This document shows positions 1 to 64,000 of a stretch of 64,000 bases of DNA, piece after piece. The notes under the pieces are model-generated. The model did no database searches. It worked only from the letters and a program-made list of their open reading frames with translations, and had not been told where the DNA came from. The number at the start of each line of letters is the position of its first letter. Positions within the stretch are counted from its first letter, which is position 1. Position numbers and translations under genes: made by a program. Origin of the DNA: Pacificibacter maritimus (lineage in GTDB: Bacteria; Pseudomonadota; Alphaproteobacteria; Rhodobacterales; Rhodobacteraceae); contig NZ_RKQK01000001.1 in NCBI RefSeq assembly GCF_003814915.1, positions 1,194,031 to 1,258,030 of the forward strand, read 5' to 3'.

Positions 1-1
1 C

Positions 2-1891
2 TTGAGCGCCGCAGGATGGACCCCTCACCGTAAAACGCCAGAGCGGGATGACGCGCTGGCCCTGATTGAAGTGGCCCCACCGCAAGACGAAAAAGGTCTG
101 TGGATTGGTGCTGCCTTTATCCCCGATCAGCCCTGCCCCCAAGTGGTGCGCCCTGCCCCTTTGGGCATTACAATTGATACCCGTGGCTCTGTTCATAATG
201 CGGATCACCCCAGTGATCTTGAGCTCATCCTTGCGACAACCCCTTTAGATAATGCGGCGATCTTGCAGCGTGCACGCAATCTGGCTGAACACCTCCGTAT
301 GTTGCAATTGTGTAAGAATCCCGTTCAAGCCGCCGATATTGAGACCCCAAAGGTTCCATTTGTGCTGGTCTTGGACCAACCTCAAAACGACCCATGCCTG
401 CCGCCAGAACCGCAAGCGACGGATCAATTGCGTGAAATGTTGGTCTTGGCACATGAGGCACACCCCCATGCCGACATCATCGTCTTCACCCCCAATCAGG
501 ATGAAAATGGCGCGATCACAGGCCATTTCGAAGGTGCGGATTCTTCGCCCAATGTCACTTTGTTTACGCAGCCTGCGAACCCGTGGCACTTGTTTGAATT
601 CGCCACTGCCGTGTACACGGTGTCCTCTCCTTTAGGGTTTGATGCCATTTTGGCAGGTCACAAACCTCATGTGTTTGGCCGACCTTGGTATGCGGGCTGG
701 GGGCTGACGCAGGATCACACCCCGATTGCACGCCGATCGCGCAGTTTGACGCGGGCACAATTGGTCGCGGGCGCAATGTACTATTACTGTAAGTGGTTTG
801 ACCCCAACACAAAATCACTGTGCAGCCCAGAATCCGCCCTTGCCCGTGCTGACGCCAGACACCGCGCCGCAATGGAAGATCGCCACGGCTATGTCGCCTC
901 AAATATGTTGTTTTGGAAAAGGCGGCACCTGCGCCGTTTTTTCGGCAGTCATGCAATCACATTCACCAATTCCGACAGCAAAATTCAAAACATGCGCAAT
1001 CAAGGCGCGCGGCATATGACATGGGGCGCGCGAACAGACGCGACGGTTGATCTGCGTGTCGAAGATGGTTTTCTGCGCTCGCGTGGCTTAGGCGCTGCGC
1101 TGGTGCGCCCTTTGTCCTTGATCTGTGATGATTTGGGCCAGTATTTTGACCCCACACATGCCTCACGCCTTGAGGCACTGGTCCATCAATCTTGTACGCT
1201 TGCGCCCCATGCAAAGCAGCGTATCGACGCGTTAATCAATCGACTTATTCACCTGAGACTGAGCAAATATAACGTTGAATCTCAAACCATTACTCTGCCT
1301 AAGGGCTATAAAGTGTTGGTCGCGGGGCAGGTTGAAAACGATGCCTCGATCCTTTTGGCGGCCGGCAGTCTTTGCACCAACTTGGGACTGTTGCAAGCCG
1401 CAAGGGCCGCACATCCACAGGCTGTGATCGTGTTTAAACCCCACCCTGATGTTGAGGCGCGCCTGCGCCGTGGCAAGGTCGAAAACGCCACTGAATACGC
1501 CGATGTGGTCGCCCATGATGCAGATCCGATAGCGCTGATTGAGGCCTGTGATGAAGTCTGGACGATGACGTCTTTGATCGGATTTGAAGCCCTGATACGC
1601 GGTAAGCCCGTCACCTGCACAGGCGCGCCTTTCTACGCAGGTTGGGGGCTCACAACGGATCTGGGAACAGTGCCTGCACGACGCGGGGCGCGCCCCAGTG
1701 TTTTGGGCTTGGCCCATGCCGCTTTGATTGATTATCCGCGCTATTTTGATCCCGCTACGGGGGCGGCAATTTCAGTGGAAGACGCCGTGGAACTCTTAGC
1801 TTCAGGGCCAATGGGGCGCAGCAAATGGGCGCAAAATGCCCTGTCAAAACTACGACAGTTCAGAGCGCGTTTTTTAGGATTGGATCGGTAA
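2..1891 (+). CDS. KpsC-like capsular polysaccharide glycosyltransferase, 5' end outside the window
   Basis: Likely a cytoplasmic, membrane-associated enzyme that builds the Kdo linker joining group-2 type capsule to its lipid anchor before ABC export. The 629 readable residues contain two related modules. Each ends in the same signature, GRPWYAGWGL near residue 228 and GAPFYAGWGL near residue 545, and each is followed by an RYFDP/KWFDP-type tail, so the protein is a tandem duplication as in the KpsC family. The first module looks short at its N-terminus and the frame is open to the window edge, so I treat the TTG at position 2 as internal and the gene as truncated by the window. It ends directly against ribD on the other strand with no spacer. 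Family assignment is firm; donor and acceptor sugars are inferred from the family. Confidence 0.85.
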   Translation: MSAAGWTPHRKTPERDDALALIEVAPPQDEKGLWIGAAFIPDQPCPQVVRPAPLGITIDTRGSVHNADHPSDLELILATTPLDNAAILQRARNLAEHLRMLQLCKNPVQAADIETPKVPFVLVLDQPQNDPCLPPEPQATDQLREMLVLAHEAHPHADIIVFTPNQDENGAITGHFEGADSSPNVTLFTQPANPWHLFEFATAVYTVSSPLGFDAILAGHKPHVFGRPWYAGWGLTQDHTPIARRSRSLTRAQLVAGAMYYYCKWFDPNTKSLCSPESALARADARHRAAMEDRHGYVASNMLFWKRRHLRRFFGSHAITFTNSDSKIQNMRNQGARHMTWGARTDATVDLRVEDGFLRSRGLGAALVRPLSLICDDLGQYFDPTHASRLEALVHQSCTLAPHAKQRIDALINRLIHLRLSKYNVESQTITLPKGYKVLVAGQVENDASILLAAGSLCTNLGLLQAARAAHPQAVIVFKPHPDVEARLRRGKVENATEYADVVAHDADPIALIEACDEVWTMTSLIGFEALIRGKPVTCTGAPFYAGWGLTTDLGTVPARRGARPSVLGLAHAALIDYPRYFDPATGAAISVEDAVELLASGPMGRSKWAQNALSKLRQFRARFLGLDR

Positions 1892-2980
1892 TTATGCGCG
1901 TTGCCAAAGGGTGAAAACATCAGCGCCAAGCTGTTCACAGCTTTGCGGTACAAAGCGCGGCACCTGTGCGAGACGTGTCACGCCTAAGGATCCAAGCCCC
2001 GCCAAACCATCGGCCCCAAGTCCAAGACCCGCGGTAAATTGCGCCACAACATCCACCAAATCGTTTTGCAACAAAGAGGCCGCGAGCGCACCGCCTCCTT
2101 CGCAAAACACCCGCGTTAGCCCCGCAGCCCCCAAAGCGGCCAGCGCGGCATCTGCATCAAGTTTTCCTGCAACAACAGGGACTTCGATCAGATTTGCACC
2201 TATGTCAGTCCAAATACGTTTCAAATCAGCATCGGCTGTTGGGCCGTGAATGATCCAAACAGGGTGATCATTTGCGCTTTGGGCAAGCTGACTTGTAAGG
2301 GGTAAATCCAATGCGCGCGACATGATCACACGCACGGTTTTATGATCAATACCAAGGCCGCGCACCGTCAGACTAGGGTCATCCGCACGCGCTGTTCCAC
2401 CACCGATCAAAACCGCGTCATGGGTGGCGCGCATGGCATGTACCCGCCGCCGCGCCAATGGCCCTGTGATCCACTGACTTTCACCCATGGACGTTGCAAT
2501 ACGCCCATCCCATGAGGTGGCAAGTTTGAGTGTCACCATGGGCCGCCCCAAAGTGACGCGGTTTAAAAATCCGATTTGCGCGGCGCGGGCTGCGTCTTCA
2601 CACAAACCAAAATCAACACTGATCCCCGCATCGCGCAACAGCGCAAGACCACGCCCATTGACGCGCGGATCAGGATCGCCAACTGCGACCACCACACGCG
2701 AAACCCCTGCGTCAATCAGACTTTGCGCGCAGGGCGGAGTTTTGCCGTGATGTGAACAAGGTTCCAAAGTGACATAAGCCGTTGCCCCTTGGGCCTGATC
2801 GCCCGCCTGCGTCAAGGCCATGGCCTCTGCATGGGGGCGTCCACCATCTTGCGTCCAACCACGGCCAATAATGCGACCAGATTTGACGATCACACAGCCC
2901 ACAGCAGGGTTGGGCCAAGTGCGGCCCAAGCCCCGCGCGCCCAAAGCAAGCGCGTGCTGCATGTGGTCAATATCTGACAT
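1892..2980 (-). CDS. ribD: Bifunctional riboflavin biosynthesis deaminase/reductase RibD
   Basis: Catalyses the second and third steps of riboflavin synthesis: deamination of the pyrimidine made from GTP, then reduction of the ribosyl side chain with NADPH. The N-terminal deaminase (about residues 1-145) shows the zinc site H-A-E at residues 50-52 and P-C-S-H-H-G-K-T-P-P-C with C75 and C84. The C-terminal half (about 150-360) is the RibD reductase, including FCEGGG near residue 290. The length of 362 aa is normal. A GTG lies one codon upstream of the ATG I chose (2980). The start sits 6 bases after the nrdR stop, so the two are one transcript, a common arrangement. Further rib genes are not in the window. 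Confidence 0.96.
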   Translation of the reverse strand: MSDIDHMQHALALGARGLGRTWPNPAVGCVIVKSGRIIGRGWTQDGGRPHAEAMALTQAGDQAQGATAYVTLEPCSHHGKTPPCAQSLIDAGVSRVVVAVGDPDPRVNGRGLALLRDAGISVDFGLCEDAARAAQIGFLNRVTLGRPMVTLKLATSWDGRIATSMGESQWITGPLARRRVHAMRATHDAVLIGGGTARADDPSLTVRGLGIDHKTVRVIMSRALDLPLTSQLAQSANDHPVWIIHGPTADADLKRIWTDIGANLIEVPVVAGKLDADAALAALGAAGLTRVFCEGGGALAASLLQNDLVDVVAQFTAGLGLGADGLAGLGSLGVTRLAQVPRFVPQSCEQLGADVFTLWQRA

Positions 2981-2986
2981 CACGCC

Positions 2987-3454
2987 TTACTCGTCAGATG
3001 GGATATCTGGGCGCAACTCACTGACAAATTTATCAAAATCATCAGCGGCTTGGAAATTCTTATAGACGGATGCAAAGCGCACATAGGCCACTGTATCAAT
3101 CCGCGCGAGGCTTTCCATCACGATTTCACCGATGCTAGCAGAGGGGATATCAGTCTCGCCCATGCTTTCTAGACGCCGCACGATGCCAGAAATCATTTGA
3201 TCCAAACGCTCTGGTTCAATCGGACGTTTCTGGGTGGCGATACGGATGGAGCGTTCCAATTTATCGCGGTCAAAATCTTCGCGACGACCATTGGTTTTTA
3301 CAACAACCAAATCGCGCAGTTGCACGCGTTCATAGGTGGTAAAACGACCCCCACAAGCCGAACAAAACCTGCGCCGCCGAATGGCCGCGTGATCTTCAGC
3401 CGGACGGCTGTCTTTAACTTGAGTATCTACGTTCCCGCAAAACGGACAGCGCAT
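2987..3454 (-). CDS. nrdR: Transcriptional repressor NrdR
   Basis: Represses ribonucleotide reductase genes in response to the ATP/dATP balance. A zinc ribbon with C3, C6, C31 and C34 ([17 protein letters not shown]) is followed by an ATP-cone domain (about residues 49-139). The length of 155 aa is typical. I chose the ATG at 3454, preceded by AGGGGA, because the open frame extends 42 residues further upstream without family character; that extension would also include a putative operator. First gene of nrdR-ribD. A near-consensus NrdR box lies about 110 bases upstream (3561-3576), suggesting autoregulation. Confidence 0.96.
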
Positions 3455-3506
3455 GGCGTCCCCTTTTCTATGTTTACTGCCTCTGTCTGTAGGATCTTTG
3501 TCCCAC

Positions 3507-3515
3507 TTATCCACA
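3507..3515 (+). promoter_or_regulatory. Perfect DnaA-box 9-mer TTATCCACA upstream of nrdR
   Basis: The intergenic region between yjbQ and nrdR contains TTATCCACA, identical to the strongest E. coli DnaA box, 53 bases upstream of the nrdR ATG. One such site is close to chance expectation in 64 kb when both strands are counted, so it is only a candidate. DnaA control of dNTP genes is known in E. coli, which makes the position suggestive. Confidence 0.3.
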
Positions 3516-3560
3516 GCCACTATAGGCCGCGCCGCACAATTTGGGTAGATAGAAAATTCA

Positions 3561-3576
3561 ACACTAAATATAGCGT
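3561..3576. promoter_or_regulatory. Candidate NrdR box upstream of nrdR
   Basis: ACACTAAATATAGCGT matches the published NrdR box consensus acaCwAtATaTwGtgt at 14 of 16 positions, with mismatches at positions 7 and 14. It lies in the 144-base gap between yjbQ and nrdR. NrdR usually binds paired boxes; I see no second good copy one to three helical turns away. Autoregulation of nrdR-ribD is an inference. Confidence 0.5.
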
Positions 3577-3598
3577 GCAAGAGCGTTGCTAAAGAGAC

Positions 3599-4018
3599 TC
3601 AGCGCAACAGGGCCACGACCCGTCTGGCATGCGGCCTTGTGCGATGTTCGAAAAGGTAAATTCCTTGCCATGTTCCAAGCGCCATACGTCCTGAAATGAT
3701 TGGAATTGTGAGAGTTGTCGGTAACATAGCGCATTTGATATGGGCTGGCATATCATCGGGCCCCTCATAGGTATGTGTCAGATAGGCCATACTTGGGTCA
3801 CTTGTCGGCGGCACGAGGCGGTGAAAAAACGCCTGTAGATCTGTTTGCACTTCAGGGTCTGCATTTTCTTGGATTAGCAAGCTGGCCGAGGTGTGTTGCA
3901 CCATCACTGTCAATGCGGCCTCAGCCATGTTTTGGCGCTTTACCCATGCGGCAAGCTGGGCCGTAAATTCATAGAGCCCAGCCCCATGGGTTGTTATTTC
4001 GAATGTGGTGTGGCTCAT
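3599..4018 (-). CDS. YjbQ/UPF0047 family protein
   Basis: Small single-domain protein of 139 aa of the YjbQ/UPF0047 family, whose members have been linked to a weak thiamine-phosphate synthase activity; the physiological role is not settled. Family hallmarks are the block HTSASLLIQENADPEV (about residues 42-57), a segment ending HIKCAMLPTTLTIPI (about 93-107) and GTWQGIYLFEHR near the C-terminus. AGGAGG stands 7 bases before the ATG, so the start is secure. It is oriented like nrdR but is separated by a 144-base regulatory gap. Confidence 0.9.
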   Translation of the reverse strand: MSHTTFEITTHGAGLYEFTAQLAAWVKRQNMAEAALTVMVQHTSASLLIQENADPEVQTDLQAFFHRLVPPTSDPSMAYLTHTYEGPDDMPAHIKCAMLPTTLTIPIISGRMALGTWQGIYLFEHRTRPHARRVVALLR

Positions 4019-4057
4019 GCGCGGGCCTCCTGACTATCGCTGAAAACGGTGATCTGA

Positions 4058-4585
4058 TTATTCGGCACAGGCGCCCTGCCCCAAGGGATCGGATGTGCCA
4101 TCACGGCAAAATCCCTGATCCATCATCGTTTGGGTGACTGTGTCGAGTTCGAAAACCCCTTGCGCCTTGGGCTCACCATCACAGGACAAAGACGCCAAAA
4201 CCTGTTCACCGCGATGGACGGATAGCCCCGCTGACATCACTTGATCGGTTTTGTCAAAAGACTGAAAAACGGCATAGGAAAACTGCCCTTTGTGTATGGT
4301 GACCTCTTCCCAAATGGCGCGACCGATGCCGTTCCAAGGTCTCATGGTGATATCGCCAAACGCGCGGGTGAGTTCCAGTTCTGGCGCGGTGCTTGCGCCA
4401 AATCGGTAGGTCAGTTTGCTCTCATCAGGGGTCAGGCACAGCTCGACAGTTTTCACACCGATCTCGCAAGAAAACACAGTGCTTTGGTTGCCTGCGCAAG
4501 TCGCGAAAGCAGGAAGGGCAGCCATACCAGCAAATACGCCCACGCAGCTAAACAGCATATGCGCCAGTCTAGACATTGATCGCAT
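4058..4585 (-). CDS. Secreted cysteine-containing protein of unknown function
   Basis: Not recognised to function. About 175 aa with an N-terminal signal peptide (basic start, hydrophobic stretch ending A-L-P-A-F-A, predicted cleavage before TCAGNQ). The mature part has six cysteines (TCAG, FSCEIG, ELCLT, LSCDG, GFCRDG, GACAE), suggesting disulfides and a periplasmic or outer-surface location. The gene begins inside the last codons of the upstream HxlR gene, with GAGG just before tandem ATGs at 4588 and 4585, so it is probably translated by coupling from that message. An ATG at 4558 is a less likely start because it would shorten the signal peptide. Confidence 0.75.
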
Positions 4586-4964
4586 CATAGACCTCGCGTG
4601 CGTCTTTGACGGCTGTCATCTGATCTTCCGCCCAATTCACCAGCCCCACCAAAGGCTGCATCAATGAGACACCCATATCGGTTAAACTGTAAGACACGCT
4701 GGGGGGCTTGGTGTCAAAGACCTCGCGCTTTACCAATCCGTCGCGTTCCAGACTGCGCAGGCTTTGGGTCAACATGCGCTTGGAAATATCAGGCAAGGCG
4801 CGCCCCAAGGCGTTGAACCGCTGTGGGCCTTGCTGCAATTCAAACAAGATCAACACCGTCCATTTGGCCCCCACATGATCCAAAACCGATCTGATGGGGC
4901 AATTGTGCGGGTTAAACCCCATCGTATCCCATTCTTCGCGTTTGCTTAGGCTCATATCACGCAT
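4569..4964 (-). CDS. HxlR-family winged-helix regulator (QorR/YtfH-like)
   Basis: DNA-binding regulator of 131 aa. The N-terminal [20 protein letters not shown] is the HxlR signature, including the cysteine that acts as a redox or electrophile sensor in several members. A recognition segment ([16 protein letters not shown]) and a C-terminal dimer helix follow. The ATG at 4964 is preceded by AGAGGT at good spacing, so I prefer it to the longer frame starting at 5012. It is divergent from an NmrA-like oxidoreductase, the same pairing as E. coli ytfH-ytfG, so it probably represses that gene and itself. Overlaps the next gene by 17 bases. Confidence 0.9.
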
Positions 4965-5023
4965 GCGGTTACCTCTATGTTCCTTGGGTATAAAAAACTG
5001 CCTCCTTTTCAAACCAGCAAGCA

Positions 5024-5038
5024 GTCTCTAACTGAGAC
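5024..5038. promoter_or_regulatory. Inverted repeat in the HxlR/oxidoreductase divergent promoter
   Basis: GTCTC-taact-GAGAC is a perfect inverted repeat with 5-base arms in the 106-base gap between the divergent genes. A second pair, GGTATA at 4987-4992 and TATACC at 5040-5045, flanks it. Both are plausible binding sites for the HxlR-type regulator, whose family binds short inverted repeats in such gaps. Confidence 0.35.
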
Positions 5039-5070
5039 CTATACCTGATTTTAGACCAAAGGAAAAGACC

Positions 5071-5931
5071 ATGACCAAATACCTCGTGACAGGTGCGTCA
5101 GGCCAATTGGGCGCATTGACCATCGATGCTTTGCGCAAATTTGTCCCCGCTGAAAACATCACGGGCCTCGTGCGCCGCGATGACGCTGCAACCGCACTGA
5201 GCGCCACAGGCATTGATGCGCGGGTCGCCAGCTATGATGACCCCGCCGCCTTGACCAAGGCCTTTGCGGGCATCGACCGTGTGTTGCTGATCTCTGGGTC
5301 CGAAGTGGGCCAACGCGTGCCGCAGCATTTGAATGTGATCGCTGCTGCGAAAGAGGCAGGCGTCAATTTCATGGCCTATACGTCGATCCTAAAAGCCGCC
5401 GACAGCCAAATCGGCCTTGCCCCAGAGCACAAAGCCACCGAAGAGGCGCTTGCCGCCTCTGGTCTGGATTTTACGCTGTTGCGCAATGGCTGGTATACGG
5501 AAAACTATCTGATGGCGCTGCCGCAAATCCTTGAAATGGGTCAACACTTCGGGGCTGCAGGCGATGCGAAATTTGCCCCCGCCACCCGCGCGGATTTCGC
5601 CGAAGCCGCAGCCATCGTTTTGTCTGGCGCAGAGCATGAGGGCAAAACCTATGAGCTTGCGGGCGACGAGGTCTTTACCTACGCCGAGTACGCGCAAACC
5701 ATTTCGGATCTGTCTGGCAAAGATGTGGCCTATGTCGATATGCCCGAAGCAGCATACGCCGAAGCGCTCAAAGGTGCTGGTCTGCCCGCCCCTATGGCCG
5801 ATCTTTTGGCCAATGCCGATGCTGTGTCGAAAGACGGCTGGCTGTTTGACGACAGCAAAACCCTGTCCAGTTTGCTGGGCCGCCCCACAGTGTCTTTGCG
5901 CGATACACTGCGCGCAGCATTGAACAGCTAA
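5071..5931 (+). CDS. NmrA-like NAD(P)-binding oxidoreductase (QorB/YtfG-like)
   Basis: Atypical short-chain dehydrogenase of 286 aa, probably an NAD(P)H-dependent quinone reductase or a redox sensor. The Rossmann motif GASGQLG is at residues 8-14, then NADP-contact residues R-R-D-D. The block SILKAADSQIGLAPEHKATE and the LRNGWYTENY motif are typical of the QorB/YtfG subgroup. A strong ribosome site (AAAGGAAAAGACC) precedes the ATG. It is divergent from the HxlR regulator, which argues for induction by quinones or electrophiles as for the E. coli pair; the inducer is inferred. Confidence 0.88.
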   Translation: MTKYLVTGASGQLGALTIDALRKFVPAENITGLVRRDDAATALSATGIDARVASYDDPAALTKAFAGIDRVLLISGSEVGQRVPQHLNVIAAAKEAGVNFMAYTSILKAADSQIGLAPEHKATEEALAASGLDFTLLRNGWYTENYLMALPQILEMGQHFGAAGDAKFAPATRADFAEAAAIVLSGAEHEGKTYELAGDEVFTYAEYAQTISDLSGKDVAYVDMPEAAYAEALKGAGLPAPMADLLANADAVSKDGWLFDDSKTLSSLLGRPTVSLRDTLRAALNS

Positions 5932-5969
5932 GCGAAAAATCCACTCAACAAGATTTTGGGGCGAGCGCT

Positions 5970-6263
5970 TTAGTCAAAAATGCGGTCGCCCATTTGGTCG
6001 ATAAAGACCTGCGCCTTTTGCAGCGTGGCTTGCTTGGCATCGTCTAAATCCGACAGGGTATCAGCACGCACCATGTTGTGGGTCTTTGTGACACCGTCGA
6101 TGTCTTTTTCAATCACGCCCGCAATACGGTATCCGCCTTCGGCCTTAAGCGGCTGCGGCGTGATTTTGAACCCCTTGTGATCCACCGAAGTGCCTTTACC
6201 AGCTGGCGCATCCACCTGTGCAGCCTTGGGTTTGGAGCCGAAGAGTTTTGAGAGAATGGACAT
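5970..6263 (-). CDS. HlyU-family protein
   Basis: Small protein of 97 aa matching the HlyU family (named after a Vibrio activator, but the alphaproteobacterial members are only related by sequence). N-terminal MSILSKLFGSKP is followed by a linker and the family core YKGF-type HKGFKITPQPLKAEGGYRIAG, ending with the conserved QVFIDQMGDRIFD. The start at 6263 has AAGGAAAG upstream; the frame extends 26 residues further without family character. Monocistronic. Function as a transcription factor is not shown here. Confidence 0.8.
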   Translation of the reverse strand: MSILSKLFGSKPKAAQVDAPAGKGTSVDHKGFKITPQPLKAEGGYRIAGVIEKDIDGVTKTHNMVRADTLSDLDDAKQATLQKAQVFIDQMGDRIFD

Positions 6264-6438
6264 GGTGAGGCTTTCCTTTTGGGGTGATTTTGCCGTGCCA
6301 AAATAAAGAACGCAAGAGATGTAATTAGTGCGCAAAGACATCCTGTAAGAATTCGTATCAATTTAAATCTTGCAAAATCTATTACAGATTGATACAAAAG
6401 GTTACGAATTAACAGAATCATCTCAAAAGGAGAAACAG

Positions 6439-6978
6439 ATGACCTCCATAAACATTAGCAAATATGCTTTTCAGTTTTTAAAAGATGACGCTATTGCCTT
6501 TGTAGAAACTGAGCCGAAACTCGTTTTAGATCGAATTATCAGAGAGTTATTAGATTACAGAACGGCGAAAAGTTCTTCCAACACAGAACACTTATTCGGT
6601 GCAAACGATGAAATCAGCCTCACCGAGACGAAGCCAGTTTATGTCGAAATTGAAGGCAAGCCATCCCTCAGACCTAGACTTTACTGGAATTACATACTGG
6701 CCGATGTAATAAATGCCGCAAGTTCCAAAGGCTTAAAAATAGTCGACTTGGATAATCTCTTACAAATCAAGATTTTGCAAACAACAACACAACAAAAAAG
6801 TATTTACCTAATTGAGTCACTAGGGATTTCATTTCAAGGCCTAGATGCCGAAAGAGCGTATCAGAACATTCGCACTCTATCTATAAGGTTCGGTATAAAC
6901 ATAAACATCGGTATCAAGTGGTATCAAAAAGAAAAAGCACAATACCCAGGCCAAACAGCTAAAATAAGTTTGCCCTGA
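6439..6978 (+). CDS. AT-rich orphan gene, possible ribbon-helix-helix start
   Basis: Not recognised. About 179 aa, start chosen at the ATG with AAGGAG seven bases upstream. G+C is roughly 35-40% in lines I counted, against the mid-50s in neighbours, so it is probably a recent acquisition. The first 40 residues (ISKYAFQFLKDDAIAFVE then LDRIIRELLDYR) have the strand-helix-helix look of ribbon-helix-helix DNA-binding proteins, an inference only. A polar linker follows, then a second domain (about 70-179) ending WYQKEKAQYPGQTAKISL. It stands alone, convergent with rpoD, and shares rpoD's terminator hairpin. Confidence 0.65.
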   Translation: MTSINISKYAFQFLKDDAIAFVETEPKLVLDRIIRELLDYRTAKSSSNTEHLFGANDEISLTETKPVYVEIEGKPSLRPRLYWNYILADVINAASSKGLKIVDLDNLLQIKILQTTTQQKSIYLIESLGISFQGLDAERAYQNIRTLSIRFGININIGIKWYQKEKAQYPGQTAKISLP

Positions 6979-6980
6979 TA

Positions 6981-7009
6981 AAAAACGCCCCCCAAAAGGG
7001 AGGCGTTTA
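6981..7009 (-). terminator. Rho-independent terminator of rpoD
   Basis: Inverted repeat AAACGCC(CCCC)AAAA(GGGA)GGCGTTT just after the rpoD stop. Read on the minus strand the stem is followed by six T residues, the proper form for rpoD. On the plus strand only TTTAAATTT follows, so it is a weaker terminator for the AT-rich gene. Confidence 0.8.
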
Positions 7010-7048
7010 AATTTCAAATCACTTGAACATTGCTGCACCGCATCGGTG

Positions 7049-9064
7049 CTACTGATCCAAGAAGCTCCGCAGCTTGCGGGAGCGGCTTGGGTGCTTCAAT
7101 TTCCGCAGGGCTTTCGCCTCAATCTGACGGATACGTTCGCGGGTGACCGAGAACTGTTGGCCGACTTCTTCCAACGTGTGATCGGTGTTCATGCCGATAC
7201 CAAAACGCATCCGCAAGACGCGTTCTTCGCGCGGGGTAAGTGAAGCCAAAACCCGTGTGGTGGTTTCTTTGAGGTTTTCCTGAATGGCGGAATCCAAAGG
7301 CAGGATCGCATTCTTGTCCTCGATGAAATCGCCGAGTTGTGAATCTTCTTCGTCGCCAATCGGGGTTTCCAAAGAGATAGGCTCTTTGGCGATTTTCATC
7401 ACTTTGCGCACTTTTTCCAAAGGCATTTGCAGCTTGGCTGCCAATTCTTCTGGTGTCGGTTCACGGCCAATTTCGTGCAACATCTGGCGGCCCGTGCGCA
7501 CGAGTTTGTTGATCGTCTCGATCATGTGCACAGGAATACGGATGGTGCGCGCTTGGTCAGCGATAGAGCGCGTGATGGCCTGACGGATCCACCATGTGGC
7601 GTAGGTCGAGAATTTATACCCGCGACGGTATTCAAACTTATCGACCGCTTTCATCAGACCGATGTTACCCTCTTGGATAAGATCAAGGAACTGAAGACCA
7701 CGGTTGGTGTATTTCTTCGCGATGGAAATCACGAGACGCAGGTTGGCTTCGACCATTTCTTTCTTGGCAGAGCGCGCTTCTTTTTCGCCTTTTTGCACCT
7801 GTTGAACGATGCGGCGGAATTCGGAGATATCAACACCAACGTATTGACCAACCATAGCCATTTCGCCGCGCAGCTCTTCGATCTTTGGCGTAAACCGTTC
7901 AAGCAACATAGACCAACCACGACCGGGCTTTTGGCCCATACGCTCAAGCCAAGTTGGGTCCAGTTCGTCGCCACGGTAGGCATCAACGAATTCGCGGCGG
8001 TTGATCCGCGCTTGGTCAGCCAGTTTCACCATATTGGAATCGATCGACATGATACGGCGGTTGATGCCGTAAAGCTGGTCGATCAAAGCTTCGATACGGT
8101 TGTTATGCAGGTGCAAAGAATTCACCAAAGTAACGATTTCTGCACGCAAGGCTTGGTATTCGTCTTCTTCAGCCTGCGAGAAAGACCCGTCTTCGTTCAA
8201 GGTCGCGGACATCCGCAAATCTTGCATTTCAGACAGGCGTGCAAAGTCGTTTGAGATGTTTGAGAGAACTTCCAAAACAGTCGGCTTCAGCGCGGCTTCC
8301 ATCGCGGCCAAAGACATATTTGCCTGTTCGTCTTCATCATCATCGTCATCGTCATCACGGGCAAGTGGATTGCCGTCAGCGTCTAATTCTTGCTCAGCAG
8401 GCTTTGGGGCGGCCGCAGCTTTTGCAGCCGCAGCGGCAGCAGCCGTTGCAGGTGAAACGGAGCCAAGACCAGAGACGACGGGTTCGTCACCTTCGCCGTC
8501 AAGACCTGTGCCAAAGGTTGCTTCAAGATCAATCACATCGCGCAAAAGAATGTCTTCGGTCAAAAGCTCGTCATGCCAGATCGTGATCGCTTGGAACGTC
8601 AACGGGCTTTCGCAAAGACCCGCGATCATCGTGTTGCGGCCAGCTTCGATCCGTTTGGCGATCGCGATTTCGCCTTCGCGTGATAGCAATTCGACCGATC
8701 CCATTTCACGCAAATACATGCGCACGGGATCATCGGTGCGATCCAGTTTTTCTGTGTCAGATGAGGCCAAGGTCACATCGCGGTTGGAATCGGTTTTCAC
8801 CAATTCACCAGCTGTGGCCGCTTCTTCTTCTTCCTCGTCTTCGATAATATTAATGCCCATTTCGGAGAGCATCGACATCACGTCTTCGATTTGTTCAGAG
8901 CTGACCTGATCAGGCGGCAGCACTTTGTTCAACTGGTCGTAGGTGATGTAGCCTTTTTCACGGGCCTCCGCGATCATCTTTTTGACCGCCGCTTGGCTCA
9001 TGTCCAAACCAACGTCCTGTTCAGAGACATCAGTTTTTTGATCGTCGTTGTCCTTAGCGGCCAT
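7049..9064 (-). CDS. rpoD: RNA polymerase primary sigma factor RpoD
   Basis: Housekeeping sigma-70, 671 aa. Region 1.1 lies at about residues 15-75; region 1.2 contains [12 protein letters not shown] long non-conserved insert carries an alanine tract and an acidic D/E tract. Regions 2-4 follow: [31 protein letters not shown] (2.4, -10 recognition), and the C-terminal [17 protein letters not shown] (4.2, -35 recognition). The ATG at 9064 has GAGGAG at ideal spacing; the frame opens 14 residues further up without family character. It lies 203 bases downstream of dnaG, same strand, as in the macromolecular synthesis operon, but with a leader containing clustered GANTC sites suggesting its own promoter. 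Confidence 0.98.
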
Positions 9065-9117
9065 CCGGCACTCCTCATCCGAAATCTGTTCCTGCGATAC
9101 ACCCAAAATACATGGGC

Positions 9118-9160
9118 GAATCAGTGGCTTTACGAATCATGTCACGCGAATCAACGATTC
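9118..9160. promoter_or_regulatory. Cluster of four GANTC (CcrM) sites upstream of rpoD
   Basis: Four GANTC motifs fall within 43 bases, at 9118, 9134, 9148 (GAATC) and 9156 (GATTC). Three are preceded by C, and the last two form the palindrome CGAATC-AAC-GATTCG (9147-9161). GANTC is the target of the cell-cycle methylase CcrM in Alphaproteobacteria, and a site is expected about once in 256 bases, so the cluster is unusual. It lies 54-97 bases upstream of the rpoD start. A role in transcription is inferred. Confidence 0.5.
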
Positions 9161-9267
9161 GCCACCCGTTTACCCATATTTCCTTAATCCAACATGCACC
9201 AGTGGGCGGCGCACCTCAGGTTAAGACTGCGGCAAGACAATCACGCGCCATTTTTTTAGGCAGGTGG

Positions 9268-11430
9268 TTACTTAGCCCCGCCCCCTGCCCCTTTGGAAAT
9301 GGACAGGCTGGCGATAAGATCATCCAAGGCGCGGCGTTCTTCGCGTTTCATTTCAGCGCCATTGGCACCGATATCGTATTCAGCGCGATCCTCGGCTTCT
9401 GCCTTGGTCGCTTTGTTGCGCGCCTCTGCGGCCTGCGCCAAACGCCATGTGACGTTTTCATCATCGGCTGCAACCATATCCAAAATGCCGTCTTTCAATT
9501 CCGTAGAATATCCACGGCGCGCTTTTAGTTTTGCCAATTCTTCCGACAGACACATCTGTGCCATCTCAATATCAGGGCGTTTGACTGCAGGCGCAATCTG
9601 GACATGGGGGTGCGCCATCAATCTATCAAGGGCTGGCGCAGTGCAGTCAGCACAAACTTTACCCCAAAGCGCCTGCGCATCAGTTTCATCTGCGTGGGTC
9701 AGCAAAGCGTGCAGAATTTTTGCATGATCCGCATCACTTGGGTGCAGAGACTCAAGTTTGGATTCGAAGTCCAAAATCACGCTGGGATTACGCAAAGCCG
9801 TGGCCAAAATCACCGCTTCACGCAAGAAATCCACATAGGCCTCATCGGTTGAATTGATCACAGATGATTTGGTGCTGGGCACAGGCACAGCTGGCAATTT
9901 GAAAGATTTGGTTTTCGCATCCCAAACGCGTTTGGGGCGATCCTCAAAATTGGATCTGCGTTTCGGGCCTGAGCCGCGGCCATCGCCATTAAAATTCTGC
10001 TCGCCATAGCTGGGCGCATCCGATGGCCCTGAATTTGACGGCACATACCGATCATCATACCCCGCGCCGTATTCAGGCGCAGGCGGCATATCCAAATCAA
10101 AGCCCCCCGCGAAAGGATCACTCAGCGCAGTTTCGCTTTGGGTGCGTTTGGATTGAAACAGCTCAAACCGCATGTCTTTCAAAATCTCGCCGTAATGCCG
10201 CTTGATCGAACGGTCTTTGATTGGCGTAATCGCATCGCGCAACGCCTTATCTAACATGGCGCGCCGTTCTGGACTGTCAAAAACCTTACCAGACGTTTCG
10301 CGCTGCCACAGCAATGATACCATAGGCACAGCGCCCTCAAGCACAGCCCGCATCCCTGCGCGACCTTCGGCTTTTATCAAATCATCAGGGTCTTTGCCTT
10401 CGGGCATGATCGCAAAACGCAAGGACTTCCCAGCCTCCAGCAAAGGCATCGCCAAATCAATCACCCGCATTGCCGCGCGTAGCCCCGCTTTGTCGCCGTC
10501 GAGCGCAATCACCGGCTCGGGGTGCATGCGCCACATCAGTTGCAATTGGCGTTCCGTCACAGCGGTACCCAAGGGCGCGACTGTGGCCTCGAACCCAGCT
10601 TCACTGAGGGCAATGACATCCATATAGCCCTCTGCCACGACCAAAGTTTGCCCTTTGCCGCAGGCCGTGCGCGCGCCGCCGTGGTTGTATAGCGCGGCCC
10701 CCTTATCGAACAAAAGCCGCTCTGGCCCGTTCAGATATTTGGCCCGCGCGTTCGGGTCCATCGAGCGCCCACCAAAGGAAATAGCACGCCCGCGTGGATC
10801 GCGGATGGGGAAAATAATTCGGTCGCGGTAAAAATCATAAGCGCCGCGCCCGTCATCAGGTTTGGCGGCAACCCCCGCTTCGATGGCCAGTTCTTCGGAA
10901 ATGCCGTTGTCTTTTAGATGGGCCAGCAAAGCGTTGCCGTTCGGCGCATACCCGATTTCAAAACGGTCGCGGGTCTCTTGCGACATGCCGCGACCATCCA
11001 GATAGTCGCGTGCTGCCGCGCCTGCCCCTTGGGACAAACTCATGCGGAAAAACCGCACAGCGGCTTCAGTGACTTCGGCCAGTTCACTGCGTTTGTCAGA
11101 TTTTTGTTGCGCCTTTGGATCGCGTGCAGGCATGGGCATCCCCACTTCGCCTGCCAAAATTTCGACCGCTTCCATAAAGCTAACGTTTTCGGTTTCGCGG
11201 ATAAAGGTAATCGCGTCCCCTTTGGCATGACAGCCAAAACAATAGTAAAATCCCTGACGGTCATCGACATGGAAAGAGGCAGATTTTTCTTGGTGAAACG
11301 GGCATGGCGCCCACATATCGCCTTTGCCCTGATTGGACTTGCGTGCATCCCACATGACTTTACGCCCGACCACTTGGGTCAAGGAACTTCGGCTGCGCAA
11401 TTCATCAAGAAATCCGGGCGGTAATGACAT
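9268..11430 (-). CDS. dnaG: DNA primase DnaG
   Basis: Makes RNA primers at replication forks. The N-terminal zinc domain shows C43, H46, C64 and C67 (APCPFHQEKS, YYCFGCHAKG). The catalytic core follows, with YLDGRGM near 145 and the Toprim fold marked by VVAEGYMDV and ALDGDKAG, which hold the metal-binding acidic residues. After a low-complexity linker (about 450-520) comes a helical DnaB-interaction region. The length of 720 aa is a little above average because of the linker. It lies upstream of rpoD; rpsU, the usual first gene of the classic operon, is not adjacent. The start ATG is the first residue of the conserved MSLPPGFLDELR. Confidence 0.97.
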   Translation of the reverse strand: MSLPPGFLDELRSRSSLTQVVGRKVMWDARKSNQGKGDMWAPCPFHQEKSASFHVDDRQGFYYCFGCHAKGDAITFIRETENVSFMEAVEILAGEVGMPMPARDPKAQQKSDKRSELAEVTEAAVRFFRMSLSQGAGAAARDYLDGRGMSQETRDRFEIGYAPNGNALLAHLKDNGISEELAIEAGVAAKPDDGRGAYDFYRDRIIFPIRDPRGRAISFGGRSMDPNARAKYLNGPERLLFDKGAALYNHGGARTACGKGQTLVVAEGYMDVIALSEAGFEATVAPLGTAVTERQLQLMWRMHPEPVIALDGDKAGLRAAMRVIDLAMPLLEAGKSLRFAIMPEGKDPDDLIKAEGRAGMRAVLEGAVPMVSLLWQRETSGKVFDSPERRAMLDKALRDAITPIKDRSIKRHYGEILKDMRFELFQSKRTQSETALSDPFAGGFDLDMPPAPEYGAGYDDRYVPSNSGPSDAPSYGEQNFNGDGRGSGPKRRSNFEDRPKRVWDAKTKSFKLPAVPVPSTKSSVINSTDEAYVDFLREAVILATALRNPSVILDFESKLESLHPSDADHAKILHALLTHADETDAQALWGKVCADCTAPALDRLMAHPHVQIAPAVKRPDIEMAQMCLSEELAKLKARRGYSTELKDGILDMVAADDENVTWRLAQAAEARNKATKAEAEDRAEYDIGANGAEMKREERRALDDLIASLSISKGAGGGAK

Positions 11431-11823
11431 GGCGCAATTATCGACCTGTCACGCGCCAGAGTCCAGCGCCTGTGATATCTGTTTCACGCATATTCCATCA
11501 CTTTTTGCGCTGGGGTCTTGGAAAATTGATTCGCAGCCCCTGCGGCAAAGCTGCGGCAGTCGTGGCGGTGAAATGATCAAATTGTGGCGACAATAAGGCA
11601 ACTTTTCGAACTTATGGCACCATCGTGGCACCGCTCCCATTTTTTCGCACCAATTATGGTTAAAAATTCGTTAACTTGCATTTTCGCACAATCGTTAACA
11701 GATTTGTTTTACTTACGGGCAAGTATGCGCAATATTAACGTGTCGATGTGGACCTTAAGCAAGTCCGCGACGCATCGGCAGGGATTGGGGGCACCACGCT
11801 AGACAACGCGAAGCGGTGCAACA
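11431..11823. other. Intergenic promoter region between dnaG and the tad-like operon
   Basis: 393 bases without a credible gene. The left part holds the dnaG promoter, reading left. The right part, from about 11640, is AT-rich with repeated GTTAAC words and contains a perfect CtrA box at 11660-11674, so it is the control region of the pilus operon. No riboswitch or repeat family was recognised. Confidence 0.7.
11660..11674. promoter_or_regulatory. Perfect CtrA box (TTAA-N7-TTAA)
   Basis: TTAA-AAATTCG-TTAA matches the full CtrA consensus TTAA-N7-TTAA and is followed by C as in many strong sites. A related GTTAAC occurs at 11694-11699. It is 150 bases upstream of the tad-like operon. CtrA is the master cell-cycle and motility regulator of Alphaproteobacteria and controls pilus genes in Caulobacter; control here is inferred. 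Confidence 0.6.
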
Positions 11824-13578
11824 ATGTTTGGAACGACAAAAACTTATCGAAACGGCGCGCAAAAACTGCGCAGTTTTCCTGCGATACGCACATGTCAGGC
11901 AAAGTTGATCCGACTTAGATCGCTTTCGCGCAGCTATACACGTGACGAAGATGGATCCTTGATCATCTTCGGTATCTTCACCTTTATCATAGTTCTTGTA
12001 CTGGCTGGGATCGGCGTTGATATGATCCGCCATGAGACCCTGCGCACAGAATTGCAAAACACATTGGACCGCGCTGTTTTGGCTGCGGCCAATAGACAAA
12101 CATCCGCAGAAGCGCGCGATGTTGTAGAAGATTATTTCGCCAAAGCGGGACTGACCGAATATCTGGAAAGTGTAAAAGTCGAAGGTGCAGGCTACGGTCG
12201 TCGCGTCACGGCAACGGTGACCGCAGATATTCCGACCTTTTTCTTACGCATCTCTGGCATCGACAACCTAGAACTGATTGGCTCAGGCGCAGCAGAACAG
12301 GGCATGGCCGAACTTGAAGTCGCCTTGGTGCTTGATGTGTCAGGCTCCATGAACAACGACAGCCGCTTGGACAACCTTGAAATCGCGGGGCGTGAATTTG
12401 CCTCGACCGTGTTCAACAATTCGGCCGAAGGCCATGTGGCTGTGTCGGTGGTCCCCTATGCGACACAAGTGAACATCGGCCCCGTGATGGCATCGCATTT
12501 GGCGCGCGATGACGCCCATGAGTTATCGCATTGTGTGAACTTTCAAGGGAATGATTTTTACACCACCGAAATTGATCAAAAGACTGTCTTAGACGGCCAG
12601 TATTACGAACAAACCATGCATTTTGATCCGTTCAACTATCTGCCCCCAAACTCTGGCACAAGCTTGGAAGTTTGCAACCCCGATGAAGGTAACCGCGTGC
12701 TGCCCTTTGCGACGACTTTGACAGAGGTCACCGACAAGATCGAAGGCCTCGTGGCCGATGGCAATACGTCTATCGATGTTGGCGTTAAATGGGGGGCTGC
12801 ATTGCTGGACCCATCCACGCAGGGCATCGACAATGCGATTGCTTTGGATATCGATGGCAACGTCATCGAGGATGAAGTTTTGGGGAGCGTATTGGGCGGC
12901 ATCGTTGACGATACATTAGATGGCGTAACCGAGGTGGTCGACACAGTGACCGAGACCGTGATCGCCCAGCGCCCGCATGAATTTTCTTCGGCGACTTTGA
13001 AAGTCATGGTTGTGATGACTGATGGTGTGAACACCGCGCAATATTACATGCCCGAAAACTACCGCCGCGGCGAATCTGATATCTACGTGCACCCAACAAA
13101 CGATCGCGTATCCTTCAAAACAACGCAAAACTCATGCAGTTGGTGGTACGGCTGTACGACGCAAACACGCTACTATGCGCCGCATAATGACAGCTATTAC
13201 ACCAGCCCGTATGGCGGCGACGCGGCACGCAAACTGGAATGGCCTGAAGTTTGGCAACGCTTCACTGTCGAAAGCCATGCCTACACCCGCTATGAAGCGT
13301 CAGGCAATTCAAATGACTACTACAACTGGCTGGCTTGGACCCGTCACTCTGTCGGCAGCTCGACCAAAGACGAACGCCTGCTGACCACATGCCAAGCGGC
13401 AAAAGACAAAGGGATCATCGTTTTCACAATCGGCTTTGAAGCCCCGAGCGATGCGGCGTCTATTCTAAAGACCTGCGCCTCGTCGCCATCGCATTACTTC
13501 GATGCAGACGGCCTGCAAATTGCAGAAGCCTTCGGCGCGGTTGCAACCAAAATCACAGAATTGCGATTGGTAGAATGA
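11824..13578 (+). CDS. TadG-type pilus assembly protein with von Willebrand A domain
   Basis: Envelope protein of 584 aa of the Flp/Tad pilus accessory type. A basic N-terminus is followed by a single membrane segment (about residues 45-67, IIFGIFTFIIVLVLAGIGVD) of the TadE/TadG-like type, then a von Willebrand A domain whose metal site DVSGSM begins at D171 and is completed by VVMTDGVN near residue 398. A large insert rich in Y, N and S lies at about 410-510. The stop overlaps the next start in ATGA, so the three genes are one operon. The prepilin peptidase, ATPase and secretin genes of the Tad system are not in the window. Confidence 0.88.
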   Translation: MFGTTKTYRNGAQKLRSFPAIRTCQAKLIRLRSLSRSYTRDEDGSLIIFGIFTFIIVLVLAGIGVDMIRHETLRTELQNTLDRAVLAAANRQTSAEARDVVEDYFAKAGLTEYLESVKVEGAGYGRRVTATVTADIPTFFLRISGIDNLELIGSGAAEQGMAELEVALVLDVSGSMNNDSRLDNLEIAGREFASTVFNNSAEGHVAVSVVPYATQVNIGPVMASHLARDDAHELSHCVNFQGNDFYTTEIDQKTVLDGQYYEQTMHFDPFNYLPPNSGTSLEVCNPDEGNRVLPFATTLTEVTDKIEGLVADGNTSIDVGVKWGAALLDPSTQGIDNAIALDIDGNVIEDEVLGSVLGGIVDDTLDGVTEVVDTVTETVIAQRPHEFSSATLKVMVVMTDGVNTAQYYMPENYRRGESDIYVHPTNDRVSFKTTQNSCSWWYGCTTQTRYYAPHNDSYYTSPYGGDAARKLEWPEVWQRFTVESHAYTRYEASGNSNDYYNWLAWTRHSVGSSTKDERLLTTCQAAKDKGIIVFTIGFEAPSDAASILKTCASSPSHYFDADGLQIAEAFGAVATKITELRLVE

Positions 13579-14144
13579 TCAGTACATTGCGCTTCAAACG
13601 CCTCTTGTGTGAACGCTTCACAAGGTGTTTCAAAACCTATGCCGCTCGAGATGACGGATCATCCACGATTGAATTTTCAATCATCTTTCCGCTGTTCATG
13701 TTTATCTTGATGGGCGGATATGAGGTGGGCTACTACACTGTGTCCTCAGCTACGCTGGACCGCGGTCTGGATATGGCTGTACGCGATGTGCGGTTGGGAC
13801 GCATGCAAACCGTCGATATCGCTACATTGAAAAGCACAGTTTGTGACTATTCCAGCTATGTGCGCGACTGTGAAGAAAACATCCACATCGCCTTGGAACC
13901 TGTGAACGCTGATGACTTCGTTGCGCCCAAATCTTACGCGCAGTGCAAAGATCGCAAGGCAAAGGTTGAACCTGCGACAGTGTTTAAAGACGGGGCAGAA
14001 AATGAATTGATGCTGGTGCGCGCCTGTGTGCTCGTCGATCCGATCTTTCCAACCACTTGGCTTGGCGCACATCTGCAACGCAGCGAAGGCTCTGGCTATG
14101 CGATGGTTTCCACCGCTGGCTTCGTCAACGAACCAAACACATAG
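13575..14144 (+). CDS. TadE/TadF-type pseudopilin-like protein
   Basis: Second gene of the tad-like operon, 189 aa. A basic N-terminus leads into GSSTIEFSIIFPLFMFILMG (about residues 28-47), the TadE-like segment with the conserved glutamate at the start of the hydrophobic helix, as in prepilins cut by the TadV/CpaA peptidase. The C-terminal part is predicted to be outside the membrane and carries four cysteines (VCDY, RDCEEN, QCKD, ACVLVD), likely as disulfides. Start codon overlaps the tadG-like stop. Confidence 0.85.
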   Translation: MISTLRFKRLLCERFTRCFKTYAARDDGSSTIEFSIIFPLFMFILMGGYEVGYYTVSSATLDRGLDMAVRDVRLGRMQTVDIATLKSTVCDYSSYVRDCEENIHIALEPVNADDFVAPKSYAQCKDRKAKVEPATVFKDGAENELMLVRACVLVDPIFPTTWLGAHLQRSEGSGYAMVSTAGFVNEPNT

Positions 14145-14153
14145 GGTGACAGT

Positions 14154-14810
14154 ATGAAAATCTTTCGCAATCTTCTTCGCGCCCGTCAAATCGGGGCGCG
14201 TTATGGGCGCAGTGAACATGGCTCTATGTCGGTCGAAGCGATCTTAGTCTTGCCCGTCATCTTTTTCGGCTTGATGTTCATCTACACCTATTTCGCGGCC
14301 TTTCAGCTAAAAGGCCTGTCAAACAAAGCAACCTATACGGTTTCAGATTATCTGTCGCGACAAACAGAGCCTGTCGATAGCAACTTTATCGAAGGTTTGT
14401 CTGACATCTATCAATTTTTGACCAATGCTGACAGCAACTACCTACGGGTGTCTTCTGTAACATGGTCAATTGATGACGGAGAGGGCGCTTATGAATTGCA
14501 ATGGTCTTACGGTGCCAATAGCGTGCCGCCCTTGACGGATATTGCGGATATACAAGAACGCCTGCCCCTTCTTGCGCTTGGGGAAACGATTTTGGTGCTT
14601 GAGGCTAGCAATGACTTCAACCCGCTCTTTAACATCGGCCTAAATGCCTTTTCAGTGGCCGATTTTGTCGCCACGAAACCGCGTTTTGCCACACAGGTGG
14701 TCTTTGATGATGGCAGCTCTGGCGGTGGCACTCCAGCTTCGGGCGATGATGTCCAACCCACAGACACCTATGGCACCTACGGCGGTCGCCATCACCGCGG
14801 AACCCGCTAA
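14154..14810 (+). CDS. TadE-type pseudopilin-like protein with glycine-rich tail
   Basis: Third gene of the tad-like operon, 218 aa, starting 9 bases after the previous stop. It has the TadE-like segment GSMSVEAILVLPVIFFGLMF (about residues 23-42) with the prepilin-type glutamate, then an exported domain with a tryptophan-containing strand (VTWSIDDGEG, LQWSYG). The C-terminal tail is low-complexity (SSGGGTPASGDD, YGTYGGRHHRGTR). Probably a minor subunit or assembly factor of an Flp-type pilus. No terminator hairpin was identified after it. Confidence 0.82.
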   Translation: MKIFRNLLRARQIGARYGRSEHGSMSVEAILVLPVIFFGLMFIYTYFAAFQLKGLSNKATYTVSDYLSRQTEPVDSNFIEGLSDIYQFLTNADSNYLRVSSVTWSIDDGEGAYELQWSYGANSVPPLTDIADIQERLPLLALGETILVLEASNDFNPLFNIGLNAFSVADFVATKPRFATQVVFDDGSSGGGTPASGDDVQPTDTYGTYGGRHHRGTR

Positions 14811-14848
14811 AGCCATCAGCGGCAAAGCACAGTCACATGGCGGGCGCC

Positions 14849-15367
14849 TTAATCAAGGCGGCCGTCATATGTGATCCGCGCAGCCAAAACATCCGCCATG
14901 GCTTTACCTGCACCCGCTGCAGTCACCCCCCCAACACCAATGCGACGCCCCATGCGCCACCACAGGCCTGGAGCCCAAGCGCGCGCTGATTTGTCTTTCA
15001 AAACAACAACAAACCCGTTGGAAGGCTTGAACGCAAAAGTGCCGCGTTCCACCCGTTCAATCTGATCCATGGTGCACAAAATGCGCCCGTTTTCTTCACG
15101 CAGGTCATCTTCGGTCATCAAAATATCAACCCCAGTGGCCTGCCACAAACGCGCAGCGCCCCAAAGGGCCAGCCCTCCCATCAGCGCCAAAAACGCCTTA
15201 CCCGCAACAGCAGCAGGCGGCGTGGAGACCAAAATCCACAACAACAAAAGCCCAAGCACAGCCAAGATCGCAACGGCCGAAACACGACGGGCAATTGTGG
15301 CTGACAATCGATACAGCGGCGTCGTTTCAGCTGATTGCACTGGTTGGTCTGTCCCTAAATCGCTCAT
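14849..15367 (-). CDS. Predicted inner-membrane protein of unknown function
   Basis: Conserved-looking protein of 172 aa, function not recognised. Two hydrophobic segments (about residues 32-50 and 56-73) form a hairpin, after a short cytoplasmic N-terminus. The C-terminal part (about 80-165) is a compact soluble domain beginning DILMTEDDLREENGRILC, reminiscent of PH-like domains of bacterial membrane proteins; that likeness is an impression only. It is convergent with the tad-like operon and divergent from the lipoprotein gene. Confidence 0.7.
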   Translation of the reverse strand: MSDLGTDQPVQSAETTPLYRLSATIARRVSAVAILAVLGLLLLWILVSTPPAAVAGKAFLALMGGLALWGAARLWQATGVDILMTEDDLREENGRILCTMDQIERVERGTFAFKPSNGFVVVLKDKSARAWAPGLWWRMGRRIGVGGVTAAGAGKAMADVLAARITYDGRLD

Positions 15368-15635
15368 CTGCGCTCTCTCCTGTTGGTGACGGGTGTTGGT
15401 GACGCGTTTCTATTGCGCCCCACTGACTAGCGCGGGCGCGCCTTACAATAAAGCGAAATCCAGCCCGTTTCCGCCCCGCAGCAGCCGCAGCTTGAAAGGA
15501 TATCCGATGAATGCGCGCAGCGCATTGCTCAGCTGGGCTGCGCAAGCTAAGGTCTGGACATCAAACAACCCACGGATTCCATCTGATATGCGCAGCCCTG
15601 CCCCGTTCTTTGCACCGATTGCCCCTTGGGGTCAT

Positions 15636-15962
15636 ATGCGTGCCATCGCGGCCTGTTTGCTTTGTGCAACGACGCTTGCCTGTTCTGCCCCGCCAGATGT
15701 CAGCCAACGCACGACTCCGATGGATAAAAATGCCCCTTGGCCGCAATTGCTCAGCTCTCGACAATTGGTGCAAACCTTTGATCAAACTGCGCAAACCACA
15801 GGCACAACGGGTGCGCAGACAGCGCAAGATCAACGCGCAGCAACCTCTCAACGCGGCGCAAACCTGCGCGCGCGCGCTGCCCGAATGTCGGGGCCAGTGC
15901 TTGACGCAGCCACGCGCAGCCGCCTGCAAGCCGCCCTGCGCCGTGCCCAAGCCCGCCGCTAA
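15636..15962 (+). CDS. Small predicted lipoprotein
   Basis: A secretion signal for a lipoprotein is visible: MRAIAACLLCATTLACSAPP, with the lipobox L-A-C and serine after the cysteine, giving outer-membrane retention by common rules. The mature part, about 90 aa, is rich in Q, T, A and R, ends RLQAALRRAQARR, and has no recognised domain. The same frame is open upstream to an ATG at 15507 with a good GAAAGGA ribosome site, which would add 43 residues in front of the lipobox; I prefer 15636 because a lipoprotein signal should be N-terminal. Located just before hom. Confidence 0.6.
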   Translation: MRAIAACLLCATTLACSAPPDVSQRTTPMDKNAPWPQLLSSRQLVQTFDQTAQTTGTTGAQTAQDQRAATSQRGANLRARAARMSGPVLDAATRSRLQAALRRAQARR

Positions 15963-16069
15963 ACCCGCGCATCCGCCCAAGGCCGCACGGCCAAAGCGTC
16001 ATTCAGTTGCACAGTCCCCCAGAACCCGCTAACAGACACTCACGTTCATTTTAGATTTTGGAGCCCCAA

Positions 16070-17380
16070 ATGACCCATTCTGCTACCGCCAAAACGCCCC
16101 TTCGTCTCGGACTTGCAGGGCTTGGCACTGTTGGAATGGGCGTGGTCAAAATCATCCAAGAAAAAGCTGATCTTTTGGCCCTGCGCGCAGGTAGACCTGT
16201 GGTGATCTCTGCTGTGGCCGCACGGTCGAAAGGCAAAGATCGCGGCTATGATCTGTCTGGCTACGGTTGGGAAGACGATCCTGTCAAATTGGCTCAGCGC
16301 GAAGATGTGGATATCTTTGTCGAACTTATGGGCGGCTCTGATGGCCCTGCCAAAGCGGCCACAGAAGCAGCGCTTGCTTTGGGCAAAGATGTCGTCACCG
16401 CCAATAAAGCGCTCTTAGCCCATCACGGTCAGGCCTTGGCCGAGCTGGCAGAATCCAATGATGCTGTGTTGCGCTTTGAGGCCGCCGTCGCAGGGGGTAT
16501 CCCCGTGATGAAGGCACTGACAGAAGGACTGGCTGGCAATGGCATCACACGCGTTATCGGCGTGATGAATGGCACCTGTAACTATATCCTGACCCGTATG
16601 GAGGCCACAGGCCAAGGCTATAACGCCCTCTTCGATGAATGTGCGCGTTTGGGCTATCTCGAGGCTGATCCGCAACTGGATGTGGGCGGCATTGATGCGG
16701 GGCATAAACTATCGCTTTTGGCCTCTGTCGCTTTTGGCACCCAAGTCAGCTTTGGCGCGGTCGAACTGGAAGGTATCGAACGCATCAGCAATGACGATAT
16801 CGCTCATGCCGCTGATATGGGCTACAAAATCAAACTTTTAGGCGTCACGCAAATGTCAGCGCGCGGCCTCGAGCAACGCATGACCCCCTGCCTTGTGCCT
16901 CAAACATCGCCCTTGGGCCAATTGGACGGCGGCACAAATATGGTGGTGCTGGAAGGCGATGAAGTGGGCCAAATCGTTTTGCGCGGTGCGGGTGCAGGCA
17001 TGGGGCCAACCGCCTCTGCTGTGATGTCAGATATCATGGATATCGCCCGTGGCACGCGTTTGACCACCTTTGGTCAACCTGCTGCGAGCCTTATCAAAGC
17101 GACACCTGCGGTTGCTGCGACCCCTGCCTCCTATTACTTGCGCCTCGCTTTGGTGGACAAACCTGGCAGCATGGCAAAGATCACCACAGCCCTTGGCGAT
17201 AGTGGTGTGTCGATTGATCGGATGCGCCAATACGGACAAGATGAAGATCCGAAAATTGCCCCTGTTTTGATCGTAACAGATCCCGTGAGCCGCGAGGCTT
17301 TAGACAGCGCTATCGCGGCGATGGAGACCACGGGCGTCTTGGCCTCTCCCGCTGTCGCTATCCGTATCGAACAGCTTTAA
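16070..17380 (+). CDS. hom: Homoserine dehydrogenase
   Basis: Reduces aspartate semialdehyde to homoserine with NAD(P)H on the way to threonine and methionine. The Rossmann motif GLAGLGTVGMGV is at about residues 14-25. The catalytic domain has VMNGTCNYILTRME and the EADPQLDVGGIDAGHKL block that includes the catalytic lysine region. A C-terminal ACT domain (about 350-430, LALVDKPGSMAKIT) implies threonine feedback. The length is 436 aa. The ATG at 16070 has GGAG six bases upstream; a TTG four codons earlier is less likely. First of hom, an isochorismatase-like gene and recJ on one strand. Confidence 0.97.
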   Translation: MTHSATAKTPLRLGLAGLGTVGMGVVKIIQEKADLLALRAGRPVVISAVAARSKGKDRGYDLSGYGWEDDPVKLAQREDVDIFVELMGGSDGPAKAATEAALALGKDVVTANKALLAHHGQALAELAESNDAVLRFEAAVAGGIPVMKALTEGLAGNGITRVIGVMNGTCNYILTRMEATGQGYNALFDECARLGYLEADPQLDVGGIDAGHKLSLLASVAFGTQVSFGAVELEGIERISNDDIAHAADMGYKIKLLGVTQMSARGLEQRMTPCLVPQTSPLGQLDGGTNMVVLEGDEVGQIVLRGAGAGMGPTASAVMSDIMDIARGTRLTTFGQPAASLIKATPAVAATPASYYLRLALVDKPGSMAKITTALGDSGVSIDRMRQYGQDEDPKIAPVLIVTDPVSREALDSAIAAMETTGVLASPAVAIRIEQL

Positions 17381-17395
17381 TTCAAGGCCCGTCCT

Positions 17396-17947
17396 ATGAC
17401 CAAGGCGCTGATTTTGATTGATATTCAACAGGGCTTTGACGACCCCTTTTGGGGGCCGCGCAACAATTTAGATGCAGAAGACAACGCCGCCAAACTGCTG
17501 AGCGCATTTCGCGCGCAAGGTCTTTTTGTGTTTCATGTCAAGCATATATCAACTGAAACGGGCAGTCCGCTTACAGGCGCAGGCGCCGCTTTCAAAGATA
17601 TGGTGCAGCCAGATGCAGGCGAAAAGATCATCGAGAAATCCGTGAATTCCGCCTTTATCGGCACAGACCTAGAACACTCTTTGCGCGCGCTTAAGATCAC
17701 CGACCTTACGATCTGCGGACTGACCACGCCCCACTGCGTGTCGACCACCACGCGGATGGCTGCAAATTTAGGATTTCGCGTTACGCTGGCCCATGACGCC
17801 TGCGCCGCCTTTGCGCGCAATGGCGATACATCGTGGTCAAATGCCCCCGCTATGACGCCTAAGCAAATCCATGACAGCGCGATCCATCAAATCCACGGTG
17901 AATTCGCCACAGCACGCGACACAGATGCGATCCTCGCAGCCCTATAA
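17396..17947 (+). CDS. Isochorismatase-like cysteine hydrolase
   Basis: Single-domain hydrolase of 183 aa. The catalytic triad of the superfamily is visible as D9 (LILIDIQQGF), K81 (IEKSVNSAF) and C114 (TTPHCVSTTTRMAA), consistent with nicotinamidase-like or ureidohydrolase-like amide hydrolysis; the substrate cannot be read from the sequence. It starts 16 bases after hom and probably shares its transcript. In many relatives glpX sits between hom and recJ; here this gene occupies that place. Confidence 0.88.
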   Translation: MTKALILIDIQQGFDDPFWGPRNNLDAEDNAAKLLSAFRAQGLFVFHVKHISTETGSPLTGAGAAFKDMVQPDAGEKIIEKSVNSAFIGTDLEHSLRALKITDLTICGLTTPHCVSTTTRMAANLGFRVTLAHDACAAFARNGDTSWSNAPAMTPKQIHDSAIHQIHGEFATARDTDAILAAL

Positions 17948-18047
17948 ATCGTCACACCACAAGAATTTCACGCCTTTATCAGACCCAAAAGACCAAACCT
18001 TAACCAGTACGATTGCAACAGAGCGCAGGTGCAGGCATTAAAGGCTT

Positions 18048-19790
18048 ATGAGTGATTTTTTAAACGTTTCCGTCTCATTGAATGGCCGCCGTTGGGTGGG
18101 TCCATCGCCTGAAAACGACCGCTTGGCCGAAGCCATGGCGCAGCACACAGATCTGCCCCTGCCCCTGTGCCAAACCCTGACACGGCGCGGGGTGGATCAA
18201 GACAGTGCAGCAGCATTTTTGGCCCCCTCGCTCAAAGACTTGCTGCCCGACCCGATGGTCTTGAAAGATATGGAACCTGCGGCCCAAAGGTTCATCAAAG
18301 CTCTCAAAAACCGCGAACGCATTGCTGTGTTTGCCGATTATGACGTGGATGGTGCGACCTCGGCTGCACTGTTGATCACCTTTTTGCGCGATATGGGCCA
18401 TAGCGCGACGCTCTATATTCCAGACCGCATTGACGAAGGTTACGGCCCGAATAATGAAGCCATGCAAGCACTCGCACGAGATCATGATCTGATTGTCTGC
18501 GTTGACTGCGGCACCCTTTCACATGGTCCAATTCAGGCTGCAAAAGGCGCGGATGTTGTCGTGCTGGATCACCACTTGGGCGGGGAAACTCTGCCTGAAT
18601 GTGTGGCCGTGGTAAATCCAAACCGCCAAGATGAGACAGGCGATTTGGCGCATCTTTGTGCCGCAGGCGTGGTGTTTTTGCTGCTCGTCGATGTGAATCG
18701 CCGCCTCCGTGGGGATAACATTCGCGGCCCCAATTTGATGCGGTATCTTGATTTGGTCGCCCTTGGCACCGTGGCGGATGTGGCGCCGCTGATTGGCGTC
18801 AACCGTGCGCTTGTGCGCCAAGGTCTGCGGGTTATGGCGGATCGTGAGCGGGTTGGCCTGCGCAAACTGGCTGATGTATCGCGCATGGATGCGGCGCCCA
18901 CCTCCTATAGTTTGGGTTTTCTTCTTGGCCCGCGCATCAATGCAGGCGGGCGCATCGGAGCGGCTGATTTAGGCGCCCGACTTTTGACCTCCACTGACGA
19001 AGTCGAAGCCCAGATGTTGGCTGAGCGTCTGGACTATCTCAACACCGAGCGACGCGAAATCGAAGGCAAAGTACGCGAGGCTGCGCTAGATCAAGCTGCC
19101 CAGCGCGGCTTGGACGGTCCTTTGGTTTGGGCCGCCGCCGATGGTTGGCATCCAGGGGTTGTGGGGATCGTGGCCTCGCGGCTAAAAGAATCGACCAACC
19201 GCCCTGCCATCGTGATCGGGTTTGATGGCGATGAGGGCAAAGGCTCAGGCCGTTCGATTTCTGGTGTTGATTTGGGCGCATCCATTCAACGCCTCGCCGC
19301 CGAGGGCTTATTGGTGAAAGGCGGTGGTCATAAAATGGCCGCTGGCCTGACCGTGATGCGCGATCAGTTGGAGCCAGCCATGGCGCGCCTGTCAGAACTT
19401 TTGAGCAAACAAGGTGCTGGCGATGCAGGCCCCGCAGATTTGAAACTCGATTCCTTATTGATGCCTGGGGCAGCCACAATTGAATTGATCAACAAGATCG
19501 AATCCGCAGGCCCTTACGGGGCATCCGCGGCCGCACCGCGCTTTGCTTTTCCATCTTGTATGATTCACTTTGCAAAACGCGTCGGGGAAAGCCACCTGAA
19601 GGTCACGTTTTCCGATGGCCAAGGTCCGCGCTTGGATGCGATTTGTTTTGGGGCTTTTGACACCAAACTTGGCCCTGCTCTCGAATCTCATGGCGGCAAG
19701 CGGTTTCACTTGGCTGGACGGTTGGAAATCAATACTTGGGGCGGGCGTCAATCAGTGCAACTGCGCCTAGAAGACGCTGCGGAGGCTTAA
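18048..19790 (+). CDS. recJ: Single-stranded-DNA-specific exonuclease RecJ
   Basis: 5'-3' exonuclease of the DHH family used in RecFOR recombination and mismatch repair. Conserved motifs in order: ADYDVDGATSAALL (about residue 97), VCVDCGT, VLDHHLGG (the DHH motif), and ALGTVADVAPL in the DHH domain; then the DHHA1 domain with GVVGIVASRLKE and GKGSGRSISG, GGHKMAAGLT. The C-terminal OB-like domain ends the protein at 580 aa, a usual length. A 100-base gap without recognised sites separates it from the isochorismatase-like gene. Confidence 0.97.
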   Translation: MSDFLNVSVSLNGRRWVGPSPENDRLAEAMAQHTDLPLPLCQTLTRRGVDQDSAAAFLAPSLKDLLPDPMVLKDMEPAAQRFIKALKNRERIAVFADYDVDGATSAALLITFLRDMGHSATLYIPDRIDEGYGPNNEAMQALARDHDLIVCVDCGTLSHGPIQAAKGADVVVLDHHLGGETLPECVAVVNPNRQDETGDLAHLCAAGVVFLLLVDVNRRLRGDNIRGPNLMRYLDLVALGTVADVAPLIGVNRALVRQGLRVMADRERVGLRKLADVSRMDAAPTSYSLGFLLGPRINAGGRIGAADLGARLLTSTDEVEAQMLAERLDYLNTERREIEGKVREAALDQAAQRGLDGPLVWAAADGWHPGVVGIVASRLKESTNRPAIVIGFDGDEGKGSGRSISGVDLGASIQRLAAEGLLVKGGGHKMAAGLTVMRDQLEPAMARLSELLSKQGAGDAGPADLKLDSLLMPGAATIELINKIESAGPYGASAAAPRFAFPSCMIHFAKRVGESHLKVTFSDGQGPRLDAICFGAFDTKLGPALESHGGKRFHLAGRLEINTWGGRQSVQLRLEDAAEA

Positions 19791-19892
19791 ATCCTTCGTG
19801 ATTTCAGCTCGTTCAAAAAAAATGAACTGGCCTGCAATTTATCTCTTGCGCAGCAACGGCTGGTCGCCTAAACACCAGCTCACGTCAATTGC

Positions 19893-19967
19893 GGTCCCTT
19901 CGTCTATCGGTTAGGACGCCAGGTTTTCAACCTGGAAAGAGGGGTTCAATTCCCCTAGGGACTGCCA
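19893..19967 (+). tRNA. tRNA-Glu (anticodon TTC), copy 1
   Basis: 75-base tRNA with encoded CCA. Acceptor GGTCCCT pairs with AGGGACT with a G-T first pair; the D arm contains GGTTAGGA. The anticodon stem CCAGG/CCTGG encloses loop TTTTCAA with anticodon TTC. The T arm is GGGG-TTCAATT-CCCC. An identical copy lies 312 bases downstream. Confidence 0.97.
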
Positions 19968-20204
19968 TTGACGTTAATATCCCTCCCCTAAAATTTCGCA
20001 TAAACCTAAAACAGATTTTTGTCTGATAAACCCTATGCGACGCACTGATGCCCTACGCTTTGCAACCACAAATGTGCATCAAGGGGCTAACCCTTTGCGC
20101 CTAGGGAGCTGTTGAATTTAAAGATAACAATTTTTCAAATTTTCTGCATTGGCCCCCTTGCGCTTTGCACACAGCTGACTTAAACACCGCCTCACGCCAA
20201 GCGC

Positions 20205-20279
20205 GGTCCCTTCGTCTATCGGTTAGGACGCCAGGTTTTCAACCTGGAAAGAGGGGTTCAATTCCCCTAGGGACTGCCA
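20205..20279 (+). tRNA. tRNA-Glu (anticodon TTC), copy 2
   Basis: Identical in all 75 bases to the first tRNA-Glu. The 30 bases just upstream of both copies are also alike (TAAACACC then CTCACG then CAA before the tRNA), which points to a tandem duplication of tRNA plus leader rather than two independent genes. Confidence 0.97.
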
Positions 20280-20322
20280 TTGGCGGATTAATTTCCACAA
20301 AAATATGAATAACAACACGCTC

Positions 20323-20339
20323 AAAACACGGCGTGTTTT
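20323..20339 (+). terminator. Possible terminator after the tRNA-Glu pair
   Basis: AAAACAC-GGC-GTGTTTT is a perfect 7-base-arm hairpin 44 bases after the second tRNA-Glu; an overlapping alternative pairs AACACGC at 20314 with GCGTGTT at 20331. The T tract is short (TTTT), so termination is uncertain. Confidence 0.4.
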
Positions 20340-20498
20340 AGCATGCCTTTGCGACGAGTTTGAGCCATGCAGCGCAGATCTTTTGTGATCTGAGCACCAT
20401 AAGCCGAAGGTCAAGTGTGCGAGACTAGGAGCTTTAAACACATCTAGCCTCATGAACATCGTGACTTCAGTCTGTTGCCCCCCCAATCGAAAAAGCAC

Positions 20499-21521
20499 CT
20501 ATCTGCGTGCGGCAGCATTTGGCAAATCTTGGTCCGCCAAAGTCGGCATCCCCGCAACATAGAAATTTGCGCAGGCCCGTCCTTGGTGTTTTGAAGCATA
20601 TAGCGCCGTATCCGCATTGTGCATCATTTGCTCTGCATCAATTTGGTCATATTGCTCAGTGGTTGTGATCCCCACCGATCCTGAAATACGGCAAACTGTA
20701 TCATTGAAAGGAACAGGGATTTCAAGCTGCGCGATGATACGTTCGGCCACCTTCATCAACTGATCCGCATCCGTCATCTTATGCATCACCACAATGAACT
20801 CATCCCCGCCGACACGGGCCACCAAATCTTCGGCTCGTGTTTCATCGACCAAGACTTTGGCAACATTTTGCAAAACGACATCCCCCGCCGCGTGACCAAG
20901 CGTGTCGTTCACGTCTTTGAAGTAATCCAGATCAATGTGCATCAAAGCAAAAGGCACACCTGCGCGGATCATTCTGCCCAGCACATGGTCCATGGCACGG
21001 CGGTTTTTCAAACCTGTAAGCGTATCGGTATAGGCTTGTTCTTCGGCTGCGACCTTTGCCCCTTGCAGGCGCGTATTTAACTGTTTGGTTTCTTCCAAAA
21101 CAGCTGATTTGGCTTCCACAAGATAGAGCATTTCGATCGCCAGATCTGTCGCTGCGAAATCCCCAGCCGTCAGCCGATAATCATGAACAGCATCCACAAC
21201 AGAAATGCCAAACGACAGGTTCAACAACATATCCGTGCTATTGGCCATGGGAGTGGCAATCCCTTTAAGCGGCGTCGATACCCCTGACTTGAATGTCATG
21301 TAGAGTTTCTTATCATCTGGAATGATCGTATTGGCAGATTTTCGACCGTCATCACGCAGATCAAATACGTCGAAAAAATTGTGGCCCAGCATCGCTGATT
21401 CGCCGCGCAATTTGCACAGGGTAGGCCCGATTTTTGTGATGATGCCCTGCGCATCCAAAATCAAATGCATCGGCATCAAACGGTCCAGCGCGCTGGCCTC
21501 AAGTTGGGTGACCAAAGCCAT
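20499..21521 (-). CDS. Diguanylate cyclase with N-terminal heme-NO-binding-associated (HNOBA-like) domain
   Basis: Likely synthesises c-di-GMP, partnered with the H-NOX protein just upstream. The N-terminal half (about residues 10-140) resembles the PAS-like HNOBA domain that accompanies H-NOX in guanylate cyclases, including TPLKGIATPM and ATDLAIEMLYLVEAKSAV, which leads into a coiled-coil linker. The GGDEF domain starts at TDTLTGLKNRRAMD and has an intact active site VGGDEF preceded by R-A-E-D, the RxxD inhibitory site. The H-NOX stop overlaps a GTG at 21527 as GTGA; I chose the ATG two codons later. Signal transfer from H-NOX is inferred from pairing. Confidence 0.88.
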   Translation of the reverse strand: MALVTQLEASALDRLMPMHLILDAQGIITKIGPTLCKLRGESAMLGHNFFDVFDLRDDGRKSANTIIPDDKKLYMTFKSGVSTPLKGIATPMANSTDMLLNLSFGISVVDAVHDYRLTAGDFAATDLAIEMLYLVEAKSAVLEETKQLNTRLQGAKVAAEEQAYTDTLTGLKNRRAMDHVLGRMIRAGVPFALMHIDLDYFKDVNDTLGHAAGDVVLQNVAKVLVDETRAEDLVARVGGDEFIVVMHKMTDADQLMKVAERIIAQLEIPVPFNDTVCRISGSVGITTTEQYDQIDAEQMMHNADTALYASKHQGRACANFYVAGMPTLADQDLPNAAARR

Positions 21522-21523
21522 CG

Positions 21524-22114
21524 TCACACCGCCTTCGCGGAGAGGTCAAAACTGCGCCCTTCGGAAAAGGCTTCTTCCAACAGTTGAATATTAATCACCT
21601 CTTCACCTGAATCGCGCCATCCTTGATGTTCCAAAAAGACCAAAGCGCCATAATCATCAGCCATGGCGCGCATGACGCCGAGCATCGCATAGCCAAATCC
21701 TGGCATCGAATGCTGGCAGGTCAAAGTATGACTGCCATCTTCATTTTCAAAAATGTTTAATTTGGGCACTTCAAGATCAGGCAAGGCGAGACGAGACCGC
21801 CCCTCGATTTCATTTAAGGAAAACATAAATTCGGTAAATTCATCACCGCCAAAACGCAACAATCTGCGAATGGCTTCGACATTGGGATGAGACACCAAAT
21901 AGGTGCCCAGATCTTCCAGCATGGCATCGACAGGTTTTTCCAAACTGCGCGCAGCCGCACTGAGCAACCGAATGGTGACCCCATCTGGATAGCTTAGCAT
22001 CGCTTCAAAGCTGTCTGATCCAAAATCTGTTTGTTCAGCAACCGAGGCCCAAATTTCTGGACCATATGTGTCGCGGACAAAGCACTGAATCGCGCGATTT
22101 ATCATACCATGCAT
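21524..22114 (-). CDS. H-NOX (heme-NO/oxygen binding) domain protein lacking the heme-ligand histidine
   Basis: Stand-alone H-NOX fold of 196 aa beginning MHGMINRAIQCFVRDTYG, the usual start of bacterial H-NOX proteins. Two hallmark sites are altered. The family block LDxLHxxxK that supplies the proximal heme histidine reads SLNEIEGRSR here, putting glutamate (E104, codon GAG) where histidine is expected near position 102-105. The YxSxR motif that holds the heme propionates reads QHSMP (about 135-139). The protein may therefore be heme-free or ligate heme differently. It is translationally coupled to a GGDEF partner. The alignment was done by eye; fold assignment is firm, loss of heme is inferred. 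Confidence 0.85.
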   Translation of the reverse strand: MHGMINRAIQCFVRDTYGPEIWASVAEQTDFGSDSFEAMLSYPDGVTIRLLSAAARSLEKPVDAMLEDLGTYLVSHPNVEAIRRLLRFGGDEFTEFMFSLNEIEGRSRLALPDLEVPKLNIFENEDGSHTLTCQHSMPGFGYAMLGVMRAMADDYGALVFLEHQGWRDSGEEVINIQLLEEAFSEGRSFDLSAKAV

Positions 22115-22221
22115 GAAATACAGGCCCTCTTACCTTACTAAGGGCTGTTGTAAGCCAGAGGACTTAAAAAAGTGCCAATGCCCATGGATTAATCAAAAAA
22201 AACACGCAGCGTCATTTTTTA

Positions 22222-22236
22222 TTGACCTTAGGGCAA
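22222..22236. promoter_or_regulatory. 15-base palindrome upstream of the H-NOX gene
   Basis: TTGACCTTAGGGCAA is a near-perfect palindrome (TTGnCCTnAGGnCAA) about 108 bases upstream of the H-NOX start. It resembles a regulator site with TTG/CAA ends, but the spacing is one base longer than the FNR/DNR consensus, so the binding protein is unknown. Confidence 0.3.
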
Positions 22237-22258
22237 CTTACAGCGATTTCGGCCTGCG

Positions 22259-23011
22259 TCAGAGCGGGCTTTTCGTTAAAAATCTAACGAAATCGGCAAC
22301 ATCTGCGAATACATGTGCAGCAAGATGCGCCAAATCATCGCGGCTTGCAGTGCCCGTCAAAACCCCGATCGGGCGCATGCCTGCGCGCTGCGCGGCCTCT
22401 AGGTCATGTAAACTATCGCCCACCATATATGTATCGGGCGCGGGCACCGCTAAATGTGCCGCAGCCGCCAGACAGCCCTCAGGTGCGGGTTTGGCACCAT
22501 GGCCGCTGTCGCAGCCGATAACGACTTCGAACAGTTCAGAAATATTGACCTGTTCCAAATGCTCACGCGCCACATGTTCAAAATCATTTGTCACAACGCC
22601 AAGGCGAAACCCTGCCTGTTTCAAGCCTTCAAGCGCTTGCTTCAATTGAGGCACGACCACTGGCGTCATGCTCATTTTTGACGGCATCAGATAATCAAGA
22701 ACTTCGCTATCGCTAAGTCCCGTGATGACCTGCGACAAAGCCTGCGCCACCTCGTATGCGGTACCGGCCACGGCCAAGCTGTCAGCTTGAAACGCGCCAT
22801 TGTCTAAATCAAAACCGACAGTATGTGCGATCTGGCGATCAAGATCTTGCGGAACCGCCTGACCTGCTTTGGCCAGCACAGCCTTTTCGCCCCGCGCCAA
22901 ATCTGCAATCATCGCGGCAGCCCAAGGCGCCCATGTTTTTTGAAAATCAAACAGCGTGCCGTCTTTATCAAACAAAATGGCTTTGGCAGGCTTGTTTAAA
23001 GTCTGGGTCAT
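22259..23011 (-). CDS. HAD-superfamily phosphatase (phosphoglycolate phosphatase-like)
   Basis: Cytoplasmic haloacid-dehalogenase-type phosphatase of 250 aa. The nucleophile motif AILFDKDGTLFD is near residue 15, a helical cap (about 25-95) follows, motif II is LGVVTND and motif III/IV is the KPAPEGCL then MVGDSLHDLEAA block with the metal-binding aspartates. This pattern fits the Gph/PGP subfamily, but substrates in the family vary widely. The ATG at 23011 is 2 bases past the DUF3572 stop, so both are on one transcript; a TTG four codons upstream is less likely. Confidence 0.88.
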   Translation of the reverse strand: MTQTLNKPAKAILFDKDGTLFDFQKTWAPWAAAMIADLARGEKAVLAKAGQAVPQDLDRQIAHTVGFDLDNGAFQADSLAVAGTAYEVAQALSQVITGLSDSEVLDYLMPSKMSMTPVVVPQLKQALEGLKQAGFRLGVVTNDFEHVAREHLEQVNISELFEVVIGCDSGHGAKPAPEGCLAAAAHLAVPAPDTYMVGDSLHDLEAAQRAGMRPIGVLTGTASRDDLAHLAAHVFADVADFVRFLTKSPL

Positions 23012-23013
23012 GG

Positions 23014-23292
23014 TCACGTCCAATGAATATCTGCGCCGCCGGGCATGGATTGGCGCGCTTTCAAAAAATCATGCGGGTCGATGCTAATACTAGTGGCGCA
23101 ATCGTTAACCCACTCATCATTCATGGTTATAAAATCAAGAACAGCCGTTAACAATTCAGTCTCGCCTGCGCGGGCGCGCAGATCGTCTTCGCCCAATCCT
23201 GTAGAGCTCAGAAAAATAGGTAAAATTTCGTCATTTCCGACGATCCAGACAAGGATTTTAAGCGCAATCGTTTCGGCGGTTTCTTGCTTCAC
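23014..23292 (-). CDS. DUF3572 family protein
   Basis: Helical protein of 92 aa matching DUF3572, found across Alphaproteobacteria without known function. Family features are ETIALKILVWIVGNDEILPI at the N-terminus, the middle GLGEDDLRARAG and the C-terminal VNDCATSISIDPHDFLKARQ. It is divergent from pleD across a 105-base gap and is followed tightly by the HAD phosphatase. Proximity to pleD hints at a cell-cycle or c-di-GMP connection, which is inference only. Confidence 0.85.
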   Translation of the reverse strand: MKQETAETIALKILVWIVGNDEILPIFLSSTGLGEDDLRARAGETELLTAVLDFITMNDEWVNDCATSISIDPHDFLKARQSMPGGADIHWT

Positions 23293-23333
23293 TTGTGGGT
23301 AACTCCTCTAGGTTGGAAACCCTTTGTTAACCT

Positions 23334-23348
23334 TTAAGGCGCATTTTA
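23334..23348. promoter_or_regulatory. Imperfect CtrA-like box upstream of pleD
   Basis: TTAA-GGCGCAT-TTTA matches the CtrA consensus at 7 of 8 fixed positions and lies 50 bases before the pleD start, in the divergent gap with DUF3572. GTTAAC and CTTAAC words are also nearby. Weak on its own. Confidence 0.3.
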
Positions 23349-23397
23349 GGGCCACAATCTTAACGTTCATCGCATAACATAATTACTCGGGCATACA

Positions 23398-24789
23398 ATG
23401 GCAGGACGCATCCTTATCGTCGACAATGTTCCGACGAACCGCATCATATTAAAGGTCAAATTGTCCTCTGCATTTTACGAGGTCATTCAGGCTGCCTCAG
23501 GGCGCGATGCAATGATGCGTGCCAAACAAGACCAGCCCGATATCATCATCCTTGATACCAATCTGGGCGATATGACCGCGCATGAGGCCTGCGCGCAACT
23601 CAAAGCCGATCCCATCACCTGCGACATTCCTGTTTTGATCGCCACGCCCGCTGCGGATACAGAAGCCAAAATAGCAGCACTCAAAGCGGGCGCTGACGAA
23701 TTTTTAACCAAACCCATCGACGAACTCACACTCACAGCAAGAGTGCGCGCCTTGTTGCGGGCGCGCTCAACAACGCATGAATTGCGCCGACGCAATGAAA
23801 CTGCGCGCACCCTAGGCTTTGCCGAAGCCCCCGTTAATTTCACAATGCCTGGAAAGATCGTCTTGGTTGGGCGCAACCCAGAAGATGCCATGACATGGCG
23901 CGCGGGCTTGCGCGGCTTGGTGCAAGACACGATCGAAATCTCCCAAGCGGATCGTGTGATTGAAAAAATCGCCGCCGATGACGCAGCAGATGTCTATTTG
24001 ATCTCGGCCGATATCATGGGCAGCACAGGGGGCTTGAGTTTGATTTCAGACATCAGAGCACGGGCCAACACCCGCTTTGCGGGCATTGTTGTGGTGCATG
24101 GGGCGCAAGACCGCAAAGAGGCGATTATGGCGCTGGATCTGGGCGCCAATGATATTATCACGCGCGGCGCTGATCCCGAAGAAATGGCCCTGCGCTTGCG
24201 CAGTCAAATGCGCAGCAAGAAAGAAGCAGACGCCCTGCGCAGCACCATTGACGAAGGCCTGCGCCTCGCGATGGTCGATCCTTTGACGGGCCTTTACAAT
24301 CGCCGCTACGCCCTGCCCCATATCGCGCAGATCGCACAGGCTTCCAACCAAGCAGGGCAAAATTTCGCGCTGATGCTGTTGGACTTGGACCGCTTCAAGC
24401 GGATCAATGACACCTATGGCCACGCGGTTGGCGATGAGGTGCTCAAAGAAGTGGCACTGCGGATGCAAAAATGCCTGCGCAGCGTTGATCTTGTGGCGCG
24501 CTACGGCGGCGAAGAATTTCTGATCTGTTTGCCGCAAATTTCACTGCGCGATGCCCGTATCACTGCCGAAAGGATCAGAGCTGCGATCTGCGATACCGCC
24601 GTGACCGTGACAGCGCAGGGAGACCCTGTGATGAGCTCTGTTTCAATCGGCTTGGCCATGGGGGGGGCGCCTGATGGCACGCCCGTGCAACATGACACCC
24701 AAGCGCTTTTGGACATTGCCGACCGCGCTTTATATGATGCCAAAGCCGAAGGGCGCAATCAGGTTACACTTGGACCCTTTGCTGCGTAA
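23398..24789 (+). CDS. pleD: PleD-type response regulator diguanylate cyclase
   Basis: c-di-GMP synthase controlling polar development in Alphaproteobacteria, 463 aa with the order receiver-receiver-GGDEF. The first receiver (1-120) has ILIVDN and phospho-acceptor D53 (IILDTNLGD) with the TKPID lysine. The second (about 155-270) keeps the fold but lacks a clear acceptor aspartate, as in the adaptor receiver of Caulobacter PleD. The GGDEF domain has ARYGGEEF at 370-374 and the inhibitory RxxD as R-S-V-D at 361-364. DivK, its operon partner in Caulobacter, is not adjacent. Followed by a strong bidirectional hairpin. Confidence 0.93.
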   Translation: MAGRILIVDNVPTNRIILKVKLSSAFYEVIQAASGRDAMMRAKQDQPDIIILDTNLGDMTAHEACAQLKADPITCDIPVLIATPAADTEAKIAALKAGADEFLTKPIDELTLTARVRALLRARSTTHELRRRNETARTLGFAEAPVNFTMPGKIVLVGRNPEDAMTWRAGLRGLVQDTIEISQADRVIEKIAADDAADVYLISADIMGSTGGLSLISDIRARANTRFAGIVVVHGAQDRKEAIMALDLGANDIITRGADPEEMALRLRSQMRSKKEADALRSTIDEGLRLAMVDPLTGLYNRRYALPHIAQIAQASNQAGQNFALMLLDLDRFKRINDTYGHAVGDEVLKEVALRMQKCLRSVDLVARYGGEEFLICLPQISLRDARITAERIRAAICDTAVTVTAQGDPVMSSVSIGLAMGGAPDGTPVQHDTQALLDIADRALYDAKAEGRNQVTLGPFAA

Positions 24790-24832
24790 GGCAGGCGATC
24801 GATCAAAGGGGATATCGCGCCAAGCACTAAAA

Positions 24833-24866
24833 AAATGGCAGCCCAACACAAGTTAGGCTGCCATTT
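24833..24866. terminator. Bidirectional terminator between pleD and the sigma-factor operon
   Basis: AAATGGCAGCC and GGCTGCCATTT form a perfect 11-base stem around a 12-base loop, between two converging transcription units. It has A/T-rich flanks on both sides, fitting termination in both directions. Confidence 0.75.
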
Positions 24867-24895
24867 GTGACTTTAAAAACCCTTTAAAATCAGAC

Positions 24896-25474
24896 CTATT
24901 TCCCCTTTGGCGCAGGTCCGTTCAGTCTGGGCTCACTGTGCTTGCCATCGCGCGCTCCAGATCGGTCGCCATCCACATGACGGGGCGGTCGGGTCAAAGC
25001 TTGATCCAAACGCTCGGCATAAACCGCACGCGCCTCGGGCGTCATTGCGGCCACTTGATCGGTGATCACCTCCGCACCGATTTGCTGTAATTCGGCCAAT
25101 CCATTGAGCTGCACCAACATCGCAGATTTAAAAGCATCTGCATCAAAAGGCTCTGCCGTGAGAACCGCTAGAATATCTTCGAACTGCGCTTGCACGGTGT
25201 TGCGCGCTTTATCTTGACGCCCCGCTTTGCCGATGAATGCCTGCCCTAAAGAGCGCTTTTGCCCCTTTTCAAAGGCCGCCACATAGGGCCCAAACCCGAT
25301 GTCACGCGATTGCATCACCCGCGCCCGATCCGCACCGGACTTGCTATCTCGATCCCCGCGCAAAGCAGCGCCTGCGATCAATCCAACCACAGCCAAGTTC
25401 AATGCCAAAGAGGCAATCAAAACGATCCGCATTGGGCGCGATGATTTGGAAATTGGCAGCTTCGTATCACTCAT
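24896..25474 (-). CDS. Membrane-anchored periplasmic heavy-metal-sensor-like protein
   Basis: 192 aa with one N-terminal membrane segment (about residues 17-38, IVLIASLALNLAVVGLIAGA) and a helical periplasmic domain related to the CpxP/ZraP/CnrX group called heavy-metal resistance sensors. Helices include the region LGQAFIGKAGRQDKARNTVQ and LTAEPFDADAFKSAM; the C-terminus is basic and proline-rich. It is the last gene of an operon with an ECF sigma factor and a small membrane protein, 3 bases after the latter. A role in sensing metal or envelope stress for the sigma factor is inferred from CnrX-type systems. Confidence 0.8.
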   Translation of the reverse strand: MSDTKLPISKSSRPMRIVLIASLALNLAVVGLIAGAALRGDRDSKSGADRARVMQSRDIGFGPYVAAFEKGQKRSLGQAFIGKAGRQDKARNTVQAQFEDILAVLTAEPFDADAFKSAMLVQLNGLAELQQIGAEVITDQVAAMTPEARAVYAERLDQALTRPPRHVDGDRSGARDGKHSEPRLNGPAPKGK

Positions 25475-25477
25475 CTT

Positions 25478-25906
25478 CTATCCTTCCGCAGCCAAGTCAA
25501 AAAAGCTTGGCACCAAATCGTCCAGCACATATTGCGCGGTAGAAACCTGCATTTGGGTGTCGGTGCTGATGGCGGCGCTTGACCAATTGCCTGTCGCCAC
25601 TTGCGACACAGTATTGGGCGCGCCAAGACCAAAGGCCAAGCCCATAACCGTGGCTGTGGCCAAACCTGCACCACCGCGCCAGCCGCCAATCAAATCAAGT
25701 AAACGATTCATGATGGATGGCGCAGCCGCAGTCTGTGGCGACTTTGCCCAGTCAGGCAAGCCCGCCCCCAATGAATCTTGTACGGCATCCGCATCTGCGA
25801 GAACGCGGGCCATAAAGCTATCCGAAGGCCGCGCAACTTCGGCACGCGCCGCATCAAAGAGAACATCCAAGTCAGCATCACCGAGCAGATCATCACGCTG
25901 TGTCAT
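25478..25906 (-). CDS. Small membrane protein, candidate anti-sigma factor
   Basis: Conserved-looking 142-aa protein with an acidic cytoplasmic N-terminus (DDLLGDADLDVLFDAAR), one membrane segment (about residues 80-98, ATATVMGLAFGLGAP) and a short outer part. It has no recognisable zinc motif of classical anti-sigma factors. It sits between the ECF sigma gene (14-base overlap) and the periplasmic sensor-like gene, the place of an anti-sigma factor, so I infer that role. Homologs in databases are sometimes labelled dihydroorotate dehydrogenase; nothing in this sequence supports that enzyme. The ATG at 25906 is preferred to a TTG at 25912. Confidence 0.7.
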   Translation of the reverse strand: MTQRDDLLGDADLDVLFDAARAEVARPSDSFMARVLADADAVQDSLGAGLPDWAKSPQTAAAPSIMNRLLDLIGGWRGGAGLATATVMGLAFGLGAPNTVSQVATGNWSSAAISTDTQMQVSTAQYVLDDLVPSFFDLAAEG

Positions 25907-26483
25907 CTTCAAACCCCAAAATCTCGCGCTGCGCAGCCAATGCCTGAGCCAATGCGCGCTTTCCGCGTGCAGTCAAACTTTCGACCGCTTCAACGCCAAT
26001 ATCCAAAATCTGCGCAATCTCAGGGTTAGAAAGCCCTTCGATGTGACGCAGAACGACAGCTTGTTTTTGCCGTTCTGGCAAGGTCGACAGCGCTGAATTC
26101 AACGCATCAACCCGTTGTTTTTGCATTAAAACTGCTTCCTGCGATGGTTTTCCATCCTCAGGTTCGGCAATTTCATCCAATCCCGTCCCGCGTTTTTTGC
26201 GCAAACGGTCCGTACATAGATTGGTCACCACGCGGTAAAGCCAAGTTGTCACTTTTGCTTCACCCGTGCGCCAATCGGGTGCTATTTTCCACAGACGCAT
26301 CATGGCGTCTTGTGCGACGTCTTCAGCCTCAGCGCGATCTTTCAGCAAGCGGGCAGCATAGCCGATCACACGCGGGGCCAAACGCTCTGTTAAGGTGCGC
26401 GCGGCCAAACGATCCCCATTGCCGAAAGCAATAAGCAAAGCATCATCTGAGGCATCTATATGAGTGTCTAAAGCCATATTCAT
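25893..26483 (-). CDS. ECF-type RNA polymerase sigma factor
   Basis: Alternative sigma factor of about 196 aa. Region 2 spans about residues 20-95, with DRAEAEDVAQDAMMRLWK (2.2) and TWLYRVVTNLCTDRLRKK (2.3-2.4). Region 4 spans about 130-185, with LPERQKQAVVLRHIEGLSN and the recognition helix GVEAVESLTARGKRAL. There is no region 3. Two ATGs (26483, 26477) are possible starts and neither has a strong ribosome site. It leads an operon with a putative anti-sigma and a periplasmic sensor, which suggests an envelope or metal stress regulon. Upstream lies an EF-hand protein on the same strand. Confidence 0.93.
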   Translation of the reverse strand: MNMALDTHIDASDDALLIAFGNGDRLAARTLTERLAPRVIGYAARLLKDRAEAEDVAQDAMMRLWKIAPDWRTGEAKVTTWLYRVVTNLCTDRLRKKRGTGLDEIAEPEDGKPSQEAVLMQKQRVDALNSALSTLPERQKQAVVLRHIEGLSNPEIAQILDIGVEAVESLTARGKRALAQALAAQREILGFEDDTA

Positions 26484-26585
26484 TATTTGCGAAGCGTAAC
26501 CTGTGGGGAGCGCGGCGTCCACAATCTGTGGCGCTTTTTGGAGTGGCACACTTGCGTGCCCCACCCCTGTGATTTGCAGTGCGAC

Positions 26586-27110
26586 TTATTTGTCGCCGCG
26601 ACCACCACGGCCACGTTCGCCGCCAGCTTTCATTTCTTCTTCAGACAAGGCGCCGTCGCCATCTGTATCAAGACGTTCGAAAGGTGTCTTTTTGACAGTG
26701 CCCGCCATTTCATCAGCAGACAATTCACCATCGCCATCTGCATCCATGCGTTCGATCATTTTTGCCATGCGATCCGCTTTGCGCTTTTCCGCCTTGGCTT
26801 CAAGATGTGCTGCAAGTTCTTCCGCTGACACTGTGCCGTTGCCGTCTGTGTCAACTTCAGCGAATTGCGCAGCTTTATGGGCTGCGATTTCCGCTTCGGT
26901 GACTTTGCCGTCGCCATCTGCATCAAGGGTTGCGAAGTCTGGCATCATCGGTCCGCGACGGTCCATTTTACCCGCCATGCGTTCGTGATGACCACCTTTG
27001 CCCATGCGCTTACTTTTATCGCCATCGCGATCGCCTGCGGCAAAACCTGCGACAGAAGATCCAAGAATTGCGATCAATGCGACCGCTGAGATTGCAGTAG
27101 TACGTTTCAT
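26586..27110 (-). CDS. Secreted EF-hand calcium-binding protein
   Basis: 174 aa with a clear signal peptide (MKRTTAISAVALIAILGSSV, cleavage near AGFA-AG). Four canonical EF-hand loops follow: DADGDGKVTEAE, DTDGNGTVSAEE, DADGDGELSADE and DTDGDGALSEEE, all with the full set of calcium-ligand positions, so it should bind up to four calcium ions in the periplasm. The C-terminus is glycine and arginine rich. It sits 102 bases upstream of the ECF sigma gene in the same direction, with its own AT-rich promoter region upstream. A part in the same stress response is possible but unproven. Confidence 0.88.
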   Translation of the reverse strand: MKRTTAISAVALIAILGSSVAGFAAGDRDGDKSKRMGKGGHHERMAGKMDRRGPMMPDFATLDADGDGKVTEAEIAAHKAAQFAEVDTDGNGTVSAEELAAHLEAKAEKRKADRMAKMIERMDADGDGELSADEMAGTVKKTPFERLDTDGDGALSEEEMKAGGERGRGGRGDK

Positions 27111-27399
27111 AGTATCGTTCCTTTGTTCAGGCCCAATGCGCTAGGCTCAGTGCCGAGCGCTTATGATAGTGAAACGCGCCCCCTGTGGGTTTCCGTCGCA
27201 AAATTTAAGTTAAATCGCTTTTTGTGATTATTTTCATGAAAATTTAAGGGAGTTTGCTGCATTGCTTACGCGACAACAGGCCGCAAGACCGATGACCGCG
27301 CTTTATGGTAGGCTTCGCTGAATATTCCCCTTGGCTGGTCCGCGAAACTGGGATTCAAGAAAACAGATCCTATTGAGATCAATTGAAAAAGGGCGACCT

Positions 27400-27834
27400 A
27401 TGACACAGGCAACAGAAACTGTTATTTCACATGCGACGCGCGACGATCACATGGTCGATCACCGTGAAATGAAATCCGCTTTGCTGCGCGGTTGGAAAAG
27501 ATGTTGCCCGAACTGTGGCGAGGGCCCAATGTTAAAGGGCTACCTTAAAGTCCGCGACAGCTGCCCAGTATGCACGCAAGAATTGCATCACCACCGCGCA
27601 GATGATGGTCCGCCCTATCTGACGATTTTGATCGTTGGTCACCTGCTGGCCCCCTTGATGGGTTGGGTTTACATGGACTTTCGCCCCAACCCTTTGACCA
27701 TGCTGGCTGGGTTTTCGATCTGCACTGTCGCCTTGTCGCTGTATCTTTTGCCGCGTTTCAAAGGTATGATCGTGGCCTTTCAATGGGCCAAGCGCATGGG
27801 CGGTTTCGGGCCATCAGCTTTTTACAAAGACTGA
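27400..27834 (+). CDS. DUF983 family membrane protein
   Basis: 144 aa. An N-terminal zinc-ribbon-like motif (CCPNCGEGPM then DSCPVCTQEL) precedes two membrane segments (about residues 75-95 and 103-122). This is the DUF983 family, frequent near cytochrome-oxidase and cell-envelope genes in Alphaproteobacteria, of unknown function. The start ATG at 27400 gives the family N-terminus; the frame is open 23 residues further upstream. It precedes parE by about 145 bases. Confidence 0.85.
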   Translation: MTQATETVISHATRDDHMVDHREMKSALLRGWKRCCPNCGEGPMLKGYLKVRDSCPVCTQELHHHRADDGPPYLTILIVGHLLAPLMGWVYMDFRPNPLTMLAGFSICTVALSLYLLPRFKGMIVAFQWAKRMGGFGPSAFYKD

Positions 27835-27978
27835 TTTCTCAACACCACACGCACCATCATGACACCCACCAAAGCATGGTCTATTGCAGATCATGCTTTA
27901 CTGCATCTTGCGGTTTTCCCGCTTGGATGGTCTAATTCGAACCCAACGAGCCAACACCAAGAATCGAGCGAAAAGCCA

Positions 27979-29934
27979 ATGTCAGATGATCTCCTTGCAG
28001 GATCCACCCCCGCCTATGACGCCTCATCCATCGAAGTCCTAGAGGGGCTTGAACCTGTTCGCAAACGACCCGGCATGTATATCGGCGGGACCGACGAGCG
28101 CGCATTGCACCACCTCGTGGCGGAAATTTTGGACAACTCCATGGATGAAGCCGTGGCAGGTCACGCCACGCGGATCGAAATGACGCTGCACGCCGATTAT
28201 TCTGTGACAATCACCGATAACGGCCGCGGCATTCCGATTGATCCGCACCCCAAGTTCCCTGACAAATCTGCTTTGGAAGTCATTCTATGTACTTTGCACG
28301 CGGGTGGTAAATTTTCTGGCGATGCTTATGCTACATCTGGCGGTTTGCACGGGGTTGGCTCTTCGGTTGTGAACGCTTTGTCAGACAGCATGATCGTACA
28401 AGTTGCTAAAAACAAAGAACTTTTCGAACAACGCTTTGCCCGTGGCATCCCTCTTGGTCCTGTTGAAAAAATAGGCGCTGCCCCCAACAAACGCGGCACA
28501 TTCGTGACATTTCATGCAGATGAACAAATCTTTGGCAAACTGCGCTTTAAACCCAAACGCATGTTTACTTTGGCACGTTCCAAAGCCTTTTTGTTCTCAG
28601 GCGTTGAAATTCGTTGGAAATCCGAAATTGATGACGGCGAAACGCCGATGCAGGCCACCTTCCACTTCCCCGGTGGTCTGGCCGATTTCCTAAAGGAAAC
28701 GCTCGGTAAATCAATGACCTACGCCGATACGCCTTTCGCGGGCACCGTTGATTTTCAATCACGTTTTAATGTGCCAGGCAAAGTCGAATGGGCCATCAAC
28801 TGGACGCCCTCGCGCGATGGTTTCATGCAGTCCTATTGTAACACCGTGCCCACCCCCGAGGGCGGCACCCATGAGGGCGGTTTTTGGGCCGCTGTGCTCA
28901 AAGGCATCCGCGCTTATGGCGAACTTGTGGGCAATAAAAAGTCCAAAGATATCACCCGCGAAGACCTGATGACAGGCGGCTGCGCCTTGGTGTCCTGTTT
29001 TATCCGTGAACCCGAATTTGTGGGCCAAACCAAAGACCGCTTGGCCACGTCAGAGGCAGCGCGTTTGGTGGAAAACTCTGTGCGTGACCACTTTGACAAC
29101 TGGCTTGCGGCCGATACCAAATCCGCTGGTGCCATCTTGGATTTCTTGGTGCTGCGCGCCGAAGAACGCCTGCGCCGCCGCCAAGAAAAAGAAACCCAGC
29201 GCAAATCCGCGACCAAAAAACTCCGCCTGCCTGGTAAGCTCACCGATTGTACGTCGAAAGACCGCGCAGGCACCGAGTTGTTTATTGTGGAGGGCGATTC
29301 CGCTGGTGGCTCTGGCAAAGGCGCGCGCAGCCGTCACAACCAAGCCTTGCTGCCGCTAAAAGGTAAAATCCTAAACGTCCTAGGCGCAGCCTCTAACAAG
29401 TTGAATACAAATCAGGAAATCAATGATCTATGCGAAGCTTTGGGTGTGCAAATGGGCACGCGCTTCAATATTGAAGACCTGCGCTACGACAAAATCATCA
29501 TCATGACCGATGCGGATGTCGACGGGGCGCATATTGCCACTTTGCTGATGACATTCTTCTTTACCCAAATGCGTCCGCTGATTGATCAGGGCCATTTGTA
29601 CTTGGCCTGCCCACCGCTGTACCGCCTGACCCAAGGCGCCAAACGCATGTATGTCGCCGATGATGCGGAAAAAGATTACTACATGGAAAAAGGCTTGGGC
29701 GGCAAAGGTAAGATCGACATGCAGCGGTTCAAGGGACTTGGCGAAATGGATGCTAAGGATCTTAAAGAAACCACCATGGACCCCGCCACCCGCAAACTGA
29801 TCCAAGTCACCATCGAAGAAGACACCCCCGGCGACACCGCCGATCTTGTCGAACGCTTGATGGGCAAAAAACCAGAGCTAAGGTTCCAGTATATTCAGGA
29901 GCATGCGCAATATGCTGAGGAATTGGATGTTTGA
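27979..29934 (+). CDS. parE: DNA topoisomerase IV subunit B
   Basis: ATPase subunit of topoisomerase IV, which unlinks daughter chromosomes. The GHKL ATPase shows EILDNSMDEA, DNGRGIPIDPH and GGLHGVGSSVVNALS. The transducer domain follows, then Toprim with EGDSAGGSGKGARSR and DADVDGAHIATLL, and the C-terminal RFKGLGEMDAKDLKETTMDP. At 651 aa it is the length of ParE, clearly shorter than the GyrB of this group (about 800), so parE is preferred over gyrB. The start at 27979 has a GAGCGAAAAG ribosome site. Its stop overlaps the start of the AbiTii-like gene by 4 bases. Confidence 0.95.
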   Translation: MSDDLLAGSTPAYDASSIEVLEGLEPVRKRPGMYIGGTDERALHHLVAEILDNSMDEAVAGHATRIEMTLHADYSVTITDNGRGIPIDPHPKFPDKSALEVILCTLHAGGKFSGDAYATSGGLHGVGSSVVNALSDSMIVQVAKNKELFEQRFARGIPLGPVEKIGAAPNKRGTFVTFHADEQIFGKLRFKPKRMFTLARSKAFLFSGVEIRWKSEIDDGETPMQATFHFPGGLADFLKETLGKSMTYADTPFAGTVDFQSRFNVPGKVEWAINWTPSRDGFMQSYCNTVPTPEGGTHEGGFWAAVLKGIRAYGELVGNKKSKDITREDLMTGGCALVSCFIREPEFVGQTKDRLATSEAARLVENSVRDHFDNWLAADTKSAGAILDFLVLRAEERLRRRQEKETQRKSATKKLRLPGKLTDCTSKDRAGTELFIVEGDSAGGSGKGARSRHNQALLPLKGKILNVLGAASNKLNTNQEINDLCEALGVQMGTRFNIEDLRYDKIIIMTDADVDGAHIATLLMTFFFTQMRPLIDQGHLYLACPPLYRLTQGAKRMYVADDAEKDYYMEKGLGGKGKIDMQRFKGLGEMDAKDLKETTMDPATRKLIQVTIEEDTPGDTADLVERLMGKKPELRFQYIQEHAQYAEELDV

Positions 29935-30953
29935 GTGATATAACTACAGAAACAAAGTTGATCCAAAGCATTTTTGCATCTGTCGAGAATGACGACGTTT
30001 CTGCGGCCTTTCGCAGCTGCCAGCGTTTGGCGCTGAAATTGAGAGATTTTGTAAATTTTGCCTATTTCCTTTATGAACAAGAGCATGGCGAGCAAGAAGA
30101 CTTTCGCCATTTGAACAGTTCGCTTGGCGATTTAGAAAAGGATCAATTGAAACTTATCCATGAGCTAGCGCTCAAGCGGAAATTCCGGACACGTGCCCTT
30201 GATCCCAATACCTGCGATATTTTGGATATCGCAAAAGACTCGCTGTTAATGTTTGGTTGTGGGCACATAACAGCAGAGTTAGAGAGGTCGCAGGCACTTA
30301 TTGATTCATTGGCGATTCCATCAAATATCAATAATGTAGACGCCGCGTTTTTCTACAAAGAAAATGAGCTACGCAAACTACAAGAAATTCATCGTCGTTC
30401 AGAAATTAGAAAAATCAAGGAAAGGTTGCTATCTGCAGCCTTCAACTATGCATCTTTGGCCGAACAGAGACTTATTTGGGCTAGCCAAGACAAGACTACC
30501 ATTGACGAGATGGAAGCCGCGATTTTCTCCTTTTTAAACCAAACTTCGCCAGCGGCGCTCAAGCAGCTTCAAAAAGCGTCGGGATTTCTGCATTCGAAGG
30601 ATAGCGAAGAACGGTCACAGGCATCGCTTCTGATACGAAGGTCAATGAACTCTTTAGCCAATGCGGTACAACCCGCTGATCCAAAAGTTTTAGGCTTAGA
30701 GCAGGACAAACCTCTAAACCGAATTTCCTACTACTTAGAAGAAGCACACAAAGACAAAACCCCTTCACTTGCATTCCGCACTAAAGACTTGGAAAAACTA
30801 CTCCATGCCATTAACAGCAGAAGTAGCAAAGGTGTTCATAGCGCAGTTTCAACATTTGAATTGCAACAAGTTTACTTAGCGAGCCTTCTGTACCTAGGGA
30901 ATATTGCAAAGGTTCATGAGGCACCATCTATGAATAATTCAGAATCCATTTAA
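29931..30953 (+). CDS. AbiTii-like protein, candidate abortive-infection factor
   Basis: 340 aa, start TTG overlapping the parE stop (TTGA-type), with GAGGA eight bases upstream; no in-frame ATG occurs before residue 78. The N-terminus (LIQSIFASVENDDVSAAFRSCQRLALK) resembles the AbiTii domain of phage-exclusion proteins. The C-terminus carries SRSSKGVHSAVSTFELQQVYL, a pattern I know from uncharacterised defence-linked proteins; R-x5-H in it fits the HEPN ribonuclease signature. The middle is helical. G+C is near 40%, lower than neighbours, so acquisition is likely. Assignment is by eye, moderate at best; it could be another helical conflict protein. Confidence 0.55.
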   Translation: MSDITTETKLIQSIFASVENDDVSAAFRSCQRLALKLRDFVNFAYFLYEQEHGEQEDFRHLNSSLGDLEKDQLKLIHELALKRKFRTRALDPNTCDILDIAKDSLLMFGCGHITAELERSQALIDSLAIPSNINNVDAAFFYKENELRKLQEIHRRSEIRKIKERLLSAAFNYASLAEQRLIWASQDKTTIDEMEAAIFSFLNQTSPAALKQLQKASGFLHSKDSEERSQASLLIRRSMNSLANAVQPADPKVLGLEQDKPLNRISYYLEEAHKDKTPSLAFRTKDLEKLLHAINSRSSKGVHSAVSTFELQQVYLASLLYLGNIAKVHEAPSMNNSESI

Positions 30954-30957
30954 CGCC

Positions 30958-31240
30958 GAGCGCCTGACCCTGGGTGGGCGACGTAGGCGCCCTCCCGTGG
31001 GGAGGGTCGGGCGCTCGTGATTTGCTTTGGCAAATCACTCTGAAGAGGCACGAGACCTCAGCCAGAAACAATCTTAAAATTCAATATTTCATCCGCGCGT
31101 TGCACGTCCAAGGTCTCAGCGTCAAAAATTCATCGAACCTTAGCCCGCGCGGGACGCGCTGGCGTTCGAGCCTTGAAACGCATCTCATGCGTTTGACCGG
31201 ATGCGCGGCATCCGACCAGTCCTTACATTAAAACATGTAA
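30958..31240. repeat. Dense cluster of perfect inverted repeats (palindromic element or structured RNA)
   Basis: The 353-base gap between the AbiTii-like gene and lolD holds at least six hairpins: 30958-30971 with 31003-31016 (14 bp, one wobble), 31017-31025 with 31030-31038 (9 bp, loop TTTG), 31176-31183 with 31187-31194 (8 bp, loop CTC), 31198-31204 with 31208-31214 (7 bp, loop GCG), 31223-31228 with 31235-31240 (6 bp), and a long-range pair 31052-31058 with 31111-31117 (7 bp). CCCGCGCGGG at 31144 is self-complementary. The open frame at 30974-31231 looks like chance. Could be a REP/BIME-like element, a compound terminator or a structured RNA. Confidence 0.6.
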
Positions 31241-31306
31241 ACTCACCCTGCCCCAAAGCGTACAACAGCTTAAAACACGCGCCACAATGTCTTTAAAACA
31301 CGGGTG

Positions 31307-31987
31307 TTAAGCCTCAACCAGCACGCCATTTTCAAGCCGCAGCACGCGGTCCATTTTGGCAGCCAAATCCATATTGTGGGTCACGATCAGGGCGGCCAGA
31401 CCTTCGTCCTTGGCAACCGTCATCAGAGCGTCAAAAACGCGGTCCGATGTGGCGGGGTCAAGGTTTCCTGTGGGCTCATCCGCCAGCAAAAGCGCAGGGC
31501 GATTGGCCAGCGCACGGCAAAACGCCACGCGTTGTTGTTCACCCCCAGACATTGCCGCAGGTCGGTGATCGGCACGGGCCTCAACACCTACAGATGTCAA
31601 TAATTTCAATGCCCTAGCGCGAGCATCAGCCTCAGGCACGCCATTGGCAAGCTGCGGTAAAACGATGTTTTCCAGCGCAGAAAATTCGGGCAAAAGATGG
31701 TGAAACTGATAGATAAACCCCACCTGCGCGCGACGCATGGCCGTGCGGGCTTTGTCATCCAAGCTGGTCACATCTGTCCCGTCGATCACCACTTGCCCCG
31801 CATCAGCATTATCCAGCAGTCCCGCGATGTGCAAAAGCGTCGATTTCCCCGCCCCTGAAGGGGCCACAAGCGCCACAACTTCGCCTTTGGAAACGGTCAA
31901 ATTGATGCCCGAAAGCACTTGGATTTCATTGGGTTTGCCGCGGTTGTAGCCTTTGGCAACCTCTTGAATTTGCAACATATTACTCAT
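31307..31987 (-). CDS. lolD: Lipoprotein-release ABC transporter ATPase LolD
   Basis: ATPase that drives transfer of lipoproteins from the inner membrane to LolA. 226 aa. Walker A is APSGAGKST (the form usual in alphaproteobacterial LolD), the Q-loop region reads FIYQFHHLLPEF, the signature is MSGGEQQRVAFCRAL, and Walker B is LLLADEPTGNLDP. The start overlaps the end of lolC by 8 bases, so the two are translationally coupled. Confidence 0.95.
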   Translation of the reverse strand: MSNMLQIQEVAKGYNRGKPNEIQVLSGINLTVSKGEVVALVAPSGAGKSTLLHIAGLLDNADAGQVVIDGTDVTSLDDKARTAMRRAQVGFIYQFHHLLPEFSALENIVLPQLANGVPEADARARALKLLTSVGVEARADHRPAAMSGGEQQRVAFCRALANRPALLLADEPTGNLDPATSDRVFDALMTVAKDEGLAALIVTHNMDLAAKMDRVLRLENGVLVEA

Positions 31988-33278
31988 AACGAAGCGCCTC
32001 GACTGGGTTCATCCGCGCAGCTTTGCGCGCAGGGAAAATAGTCACAATAAACGACAGACCAAGCGACAGTGAAACGGCCTTGGCCACATCAACAAATCTA
32101 AGCTCAGCAGGCAAAGCATAGATGCCCCGAATGGACGGATCCCACGCCCCACCGCCGTTGAGATAGTTCACAAAGGCCATGATAGTGTCGATATACATGG
32201 CAAAAAGGGCCCCCAAAGCGACCCCGAAAACGGTGCCGATCAGCCCCGTAAAAGCCCCACATATAAAGAAAACGCGCATAACTGACCCTTCAGTCAGGCC
32301 AATAGTGCGCAAAATTCCGATGTCACGACCTTTGTTTTTAACCAGCATAATAAGGCCAGAGACAATGTTCATCGCCGCGATCAAAACCAGAATGGACAGG
32401 ATGACAAACATCACATTATCTTCGATATCTAAAGCGCGCAAAAACGATCCAGAAGCATCACGCCACGTCCAAATCATGGCGCGATCACCCGCGGCAAGCA
32501 GCAGCGGCATCGCCATGTCATCAACGCTTTCAGGGTCTTCGATCATGACCTCAATTTCATCGGCGCTGCCCGTGCGGTTAAAATAGGTTTGTGCCTGGTC
32601 AAACGGAAGGTAAGCCCTTGTTTTATCAATGTCATATCGACCAGCTGTAAAGACATAAACCACCTCATATGATGAGACTCGCGGGGATGTGCCAAAGGCT
32701 GTTTTGGCCCCTTCGGGCGAGATCAATTTGATCCGGTCCCCGACCGCGACACCCAGTTCACGCGCCACACCTGACCCGATGGCGATCCCTTCGGAAAAGC
32801 GCGAAATATCGCCCCAAGATTCATCTGGCGTTTGACCCACACGCGGGATCGACAACAGATTGTCGTAAGAAATTCCGTAGACATCCATCGCCACATTTGC
32901 AGAGCGATAGGTGCTGAGCACTTGACCACGCACTAAAGGCGCTGCGCGGGTGACTCCAGGCACGGCTGATAGGGCCTCTGCCCAGCCTGCGTAGTCTTCG
33001 ATTTGGCGTGACGTTTGATCATCATCCACATAGATTGACGAATACACGGTGACATGCGCGTTTGATCCCAAGATCGTATCCACGAACTCACTGCGAAACC
33101 CTGTGCGCACGGCCAGCGTGATGATCAAGGCGGCCACCGCCAATGTGATGCCGATCAGCGAAATCCACGTCATTGTGGACACGCCGCCCTCTTCACGCCG
33201 CGCACGCAAGTAGCGCCATGCAATCATCCATTCAAACCGAGCAAACGGTTTTGTTGAAGCACTTTTACTTTGATCCAC
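31980..33278 (-). CDS. lolC: Lipoprotein-release ABC transporter permease (LolC/E family)
   Basis: Inner-membrane permease of 432 aa with an N-terminal membrane helix (TWISLIGITLAVAALIITLA, about residues 37-56), a large periplasmic MacB-like domain (about 60-275), and three C-terminal helices of the FtsX type (about 290-315, 335-365, 395-420). Alphaproteobacteria typically use one permease of this family as a homodimer instead of separate LolC and LolE, so the symbol is approximate. The GTG start at 33278 has AGGAAG five bases upstream and no ATG competes. Upstream gene of lolC-lolD. Confidence 0.93.
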   Translation of the reverse strand: MDQSKSASTKPFARFEWMIAWRYLRARREEGGVSTMTWISLIGITLAVAALIITLAVRTGFRSEFVDTILGSNAHVTVYSSIYVDDDQTSRQIEDYAGWAEALSAVPGVTRAAPLVRGQVLSTYRSANVAMDVYGISYDNLLSIPRVGQTPDESWGDISRFSEGIAIGSGVARELGVAVGDRIKLISPEGAKTAFGTSPRVSSYEVVYVFTAGRYDIDKTRAYLPFDQAQTYFNRTGSADEIEVMIEDPESVDDMAMPLLLAAGDRAMIWTWRDASGSFLRALDIEDNVMFVILSILVLIAAMNIVSGLIMLVKNKGRDIGILRTIGLTEGSVMRVFFICGAFTGLIGTVFGVALGALFAMYIDTIMAFVNYLNGGGAWDPSIRGIYALPAELRFVDVAKAVSLSLGLSFIVTIFPARKAARMNPVEALRYE

Positions 33279-33673
33279 GGAGCTTCCTTTTGGGGCAGTT
33301 TATCCGTTGCGACCATGTGATCTAGCCGCAAAAAGGTCAAGCGATCCAGTGGTTTGTGTGAGGCAATCCGCCTGTGGGATCAGCATTGGGATCAGGCAGG
33401 AAAAGGCATATATTTTCAATGCAATGGTAAACAAACTATACATAATGTAAAAAATTTATTACTTATTGTTATAAATATACGACGCTTTGTCGAAAAACGG
33501 GATCACATTATACCCTATTAACTGCGCAACACGCTTGCTGCACTTTTGTGTAATATTGGCGTGAACAGCTATATAAGGATGCCGTCTTTACTTTGATCTA
33601 TTTCAAAGTCGCCCATAGCGATTTGGCAAGTACTGCGGTCAAAGGGCTCAGCTATATGAAGGGAGACTATTGC
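33279..33673. other. AT-rich intergenic region with repeats before the XRE gene
   Basis: 395 bases without a credible gene. The left part contains the lolC promoter and a short direct repeat (TGGGATCAG twice, 13 bases apart near 33376). From about 33410 to 33545 it is very AT-rich, unlike the surroundings. Two similar CAGCTATAT..AAGG words (33566 and 33650) and a 7-base inverted repeat (33590-33609) lie close to the XRE start. Confidence 0.55.
33590..33609. promoter_or_regulatory. Inverted repeat, candidate operator of the XRE regulator
   Basis: ACTTTGA-tctatt-TCAAAGT, perfect 7-base arms with a 6-base spacer, lies 65 bases before the XRE start codon. Small XRE repressors commonly bind such sites in their own promoters; this is inference. 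Confidence 0.4.
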
Positions 33674-33892
33674 ATGCGTAAACCGAAAATCACCAATACA
33701 ATTCGGCGCTTGCGGTTTGATGCGAATGAAATGACGCAAAAGGATTTGGCTGATAAAGCGGGCGTATCCCGCCAAACCATCGCGGCCATTGAGAAAGCGA
33801 AATACACACCAAGCTTGGAACTGGCCTTTAAAATCGCACGGGTCTTTGGACAGCCTTTGGAAGATGTTTTTATCTGCGAATATCTAGATTGA
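33674..33892 (+). CDS. Small XRE-family helix-turn-helix regulator
   Basis: 72-aa protein that is essentially one Cro/CI-type helix-turn-helix domain: MTQKDLADKAGVSRQTIAAIE forms helices 2 and 3, followed by YTPSLELAFKIARVFG and the ending PLEDVFICE typical of the YozG/HTH_3 subgroup. GGGAG is 8 bases upstream of the ATG at 33674; an in-frame ATG at 33656 and the longer frame have poorer spacing. No toxin-like partner is adjacent, so it is probably a stand-alone autoregulated repressor. Confidence 0.85.
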   Translation: MRKPKITNTIRRLRFDANEMTQKDLADKAGVSRQTIAAIEKAKYTPSLELAFKIARVFGQPLEDVFICEYLD

Positions 33893-33927
33893 TCCGCCGC
33901 GCGCATCTGGAATGCTTATTTTGCGCC

Positions 33928-34428
33928 TTAAAACCGCGCAAGGCGGCGTCTGCGAAGGGGCCATGACAGGAAATGTATCAATGCTAAGACCAATCCCCAC
34001 CCAACAAAGAACCCGCCAACGGCCGATATAAAGCCTTCAAGAGTAAGCGGAATTGCAGGGCGAAACTCTTTATATGTCGCGCTGATCAATGCGGTGTCAC
34101 GCAGGCGGTGCGGCATAGAGATCCGCGCGAGAGGTGATGCATTTGAAAGCTGCTCCAAATCGTTTGACAGGTCTTCGTGACGCGCAATGGTGCGGCGCAT
34201 ATCCTTTCGGCGATTGTCCAAAAAGACAGATCCGCCCATCGACGCCAAAGCCGCATCTCGGGTCATATCAGCCGAGCGTGCTGAGGTATCAAAATCACGG
34301 ATCACAACTGCCAAAGCATCCACTTGTCCGCCCAAGCGCTGCATATATTGTTGGGTAAATTCAGGATATTGCGACGACAAAGCCGCGCATGCGATCCCGC
34401 CTGCGAGTGTCAAAACCTTGGTAAACAT
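33928..34428 (-). CDS. DUF2937 family membrane protein
   Basis: 166 aa of the DUF2937 family, function unknown. An N-terminal hydrophobic segment (KVLTLAGGIACAALSSQYPE), a helical middle containing QRLGGQVDALAVVIRDFD, and a C-terminal membrane segment (about residues 133-155, FISAVGGFFVGWGLVLALIHF) ending in a basic RRRRLARF tail. Its tail faces the XRE gene convergently. Confidence 0.82.
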   Translation of the reverse strand: MFTKVLTLAGGIACAALSSQYPEFTQQYMQRLGGQVDALAVVIRDFDTSARSADMTRDAALASMGGSVFLDNRRKDMRRTIARHEDLSNDLEQLSNASPLARISMPHRLRDTALISATYKEFRPAIPLTLEGFISAVGGFFVGWGLVLALIHFLSWPLRRRRLARF

Positions 34429-34555
34429 GCTCTGCCCCTGAGCTGGATGTGCGTTCTTTTTCCCAACGCTATTGGGATTCGCAAGCGGGGTTCAAGACGC
34501 ATCCTGCCTCTGTGCGAAAAGAGCGAAGTTTAGCGCATTTATTCTGGGCGATAAG

Positions 34556-34587
34556 CAAAAAAACGCCCCACCCGATTGGGCAGGGCG
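34556..34587 (-). terminator. Rho-independent terminator of proS
   Basis: On the minus strand CGCCCTGCCC-aatc-GGGTGGGGCG is followed by seven T residues, 24 bases after the proS stop. A strong stem with one internal mismatch. Confidence 0.85.
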
Positions 34588-34611
34588 CAGAACTTAATCA
34601 CTGTGCGAACT

Positions 34612-35949
34612 TTACAGGTCAGCGTAGATTTTTGCGACTTTTTCAACGGCCTGTTCTGGTGTCATTTCCTCAGACTCACCCGAACGGCGCGAGGTGACTT
34701 CAACAACACCGTTTTTCAACCCCCGCGGCCCGACCGTAATGCGCCAAGGCAGACCGATCAAATCCATGGTTGCAAATTTGCCGCCAGCGCGTTCTTTACG
34801 GTCATCGTAAAGTGGGTCGAGCCCCAGAGCTTGGAAAGATTTGTAAAGGGCTTCACAGGCTGCATCTGCTTCGTCGTCGCCTTGTTTAAGGTTGACGATA
34901 CCAACGTGGAACGGTGTCACGCCTTCTGGCCAGATGATGCCTTTGTCGTCGTGGTTGGCTTCGATCAATGCGCCCAGCAGGCGCGACACACCGATGCCAT
35001 GTGAGCCCATATGAACGGGCGTTTTCTTACCGTCTTGGCCGACAACTTCAGCGCCCATGCTTTCAGAATACTTGGTACCAAAGTAGAAAATTTGCCCCAC
35101 TTCAATACCACGCGCTGTCATTTGGCGATCTTCGGGAACTTTCGCAAATTCAGCGGCATCATGTGTTTCGTCTGTGCGCGCGTAAAGCGATGTAAATTCT
35201 TCCATTACGCTGCGGCATTCGTCGACATTATAGGGATCGATGTCGCGCGCACCCAGTTTGATGTCGGTCACACCTTTGTCGTAAAAGACTTCAGATTCGC
35301 CAGTGTCAGCGAGCACCAAAAATTCATGCGTATCATCGCCGCCAATGGGGCCCGAATCCGCACGCATCGGAATGGCCTGCAAGCCCATGCGTTCATAGGT
35401 GCGCAAGTAAGATACGAGGTGCCGGTTATAGGCATGCATCGCATCTTCTTTCGTTAAATCAAAGTTGTAGCCATCCTTCATTAGGAATTCTCGGCCGCGC
35501 ATAACACCAAAACGTGGACGCACTTCGTCACGGAATTTCCATTGAATGTGGTAGAGCGTCAAAGGCAGGTCTTTGTAAGATCCGACATGAGCGCGGAAAA
35601 TATCGGTGATCATTTCCTCATTGGTCGGACCATATAGCATGTCACGGCCGTGGCGATCCGAAATACGCAGCATTTCATCGCCATATGCATCGTAGCGACC
35701 GCTTTCGCGCCACAAATCAGCGGATTGCAATGTCGGCATCAAAAGCGGAATATGCCCAACGCGCTGCTGTTCTTCGTGAACGATATTTTCTATCTTTTTC
35801 AGAACCTTATAGCCCAAAGGCAACCACGAATATATACCTGCAGATTGCTGGCGGATCATGCCCGCTCGCAACATCAAACGATGCGATGCAATTTGTGCAT
35901 CGGCAGGGGTTTCTTTGAGTACAGGCAAAAAGTAACGGCTTAGGCGCAT
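34612..35949 (-). CDS. proS: Prolyl-tRNA synthetase, short alphaproteobacterial form
   Basis: Class II aminoacyl-tRNA synthetase of 445 aa. Motif 2 is [17 protein letters not shown] near residue 145 and motif 3 is [17 protein letters not shown] near 315; the C-terminal anticodon-binding domain covers about 345-440. It lacks the roughly 180-residue editing insertion found in E. coli ProS, as is usual for Alphaproteobacteria, so clearing of Ala-tRNA-Pro would need a free-standing editing protein. A ribosome site AGGC precedes the ATG. Monocistronic with its own terminator. Confidence 0.97.
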
Positions 35950-36093
35950 CGGACAGCCTCTGATTTAAGTGAATTTGACTTGGTCTAAGCGATCCTTTGC
36001 GCACAAACAAGCATATCTAACACAAGCCTGACGCCCTGCCCCTTGAACGCAAAGGCGAAGCAGGCGATATGTAAGAAAACATGGAGAAATTTC

Positions 36094-37236
36094 TTGGCCT
36101 TACCTGTTCGCGATCAAGTCAAATATTGGAGCATCGCCAGCGTCGTCTTCCTGGGCACTGTCTGGTTGCTGGGGGACGTCATGTTGCCTTTTGTTCTGGC
36201 TATGGCGATCGCCTATATGCTGGATCCGATTGCAGACCGCTTGGAAAAACTGGGATTATCGCGCGCTTTGGCAACGGTGGTCATCACCATTTGTGCCGCT
36301 ATTATTTTCTTGATTATCGCGCTGGCTGTTGTGCCGACATTGGTGCGCCAAGCCACGGATTTGGTTGAAATAGCGCCACAGCTTTTTGAAGATCTGCAAG
36401 CCTTTCTACGCAAACATGTACCTGATTTGTTTAACGAAAATACTCAAATTCATCAGTCATTGATGCAAATTGGCGAAACCATAAAATCACGTGGCGGCGA
36501 ATTATTGTCGACGGCTTTGTCATCAGTCATGAGCCTTTTCAATGTTTTGATGATCATGTTTTTGGTGCCTGTAATTACATTTTACCTGCTCATGGATTGG
36601 GACAGAATGGTCGAGAAAGTCGACCTGATGTTGCCACGCGATCACGCCCCTGTGGTACGCCGTTTGGCATCTCAGATAGATCGAACATTGGCCTCATTCA
36701 TTCGCGGTCAAGGCACGGTCTGTTTGATCCTTGGCGCATTCTATGCTGCCGCCTTGATGCTGGTCGGTTTGAAATTTGGCCTTGTCACAGGCGCTATCGC
36801 AGGCGCTTTGACTTTCATTCCCTATGTGGGCGCCTTGGTCGGTGGGGTTTTGTCCATCGGCTTAGCGCTGTTCCAGTTTTGGGGCGGAGAAACGATGGTT
36901 GACGGCGAAACAGTGATGATGTCGACAGACTGGCTGCGCATCGGGCTGGTCATTGGGATTTTTGCCATAGGGCAGTTCTTTGAAGGCAATATTCTAACGC
37001 CAAATCTCGTGGGCTCATCCATTGGCTTACACCCTGTTTTGCTGATTTTTGCGCTGACTGTGTTCGGTACATTGTTTGGCTTTGTCGGTATGTTGATCGC
37101 CGTGCCAGTCGCAGCATCGATCGGGGTTGTCGCGCGGTTTGGCATTGAACAATACCAAAACAGCCGACTTTACACTGGGTTGACGCATGATGAACAGGCG
37201 CGGCACAAGGCCTCTAACGACACAGATGACCAGTGA
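36094..37236 (+). CDS. AI-2E/PerM family transporter
   Basis: Inner-membrane protein of about 380 aa with roughly eight helices of the PerM/AI-2E exporter family; substrates differ within the family and include quorum signals and ions. Family marks are PFVLAMAIAYMLDPIADRLEKLG near the N-terminus, and GAIAGALTFIPYVGALVGG and LHPVLLIFALTVFG in the C-terminal half. I chose the TTG at 36094 (first residues LALPVRDQVKYW) because GGAGA lies 6 bases upstream; another TTG at 36043 opens the frame further but has no ribosome site. It is 3 bases upstream of hdaA, so co-transcribed. Confidence 0.88.
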   Translation: MALPVRDQVKYWSIASVVFLGTVWLLGDVMLPFVLAMAIAYMLDPIADRLEKLGLSRALATVVITICAAIIFLIIALAVVPTLVRQATDLVEIAPQLFEDLQAFLRKHVPDLFNENTQIHQSLMQIGETIKSRGGELLSTALSSVMSLFNVLMIMFLVPVITFYLLMDWDRMVEKVDLMLPRDHAPVVRRLASQIDRTLASFIRGQGTVCLILGAFYAAALMLVGLKFGLVTGAIAGALTFIPYVGALVGGVLSIGLALFQFWGGETMVDGETVMMSTDWLRIGLVIGIFAIGQFFEGNILTPNLVGSSIGLHPVLLIFALTVFGTLFGFVGMLIAVPVAASIGVVARFGIEQYQNSRLYTGLTHDEQARHKASNDTDDQ

Positions 37237-37239
37237 TCC

Positions 37240-37944
37240 ATGCCTGAACAACTTACCTTTGATTTGCCCATCCGTGAGGCACTAGAGCGCGAGGCCTTTT
37301 TTGTCTCGCCGTCCAATGCCATTGCTTTAGCAACGATGGATCAGCTTGAATTTTGGCCCAATAACAAACTGGTTTTGGTTGGGCCACGCGGATCGGGCAA
37401 AACCCATATGGCCCATGTTTGGGCCCAAGATCGCCGCGCAGTCATCATCGGCGTCGATGAATTAGGTGACGCCGATATCGCCATGTTGGCCAGTTTGAAA
37501 CACGTGGTCGTGGAAAACGCAGATCAAATTGTCGAGCTGCCAAATGCGCGCGCCACCGAAGACGCTTTATTTCACCTGCACAACCTGACCCTGGCCGAGG
37601 GTGGCTTTCTTTTGATCACCGCAAGCCTGCCGCCGCAGATGTGGAAACTGTCTTTGCCTGATCTAGCCTCGCGGATGCAAGGCACATCAGTGGCGAAAAT
37701 TGACGCGCCCGATGATGCGCTTTTGTCCGCGATGCTGTTGAAACAGTTCGAAGATCGCCAGATCGCGGTGTCCCCCACTTTGATCCCATATCTGGTTACC
37801 AGAATGGAAAGATCCACTGCAAACCTACGCCAAGTCGTCGAAGCCTTAGATGATGCAGCCCTGCGTGACGCCAAACCGATTTCACGCAGTTTGGCCGCGC
37901 ATGTTCTTGATACATTGGGCCTGATCCCTGCGGATGGCCCCTAA
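37240..37944 (+). CDS. hdaA: HdaA, regulatory inactivator of DnaA
   Basis: DnaA-related AAA+ protein of 234 aa without the DnaA DNA-binding domain. With the sliding clamp it stimulates ATP hydrolysis by DnaA, preventing re-initiation. The N-terminal EQLTFDLPIR contains the clamp-binding element (QLTFDL). Walker A is GPRGSGKTH near residue 49. Walker B is weak (VVVENADQI), and the C-terminal lid shows RMERSTANLRQVVEALD. It follows perM by 3 bases and precedes ppk1 by 22 bases, an alphaproteobacterial arrangement. Confidence 0.9.
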   Translation: MPEQLTFDLPIREALEREAFFVSPSNAIALATMDQLEFWPNNKLVLVGPRGSGKTHMAHVWAQDRRAVIIGVDELGDADIAMLASLKHVVVENADQIVELPNARATEDALFHLHNLTLAEGGFLLITASLPPQMWKLSLPDLASRMQGTSVAKIDAPDDALLSAMLLKQFEDRQIAVSPTLIPYLVTRMERSTANLRQVVEALDDAALRDAKPISRSLAAHVLDTLGLIPADGP

Positions 37945-37966
37945 CTGAAACGTGGTAGAAATCTAT

Positions 37967-40153
37967 ATGACCAAAGCGCCATCAACCGACTTTCTTGCAG
38001 CTGATTTTCCCGCCCCCGTTGCGCTTCCTGCAGACTGGTTGACGGGGCCCGAACGTTTTTTCAACCGCGAACTCAGTTGGCTTGGCTTCAACTGGAGGGT
38101 CTTGGGCGAGGCGCAAAACCTGCGCACACCGCTCTTGGAACGTTTGCGCTTTGTGTCGATTTCTGCGGCCAATTTGGATGAATTCTATACAGTTCGCGTG
38201 GCAGGTTTGCGCGAATTGGCAAAAGCAGGCACGACGACCCCCGCCGCCGACGGACGATCCCCCGCAGAACAATTGGGATTGATTTCAAAAGATGCGCGCG
38301 ACCTGATGTCAGCGCAGGTCACTGCATGGGAAGACATTCGCAGCGAAATGGCGCTGCAAGGAATTTCTATTCTCACCCAAGACACGCTGGAAAAAGACGA
38401 TTTAGAACACCTCAACACCGCCTTTCTGACCCAAGTCTTTCCTGTTTTATCTCCCCTTGCGATTGATCCCGCGCATCCTTTTCCCTTTGTGCCAAACTCG
38501 GGCTTTGTCTTGGCTTTGCAGATGCAGCGCGACAAAGACAAGCGGCCCTTGCAGGCTCTTTTACCGATCCCTGCGCTGATTGATCGCTTTGTGCGCCTGC
38601 CCGAAACTGTCGATACCCAAGACCGTTTTTTGCCCCTCGAAGATCTGCTTTTGATGAACGCACCAAAGCTATTTCCAGGCTATTCGCCTGTTGGCTCATG
38701 CACGTTCCGCGTGCTGCGCGATAGTGATTTGGAAGTGGAAGAAGAAGCCGAAGATTTGGTGCGCGAATTTGAAACCGCCTTGAAAAGACGCAGGCGCGGC
38801 GAAGTGGTGCGATTGAAGATTTCACAAGGTGCGCCAGAAGCCCTGCGCGCCGTGATCAAAGATCAATTGCGTGTCCATGAAGATGAAATCATCGAAGTGC
38901 CTGGCATGTTAGGCTTGGCCGACCTTAAAGAACTCGTGCTGAAATCGCGGGCTGACTTGCAATGGCCCAAATATATCCCACGCGTCCCTGAACGGGTGCA
39001 AGACCACGAAGGCGATATGTTCGCGGCCATACGGCAAAAAGACATTCTGTTGCACCACCCCTATGAGACCTTCGATCTCGTGATCCGTTTTTTGGCCCAA
39101 GCTGCGAATGATCCCGATGTGGTTGCGATCAAGCAAACTTTGTACCGCACATCGCATGATAGCCCTATTGTATCAGCGCTATGTGAAGCTGCTGAAAACG
39201 GCAAGATGGTCACTGCGGTGGTTGAACTGAAAGCCCGCTTTGACGAGGCTGCCAATATCCGTCAATCGCGCCGCTTGGAACGCTCAGGTGTGCATGTTGT
39301 GTACGGTTTCACCAATTACAAAACCCATGCGAAAATATCGACTGTGGTGCGCCGCGAAGATAAAAATTTGGTCACCTATACACATTTTGGCACAGGCAAC
39401 TATCACCCGATTACCGCACGCATTTACACCGATCTAAGCTTTTTCACCTGCGATGCTGCTTTGGGGCGCGATGCCACCAAAGTCTTCAATTACATCGGAG
39501 GCTACGCGCCGCCAGAGGAATTGGAAAACCTATCGATTTCACCGCAGTCTTTGAAGAAAAACCTATTGGCAGGAATTGCACACGAAGCAGAGCTTGCCCG
39601 CGCAGGAAAGCCAGCCGAAATCTGGGCCAAGATGAATTCTTTGGTCGAACCCGAAGTAATTGACGCGCTTTATGCCGCCAGCCAAGACGGCGTCAAAATC
39701 AATCTGGTCATTCGTGGCATTTGCGGTTTGCGCCCAGGCGTGATCGGGTTGTCCGAAAACATTCGCGTAAAATCCATCGTCGGGCGGTTCTTGGAACATT
39801 CAAGGATCGTTTGTTTTGGCAACGGCAAAGGGCTGCCCTCTAAAAAAGCGAGGGTTTACATTTCATCTGCCGATTGGATGGGGCGGAATTTGAACCGCCG
39901 TGTCGAAACATTGGTGGAAATCAACAACCCAACGGTCAAAGCGCAAATTGTGCAGCAAGTCATGGCAGCCAATATGGCGGATGTGGCCCAAAGCTGGATC
40001 CTTGCGGGTGACGGAACTTGGCACCGCCCCGTGGTGCCCTCAGGTGATGCGCAGTTTTCTTGCCACCAGTTTTTTATGGAACACCCGTCACTCTCAGGGC
40101 GTGGATCTGCGGGCGTAAAGGATGTCCCTGAACTGACACATAAAGATTTATAA
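37967..40153 (+). CDS. ppk1: Polyphosphate kinase 1
   Basis: Makes long-chain polyphosphate from ATP. 728 aa. N-terminal domain (RFFNRELSWLGFNWRVL), head domain, and two C-terminal phospholipase-D-like catalytic domains. The autophosphorylated histidine is H454 in NYKTHAKIS, and the second conserved histidine is in THFGTGNYHPITARIYTDLS. The C-terminal region includes VRGICGLRPGV and EHSRIVCFGNG. The ATG at 37967 is preferred to a GTG five codons upstream. It is followed by ppx 109 bases later, so synthesis and breakdown genes are side by side. Confidence 0.97.
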   Translation: MTKAPSTDFLAADFPAPVALPADWLTGPERFFNRELSWLGFNWRVLGEAQNLRTPLLERLRFVSISAANLDEFYTVRVAGLRELAKAGTTTPAADGRSPAEQLGLISKDARDLMSAQVTAWEDIRSEMALQGISILTQDTLEKDDLEHLNTAFLTQVFPVLSPLAIDPAHPFPFVPNSGFVLALQMQRDKDKRPLQALLPIPALIDRFVRLPETVDTQDRFLPLEDLLLMNAPKLFPGYSPVGSCTFRVLRDSDLEVEEEAEDLVREFETALKRRRRGEVVRLKISQGAPEALRAVIKDQLRVHEDEIIEVPGMLGLADLKELVLKSRADLQWPKYIPRVPERVQDHEGDMFAAIRQKDILLHHPYETFDLVIRFLAQAANDPDVVAIKQTLYRTSHDSPIVSALCEAAENGKMVTAVVELKARFDEAANIRQSRRLERSGVHVVYGFTNYKTHAKISTVVRREDKNLVTYTHFGTGNYHPITARIYTDLSFFTCDAALGRDATKVFNYIGGYAPPEELENLSISPQSLKKNLLAGIAHEAELARAGKPAEIWAKMNSLVEPEVIDALYAASQDGVKINLVIRGICGLRPGVIGLSENIRVKSIVGRFLEHSRIVCFGNGKGLPSKKARVYISSADWMGRNLNRRVETLVEINNPTVKAQIVQQVMAANMADVAQSWILAGDGTWHRPVVPSGDAQFSCHQFFMEHPSLSGRGSAGVKDVPELTHKDL

Positions 40154-40262
40154 AAGCCACCTGCCCTTTGGCGTGCTTCAAACGCCCAAATAAACGACAC
40201 AGATAAAGTTGCGAAACCGTTTTTGATGATGCAACCTAATGTGAACCACTAAGGAAAACACC

Positions 40263-41837
40263 TTGTCAGCATCTGATTCCGCGCAGGACCAAAGCACAGC
40301 ACAAAACGAATGGGGCGTTTTTGGGCGTCCGCTCTTTCTTGACGAAGACGCAAGGGCTTTATCGCGTGTGGGGGTGGTCGATGTTGGGTCCAACTCTGTG
40401 CGGATGGTGGTCTTCGATGGTGCTGCGCGCAGCCCTGCTTATTTCTACAACGAAAAAATACTTTGCGGTTTGGGCTCTGGCCTGCGTGAAACAGGACGCC
40501 TAAACCCCCAAGGCAAATTGCGTGCCATGTCAGCCATCAAGCGTTTCCAAAAGCTTGCCAGTTCTATGGGAATTCCTCCTCTCACGGCCGTTGCGACTGC
40601 CGCAATGCGCGAGGCAGAGGATGGTCCAGAATTTCGTGAGGAAATTCTGCGCGAGACAGGCTTGAACCTTTGGGTGATTGACGGCGAAGAAGAAGCCCGC
40701 CTGTCTGCGCAAGGGGTTCTTCTTGGTTGGCCAGATGCCAAAGGTATGATCTGCGATATTGGCGGTTCATCTATGGAACTTGCCATCGTTGGCGATGGCA
40801 CGGTGGGCAAGCGCCTGACATCCCCACTTGGCCCATTGAAACTGCAAGGTCTCAAGGGCGGTCGCAAAGGTCTGCGCGATCATATCAAACCTGTGATCGC
40901 CAATCTTTCGCAAACGATGGGAACGGATCACAAACGCATTTATCTCGTCGGTGGATCATGGCGCGCTATAGCGCGCATCGATATGGAACGCCGCGGCTAT
41001 CCTTTACATGTTCTGCACGAATATCGCATGTCGGCCAGCGCGGTCAGCAAAACGATTGCCTATATCCGTGAAAACAATCTGGATGACATACGCGCCAAAA
41101 CAGGGACATCTTCTGCGCGGATGGCCTTGGTGCCGATTGCCTCAGAAGTGCTGCGCCAACTTGTGCGCAGCTTCAAGCCGAAAGACATTTGTATTTCGTC
41201 ATACGGTATCCGCGAGGGCATGTTGTATGAACAAATGCCACAAGATGTGCGCGCGCGTGATCCATTGATCGAAGCTTGCCGTTTTGCCGAACATAAAGAC
41301 GCGCGTGTGCCTGGCGTGGGCAAGCGCTTGCACCGCTTTATCGAACCTATTTTTAGCGCACGCGCCTATGAAAAGATGCGCCTTATCCGTGCTGCCTGCT
41401 TGCTGCATGATGTGACATGGCGCGCCCATCCCGATTACCGTGCAGAGGTTTGTTTCGACAATGCCACTCGTGCCAATTTGGGTGGATTGGCCCATAAAGA
41501 AAGGGTCTTTTTGGGCGTGGCCTTGCTGCACCGCTACAAAAACTCACGCGATGGCAGCAGTTTTGCACCCTTGATTGACATGCTGTCAGACAAGGAACTG
41601 CACAATGCTGAAGTCTTGGGCAAGGCCATGCGCTTTGGCGCTATGATCGCGGTTGATGCGCCTGACGAAATTGCGCAACTTAAATATTTTCCCAAGAAAA
41701 AAGAGCTTATTTTGACACTGCGCCCCGATGCAGAAGATCTGTTTGGCGAAGTGGCAGAATCCAGATTTATGTCACTGGCCAGCGCTCTTGGGGCCACGCC
41801 AACAATCAAGCACGCAAAGTTGAAAAAGTCGAAATAG
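40263..41837 (+). CDS. ppx: Exopolyphosphatase/guanosine pentaphosphate phosphatase family protein
   Basis: Ppx/GppA phosphatase of 524 aa acting on polyphosphate, and possibly pppGpp. Start is TTG with AAGGA six bases upstream. The actin-like ATPase fold shows VGVVDVGSNSVRMVVFDG (about residues 37-54) and IGDIGGSSMEL-type CDIGGSSMELAIV. The C-terminal helical region contains HD-like features (RAACLLHDVTWRAHPDYRAE), as in long Ppx forms. Neighbour of ppk1. Confidence 0.94.
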   Translation: MSASDSAQDQSTAQNEWGVFGRPLFLDEDARALSRVGVVDVGSNSVRMVVFDGAARSPAYFYNEKILCGLGSGLRETGRLNPQGKLRAMSAIKRFQKLASSMGIPPLTAVATAAMREAEDGPEFREEILRETGLNLWVIDGEEEARLSAQGVLLGWPDAKGMICDIGGSSMELAIVGDGTVGKRLTSPLGPLKLQGLKGGRKGLRDHIKPVIANLSQTMGTDHKRIYLVGGSWRAIARIDMERRGYPLHVLHEYRMSASAVSKTIAYIRENNLDDIRAKTGTSSARMALVPIASEVLRQLVRSFKPKDICISSYGIREGMLYEQMPQDVRARDPLIEACRFAEHKDARVPGVGKRLHRFIEPIFSARAYEKMRLIRAACLLHDVTWRAHPDYRAEVCFDNATRANLGGLAHKERVFLGVALLHRYKNSRDGSSFAPLIDMLSDKELHNAEVLGKAMRFGAMIAVDAPDEIAQLKYFPKKKELILTLRPDAEDLFGEVAESRFMSLASALGATPTIKHAKLKKSK

Positions 41838-41871
41838 AGGCTGTTTGGCGCGAAACTTAAGGTAGGGTCCG

Positions 41872-42936
41872 CTAAGAGGGCAGCTCCAAGTCGACCGTCA
41901 CGGGAAAATGGTCCGAAGCCGTCAAAAGTGCCTCACGCAGGGCTGTGTCATGATAGCAAAACGGGTCATCGAAAGGATGCCAAATCCGCCATGTCCCATG
42001 TGGTTTGAGATCAGACGAGAGCATCACATAATCCAAAAGCGCTGACAGATAACGGTTTTCATGGCTGATAAAAAACCGCGATGTGGTGGGCGTAGCACGC
42101 GGGCGATGCGCCATGGCCATTTTTGCATGGGGGTCAAACAAACATCTGGCTTGTGCATCCTTTTGCGCCGTTTGGCTGTCACCGATAACGATTTCTAGCC
42201 CTGAGCGCCCGAACAGTTTTTCATAAGCATCTAAACCAGGACCGTCGTTGAAATCCCCTAAAACAATCAACGGATCATTGGCGGACAGATGTTCATCAAC
42301 ACGCGCGCGCAGCCATAAACATTGTGCGGCTTGCTTGCGACGGTTTTCGATTGAAATGCGTACAAAGTCTTCATGATCGCGCGCGCCATGGGGCGCCTTT
42401 GATTTCACATGTACGCCGATCATACGAAACGAAACCCCAGTGTCACGCACTTGCACCTGCACTTCTAGCGGAGGCTTTGAAAAGCGCACAGGCTTTTGCA
42501 GATCAACCGCTTGCATTGGCAAGAATTCTTGATCGAAGCGCGGCGATATTGCTGCATCTGTCACGAGCTGCCCTTGATCCATCATTGCCCCTTTGGGGTC
42601 ATGACGCGCCCGCAAGATCAGCGGATCATAGAGCAAAGCGATTTCTTGGCGCGTGTCATTCGTCATGCCTGTGACAACTGTATTGGCGCGCAGGCCTGCG
42701 AAATCCGCGAATTGTTCCAGTGCCTGTACCGTATCACGCTTGCGCGATGTATCGGGGGCCTCGATCACCATGATGGCATCCGCATCAAGGGACTTGAAGA
42801 CATGCGACAGCGCCGTGAGCTGTTCAAAGCATGTCACCTTATGGCGCCGTGATGCTGTATTTTCCAACAGCGGCTTGCCCGCGTCGTCAAAAAGCGCGTC
42901 GAACCATTCAACGTTGTAGGTGGCTATGCGTATCAA
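41872..42936 (-). CDS. Endonuclease/exonuclease/phosphatase family protein
   Basis: 354-aa protein of the EEP (DNase I/exonuclease III/synaptojanin) fold. Catalytic elements visible in order: ATYNVEWF (asparagine), VIEAPD (metal-binding glutamate), GVHVKSK (histidine), VLGDFNDGPG (Asp-x-Asn), LLDYVMLS and SDHFPVTVDL (Asp-His). There is no signal peptide, so it is cytoplasmic; the substrate may be DNA or a phosphoester. The start is a TTG overlapping the DjlA-like stop by 4 bases (TTGA); no ATG is available near it. Confidence 0.87.
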   Translation of the reverse strand: MIRIATYNVEWFDALFDDAGKPLLENTASRRHKVTCFEQLTALSHVFKSLDADAIMVIEAPDTSRKRDTVQALEQFADFAGLRANTVVTGMTNDTRQEIALLYDPLILRARHDPKGAMMDQGQLVTDAAISPRFDQEFLPMQAVDLQKPVRFSKPPLEVQVQVRDTGVSFRMIGVHVKSKAPHGARDHEDFVRISIENRRKQAAQCLWLRARVDEHLSANDPLIVLGDFNDGPGLDAYEKLFGRSGLEIVIGDSQTAQKDAQARCLFDPHAKMAMAHRPRATPTTSRFFISHENRYLSALLDYVMLSSDLKPHGTWRIWHPFDDPFCYHDTALREALLTASDHFPVTVDLELPS

Positions 42937-43616
42937 GTCGCGCGGGCCAATGCGATGTTATCCCAAGCGCCGTTGATTTCGGCCAAGCGTTTGGTCGCCA
43001 TTTGCACGGCTTCTTCAGGAACACCGCGTGCGATCATTTTATCGGGGTGCGTTTCGCGCACCAAACTGCGATAGGCAGATTTGATCTCGCTTAGGTCCAT
43101 CGTGGGATCGACCCCTAAAATATCATAAGGGTCGCGCTTTGCATCGGGGACAAACCTCGCGCGCAATCGACGAAAATGTGCTTCAGAAATTTCGAAAATC
43201 TCTGCCACGCGCTGCAAAAAGGCATCTTCGTTTGGGTGGTATTCCCCATCGGCTATTGCGATGTGAAACAGACCTTCCACGAGATCGACCAAAGGCGCGC
43301 AATTGTCGCGATACATCGCCTTAATGCGTTTGGCGTAATCTTCAAATCCCGCAACATCTTGACGGGCAAGGTTGAAAACGCGGCCTGCTGCGGCTTCATC
43401 TTCGGCGGCAATGTGAAACACTTCGCGAAAGGCTGTGACTTCATCTCGGGTCACTTGCCCATCTGCTTTGGCCATTTTTGCCCCAAGGGCGATGACCGCA
43501 ATGGCAAAGCCTACTCGCAGTTCAGGGTCAGAGCGCAGGCGCGCAAAAACCGCCGACAGGCTTTCACCTGCGCGCAGTGCTTCTAAAGCGTCTAATATTC
43601 GGAACCAAATCGACAT
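42933..43616 (-). CDS. DjlA-like co-chaperone with TerB and DnaJ domains
   Basis: 227 aa. The N-terminal TerB-like helical domain (about residues 25-150, GFAIAVIALGAKMAKADGQVT and YHPNEDAFLQRVAEIF) is followed by a C-terminal J domain (YDILGVDPTMDLSEIKSAYR then THPDKM with the invariant HPD). This is the architecture of DjlA, but the N-terminal membrane segment of E. coli DjlA is not obvious; MSIWFRILDALEAL looks amphipathic. The ATG at 43616 is preferred over a TTG at 43622. It should recruit DnaK and is coupled to the downstream EEP gene. Confidence 0.88.
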   Translation of the reverse strand: MSIWFRILDALEALRAGESLSAVFARLRSDPELRVGFAIAVIALGAKMAKADGQVTRDEVTAFREVFHIAAEDEAAAGRVFNLARQDVAGFEDYAKRIKAMYRDNCAPLVDLVEGLFHIAIADGEYHPNEDAFLQRVAEIFEISEAHFRRLRARFVPDAKRDPYDILGVDPTMDLSEIKSAYRSLVRETHPDKMIARGVPEEAVQMATKRLAEINGAWDNIALARAT

Positions 43617-43705
43617 ACCCAAGCATAGACCGCGCGCGCCTAAGTGTCAGGTCATAAACACATGATAATTGTTTCAGTCTTGTCCGATGCCGAAAATTCG
43701 GACTT

Positions 43706-44197
43706 TTATAGATTTTTTTGCATAAACAACGCATCGAGCCAACGGTCAAATTTATAGCCCGATTGCGGAATACGTCCGACTTCTTTGTAGCCCAAGGCCT
43801 CATGAAATGCGATCGAGGCTGTGTTGTCGGCATCGATTACGCCGATCATCGACTTGTGTCCTGCTTCGCGGGCATGTTCTTCGATGGTGATCAACAATAT
43901 ACGGCCAAAGCCACGCCCCTGCGCGGCATCGCTCAGATAAACAGAATGTTCCATCGTATGGCGGTAGCCATTATTGCCCGGACGGAATTGTTCGTAAGAG
44001 GCGTAGCCCGCAACGACACCATCCACTTCGGCGACATAAAATGCACGCCCTGAGGCAAGCCGTGCTTCGATCAAGCTGGCCCAATCATCGACGCTGCGTT
44101 GTTCTGATGAAAATGATGCCGTTGTCTGTTCGATTACAGGTTTCATGATGGCTTTTATCGCCGCTGCGTCAGCGGGGGTGGCAGTCCGAAGTGTCAT
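43706..44197 (-). CDS. GNAT N-acetyltransferase (phosphinothricin acetyltransferase-like)
   Basis: 163 aa of the GNAT fold, closest in pattern to the Bar/Pat branch. The acetyl-CoA motif is SDAAQGRGFGRILLITIEEH (Q/R-x-x-G-x-G), followed by IGVIDADNTASIAFHEALGY and a C-terminal GYKFDRWLDALFM, which is typical of Pat-like enzymes. The ATG at 44197 forms an ATGA overlap with the VOC gene, so the two are co-translated. The acceptor substrate is unknown. Confidence 0.88.
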   Translation of the reverse strand: MTLRTATPADAAAIKAIMKPVIEQTTASFSSEQRSVDDWASLIEARLASGRAFYVAEVDGVVAGYASYEQFRPGNNGYRHTMEHSVYLSDAAQGRGFGRILLITIEEHAREAGHKSMIGVIDADNTASIAFHEALGYKEVGRIPQSGYKFDRWLDALFMQKNL

Positions 44198-44814
44198 GCG
44201 ATCCAAATCTCTCCTGAGGCTGATCCAATCTCAGCTTGTAGTGATGCTGTACGGCCATCGCCGATGGTGACATGATCCATTGCTTCAACAAAAGGTGCAA
44301 GTGCTGCGCGTAAATCAGCAGCCTTTGGATGGGTCAATTTTAATCTGCGCAGGCGCAAATCACGCTGCGGCATGTGCTGAGTGGGATGGTCTGAATGCCA
44401 TTCGATGAGGGTTGGAAAACACCCATCAAACAGCGGCTTCCCGTCTTTTGGGATAATCATCCGCCACGCATAATCACCGCGCCTAAACGATTTTATATCG
44501 CCCACAATTGCGGGGGCGCGTTCCCATGCTTCGTCCAAATCGTCACAGCGCACCACCCAGTTTGACAGCTTAGGCCCACCGCCAAAATTGTCCAAATCGA
44601 ACCAACGGGCATGGTCGGGTTTTGCAGCTTCGGGATCTCGTGCGATCACTTCAAAATAGCTGGCCTTGTCTAAAGCAACGAGATGATTATGAGTGCCCAT
44701 TTCGTCATGCGCCCCGCGCGGTTCGAAAGGCACATCTAAAAGCCCCTCCGCCCAAAGCCTGCCTTGGGTCAAATCACTGGCGCAGACCACCAAGTGGTCA
44801 AGAAAATAGGACAT
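44194..44814 (-). CDS. VOC-superfamily protein, glyoxalase-like domain
   Basis: 206 aa with an N-terminal glyoxalase-like half (FLDHLVVCASDLTQGRLWAE, then GTHNHLVAL) and a second less conserved half (about 115-205). The HLV and HN histidines fit metal or substrate binding of the vicinal-oxygen-chelate fold. Substrate unknown. Its start is 95 bases from the divergent nhaA gene, and its end overlaps the GNAT gene by 4 bases. Confidence 0.85.
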   Translation of the reverse strand: MSYFLDHLVVCASDLTQGRLWAEGLLDVPFEPRGAHDEMGTHNHLVALDKASYFEVIARDPEAAKPDHARWFDLDNFGGGPKLSNWVVRCDDLDEAWERAPAIVGDIKSFRRGDYAWRMIIPKDGKPLFDGCFPTLIEWHSDHPTQHMPQRDLRLRRLKLTHPKAADLRAALAPFVEAMDHVTIGDGRTASLQAEIGSASGEIWIA

Positions 44815-44908
44815 AAGTTACCAAAAGTTAAGATGCAGCATTGAAAGGCCGATTAGAAAGCCCATTTAAGACATGGTGTACATCTAATTTAAGAAAGAAA
44901 AGCGCAAA

Positions 44909-46105
44909 ATGCTCCTAAAACGACTTGAAAGGTTCTTTAGCAACGAGGCCTCAGGCGGCATCATCCTTATGTTAGCAGCCGTGGCTGCGATGATGGTGGC
45001 GAACTCCTCATTACACGGGGCTTATGATGGCGTTTTAAGCTCATATTTTGCGGTCACGATCAATGGAACTGGCGTTGAGAAACCCCTTATTCTTTGGATC
45101 AACGACGGTCTGATGGCGGTTTTCTTTTTACATGTCGGCTTAGAATTGAAAGCTGAATTGCTTGAGGGGAAACTGAAGAACCCTCGCGATATTATTTTGC
45201 CGGGCATGGCTGCGGTCGGCGGTATGATTGTGCCTGCCTTGATCTACTTTGCCTTTAACTTTAATTCGCCTGAGACCCATGCGGGTTGGGCCATTCCAGC
45301 CGCGACTGATATCGCATTTGCCTTGGGCATTTTAGCAATGGTCGGCAGCCGCGTTCCGACATCTTTGAAAGTCTTTTTGCTGACACTCGCGATCTTGGAT
45401 GACCTCGGCGCGATCTTGATCATCGCGTTTTTCTACACTGCCGAGTTGAAAATCGACTATCTGTTCCTTTCACTCTTGCCACTCGCAGGCATGTATCTGT
45501 TGAACCGCGGGGGCGCGCACCGCATTGCACCGATCATTTTGCTCGGCGCAGTCCTGTGGGTTTTGATCTTGAAATCGGGCGTTCACGCAACTTTAGCAGG
45601 CGTGATCACGGCATTCTTTGTGCCGCTAAAAGACAAATGGGGTAAGTCGCCCTTGCACTCTTTGGAACATGCTTTGTCGCCTTATGTTTTCTATGCAATC
45701 GTGCCGATCTTTGCCTTTGCCAATGCGGGTATCGTGTTTTCGGGCGTCAGTTTTTCAAACTTGCTTGACCCACTGCCGCTTGGTATCGCGGCAGGCTTGA
45801 TCTTGGGTAAGCAGATCGGTGTTTTTGGTACAACGTGGGTTTTGGTGAAACTTGGCGTCGCCAGCAAACCTTTTGGCGCAACATGGCTTCATATTTACGG
45901 TGTCGCCTGTTTGGCGGGGATCGGGTTCACCATGTCACTGTTTATCGGTGGTCTTTCCTTTGACTCGAGTTTCTTGATGAACGAAGTGCGTATCGGTGTT
46001 GTTTCTGGCTCTGTAATTTCCGCAGTTCTCGGTTTCTGTGTGCTGCGCTTTGGCCCGGTGGCGGAAGAGCAAAAGCCTAAGGTTGAAGCGCCAGCGGTGC
46101 ACTAA
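44909..46105 (+). CDS. nhaA: Na+/H+ antiporter NhaA
   Basis: Inner-membrane sodium/proton antiporter, 398 aa, about 12 helices. The essential aspartate pair is in LTLAILDDLGAILIIAFFY and the crossed-helix region includes PAATDIAFALGILAMVG. The C-terminal GIGFTMSLFIGGLSF is the family's last conserved block. Consistent with a marine or saline habitat. It is monocistronic, followed by a strong terminator. Confidence 0.97.
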   Translation: MLLKRLERFFSNEASGGIILMLAAVAAMMVANSSLHGAYDGVLSSYFAVTINGTGVEKPLILWINDGLMAVFFLHVGLELKAELLEGKLKNPRDIILPGMAAVGGMIVPALIYFAFNFNSPETHAGWAIPAATDIAFALGILAMVGSRVPTSLKVFLLTLAILDDLGAILIIAFFYTAELKIDYLFLSLLPLAGMYLLNRGGAHRIAPIILLGAVLWVLILKSGVHATLAGVITAFFVPLKDKWGKSPLHSLEHALSPYVFYAIVPIFAFANAGIVFSGVSFSNLLDPLPLGIAAGLILGKQIGVFGTTWVLVKLGVASKPFGATWLHIYGVACLAGIGFTMSLFIGGLSFDSSFLMNEVRIGVVSGSVISAVLGFCVLRFGPVAEEQKPKVEAPAVH

Positions 46106-46125
46106 CTTTAGCCCGCAAAATAACG

Positions 46126-46156
46126 AAAAGGCCCGCGGTTTTTGCGGGCCTTTTTT
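46126..46156 (+). terminator. Rho-independent terminator of nhaA
   Basis: AAGGCCCGC-ggttttt-GCGGGCCTT followed by TTTT, 23 bases after the nhaA stop. The stem is perfect, with an A-rich left flank, so it probably also ends transcription of the convergent mutase gene. Confidence 0.9.
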
Positions 46157-46182
46157 GTTGAACTATTCTGTCAGTCCTCACG

Positions 46183-48306
46183 CTAAGACGAGGAAATCAA
46201 ATCCAACACTTCGCGCGCGGCAGCGGGAATATTGGTGCCAGGTCCAAAGATCGCTTTGACGCCAGCGTCTTTCAAAAACGCGTAATCTTGCTGCGGGATC
46301 ACACCACCACAGATCACGATGATATCCTCTGCGCCTTGCGCGCGCAGCGCTTCGATTAGCTTAGGTGCCAAAGTCTTGTGCCCAGCGGCCTGAGACGAAA
46401 TGCCAACGATGTGCACATCATTGTCGATGGCATCCTGCGCGGCCTCCTCGGGTGTTTGAAACAAAGGGCCGACATCGACATCGAAGCCGATATCAGCAAA
46501 GGCGGTGGCAATCACCTTGGCGCCGCGATCATGGCCATCTTGACCCATTTTGACCACCAACATACGTGGGCGGCGCCCCTCGGCCTGCGCAAATGCCTCA
46601 ACATCTTTTTGGATTTTCTCAAAGCCTGCATCACCGTCATAGGCTGCACCATAAACACCAGCCAGAGTTTTCACCTCGGCGCGATGACGACCAAATGCTT
46701 TTTCCATCGCCATAGATATTTCTCCCACTGTTGCACGCGCGCGCGCGGCTTTTACGGCCAAGGCCAACAGATTGCCCTGCCCTGTCTGCGCTGCAGCTTC
46801 AAGATCGTCCAAGCGGCTTGATACCGCTGCATCATCACGTGTCGCACGGATTTTCTTTAGGCGCTCGACTTGATTTTTACGCACAGCAACATTGTCGACA
46901 TCCAGAATATCTATCGGGTCTTCATTGTCTTTGCGGTATTTATTAACCCCAACAATCACCTCTTCTCCGCGGTCGATAAAGGCTTGTCGTTTGGCGGCTG
47001 TTTCCTCGATACGCAGTTTTGGCATGCCGGTGTTTACAGCTTTGGTCATGCCGCCCAAGGATTCGACTTCTTCCATCAACGCCCATGCTTTATCTGCCAA
47101 CTCTGCGGTCAGACTTTCAACGTAATATGAGCCAGCCAGCGGATCGACCACATTGGTGATACCCGTCTCTTCTTGCAAGATCAGCTGAGTGTTGCGTGCG
47201 ATGCGGGCCGAAAATTCGGTTGGCAAGGCAATGGCCTCATCCAGCGCGTTGGTGTGCAGGCTTTGCGTGCCGCCAAGGGCTGCAGACATCGCCTCATAGG
47301 CCGTGCGGATCACATTGTTATAGGGGTCTTGTTCTTGCAAAGACACGCCAGAGGTCTGGCAATGCGTGCGCAGCATTTTGGACTTTTCCAACTTTGGTTC
47401 GAACTCATCCATCACCCGCGTCCACAGCAAACGCGCCGCACGCAATTTGGCGGCCTCCATGAAGAAATTCATGCCGATGGCGAAGAAAAACGACAGACGC
47501 GGTGCAAATTTATCGACGTCCATGCCCGCTTTGATCGCGGTGCGCACATATTCACGCCCATCCGCTAAGGTAAACGCCAGTTCTTGCACCAAGTTCGCAC
47601 CTGCTTCTTGCATGTGATAGCCAGAGATCGAAATCGAATTAAACTTCGGCATCTCAGTGGCGGTATATTCAATGATATCTGCGATGATCCGCATGCTTGG
47701 CTCAGGCGGATAAATATAGGTGTTGCGCACCATAAATTCTTTCAGAATGTCATTCTGAATGGTCCCCGACAAAAGCGCTTTATCATGCCCCTGCTCTTCG
47801 CCCGTCACAATAAAAGACGCCAAAATCGGGATCACAGCCCCGTTCATGGTCATAGACACAGACACTTTATCAAGCGGGATCCCATCAAACAGGATTTTCA
47901 TATCCTCGACGCTATCAATGGCCACCCCAGCTTTACCCACATCGCCCTCAACACGGGGGTGATCGCTATCGTAACCGCGATGCGTGGCCAAATCGAAGGC
48001 CACAGAGACCCCCTGTTGTCCAGCATCAAGCGCTTTGCGGTAAAAGGCATTGGATTCCTCGGCGGTGGAAAACCCCGCATATTGGCGAATGGTCCAAGGA
48101 CGTCCTGCATACATCGTGGCCTTAACCCCGCGTGTAAAAGGCGCTGTGCCTGGCGTATTGCCAAGGTGTTCAAGCCCTGCAACATCTTCTTCGGTGTAAA
48201 GTGGTTTGACTTTAATGCCTTCAAGCGTGTTCCACTCAAGCGCCTCTAGGGGCTTACCGCGCAGTTCTTGTGTCGCCAAATCTGTCCAAAGTTTTTTGTC
48301 AGTCAT
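46183..48306 (-). CDS. scpA: Methylmalonyl-CoA mutase (adenosylcobalamin-dependent)
   Basis: Converts methylmalonyl-CoA to succinyl-CoA, the final step of propionyl-CoA assimilation. 707 aa, the single-polypeptide large-subunit type. The N-terminal TIM-barrel shows [30 protein letters not shown] and [12 protein letters not shown]. The C-terminal cobalamin domain (about residues 575-705) has the DxHxxG signature in [12 protein letters not shown]. It is convergent with nhaA and divergent from DUF4174. Epimerase and the MeaB chaperone are not in the window. Confidence 0.97.
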
Positions 48307-48408
48307 GAATGGCCCCTTTCAAACGGGTGATGCGCAGCAGTGTTTCCTGCTCGCTTGGTCTTGGTAATTGCGCACAAGCGCCCTATATACCTAAGCATCG
48401 GAGGATCG

Positions 48409-48870
48409 ATGAAACACATATTTATCAGCGCTCTTTGCGCCTTTCTTATCACAACACCGCTGTCCAGCTTTGCACAAAATGCCGCCACGCCTGTGCCGCT
48501 GATCCAGCCCGCCACGGATGTGGAATTGGATGATTTCAAATGGACAGACCGCGTGATTGTGGTCTTTGCCGATACGCCGCTTGATTTAAACTTTCGCAGG
48601 CAAATGGAATTGCTGATTGACCGACCAGAGCAACTGACCGAACGAGATGTGATTGTGTTAACAGACACCAATCCCGACACGTTAAGCGCCGTTCGCAAGC
48701 AGTTGCGCCCGCGTGGGTTCACCTTTGTTGTGGTCGACAAAGACGGCACTGTGATGTTTCGCAAACCTGATCCGTGGGATCTACGTGAGATCACCCGCGC
48801 CATCGACAAGACCCCTTTGCGCCAGCAAGAAATCAAAGCCGATAAAGAGGCCGCCCGCACAACAAGATAG
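48409..48870 (+). CDS. DUF4174 family secreted protein
   Basis: 153 aa with a signal peptide (MKHIFISALCAFLITTPLSSF, cleavage after F-A) and a thioredoxin-like DUF4174 domain, function unknown: LDDFKWTDRVIVVFADTP near residue 40 and GFTFVVVDKDGTVMFRKPDP near 110. There is no CxxC, so it is not a redox thioredoxin. The ATG at 48409 with GGAGGA in front is clearly the start. It lies between the mutase and pccA and is convergent with pccA. Confidence 0.85.
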   Translation: MKHIFISALCAFLITTPLSSFAQNAATPVPLIQPATDVELDDFKWTDRVIVVFADTPLDLNFRRQMELLIDRPEQLTERDVIVLTDTNPDTLSAVRKQLRPRGFTFVVVDKDGTVMFRKPDPWDLREITRAIDKTPLRQQEIKADKEAARTTR

Positions 48871-48905
48871 GCCCTGTCGGTGGATGCATCTGCGCTGGTC
48901 ATGGT

Positions 48906-50903
48906 CTACTCAAACTCCATGATGATGTCATCGACTGCCAAATTGTCACCAGCGCCAGCGTTGATTTTTGACACCACGCCTTTGCGTTCTGCGCGCAGAA
49001 TGTTTTCCATTTTCATCGCCTCGACGGTGCACAGCGTTTGGCCTTCTTGGACTTCGTCACCGATCTGAACATCGACGCCAACGATCAAACCTGGCATCGG
49101 GCAAAGCAGCAGCTTTGACGTATCCGCAGGCACTTTTTCCAACATGTATTTCGACAAAGCGGCCGCACGCGGGCTGCGCACATAGACTTTCAAATCAGCA
49201 CCGCGATTGCGCATACGAAAGCCACCTGCAATTTTGCTGACCTTAAGCGTTAAAAGAGACCCGTTCACTTTCACGCGCGCCAAAGTTTGCCCTAGGCTCC
49301 AATCACTTTCCACACGGAAATCTTGATCGCCCATCCGCACATCAGCCCCAGCGGTATCACCTGCGATTGTCACAGGAAAATCCTGACCCTCAACTTGAAC
49401 GACCCAATCATTGCCCACGACCCGTTCATGATTGCCCATGCGCCCTGAAATGCGGCTGCGGCGAATTTCGGCAAGACGGTACATGGCGGCGCTGGCCACA
49501 ACGATTTTGTGCAACTGATCGTCGGGCAAGGTAGCGCCCTCAAAACCGTCTGGATATTCCTCTTCGATAAAAGCGGTGGTGATATTGCCCGAGACAAAGC
49601 GCGGATGATCCATCACAGCAGATAAAAACGGAAGGTTGTGACCAATGCCTTCGATTTCGAACCCATCCAAAGCATCGCTCATATGGGCAATTGCTTCGCC
49701 GCGCGTCGGTGCCCATGTGCACAGCTTGGCAATCATCGGGTCATAAAACATCGAAATTTCACCGCCTTCATAAACCCCTGTATCATTGCGCAAGACGCAA
49801 GTGTCAGAGGCACTTTCAAGCGGGGGGCGGTATTTTGATAACCGTCCGATTGAGGGCAAAAAGTTGCGATAGGGGTCTTCGGCGTAAAGACGGCTTTCCA
49901 TCGCCCAGCCATTCAGCTGCACGTCATCTTGGCCGATTTGCAAGGCCTCACCGTAAGCGATGCGGATCATCTGTTCGACCAGATCAATCCCCGTGATCAA
50001 TTCTGTCACAGGGTGTTCCACCTGCAAGCGCGTGTTCATTTCGAGAAAGTAGAAATTACGATCCCCATCAACGATGAATTCCACAGTGCCCGCCGATGTG
50101 TAATCAACAGCTTTGGCCAAGGACACGGCTTGTTCTCCCATGGCTTTGCGTGTCTCAGGGTCAAGAAACGGACTTGGCGCTTCTTCGATCACCTTTTGAT
50201 TGCGGCGCTGGATCGAACATTCGCGTTCGCCCAAATAAATCCCATTGCCGTGGCCATCGCACAGCACCTGAATTTCGATGTGACGTGGCTGGGTGACAAA
50301 CTTTTCAATGAAAATTCGGTCATCGCCAAAAGATGACGCAGCTTCGTTTTTCGACGATTGAAATCCCTCGCGCGCCTCGGCGTCATTCCACGCGACTCGC
50401 ATGCCCTTGCCCCCACCGCCAGCAGAGGCTTTGATCATCACAGGATAGCCAATTTCGGTTGAAATTTTGACGGCCTCATCCGCATCTTTGATCAGCCCCA
50501 TATAGCCCGGAACCGTACTGACCCCCGCCTCTTGTGCCAATTTTTTCGAGGTGATTTTATCCCCCATCGCTTCGATTGCCCCAGTGGGAGGCCCGATAAA
50601 AGCGACGCCTTCTGCATGTAAGCGTTCGGCAAATTTGGGATTTTCTGACAAAAAGCCATAGCCTGGATGCACGGCCTGCGCCCCTGTTTGGCGAATGGCC
50701 TCCATGACTTTATCAATGACGATATAGGACTGGTTTGCGGGCGCGGGGCCGATGCGAACGGCCTCATCGGCCATGCGAACATGCAGCGCATTTTTATCCG
50801 CATCGGAATAGATGGCGACGGTCTTAATGCCCATGTTGCGGGCCGTTTTGATCACGCGGCATGCAATTTCACCACGGTTGGCGATCAGAATTTTATCAAA
50901 CAT
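48906..50903 (-). CDS. pccA: Propionyl-CoA carboxylase alpha subunit (biotin carboxylase and carrier)
   Basis: Carboxylates biotin and carries it to PccB. 665 aa. The biotin carboxylase part begins MFDKILIANRGEIACRV and has the ATP-grasp glycine loop SAGGGGKGMRVAW and FLEMNTRLQVEHPVTE. A middle BT domain follows, then the C-terminal biotinyl domain with EAMKMEN, whose lysine is biotinylated. The ATG at 50903 has GGGAAAG upstream; 11 further residues in frame lack conservation. It is separated from pccB by a small-gene operon and a terminator, so it probably has its own promoter. Confidence 0.97.
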   Translation of the reverse strand: MFDKILIANRGEIACRVIKTARNMGIKTVAIYSDADKNALHVRMADEAVRIGPAPANQSYIVIDKVMEAIRQTGAQAVHPGYGFLSENPKFAERLHAEGVAFIGPPTGAIEAMGDKITSKKLAQEAGVSTVPGYMGLIKDADEAVKISTEIGYPVMIKASAGGGGKGMRVAWNDAEAREGFQSSKNEAASSFGDDRIFIEKFVTQPRHIEIQVLCDGHGNGIYLGERECSIQRRNQKVIEEAPSPFLDPETRKAMGEQAVSLAKAVDYTSAGTVEFIVDGDRNFYFLEMNTRLQVEHPVTELITGIDLVEQMIRIAYGEALQIGQDDVQLNGWAMESRLYAEDPYRNFLPSIGRLSKYRPPLESASDTCVLRNDTGVYEGGEISMFYDPMIAKLCTWAPTRGEAIAHMSDALDGFEIEGIGHNLPFLSAVMDHPRFVSGNITTAFIEEEYPDGFEGATLPDDQLHKIVVASAAMYRLAEIRRSRISGRMGNHERVVGNDWVVQVEGQDFPVTIAGDTAGADVRMGDQDFRVESDWSLGQTLARVKVNGSLLTLKVSKIAGGFRMRNRGADLKVYVRSPRAAALSKYMLEKVPADTSKLLLCPMPGLIVGVDVQIGDEVQEGQTLCTVEAMKMENILRAERKGVVSKINAGAGDNLAVDDIIMEFE

Positions 50904-50984
50904 CCAGTCTTTCCCTCTCTCATCATCCAAGCCCATGGTCTGCCCGAAAGCAGGTCCAGCGGTTTTGGTTTTTTATTTCGCCCA

Positions 50985-51021
50985 TAAAAAAAGGCCCCCA
51001 AGCCAAACAGCTTGGAAACCT
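50985..51021 (-). terminator. Terminator of the small lipoprotein gene
   Basis: On the minus strand AGGTTTCCAAGC-tgttt-GGCTTGGGGGCC is followed by seven T residues. It separates the lipoprotein gene from pccA on the same strand. Confidence 0.8.
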
Positions 51022-51111
51022 TTCCTCATCTGGGATAAACCCCAGCAGTTTTGCAATGTCACACGTTTACTGCGCTCGACAGAGCCGAGATCAGCGTGGG
51101 ACGAAGCGGGT

Positions 51112-51312
51112 TTAGCGGCAGACGCGAACGTCGTCGCACAGGGCGCCAGCAGCCGCACCCGCAAGAGCGCCAGTTGTAGCGCTGCCACCAGTTTGGTCAG
51201 CAAGAAGCGCACCAGCGAGACCGCCAGCGATTGCACGTTCTGCGTCATTGTCCATGCAGCCAGCGAGGGCTGTGAATGAGATGAGGGCGATTGAAAGGAC
51301 TGATTTGCGCAT
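51112..51312 (-). CDS. Small glycine-zipper lipoprotein
   Basis: 66 aa. A lipoprotein signal MRKSVLSIALISFTALAGC with lipobox L-A-G-C is followed by MDNDAERA and a glycine-zipper segment (AIAGGLAGALLA, ATTGALAGAAAGAL). Two late cysteines (LCDDVRVC) could form a disulfide. Probably outer-membrane associated, like SlyB/OsmB-type lipoproteins, by analogy only. It has its own terminator, and there is a 215-base promoter region upstream. Confidence 0.75.
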   Translation of the reverse strand: MRKSVLSIALISFTALAGCMDNDAERAIAGGLAGALLADQTGGSATTGALAGAAAGALCDDVRVCR

Positions 51313-51527
51313 GTTTTTTCTGCTCTATGTTGAATTGCACTGAGCTTAACCATGCCAAGAAATAGCAGGCTAGAAAAGTAAATTTCGGCTTGGCCGCGCC
51401 GATAGGCGAAAGACAGCGCAGAAGGCACGCATCGCCCCATATCTTGTGGCATCTTAGTCCCAAAACGCCCATCAAAAGCGGGTGTCAAGGCATAAGACTG
51501 CACAGATATGGGCGACAGGTAGATCAT

Positions 51528-51959
51528 TTAGTCATCGTCCCCATATGGGCCAAAATCATCTTCATCGTCGTCATCATCTTCAAAAGGATCATCTTGCACA
51601 AAGAGTTCAGGAAAGGTCACTTGTGCGACTTTCACATTCACTTGGATCAATGCTTCATATGAGGCGGGATCAAAATTATCGGGATCAGCAGGCACAAGTT
51701 CGCGCCCCCAAAACCATGAAATCCGCCCAGCATCCAAATTGCCGCGTTCAAAGGGTTGATCGCCGAACATTTCCCAAATCGCGGTAATGAAAGCAGCATC
51801 AACACGTTTATCGACGGCCTTGCGATCTTTGTAACGCTCAAGCGCTTTCAACGGTGTCACGCCACGCGGATTGGCGCGACGCAGGGTAAATTGGTAATCC
51901 GAACCGGGGTAACGCCCCGGAAAGCCCTTATGTTTGGGCATGTAATCTTTAGGCGGCAT
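51528..51959 (-). CDS. Conserved-looking hypothetical protein with acidic tail
   Basis: 143 aa, not recognised. N-terminal half is basic and aromatic (MPPKDYMPKHKGFPGRYPGS, TLRRANPRGVTPLKAL), the middle has AAFITAIWEMFGDQPFERGN, and the C-terminus is a run of aspartates and glutamates (about residues 125-143). AAGGA lies 8 bases before the ATG, inside the preceding small gene, which it overlaps by 11 bases. Last gene of the small-gene cluster reading from pccB. Confidence 0.75.
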   Translation of the reverse strand: MPPKDYMPKHKGFPGRYPGSDYQFTLRRANPRGVTPLKALERYKDRKAVDKRVDAAFITAIWEMFGDQPFERGNLDAGRISWFWGRELVPADPDNFDPASYEALIQVNVKVAQVTFPELFVQDDPFEDDDDDEDDFGPYGDDD

Positions 51960-52164
51960 AATCTGCGTCCTTTTGCATATCTGTGCGGTAAGGTCTGGCC
52001 TGACCCTTTACAGTCAGGGGGCTATGGGCACCTCCCGCTTGGGGGTGCGCCACGAGTTGACCTGCACGGAAATATCTTTTGTCTGCCCCGTTGAACAGAA
52101 GATTCTGTTGTTTATGCGCTGCATGTTGGGTGAAATCCTGCGCAAATTGCTGCGAAACACCCAT
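51949..52164 (-). CDS. Small hypothetical protein, 71 aa
   Basis: Short gene supported mainly by position and signals: GGAGG stands six bases before the ATG at 52164, the start shares one base with the upstream stop (TAATG), and its end overlaps the next gene by 11 bases. The product (MGVSQQFAQDFTQHAAHKQQ, ending QKDADYAA) is hydrophilic, rich in Q, H and A, without domain resemblance. Confidence 0.55.
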   Translation of the reverse strand: MGVSQQFAQDFTQHAAHKQQNLLFNGADKRYFRAGQLVAHPQAGGAHSPLTVKGQARPYRTDMQKDADYAA

Positions 52165-52565
52165 TAGAAAGCCTCCCATTCGCAAATGGTGTCATTGGGG
52201 CGGTAAGCTTCGAACACTTGCGCCACGTCAGGGGCGGATGCGCCAAATTCGACGGCACGCTCATGGAGCGAAATCACGATCATTTTGGGCTGAGGCATCC
52301 CAAGACGCGGCAAGGCATAGACTTCGCAAAGATGCGCGAGATCCGCCTCTAGTGTTTGATAGCTTTGGCTCTGAAGCATTTGTGGCAAATCAGGTGCAAG
52401 AAAGCGAAACCGCTGCGTCAGCCCCTGCCCTGTACGATCTTGCAACGCATCAATAAAAGCGATGTTTTGCCCTGAAGGCACCGCAATCATCGCAGAACCT
52501 GTTGAGGCAGAAACAGCTTGCGCGGCCAAACAGACAGCGACGGTGAATGTGATCAAACCTCTCAT
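52164..52565 (-). CDS. Secreted hypothetical protein (DUF6497-like)
   Basis: 133 aa with a signal peptide (MRGLITFTVAVCLAAQAVSA) and a mature domain of about 110 residues containing PSGQNIAFIDALQDRTGQGL, PKMIVISLHERAVEFG and the C-terminal CEWEAF. The pattern fits a Rhodobacteraceae-specific family (I believe DUF6497) of unknown function. The start overlaps the preceding gene by 4 bases (ATGA) and the end overlaps the next one. Periplasmic. Confidence 0.72.
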   Translation of the reverse strand: MRGLITFTVAVCLAAQAVSASTGSAMIAVPSGQNIAFIDALQDRTGQGLTQRFRFLAPDLPQMLQSQSYQTLEADLAHLCEVYALPRLGMPQPKMIVISLHERAVEFGASAPDVAQVFEAYRPNDTICEWEAF

Positions 52566-52930
52566 ATGCCTGCCTTCTCAGCATTGCGGACCCAGCGTGC
52601 GCGCCGATCAGCGCAGTCCAGAACATCAGCCACCAAGCTTTCAGTTTGCTGTTGAGGGAACTGCCCATCCACTGCGCCCCCTGCTGTGATTTCCAAATCC
52701 TCACCCACGACTTGCACTTGCACCACAGGGGCAAACCCGCGCAGGTGCTGCAAAGCGCGCCACATGTCTTGGCGCACGTTCGATGCGATGCGCCCCTTTC
52801 GCAGGGTCGCGCCCTTTTTGATCGTGGTCTTTGCCGCAAAATCAAACCGCACAGGTAAGCGCCGCGAGAGGGTTACTTGCCCCGCGTCGCGCAGCATGTG
52901 CCAGCGCTGTTTGTTTCGTGAATTCGCCAT
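52562..52930 (-). CDS. Hypothetical protein downstream of pccB
   Basis: 122 aa, not recognised. A basic N-terminus (MANSRNKQRWHMLRDAGQVT) is followed by a compact domain with VRQDMWRALQHLRGF, VQVQVVGEDLEITAGGAV and a C-terminal DVLDCADRRARWVRNAEKAG. No signal peptide or membrane segment. It starts 20 bases after the pccB stop and overlaps the next gene by 4 bases, so pccB and four small genes form one apparent operon. A link to carboxylase function or biotin is not evident. Confidence 0.75.
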   Translation of the reverse strand: MANSRNKQRWHMLRDAGQVTLSRRLPVRFDFAAKTTIKKGATLRKGRIASNVRQDMWRALQHLRGFAPVVQVQVVGEDLEITAGGAVDGQFPQQQTESLVADVLDCADRRARWVRNAEKAGI

Positions 52931-52950
52931 TTGACCCTACCTATCCCGTT

Positions 52951-54483
52951 CTACAAAGGGATATTGTCGTGTTTCTTCCAAGGATTTTCGAGCTTTTTAT
53001 TGCGCAGGGATGCAAAAGCGCGCGCGACACGTTTGCGGGTCGATTTCGGTTGAATCACCTCATCAATAAATCCGCGCTCTGCGGCGACAAAAGGATTGGC
53101 AAACCGCGCTTCATAATCGGCAGTGTGCGCGGCAATTTTATCGGCATCACCAAGATCCTTGCGGTGAATGATTTCAGTGGCCCCTTTGGCCCCCATGACT
53201 GCAATTTCTGCGGTAGGCCAAGCATAATTAAAATCACCTCTTAGGTGTTTTGAGGCCATCACATCATAGGCGCCGCCGTAAGCTTTACGTGTGATTACAG
53301 TGACTTTTGGCACTGTGGCCTCACCATAGGCAAACAAAAGCTTGGCCCCATGTTTGATCACGCCACCATATTCTTGACTGGTGCCAGGCAAGAAACCGGG
53401 CACATCCACAAGGGTCAACACAGGGATTTCAAAGGCATCACAAAACCGCACAAATCGCGCAGCTTTTTTCGAGGCATCAATATCCAGACAGCCCGCCAAA
53501 ACCATCGGTTGATTGGCCACAACCCCCACAGTCTGCCCTTCGATACGCGCAAAGCCTGTGATGATATTCTTAGCATGTTCGGCCTGAATTTCGTAAAAAT
53601 CACCCTCATCGACGGTCTTTAAGATGACCTCTTTCATATCGTAGGGCGTATTCGCGTTTTCTGGAATGATCGTATCAAGCGATTGTTCAATCCGTGCAGG
53701 ATCATCGTAAAAGGGCCGCACGGGCGCTTTTTCACGATTGTTCAGGGGCAAAAAATCCACCAAACGGCGCACTTCTGTCAAAGTTTCGATGTCATTTTCA
53801 AAAGCACCATCTGCGACCGATGATTTTTTGGCATGGGTCGATGCGCCGCCCAATTCTTCGGCTGTCACCACTTCATTGGTGACGGTTTTCACCACATCAG
53901 GCCCCGTGACAAACATATAGGACGTGTCTTTGACCATAAAAATAAAGTCGGTCATCGCAGGCGAATACACAGCGCCCCCCGCGCAGGGTCCCATAATCAC
54001 AGAGATCTGCGGCACCACGCCAGAGGCCATGATATTGCGCTGAAACACCTCCGCATAGCCCGCCAAGGAATCCACGCCCTCTTGGATGCGCGCACCACCA
54101 GAATCGTTGATGCCAATCACTGGCGCGCCATTGCGCATCGCCATATCCATGACTTTGCAGATCTTTTCAGAATGGGTTTGCGATAGAGACCCGCCAAAAA
54201 CTGTGAAATCTTGCGAGAAAACATAGACCATGCGGCCGTTGATAGTCCCCCAACCTGTAATCACGCCATCGCCCGCTGGTTTACTGGCATCCATACCGAA
54301 TTCGGTACAGCGATGGGTCTTGAACATGTCGAATTCTTCAAAGCTGTCCTCATCCAACAGCAATTCGACGCGTTCGCGCGCGGTCAACTTACCTTTTGCA
54401 TGTTGCGCGTCGATACGGGCTTGCCCTCCGCCCAAGCGTGCTTCGGTGCGGCGATCTTGCAATTCTTGGATGATATCGGTCAC
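52951..54483 (-). CDS. pccB: Propionyl-CoA carboxylase beta subunit (carboxyltransferase)
   Basis: Transfers carboxyl from biotin to propionyl-CoA. 510 aa with two crotonase-like halves: the first with [33 protein letters not shown] and [20 protein letters not shown], the second with [36 protein letters not shown] and [18 protein letters not shown]. It is the first gene of an operon with four small unknown genes. Upstream lies a region with four TTTGCAAA-like repeats, matching the known PccR operator, and pccR is found 1.6 kb away. Confidence 0.97.
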
Positions 54484-54553
54484 AAAGGGCTCCTTTTACG
54501 GCTTTCATCCACTGTAGTCCTCGCGGGCTTTAGGGGAAAGAAAACAATGGAAG

Positions 54554-54603
54554 ATTTGCAAATCTTGCAAATCAAAACATAGCTAAATTGCAAAGCCGCA
54601 AAT
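54554..54603. promoter_or_regulatory. Candidate PccR operator before pccB: four TTTGCAAA-like repeats
   Basis: ATTTGCAAAT (54554-54563, perfect palindrome), TTGCAAAT (54565-54572), ATTGCAAA (54587-54594) and CCGCAAAT (54596-54603) lie 71-120 bases upstream of pccB. TTTGCAAA is the element bound by PccR of Rhodobacter sphaeroides, and the pccR homolog lies in this window. The spacing, two close pairs, differs from the published two-site arrangement. Confidence 0.6.
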
Positions 54604-54709
54604 ATCGCCCGCCTGTTTCAAGCCAAATGGCTAAAAAGACGCGTAGGGGTGTGCATGATCGCGCCGATATAAGGATGGACTAAACTTTGCGCCTTTATAT
54701 GCTGCGAGA

Positions 54710-55933
54710 ATGACAAATTTATCCAAACCAATCTTTCTGAACCGCCATACTCCACCGCATATCTTCACTCTGGTTTTCATGGCGAGCATGTCATCAATGG
54801 CGATGACGATTTTTCTGCCAGCGCTGCCTGAGATGACCGAGTATTTCAACACGGACTACACCTATATGCAGTTGTCTGTCGGCGTATTCATGGCGGCAAA
54901 TGCAGTGTTGCAGTTAGCGGTTGGCCCGCTGTCAGATCGGTTTGGCAGGCGCCCTATCACACTTGTTGGTATAGCTTTTTTTCTTGCCGCGACCGTGCTC
55001 GCGATGCAAGCAACAACGATTCAGATGTTTTTAATCCTGCGCGGACTACAGGCGGCAATCGTAACGACCATGGTGTTATCGCGTGCAGTTGTCCGCGATG
55101 TTTTTCCCGAAAATAAAGTCGCCTCGATGATGGCCTATGTCACAATGTGTATGGCGATTGTGCCGATGGTTGCACCGACTATCGGCGGCTTTTTGACATC
55201 TAGCTTCGGTTGGACAGGCACCTTTGCCTTTTTGGCACTCTGCGGCGCATTATTGTTTTTATTAGCATTTTTCGACATGGGGGAAACCGCGCCCAAATCT
55301 GACAGCTCATTCATGAAAATGGTGGCTGGGTTTCCAGAGCTTTTGTCATCTCAGCGTTTCTTGGGGTATGCGTTTTGCACAGCCTTCGCATCAGGCACGT
55401 TCTTTTCATTTTTGGGCGGCGCGCCCTTTGTAGGTGTGCAGATTTTTGGACTTTCATCCGAAACAATTGGCCTTGGGATTGGCGCCCCTGCGGCGGGGTA
55501 CTTTCTTGGTAACTTCTTATCCGCACGCTTTTCGGCGCGCTTTGGCATCAACGCGATGTGCCTTGCAGGCACAATGATTACATCTTTGGGGGTCGGCTTG
55601 TGCACCCTACTCACCCTTACGGATCATATCACTGCCTTTTGGTTCTTTGCGCTGATGATCCCCATGGGGCTCGGAAATGGTCTGACCATGCCAAATGCAG
55701 TCACGGGATCAATGTCAGTTCGCGTAAACCTCACAGGCACAGCTGCTGGTTTGGGCGGATCGATGATGATTGCAGGCGGCGCAATCCTATCTGCGATTGC
55801 AGGATCAGTCTTGACTGTCGAACGCGGAAGCGCCCCTTTACTGCTGATTATGCTGACAGTGTCCACCTGTAGCGTTTTGAGTGTACTGTGGGTGATACGC
55901 CGCGAACGCGTGGTGATGGGCAGCACAACTTAG
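54710..55933 (+). CDS. Bcr/CflA-type MFS efflux transporter
   Basis: Twelve-helix drug/H+ antiporter, 407 aa. The Bcr/CflA pattern is visible: FMASMSSMAMTIFLPALPEM in helix 1, the loop 2-3 motif GPLSDRFGRRPITLVG, the RGLQAAI/RAVVRDVF region of helix 4 (antiporter motif), and MVAPTIGGFL. Exports an unknown hydrophobic compound. It is divergent from pccB across the PccR-box region and upstream of pccR, so a link with propionate stress is possible but not shown. Confidence 0.9.
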   Translation: MTNLSKPIFLNRHTPPHIFTLVFMASMSSMAMTIFLPALPEMTEYFNTDYTYMQLSVGVFMAANAVLQLAVGPLSDRFGRRPITLVGIAFFLAATVLAMQATTIQMFLILRGLQAAIVTTMVLSRAVVRDVFPENKVASMMAYVTMCMAIVPMVAPTIGGFLTSSFGWTGTFAFLALCGALLFLLAFFDMGETAPKSDSSFMKMVAGFPELLSSQRFLGYAFCTAFASGTFFSFLGGAPFVGVQIFGLSSETIGLGIGAPAAGYFLGNFLSARFSARFGINAMCLAGTMITSLGVGLCTLLTLTDHITAFWFFALMIPMGLGNGLTMPNAVTGSMSVRVNLTGTAAGLGGSMMIAGGAILSAIAGSVLTVERGSAPLLLIMLTVSTCSVLSVLWVIRRERVVMGSTT

Positions 55934-56000
55934 ACTTTTCTTGGGCCATGATGCGGGGTCGTCAGCCGCCCTAGTCGAAAATTTCACCTTGCATGACAGA

Positions 56001-56039
56001 TTTGCAAAAGGGATGGTAGAGTAGCGCAAAGATGCAAAC
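56001..56039. promoter_or_regulatory. Candidate PccR autoregulatory site
   Basis: A perfect TTTGCAAA (56001-56008, within ATTTGCAAAA) and a partial copy ATGCAAAC (56032-56039) lie 25-63 bases before the pccR ATG. Autoregulation through such repeats is known for PccR of Rhodobacter sphaeroides. Confidence 0.5.
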
Positions 56040-56063
56040 TCAACCGAAACTTTGGTAAATCCG

Positions 56064-57461
56064 ATGGCACAGCAAAAACTATACGCAGGCGCGAAATTGC
56101 GCGAGACACGCACCCGTCTTGGGCTCACACAACGCGTTTTTGCCGAAAAGCTTGGGGTGTCATTGCCCTATCTGAATCAGATGGAAAACAACAATCGACC
56201 CGTTTCAACGGGCGTTGTTTTGGCCTTGGCGCAAGAGTTCGGTTTTGACGTGACCGAGCTTTCCACGGGCGATGCAGAGCGTATGGTCACCGATATGCGC
56301 GAAGCCTTGGCCGACCCTGTGTTCGGCGATGGCACGCCGCCCTTGGCTGATCTGCGTCTTGCTGCCAGCAACGCCCCAGCCTTGGCTCGCGCCTTTTTAA
56401 AACTGCATGGGGTCTACCGTCAAAGCACCGAAAGACTGGCCTCTCTTGATGATGCCTTGGGGCAAAATGAAAGTGCAGCAAGACCATCCCCTTGGGAGGA
56501 GGTGCGCGACTTCTTTCACTATTGCGACAATTACATCGACAGCGTCGATCGCGCAGCGGAAGAATTTGCATCCTCAAACGGCACGGTCTTAGAGGTAACC
56601 AAAACTGCCATTAACGCCTTAGAGGCACGCGGCATTCACCTGCGGTTCACGACAGATTTGGTTCGTGATTTTGATGCCGAGCGTGGAATTTTATCGCTCT
56701 GTGCCCGCTCGACGCGTGCGACGCAAAGCTTTCAAATATTGCACCAATTAGCGCTTTTGACCCAAAGTGATCTCCTGGATGAAATACTAGATCAAGCGGG
56801 CTTTCAATCGGAAGATGCTCGAAAAATTGCCCGCATAGGCTTGGCCAATTATTACGCAGGCGCAGCTCTAATGCCTTACGAAGCATTTTGGTCAGCAGCC
56901 CAAGAAACACGCCATGATTTAGAAATACTCAGCGACCGCTTTGGTGCGTCAATCGAACAAGTGGGACACCGACTATCAACGCTGCAACGCTCTGGCGCAA
57001 AAGGCGTGCCCTTTTACTTTGTGCGCGTAGATCAAGCGGGGACGATCACCAAACGCCACTCATCAACGCGGTTACAATTTGCGCGATATGGCGGTGCCTG
57101 CCCCCTTTGGAATGTCCACCAAGCCTTTGAAACGCCTGGCCGATTCTTGCGCCAATTGGCTGAAACCCCAGATGGCGTACGCTATTTGTCCATCGCCCGA
57201 GATGTGTCAAAATCAGGCGGATCATTTCATGCGCCAGTGCGCCGTTACGCGATTGGTTTGGGCTGTGAAGTCAGCCATGCGGCAGATTTGGTGTATGCAG
57301 ACGATTTAGATGTCAAAAACCCAAGTGCGTTTGAACCGATTGGTATTTCTTGCCGCATTTGCCTGCGCCGCGAATGTCACCAAAGATCCGTTCCACCGCT
57401 GGACCGTGCCCTATCGATCGACCCAAATACGCGGGGCACCCTGCCCTATTCTATTGAATAA
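56064..57461 (+). CDS. pccR: PccR, short-chain fatty acyl-CoA responsive regulator (ScfR family)
   Basis: 465-aa regulator of the ScfR/RamB-like group. The N-terminal Cro/CI helix-turn-helix is LRETRTRLGLTQRVFAEKLG followed by SLPYLNQMENNNRPVS. A metallopeptidase-like middle domain (about residues 150-270, DRAAEEFASSNGTVLE to LLTQSDLLDEILDQAGF) follows, and the C-terminal domain (GACPLWNVHQAF, RRYAIGLGCEVSHAADLVYA, PIGISCRICLRREC) has the conserved cysteines of the family. It activates pccB for propionate growth in R. sphaeroides; the same role is inferred here from nearby TTTGCAAA sites. The ATG at 56064 is preferred to a TTG four codons upstream. Confidence 0.93.
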   Translation: MAQQKLYAGAKLRETRTRLGLTQRVFAEKLGVSLPYLNQMENNNRPVSTGVVLALAQEFGFDVTELSTGDAERMVTDMREALADPVFGDGTPPLADLRLAASNAPALARAFLKLHGVYRQSTERLASLDDALGQNESAARPSPWEEVRDFFHYCDNYIDSVDRAAEEFASSNGTVLEVTKTAINALEARGIHLRFTTDLVRDFDAERGILSLCARSTRATQSFQILHQLALLTQSDLLDEILDQAGFQSEDARKIARIGLANYYAGAALMPYEAFWSAAQETRHDLEILSDRFGASIEQVGHRLSTLQRSGAKGVPFYFVRVDQAGTITKRHSSTRLQFARYGGACPLWNVHQAFETPGRFLRQLAETPDGVRYLSIARDVSKSGGSFHAPVRRYAIGLGCEVSHAADLVYADDLDVKNPSAFEPIGISCRICLRRECHQRSVPPLDRALSIDPNTRGTLPYSIE

Positions 57462-57529
57462 AAAGAGAAATCGAATCGAAAATTGCGCGCTGTAAGCGCC
57501 ACGATGTTTCATAATGTTATGAAGAAAAG

Positions 57530-57606
57530 TGGCGCGGTTGACGGGACTCGAACCCGCGACCCCCGGCGTGACAGGCCGGTACTCTAACCAACTGAGCTAC
57601 AACCGC
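57530..57606 (-). tRNA. tRNA-Asp (anticodon GTC), copy 1
   Basis: 77-base tRNA with encoded CCA. Acceptor GCGGTTG/CAACCGC, D arm GCTCAGTTGGTTAGAG, anticodon stem CCGGC/GCCGG with loop CTGTCAC giving GTC, and T arm CGGGTTCGAGTCCCG. Identical to the copy 151 bases further on. Confidence 0.97.
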
Positions 57607-57680
57607 GCATTGCCTTTCGGCTATTTTCTGCTTCACTTCGAAGCGCTCTGAAAGGCGGACCTAAAAGAGCAAGGTAGCGA

Positions 57681-57757
57681 TGGCGCGGTTGACGGGACTC
57701 GAACCCGCGACCCCCGGCGTGACAGGCCGGTACTCTAACCAACTGAGCTACAACCGC
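57681..57757 (-). tRNA. tRNA-Asp (anticodon GTC), copy 2
   Basis: Identical over all 77 bases, CCA included, to the other tRNA-Asp. On the minus strand this copy is transcribed first; the two probably share a transcript. Confidence 0.97.
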
Positions 57758-58077
57758 TCGCTACCATTCTGACGTTACCGTCTGAACGTTGTGGCGTTCT
57801 ATGGCTCGACGGCTTGCGCGTCAAGCGCCATATGCACGAAATGTGACTTGGTTTGAAAAAAAAATTGCGCAGCAGGCGTCGCCCTCAAAAAACGCCCATA
57901 AATCGGCGCATTACTTGCTTTGGATCGATCCAGGCGAACGCGCATAGTCGGGTGTATGCAAGGCATTTGCCTCTTTGCCCCGCTCAGCGCGCAACCGAGT
58001 ACATAGAGGTACCGATGGACATCAGAAAAACTGGGCCATGAGGTCCAGACAAATTTTAACGATTAAGAGGAGGTAAA
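57758..58077. other. Intergenic region between tRNA-Asp and tRNA-Val
   Basis: 320 bases. No credible gene, hairpin terminator or repeat family was recognised. A run of nine A residues near 57858 (T on the minus strand) could be the end of the tRNA-Val transcript, and the part next to the tRNA should contain the tRNA-Asp promoter, but no clear -35/-10 pair stands out. Confidence 0.5.
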
Positions 58078-58153
<76 letters not shown>

Positions 58154-58270
58154 GGTGAGGGCGATTTACAGAATGCAACAGGCAGACACAAGAGGCATTG
58201 TGCAATTTGTGCAAACTTCTTTTGAATTTCTCAAATCCGATCGAATTTAATTCGAATGCCCCTCCCTGCG

Positions 58271-59020
58271 CTATCCCTTGGCCGCGCGCCACCCCGCACG
58301 CAGCGCCTGTTCTTCTGAACAAAACCAATGTTCACCGTTTTTGGTATTGATCTGAGTCTTTTCATACCAACGCGATCCCGGCAGGTGGTAAAGACGGCCA
58401 GACTTGGAAATATTGCCTTTGATCGTGCATCCTTTTGGCGCAGGCTCTTGCACTGCGGCGTGGTCTTGCTGCGCTTGCGCGCGCTTTTCAGCACGATACG
58501 CAGCAGGCTTTTGCGCACCGCCTTGCCACAAGCCCAATGATGATTTTCGGGCTTGGTTTTCAGCGGTAATATAATCGGTCGAATATTTCGCATAGGCAAA
58601 GGCCGCCCCATGGGCAACCATAGCGTGATTTAGATTCACACCCGCCGCACGGCAGACGGCAACAATACGGCCGTAGCGATCCACATCGGTTTGCGCGCAT
58701 TGAACTGTGTCTTGGGCAAGGCTTTGCAGCGCGGCCATGGACCACTGCCCACAGCCCCAGATCTTGCCCTGCGCATCCATACAGGTCTGCGCCAATTCGG
58801 GGGCATCAATACCGTGCAAACGCACTTTGACAGCCCCCAGAGCCAAGGTATCGCCATCTATGATGCGCGCTTTTCCAGAATACTGTGGCGTGGTTTTATC
58901 AGGCGCGAAAGTCGCTGTTTGCGCAGCCTCTAGCCCCCCTGTTTTCACAGAAGGAAAGGCGACACCTAGCCCCATAACGGCCCCAAAGACCGCAACATAT
59001 TGTAGAATACCCCATCTCAC
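58271..59020 (-). CDS. Thermonuclease-family secreted nuclease with C-terminal extension
   Basis: 249 aa. An N-terminal hydrophobic segment (ILQYVAVFGAVMGLGVAFPS) directs export. The staphylococcal-nuclease fold (about residues 45-165) shows ARIIDGDTLALGAVKVRLHG then IDAPELAQ, with the catalytic arginine and glutamate, and VDRYGRIVAV with the second arginine. Two extra cysteines (QTCMDAQGKIWGCGQW) probably form a disulfide. A C-terminal domain of about 55 residues (GCTIKGNISKSGRLYHLPGS to ALRAGWRAAKG) is added, as in many alphaproteobacterial members; its role is unknown. Likely cleaves DNA or RNA outside the cytoplasm. Confidence 0.87.
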   Translation of the reverse strand: MRWGILQYVAVFGAVMGLGVAFPSVKTGGLEAAQTATFAPDKTTPQYSGKARIIDGDTLALGAVKVRLHGIDAPELAQTCMDAQGKIWGCGQWSMAALQSLAQDTVQCAQTDVDRYGRIVAVCRAAGVNLNHAMVAHGAAFAYAKYSTDYITAENQARKSSLGLWQGGAQKPAAYRAEKRAQAQQDHAAVQEPAPKGCTIKGNISKSGRLYHLPGSRWYEKTQINTKNGEHWFCSEEQALRAGWRAAKG

Positions 59021-59126
59021 ACCTCAGGATATGGGGCAAAACGAGAACAAACACAAGTGCCATCTGCAGCTAAGGTTAATTCCCCCTTGCCTACGCAGAT
59101 CACGCAGTCAGGCCGCCAAGACAGGT

Positions 59127-60020
59127 TTAGGTAATGGATTTAACGGATCGTAGGCGCTTTTCCGCACGGGCCTCACGTATCGAAATCACAGTGACCGCGC
59201 CGATAATCATCAGGCCGCCGCAAATCACAAACAGATCGATACCTTCGCCAAACAAGGCAACCCCTGCGATAGTGGCCCAAAGCAACTGCAAGAAGGACAC
59301 AGGCTGGATGACACTCATCGGCGCGCAGGCAAAGGCGCGCGTCATGCAATAATGCGCGAAAGTAGCAAAGAAAGATGTCGCGAACAGCAAGCCCAGTTGC
59401 GTCAGCGTCGGCGTTTGCCACTGTGCGATGGCAAATGGCGCAAGAAACAACGGCACTATTATGGAGAGCGAAAACACCACAACGCTGGCAGGCAACCGTT
59501 TCGACAACACGCTGGCGGTCAAATAGCTGCCAGCGATAAACATCGCAGCAAAGACCATGGCGATATGACCAGAATCGATTTCACGCAGACCAGGGCGCAA
59601 AATCACAACACCGCCGATGATGGCCATGATCAAGGCGATGATACGGGGCGCTGCAATTTTTTCGCCGAACAGAACAACCGCGCCCAGAGTCACATAGATC
59701 GGGTTCATAAAGTTCATCGCCGTGACTTCAGCAATCGGGATACGGGTCATCGCATAGAACCACAGCACCATGGCAATGGCGTGAATTCCGCCGCGCAGAG
59801 CGATCAAACCAAAGACCTCGCGCGTGAACACAGCTTTGCGTACAGACCCAAGCATTGGCACCAAAAAGACCACGCCCAAAGCAAAGCGCAAAAACGCAGC
59901 TTGCGTCACAGGCAAGCCCGTGCCCACGTATTTGACCAAGATGTTCATGGTCACGAAACACAATGTTGTCGCAAACATCCACAAGATGCCTGCCATAGGT
60001 CTGGTTTGGATTGACGTCAT
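59127..60020 (-). CDS. EamA/DMT-family transporter
   Basis: Ten-helix drug/metabolite transporter of about 297 aa with two EamA repeats: the first ends near AMTRIPIAEVTAMNFMNPIYVTLGAVVLFGE, split here as MTRIPIAEVTAMNFMNP and VTLGAVVLFGE, the second with PMSVIQPVSFLQLLWATIAG and GLMIIGAVTVISIREARAEK. Exports an unknown small metabolite. The ATG at 60020 is preferred because the frame upstream is basic and not conserved, though no strong ribosome site is seen. It follows the LysE-type gene by 41 bases on the same strand. Confidence 0.87.
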   Translation of the reverse strand: MTSIQTRPMAGILWMFATTLCFVTMNILVKYVGTGLPVTQAAFLRFALGVVFLVPMLGSVRKAVFTREVFGLIALRGGIHAIAMVLWFYAMTRIPIAEVTAMNFMNPIYVTLGAVVLFGEKIAAPRIIALIMAIIGGVVILRPGLREIDSGHIAMVFAAMFIAGSYLTASVLSKRLPASVVVFSLSIIVPLFLAPFAIAQWQTPTLTQLGLLFATSFFATFAHYCMTRAFACAPMSVIQPVSFLQLLWATIAGVALFGEGIDLFVICGGLMIIGAVTVISIREARAEKRLRSVKSIT

Positions 60021-60061
60021 GGCGAGACACTGTGCCCAAGCGAAACGAAGTGCAAGGGCGA

Positions 60062-60664
60062 TTAAAACCCGCGCATCAATTTGACGGCGATAAGCCACAT
60101 AACCACACAGATTGCTGCATCAAGAATGCGCCACGACAGTTCCTTGGCGAACAATGCTGCCATGTAGCGGGCGCCAAACCCCAATGCCGTGAAAAATACA
60201 GTTGACCCAGAAATAGCCCCAATCGCGAAAAGCCAAGCCAGATCGCCGAATTCGGCCGAAATCGCGCCAAGCAAAACAACGGTGTCCAAATATACATGCG
60301 GATTTAACCATGTCAGCATTAGGCATGTCAGGACCGCTGCGCGCAGGCTTTGGGCGCTGCCTTGCGCGGCCGTCAGGCTTTGCCCTCCGCGCAGGGCTGA
60401 CCGCAAGGACAGTGCGCCATAGACCAACAAGAATGCCGCACCGCCCCAGCGCATGATCGGCAACGCTATTGGCAAAACAGTTGCGATCCATGCAGATGAG
60501 AACACGCCGATGCTGATTAAGAGAGCTTCTGACAGGATACAAACAAGAACCACGGGCACGACATGCCTGCGGCGCAATCCTTGGCGCAAAACAAAGGCGT
60601 TTTGACTGCCAATCGCGGCGATCAATGTGAGCGAAGACAAAAAGCCCGTTATCAGCGCCTGCAT
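60062..60664 (-). CDS. LysE/ArgO-type amino-acid exporter
   Basis: 200 aa with about six helices, LysE superfamily. It starts MQALITGFLSSLTLIAAIGS then QNAFVLRQGL, the family signature with GxQNAFVLRQG, and has TWLNPHVYLDTVVLLG in the middle, close to ArgO/LysE. Probably exports a basic amino acid, usually arginine or lysine; the usual divergent LysR regulator (ArgP/LysG) is not adjacent. The ATG at 60664 is preferred to a TTG two codons earlier. Co-directional with the DMT gene. Confidence 0.9.
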   Translation of the reverse strand: MQALITGFLSSLTLIAAIGSQNAFVLRQGLRRRHVVPVVLVCILSEALLISIGVFSSAWIATVLPIALPIMRWGGAAFLLVYGALSLRSALRGGQSLTAAQGSAQSLRAAVLTCLMLTWLNPHVYLDTVVLLGAISAEFGDLAWLFAIGAISGSTVFFTALGFGARYMAALFAKELSWRILDAAICVVMWLIAVKLMRGF

Positions 60665-60706
60665 GGGCAAGACCTTATGTGTCGTGAAAAACCAAAGGGT
60701 AGATAT

Positions 60707-60735
60707 GAAAAAAGCCCCGCCATTTCAGCGGGGCC
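60707..60735 (-). terminator. Rho-independent terminator of yebC
   Basis: On the minus strand GCCCCGC-tgaaatg-GCGGGGC is followed by TTTTTT, 20 bases past the yebC stop. Perfect 7-base stem. Confidence 0.9.
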
Positions 60736-60753
60736 AATTCAAACAGGCAAAAG

Positions 60754-61503
60754 TTATGCGTCGTTAAACTGTGCCATCACTTCGTCTGAGGCTTCGAAAT
60801 TGGTGGTGACGGTTTGCACATCGTCATCATCTTCCAAAGCATCAACCAGCTTCATCAATTTCTCTAGGCCATCGAAATCCAATTCGGTTTGAATATTTGG
60901 CACCCAAACCAGCTTGGTGCTCTCAGACTCACCAAGTTCCGCTTCCAGCGCTGTGGACACATCATTCAGATCCGTATCAGCACAGGTAATGTGGTGGCCA
61001 TCTTCAGTGCTTTCGCAATCTTCCGCGCCAGCCTCAATCGCGGCCATCATCACAGTGTCAGCATCGCCAACCTCTGCGGGGTAGGAAATCGCCCCCTTGC
61101 GGTCAAACATAAAGCCAACAGATCCCGTTTCGCCCAAGTTCCCACCGTTTTTGGAGAAAGTGGAACGCACAGTCGATGCGGTACGGTTTTTATTGTCGGT
61201 CATGGTTTCTACGATCACTGCCACGCCGTTAGGGCCGTAGCCTTCGTAGCGGATTTCGTCGTAGTTTTCCGCATCGCCGCCGATGGCCTTTTTGATCGCG
61301 CGCTCAATCACGTCTTTGGGCACAGAAACCGATTTGGCTTCTTTAACCGCCATGCGCAAACGCGGGTTTTTGTCTGGATCAGGGTCCCCCATTTTCGCTG
61401 CCACAGTGATTTCTTTGGCGAGTTTGGAAAAGAGTTTGGAACGCAATTTATCCTGACGCCCTTTACGGTGTTGGATATTTGCCCATTTTGAGTGGCCTGC
61501 CAT
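60754..61503 (-). CDS. YebC/PmpR family protein
   Basis: 249 aa of the YebC family, proteins that act as transcription regulators in some bacteria and as ribosome-associated factors easing stalls at proline runs in others. It starts [18 protein letters not shown], the invariant family start, and contains [39 protein letters not shown] and the acidic C-terminal [12 protein letters not shown]. Monocistronic, with its own terminator. Confidence 0.95.
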
Positions 61504-61616
61504 GTGAAAAAGCCTTTCGCGACTAGAATTTTAGAATTGCTTTCATATAGGCGATGCAGACCTGTACCTGCAAGGCCACCTGCCGCTGTCTATTGGGGAA
61601 ACATGGGGTTTCCTGT

Positions 61617-63398
61617 CTAAAGCGGCCATAAAAACGGAATAACGGCTGAGGCCAGAAGACCGATAGATATATTCAATGGAATACCGATCTTCATATAATC
61701 TGTGAACTTATACCCGCCAGGCCCGTAAACCATCGTATTTGTTTGATAGCCAATCGGCGTGGCGAAAGAGGCAGACGCGGCAACCATCACAGCCACAACC
61801 AACCCACGTGGGTCCAACCCCATTTGTTGACCAAGGGCGATGGCGATGGGGGTTACCACCACGGCCACCGCATTGTTGGACACAAGTTCTGTCAGGATCG
61901 ATGTCAGAAGATAAATCGACCAGATCACAAAGAAAATTGGCAAACCCTCGAGCAAGGGCGCAATGGCGTTTACGATCATCGCAACAGCGCCAGAGGCCTG
62001 CAAGGACGCGCCAACGGCCAGCATCGAAAAGATTAAGGTCAACAATCTGATATCAACGAAAGAAAAGGCTTCATCGGCATCGATACAACGCGTGACCAAA
62101 ACAACTGCGACAGAAATGACCGATAACATCAAGATCGGCGCCACACCGAATGCCGCGAGAATCACAATAGAAAACATGGCAATCCAAGCAATCGGGCCGT
62201 GGGATCGGTTATAGGCGCGCTCGGTCGGCTTTGAGACATCGCCCAAATCCATATCCGCCGCCAAGCGCTGGATGTCTTCGGGCGCGCCTTCGATCAAAAG
62301 CGTATCCCCGACCCGCACCACGATGTCATTGATCTTATGGCCTAGGTTTTGGTTGCGGCGATGTACGGCCAAAACATATATGCCATAGCGGCGGCGCAAG
62401 CGCATGGAACTGAGCGCACGGCCGACCATCTTACATCCGGGTGTAATCAGGGTTTCAACGGTGCTGGTTTCGACAGCAGAAACTTGATCGACACGTTTGA
62501 GTGATTTATCGCGCTGCAAGCTCAGCAATTCGGAAATTTGCGAGCGCAAGACAACGCGATCGCCAACCTCTAGCATCACTGATTTTAGATCGTGACGCAG
62601 AGATTTATCGCCGCGGACAACATCAATCAGGCGCACGCCTTCGCGTTTGAAAAGCTGCACAGTCAGCACTTCGCGGCCAATCAAGTTACTATCGGGCGGG
62701 ATCACGGATTCGGTGAAAAACTTCATCTTGGATCGCGATCCGTTTAACATATTTGCCAAACTTTCGCGTTCGGGCAAAAGGTGCCGCCCGATGAAATAAA
62801 GGTAGATCATCCCCCAAGCGACGATGATAACGCCCAAAAGCGAGACCTCGAAAATCGTGAAAGGCTCCATACCCTGCGCGCGCGCAACACCGTCAACCAG
62901 CAGGTTGGTCGAAGTGCCAATCAGGGTCATCGTACCGCCCATAATCGCAGCGTAAGACAAAGGGATCAGCAACTTAGAAGCGGATGTACCCAACTTGGAA
63001 CTGAGTTGAACAAACACAGGGATCATCACGACAACAACGGGAGTATTGGCGACAAAAGCCGACAAGACCACAACAACGGCCAGAAGCATCGCGATAGAGC
63101 GCTGCGGGTGCGTTTCTGCGGATCGTCCTGCAAGCTGCGTGAACCACTCCAGCCCGCCCGTGCGCACCAAAGCCCCCATCACGATAAACATCGCAGCGAT
63201 TGTCCAAGGCGCGGGGTTTGAAAGCACCTCTAGACCTTGTTCATAGGGAAGAATGCCGAAGAAAATCATCAAAGACGCCCCCGTGAGAGCGACAACTTCA
63301 GTCGAAAAAACTTCGCGCACGAACAAAACGAACATGAAGCCCACGACCACCAAAGACAAAATTGCTTGTGTCATCGGGTCAAATTGAAAAATTTCCAT
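61617..63398 (-). CDS. SLC13-family permease with two TrkA-C domains
   Basis: 593 aa. About five to six N-terminal helices (QAILSLVVVGFMFVLF, VVVLSAFVANTPVVVVMIPV with the family's SNT/NTP-type motif, MTLIGTSTNLL), two cytoplasmic TrkA-C/RCK-C domains (about 215-300 and 305-385, each ending in VGDRVVLR or VGDTLLIEG), then a second helical half with ELVSNNAVAVVVTPIAIALG and SFATPIGYQTNTMVYGPGGY. This is the anion/Na+ symporter layout of putative sulfate or dicarboxylate transporters. Regulation by a ligand through the RCK-C domains is known for related proteins. Confidence 0.9.
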   Translation of the reverse strand: MEIFQFDPMTQAILSLVVVGFMFVLFVREVFSTEVVALTGASLMIFFGILPYEQGLEVLSNPAPWTIAAMFIVMGALVRTGGLEWFTQLAGRSAETHPQRSIAMLLAVVVVLSAFVANTPVVVVMIPVFVQLSSKLGTSASKLLIPLSYAAIMGGTMTLIGTSTNLLVDGVARAQGMEPFTIFEVSLLGVIIVAWGMIYLYFIGRHLLPERESLANMLNGSRSKMKFFTESVIPPDSNLIGREVLTVQLFKREGVRLIDVVRGDKSLRHDLKSVMLEVGDRVVLRSQISELLSLQRDKSLKRVDQVSAVETSTVETLITPGCKMVGRALSSMRLRRRYGIYVLAVHRRNQNLGHKINDIVVRVGDTLLIEGAPEDIQRLAADMDLGDVSKPTERAYNRSHGPIAWIAMFSIVILAAFGVAPILMLSVISVAVVLVTRCIDADEAFSFVDIRLLTLIFSMLAVGASLQASGAVAMIVNAIAPLLEGLPIFFVIWSIYLLTSILTELVSNNAVAVVVTPIAIALGQQMGLDPRGLVVAVMVAASASFATPIGYQTNTMVYGPGGYKFTDYMKIGIPLNISIGLLASAVIPFLWPL

Positions 63399-63532
63399 GT
63401 CACCTCAGGGGCTTGTTGAACCGCAACCATAATGGACGCGGTTCACTGATCTTCACAAGCGAGAACTGCCCCCGATGCGGGAAAGCACGTCAAAATCTGA
63501 CATCTGTAGCGCAATTATCGAAGCTCTGCCCT

Positions 63533-64000
63533 TTATGGGGCGCTTTGCTCCAAACGGCCACCATGACGAATCTGTTTCACCCGTGTGGCAAGCCCTGTGG
63601 CATCATCCGTCTCGACATAAACGCCACTCAGGGTCGCTTCGCCTTTGGCGGGTTCAAAACGGCCCTTTGACATGCCTGTAATAAAGCGGCGCAAAGGTTC
63701 GGCTTTGTCCATGCCGATCACAGAATTATAATCACCGCACATGCCAGCATCAGTCAGATAGGCTGTCCCTGCGGGCAGGATCTGCGCATCGCCCGTACAA
63801 ACATGCGTATGTGTTCCGACCACCAAAGACGCCTTGCCATCGCAAAAATGCCCCATGGCCATCTTTTCAGAGGTGGCTTCACAATGCACATCAATCAATG
63901 CTGCTTGGATCTGACCGCCCAGTTTGTGACGGGTAAAGACCTCATCAAGGGCGGAAAACGGGTCATCAAAGGCGCGTTTCATAAAGACCTGCCCCAGAAT
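63533..64000 (-). CDS. YmdB/TIGR00282-family metallophosphoesterase, N-terminal part outside the window
   Basis: C-terminal 155 residues of a YmdB-type phosphodiesterase, a di-iron enzyme that hydrolyses cyclic nucleotides in other bacteria. Visible blocks are AALIDVHCEATSEKMAMGHF, LVVGTHTHVCTGDAQILPAG with the metal-binding histidines, YLTDAGMCGDYNSVIGM and the end RFITGMSKGRFEPAKGEATL. The frame is open to the window end (I-L-G-Q-V-F before the first ATG at 63982), so the gene continues beyond position 64000. Confidence 0.9.
   Translation of the reverse strand: MLGQVFMKRAFDDPFSALDEVFTRHKLGGQIQAALIDVHCEATSEKMAMGHFCDGKASLVVGTHTHVCTGDAQILPAGTAYLTDAGMCGDYNSVIGMDKAEPLRRFITGMSKGRFEPAKGEATLSGVYVETDDATGLATRVKQIRHGGRLEQSAP

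Follow-up and report, generated by a model that had tools for sequence, protein, structure and literature searches.

The window, by which we mean the whole 64,000-nucleotide stretch of Pacificibacter maritimus DNA that was analysed, contains a gene for a protein of the H-NOX fold and, beside it, a gene for a diguanylate cyclase (Table 1). The H-NOX gene lies on the minus strand, a detail absent from the original prediction; its translation has no internal stops, and it is the sole HNOB match in the host genome. The protein matches Pfam HNOB (PF07700) over residues 2-157 (E=5.3e-23; 82.2 bits against a cut-off of 25.5), the same profile is matched by 37 of 37 relatives, and the phmmer alignment with Nostoc Alr2278 spans residues 1-172. 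An AlphaFold2 model built on 37 aligned sequences (pLDDT 86.9) has seven helices and four strands. Its best PDB match is the Nostoc H-NOX 2o09 (E 6.9e-14; TM 0.80 by query length and 0.86 by target length), and sGC beta chains are also among the top solved-structure matches. The window protein is thus confirmed as a full-length H-NOX by sequence and fold, in keeping with the overall H-NOX pattern first recognised in it.

Table 1. Coordinates of the H-NOX gene, its cyclase partner and their diagnostic positions in the window.
Feature	Coordinates	Strand	Remarks
H-NOX (HNOB) fold gene, without proximal histidine	21524..22114	-	196 aa
His2	22109..22111	-	sole highly conserved histidine of the clade (94%); candidate alternative ligand
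Gly70, hinge glycine 1	21905..21907	-	134/134 members
Glu104, codon GAG	21803..21805	-	proximal heme-ligand position, His105 in Nostoc H-NOX
C133-Q-H135-S-M137, replacing Y-x-S-x-R	21704..21718	-	aligned to Nostoc Y-Q-S-T-R
Gly146, hinge glycine 2	21677..21679	-	134/134 members
Partner diguanylate cyclase	20499..21527	-	HNOBA/PAS-like domain, coiled-coil helix, GGDEF with I-site RxxD
GGDEF active-site motif	20796..20810	-	preceded closely in the protein by the RAED inhibitory-site motif

The residue at the proximal heme-ligand position is glutamate. phmmer aligns Glu104 with the histidine of LDNLHARVG in Nostoc Alr2278, a motif-based reading agrees, and the AlphaFold2 model places the residue within a predicted helix (93-110). 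With 134 members compared, neither alignment nor motif reading puts another histidine of the protein at this position, and the claim that the ligand is gone is upheld. So is the claim that YxSxR has been replaced, with C-Q-H-S-M as the phmmer-aligned substitute. The same glutamate occurs in three Pacificibacter genomes at 83-85% identity, and is therefore not the product of chance or sequencing error. The only cysteines of the protein are C11 and C133. Gly70 and Gly146 are equated by alignment with the published hinge on helices D and G, about which the subdomains of canonical H-NOX proteins rotate when NO breaks the Fe-His bond (PMC8196705).

The partner matches GGDEF strongly (Pfam 3.3e-45) and HNOBA at the Pfam cut-off (4.9e-05), and its model (pLDDT 89.7) comprises a PAS-like domain, a 40-residue helix (124-163) and the GGDEF domain. 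The active-site motif is present and the catalytic columns are invariant in 36 partners, which bears out the original description of the cyclase as intact. If the cyclase starts at a GTG, the two genes overlap by 4 bp; if it starts at an ATG, it begins 2 bp past the H-NOX stop. A GGDEF gene is located directly downstream in 133 of 135 loci, with a 4-bp overlap in 91. The host genome holds five GGDEF proteins, the partner cyclase included. A search for natural fusions of H-NOX and cyclase found none, the long open frames being stop-to-stop lengths. The domains of sGC are ordered H-NOX, HNOBA and coiled coil; the window pair resembles this arrangement, but with a different cyclase.

Two tRNA-Glu (TTC) genes, at 19893-19967 and 20205-20279 and about 240 bp apart, lie between recJ and the diguanylate cyclase gene. 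A PleD-like response regulator (23398-24789), which combines receiver domains with a GGEEF motif, is divergent from the H-NOX neighbourhood and close to it. In Phaeobacter sp. G2, a plasmid of 120 kb carries the pair together with DUF3572 and HAD genes that resemble those flanking the pair in the window, and the neighbourhood has thus been kept roughly as a block.

An HNOB protein is encoded in 299 of 397 Rhodobacteraceae genomes, a set that contains close to one genome per genus. The retrieved loci fall into two classes, canonical H-NOX and a cyclase-linked H-NOX that includes the window protein; because score and similarity guided the choice of sequences, the proportions given here are not a census. 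The proximal histidine is present in all 33 canonical proteins. Among 134 non-redundant cyclase-linked members, position 104 is most often proline (87 members, 65%), followed by histidine (14), glutamate (8), and alanine, arginine and glutamine (5 each), with Ser, Asn, Val, Gly, Asp, Tyr, Thr and Lys in ones and twos; motif-based reading and alignment agree on the site in 134 of 134. YxSxR is found in none of the 134, versus 31 of 33 canonical proteins. The original prediction treated the glutamate as a meaningful feature, and this mixture of residues does not sustain that. Its conservation among homologues holds in the Pacificibacter/Celeribacter clade, where 8 of 9 members have it, and fails elsewhere in the set, where none does; as a conserved new ligand, Glu104 is ruled out beyond that clade. 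In one search, covering 289 alphaproteobacterial genomes, strong relatives were confined to Rhodobacteraceae. Clear Rhodobacteraceae versions of the gene also turn up in records labelled Enemella evansiae and Maritalea mobilis, whose names or assemblies may be wrong.

The neighbours of site 104 are nearly fixed (F96 99%, S99 94%, L100 97%, L103 93%, R106 96%), as are most of RRLLRFGG (83-90), LED (66-68), ADDYG (152-156) and Pro117, and Leu73 is conserved in the clade. By entropy, site 104 ranks 112th of 192 sites, 135 ranks 157th and 137 ranks 186th, and columns 133, 135 and 137 of the old YxSxR region are all variable. Pairwise dN/dS between the window gene and its nearest relative is about 0.05, with dS near saturation, and ranges from 0.03 to 0.23 in the remaining pairs where it is computable. 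These data support an intact gene pair under strong purifying selection. Tight constraint around a variable site 104 implies that the protein has been kept and its ligand has not.

On a tree built with column 104 left out, the cyclase-linked clade requires at least 9 changes between histidine and other residues and at least 28 residue changes at the site. Histidine occupies the site in the outgroup and in several branches that split off early, including D. shibae. This suggests that histidine is ancestral and was lost many times, on a tree with weak support and with parsimony counts that do not separate loss from regain. Ser8 was considered as a residue co-varying with His104 (13 of 14 versus 29 of 120) and was set aside, as the tree holds too few independent pairs.

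The missing ligand is real, and H-NOX proteins lacking the proximal histidine are already on record for two relatives, P. denitrificans and R. sphaeroides (PMC5588039). A P. denitrificans hnoX mutant forms less biofilm, has no BapA and consumes NO faster, a phenotype from which its authors propose that H-NOX inhibits DgcA, although they still model their His-less protein as NO-responsive (PMC5588039). The hnoX-dgcA pair (Pden_3719/3720) resembles that of the window in its overlapping H-NOX and GGDEF genes and in the absence of both proximal histidine and YxSxR. However, it is only about 40% identical, it has proline instead of glutamate, as read at site 104 in the homologue from strain HAMBI_2443, and its NO response was inferred and not measured on the protein.

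In Dinoroseobacter shibae, H-NOX is reported to bind NO and, when NO-bound, to inhibit Dgc1 (PMC7232146, PMC8846402). The genome, recognised from 3 kb of sequence identical to plasmid pDSHI01, encodes a single H-NOX with histidine at the site (LDDLHDR) and no YxSxR. This protein and its neighbour (Dshi_2815 and Dgc1) belong to the same clade and operon type as the window pair and share the loss of YxSxR, but D. shibae keeps the proximal histidine where the window protein has glutamate. The NO result is therefore not transferable to the window protein; the reported NO binding without YxSxR means that loss of that motif alone need not abolish heme binding. In R. capsulatus, where H-NOX is treated as an NO sensor, the cyclase gene influences motility and the production of gene transfer agents (PMC7232146). 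Its pair, rcc02630/rcc02629, matches the window pair in clade and operon, but the H-NOX has glutamine instead of glutamate, and no histidine at 2 or 76. The D. shibae and R. capsulatus proteins, jointly discussed as NO sensors, differ at the ligand itself (His versus Gln).

Other systems offer partial parallels. In Legionella and Shewanella a c-di-GMP enzyme gene also adjoins H-NOX, which controls the enzyme; there, however, the partner contains both GGDEF and EAL domains and the H-NOX heme is bound through histidine. The sGC alpha pseudo-H-NOX is a heme-free H-NOX fold in a cyclase complex, and lacks the histidine, YxSxR or both, depending on species. Its pocket is filled by an N-terminal extension, whereas an in-frame stop 6 codons 5' of the window H-NOX start makes such an extension impossible and excludes a pocket filled in the sGC alpha manner.

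We consider it somewhat probable (roughly 55%) that the two genes form a c-di-GMP module in which H-NOX acts as a pseudo-sensor, regulating the cyclase without a His-ligated heme. In support are the variable ligand site amid fixed neighbours, the loss of YxSxR, the invariant hinge, the operon in 133 of 135 loci, the evidence of selection, the repeated changes at the site on the tree, the members with no histidine at 2, 76 or 104, and the phenotype of the P. denitrificans mutant. Such a pseudo-sensor would keep the fold, the hinge and the fixed residues, which probably face the partner, but would no longer have heme on a histidine. We think it most likely that it docks onto the HNOBA/PAS-coiled-coil region of the cyclase and, once bound, holds cyclase activity down. 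In canonical H-NOX, breakage of the Fe-His bond by NO frees the proximal helix. With no histidine the helix would never be tethered, so the window H-NOX at rest probably already has the conformation that NO brings about elsewhere; we infer both this NO-like resting state and the absence of heme. That state reportedly inhibits the cyclase in D. shibae, and the window H-NOX may rest in the same one. Activity might be switched by the amount of H-NOX, by some other ligand occupying the former pocket or by an additional protein. Several points weigh against this reading: His2, Leu73 and Pro117 are conserved, so that the pocket may persist; the His-less H-NOX of P. denitrificans is still modelled by its authors as NO-responsive; D. 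shibae H-NOX reportedly binds NO with YxSxR gone, albeit with its histidine in place; and the P. denitrificans phenotype comes from a distant homologue (about 40% identical).

It may instead be that heme is still bound through His2, Glu104, water or the pocket alone, and that NO is still sensed. The invariance of Pro117 and the conservation of His2, a position held by Lys or Tyr in canonical proteins, favour this, and published work treats the His-less relatives from P. denitrificans and R. capsulatus as sensors of NO. We nevertheless regard it as unlikely: YxSxR has been lost as well, Glu104 is unconserved beyond its own small clade, and positions 2, 76 and 104 all lack histidine in five members, including that of R. 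capsulatus. His2 is also kept equally in members that retain His104 (12 of 14), and so did not arise as a replacement. A different small ligand in the old heme pocket, such as a hydrophobic metabolite or another tetrapyrrole, would fit the conserved fold and its many conserved positions, and heme-mimetic drugs do occupy H-NOX pockets in PDB entries; but no new conserved polar set has appeared at the old pocket motifs, where columns 133, 135 and 137 vary, and the idea is improbable.

The original prediction held that the pair might sense something other than heme-bound gas. To that extent it stands, in that canonical His-ligated heme sensing is unlikely, but the redox signal it offered as an example fails in its known form. 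A heme-free redox function has been described for V. cholerae H-NOX (PMC7108781), and a zinc-cysteine switch of this type would be the precedent for a heme-free redox sensor in the window. The cysteine columns of canonical relatives (144 and 151) are, however, empty in 134 of 134 members, 11 members contain no cysteine at all and the window protein has only its two, neither in those columns; such a switch is rejected, and a redox sensor of this kind is scarcely credible. Decay of the gene, or a passive role as a folding partner with no signalling function, is highly improbable. The selection data already go most of the way to refuting decay, and the operon kept in 133 of 135 loci and the mutant phenotype of P. 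denitrificans also speak against this reading. Its one point of support is a same-clade relative (L087, G274:C24) with histidine at the site (LHER), whose gene is split by an in-frame stop; this may be a pseudogene or a sequence error.

The pseudo-sensor reading can be extended to the whole clade. Tentatively, an NO sensor may have been turned repeatedly into a heme-free cyclase subunit, with a few NO sensors of the D. shibae type remaining and the His-less form locked in an NO-like, inhibiting state. If so, one module exists in NO-sensing and non-sensing forms side by side.

What is new here is the class-wide picture, in which the ligand is variable, YxSxR is gone, the hinge and operon are fixed, and His-bearing and His-less proteins occur side by side; no earlier account of it was found in the searchable literature. 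Annotations call these proteins heme NO-binding and papers cite them as NO sensors, for example in R. capsulatus, yet most of the clade is without the defining ligand. Because the module occurs naturally both with and without the histidine, heme-free control of a cyclase by H-NOX is directly testable.
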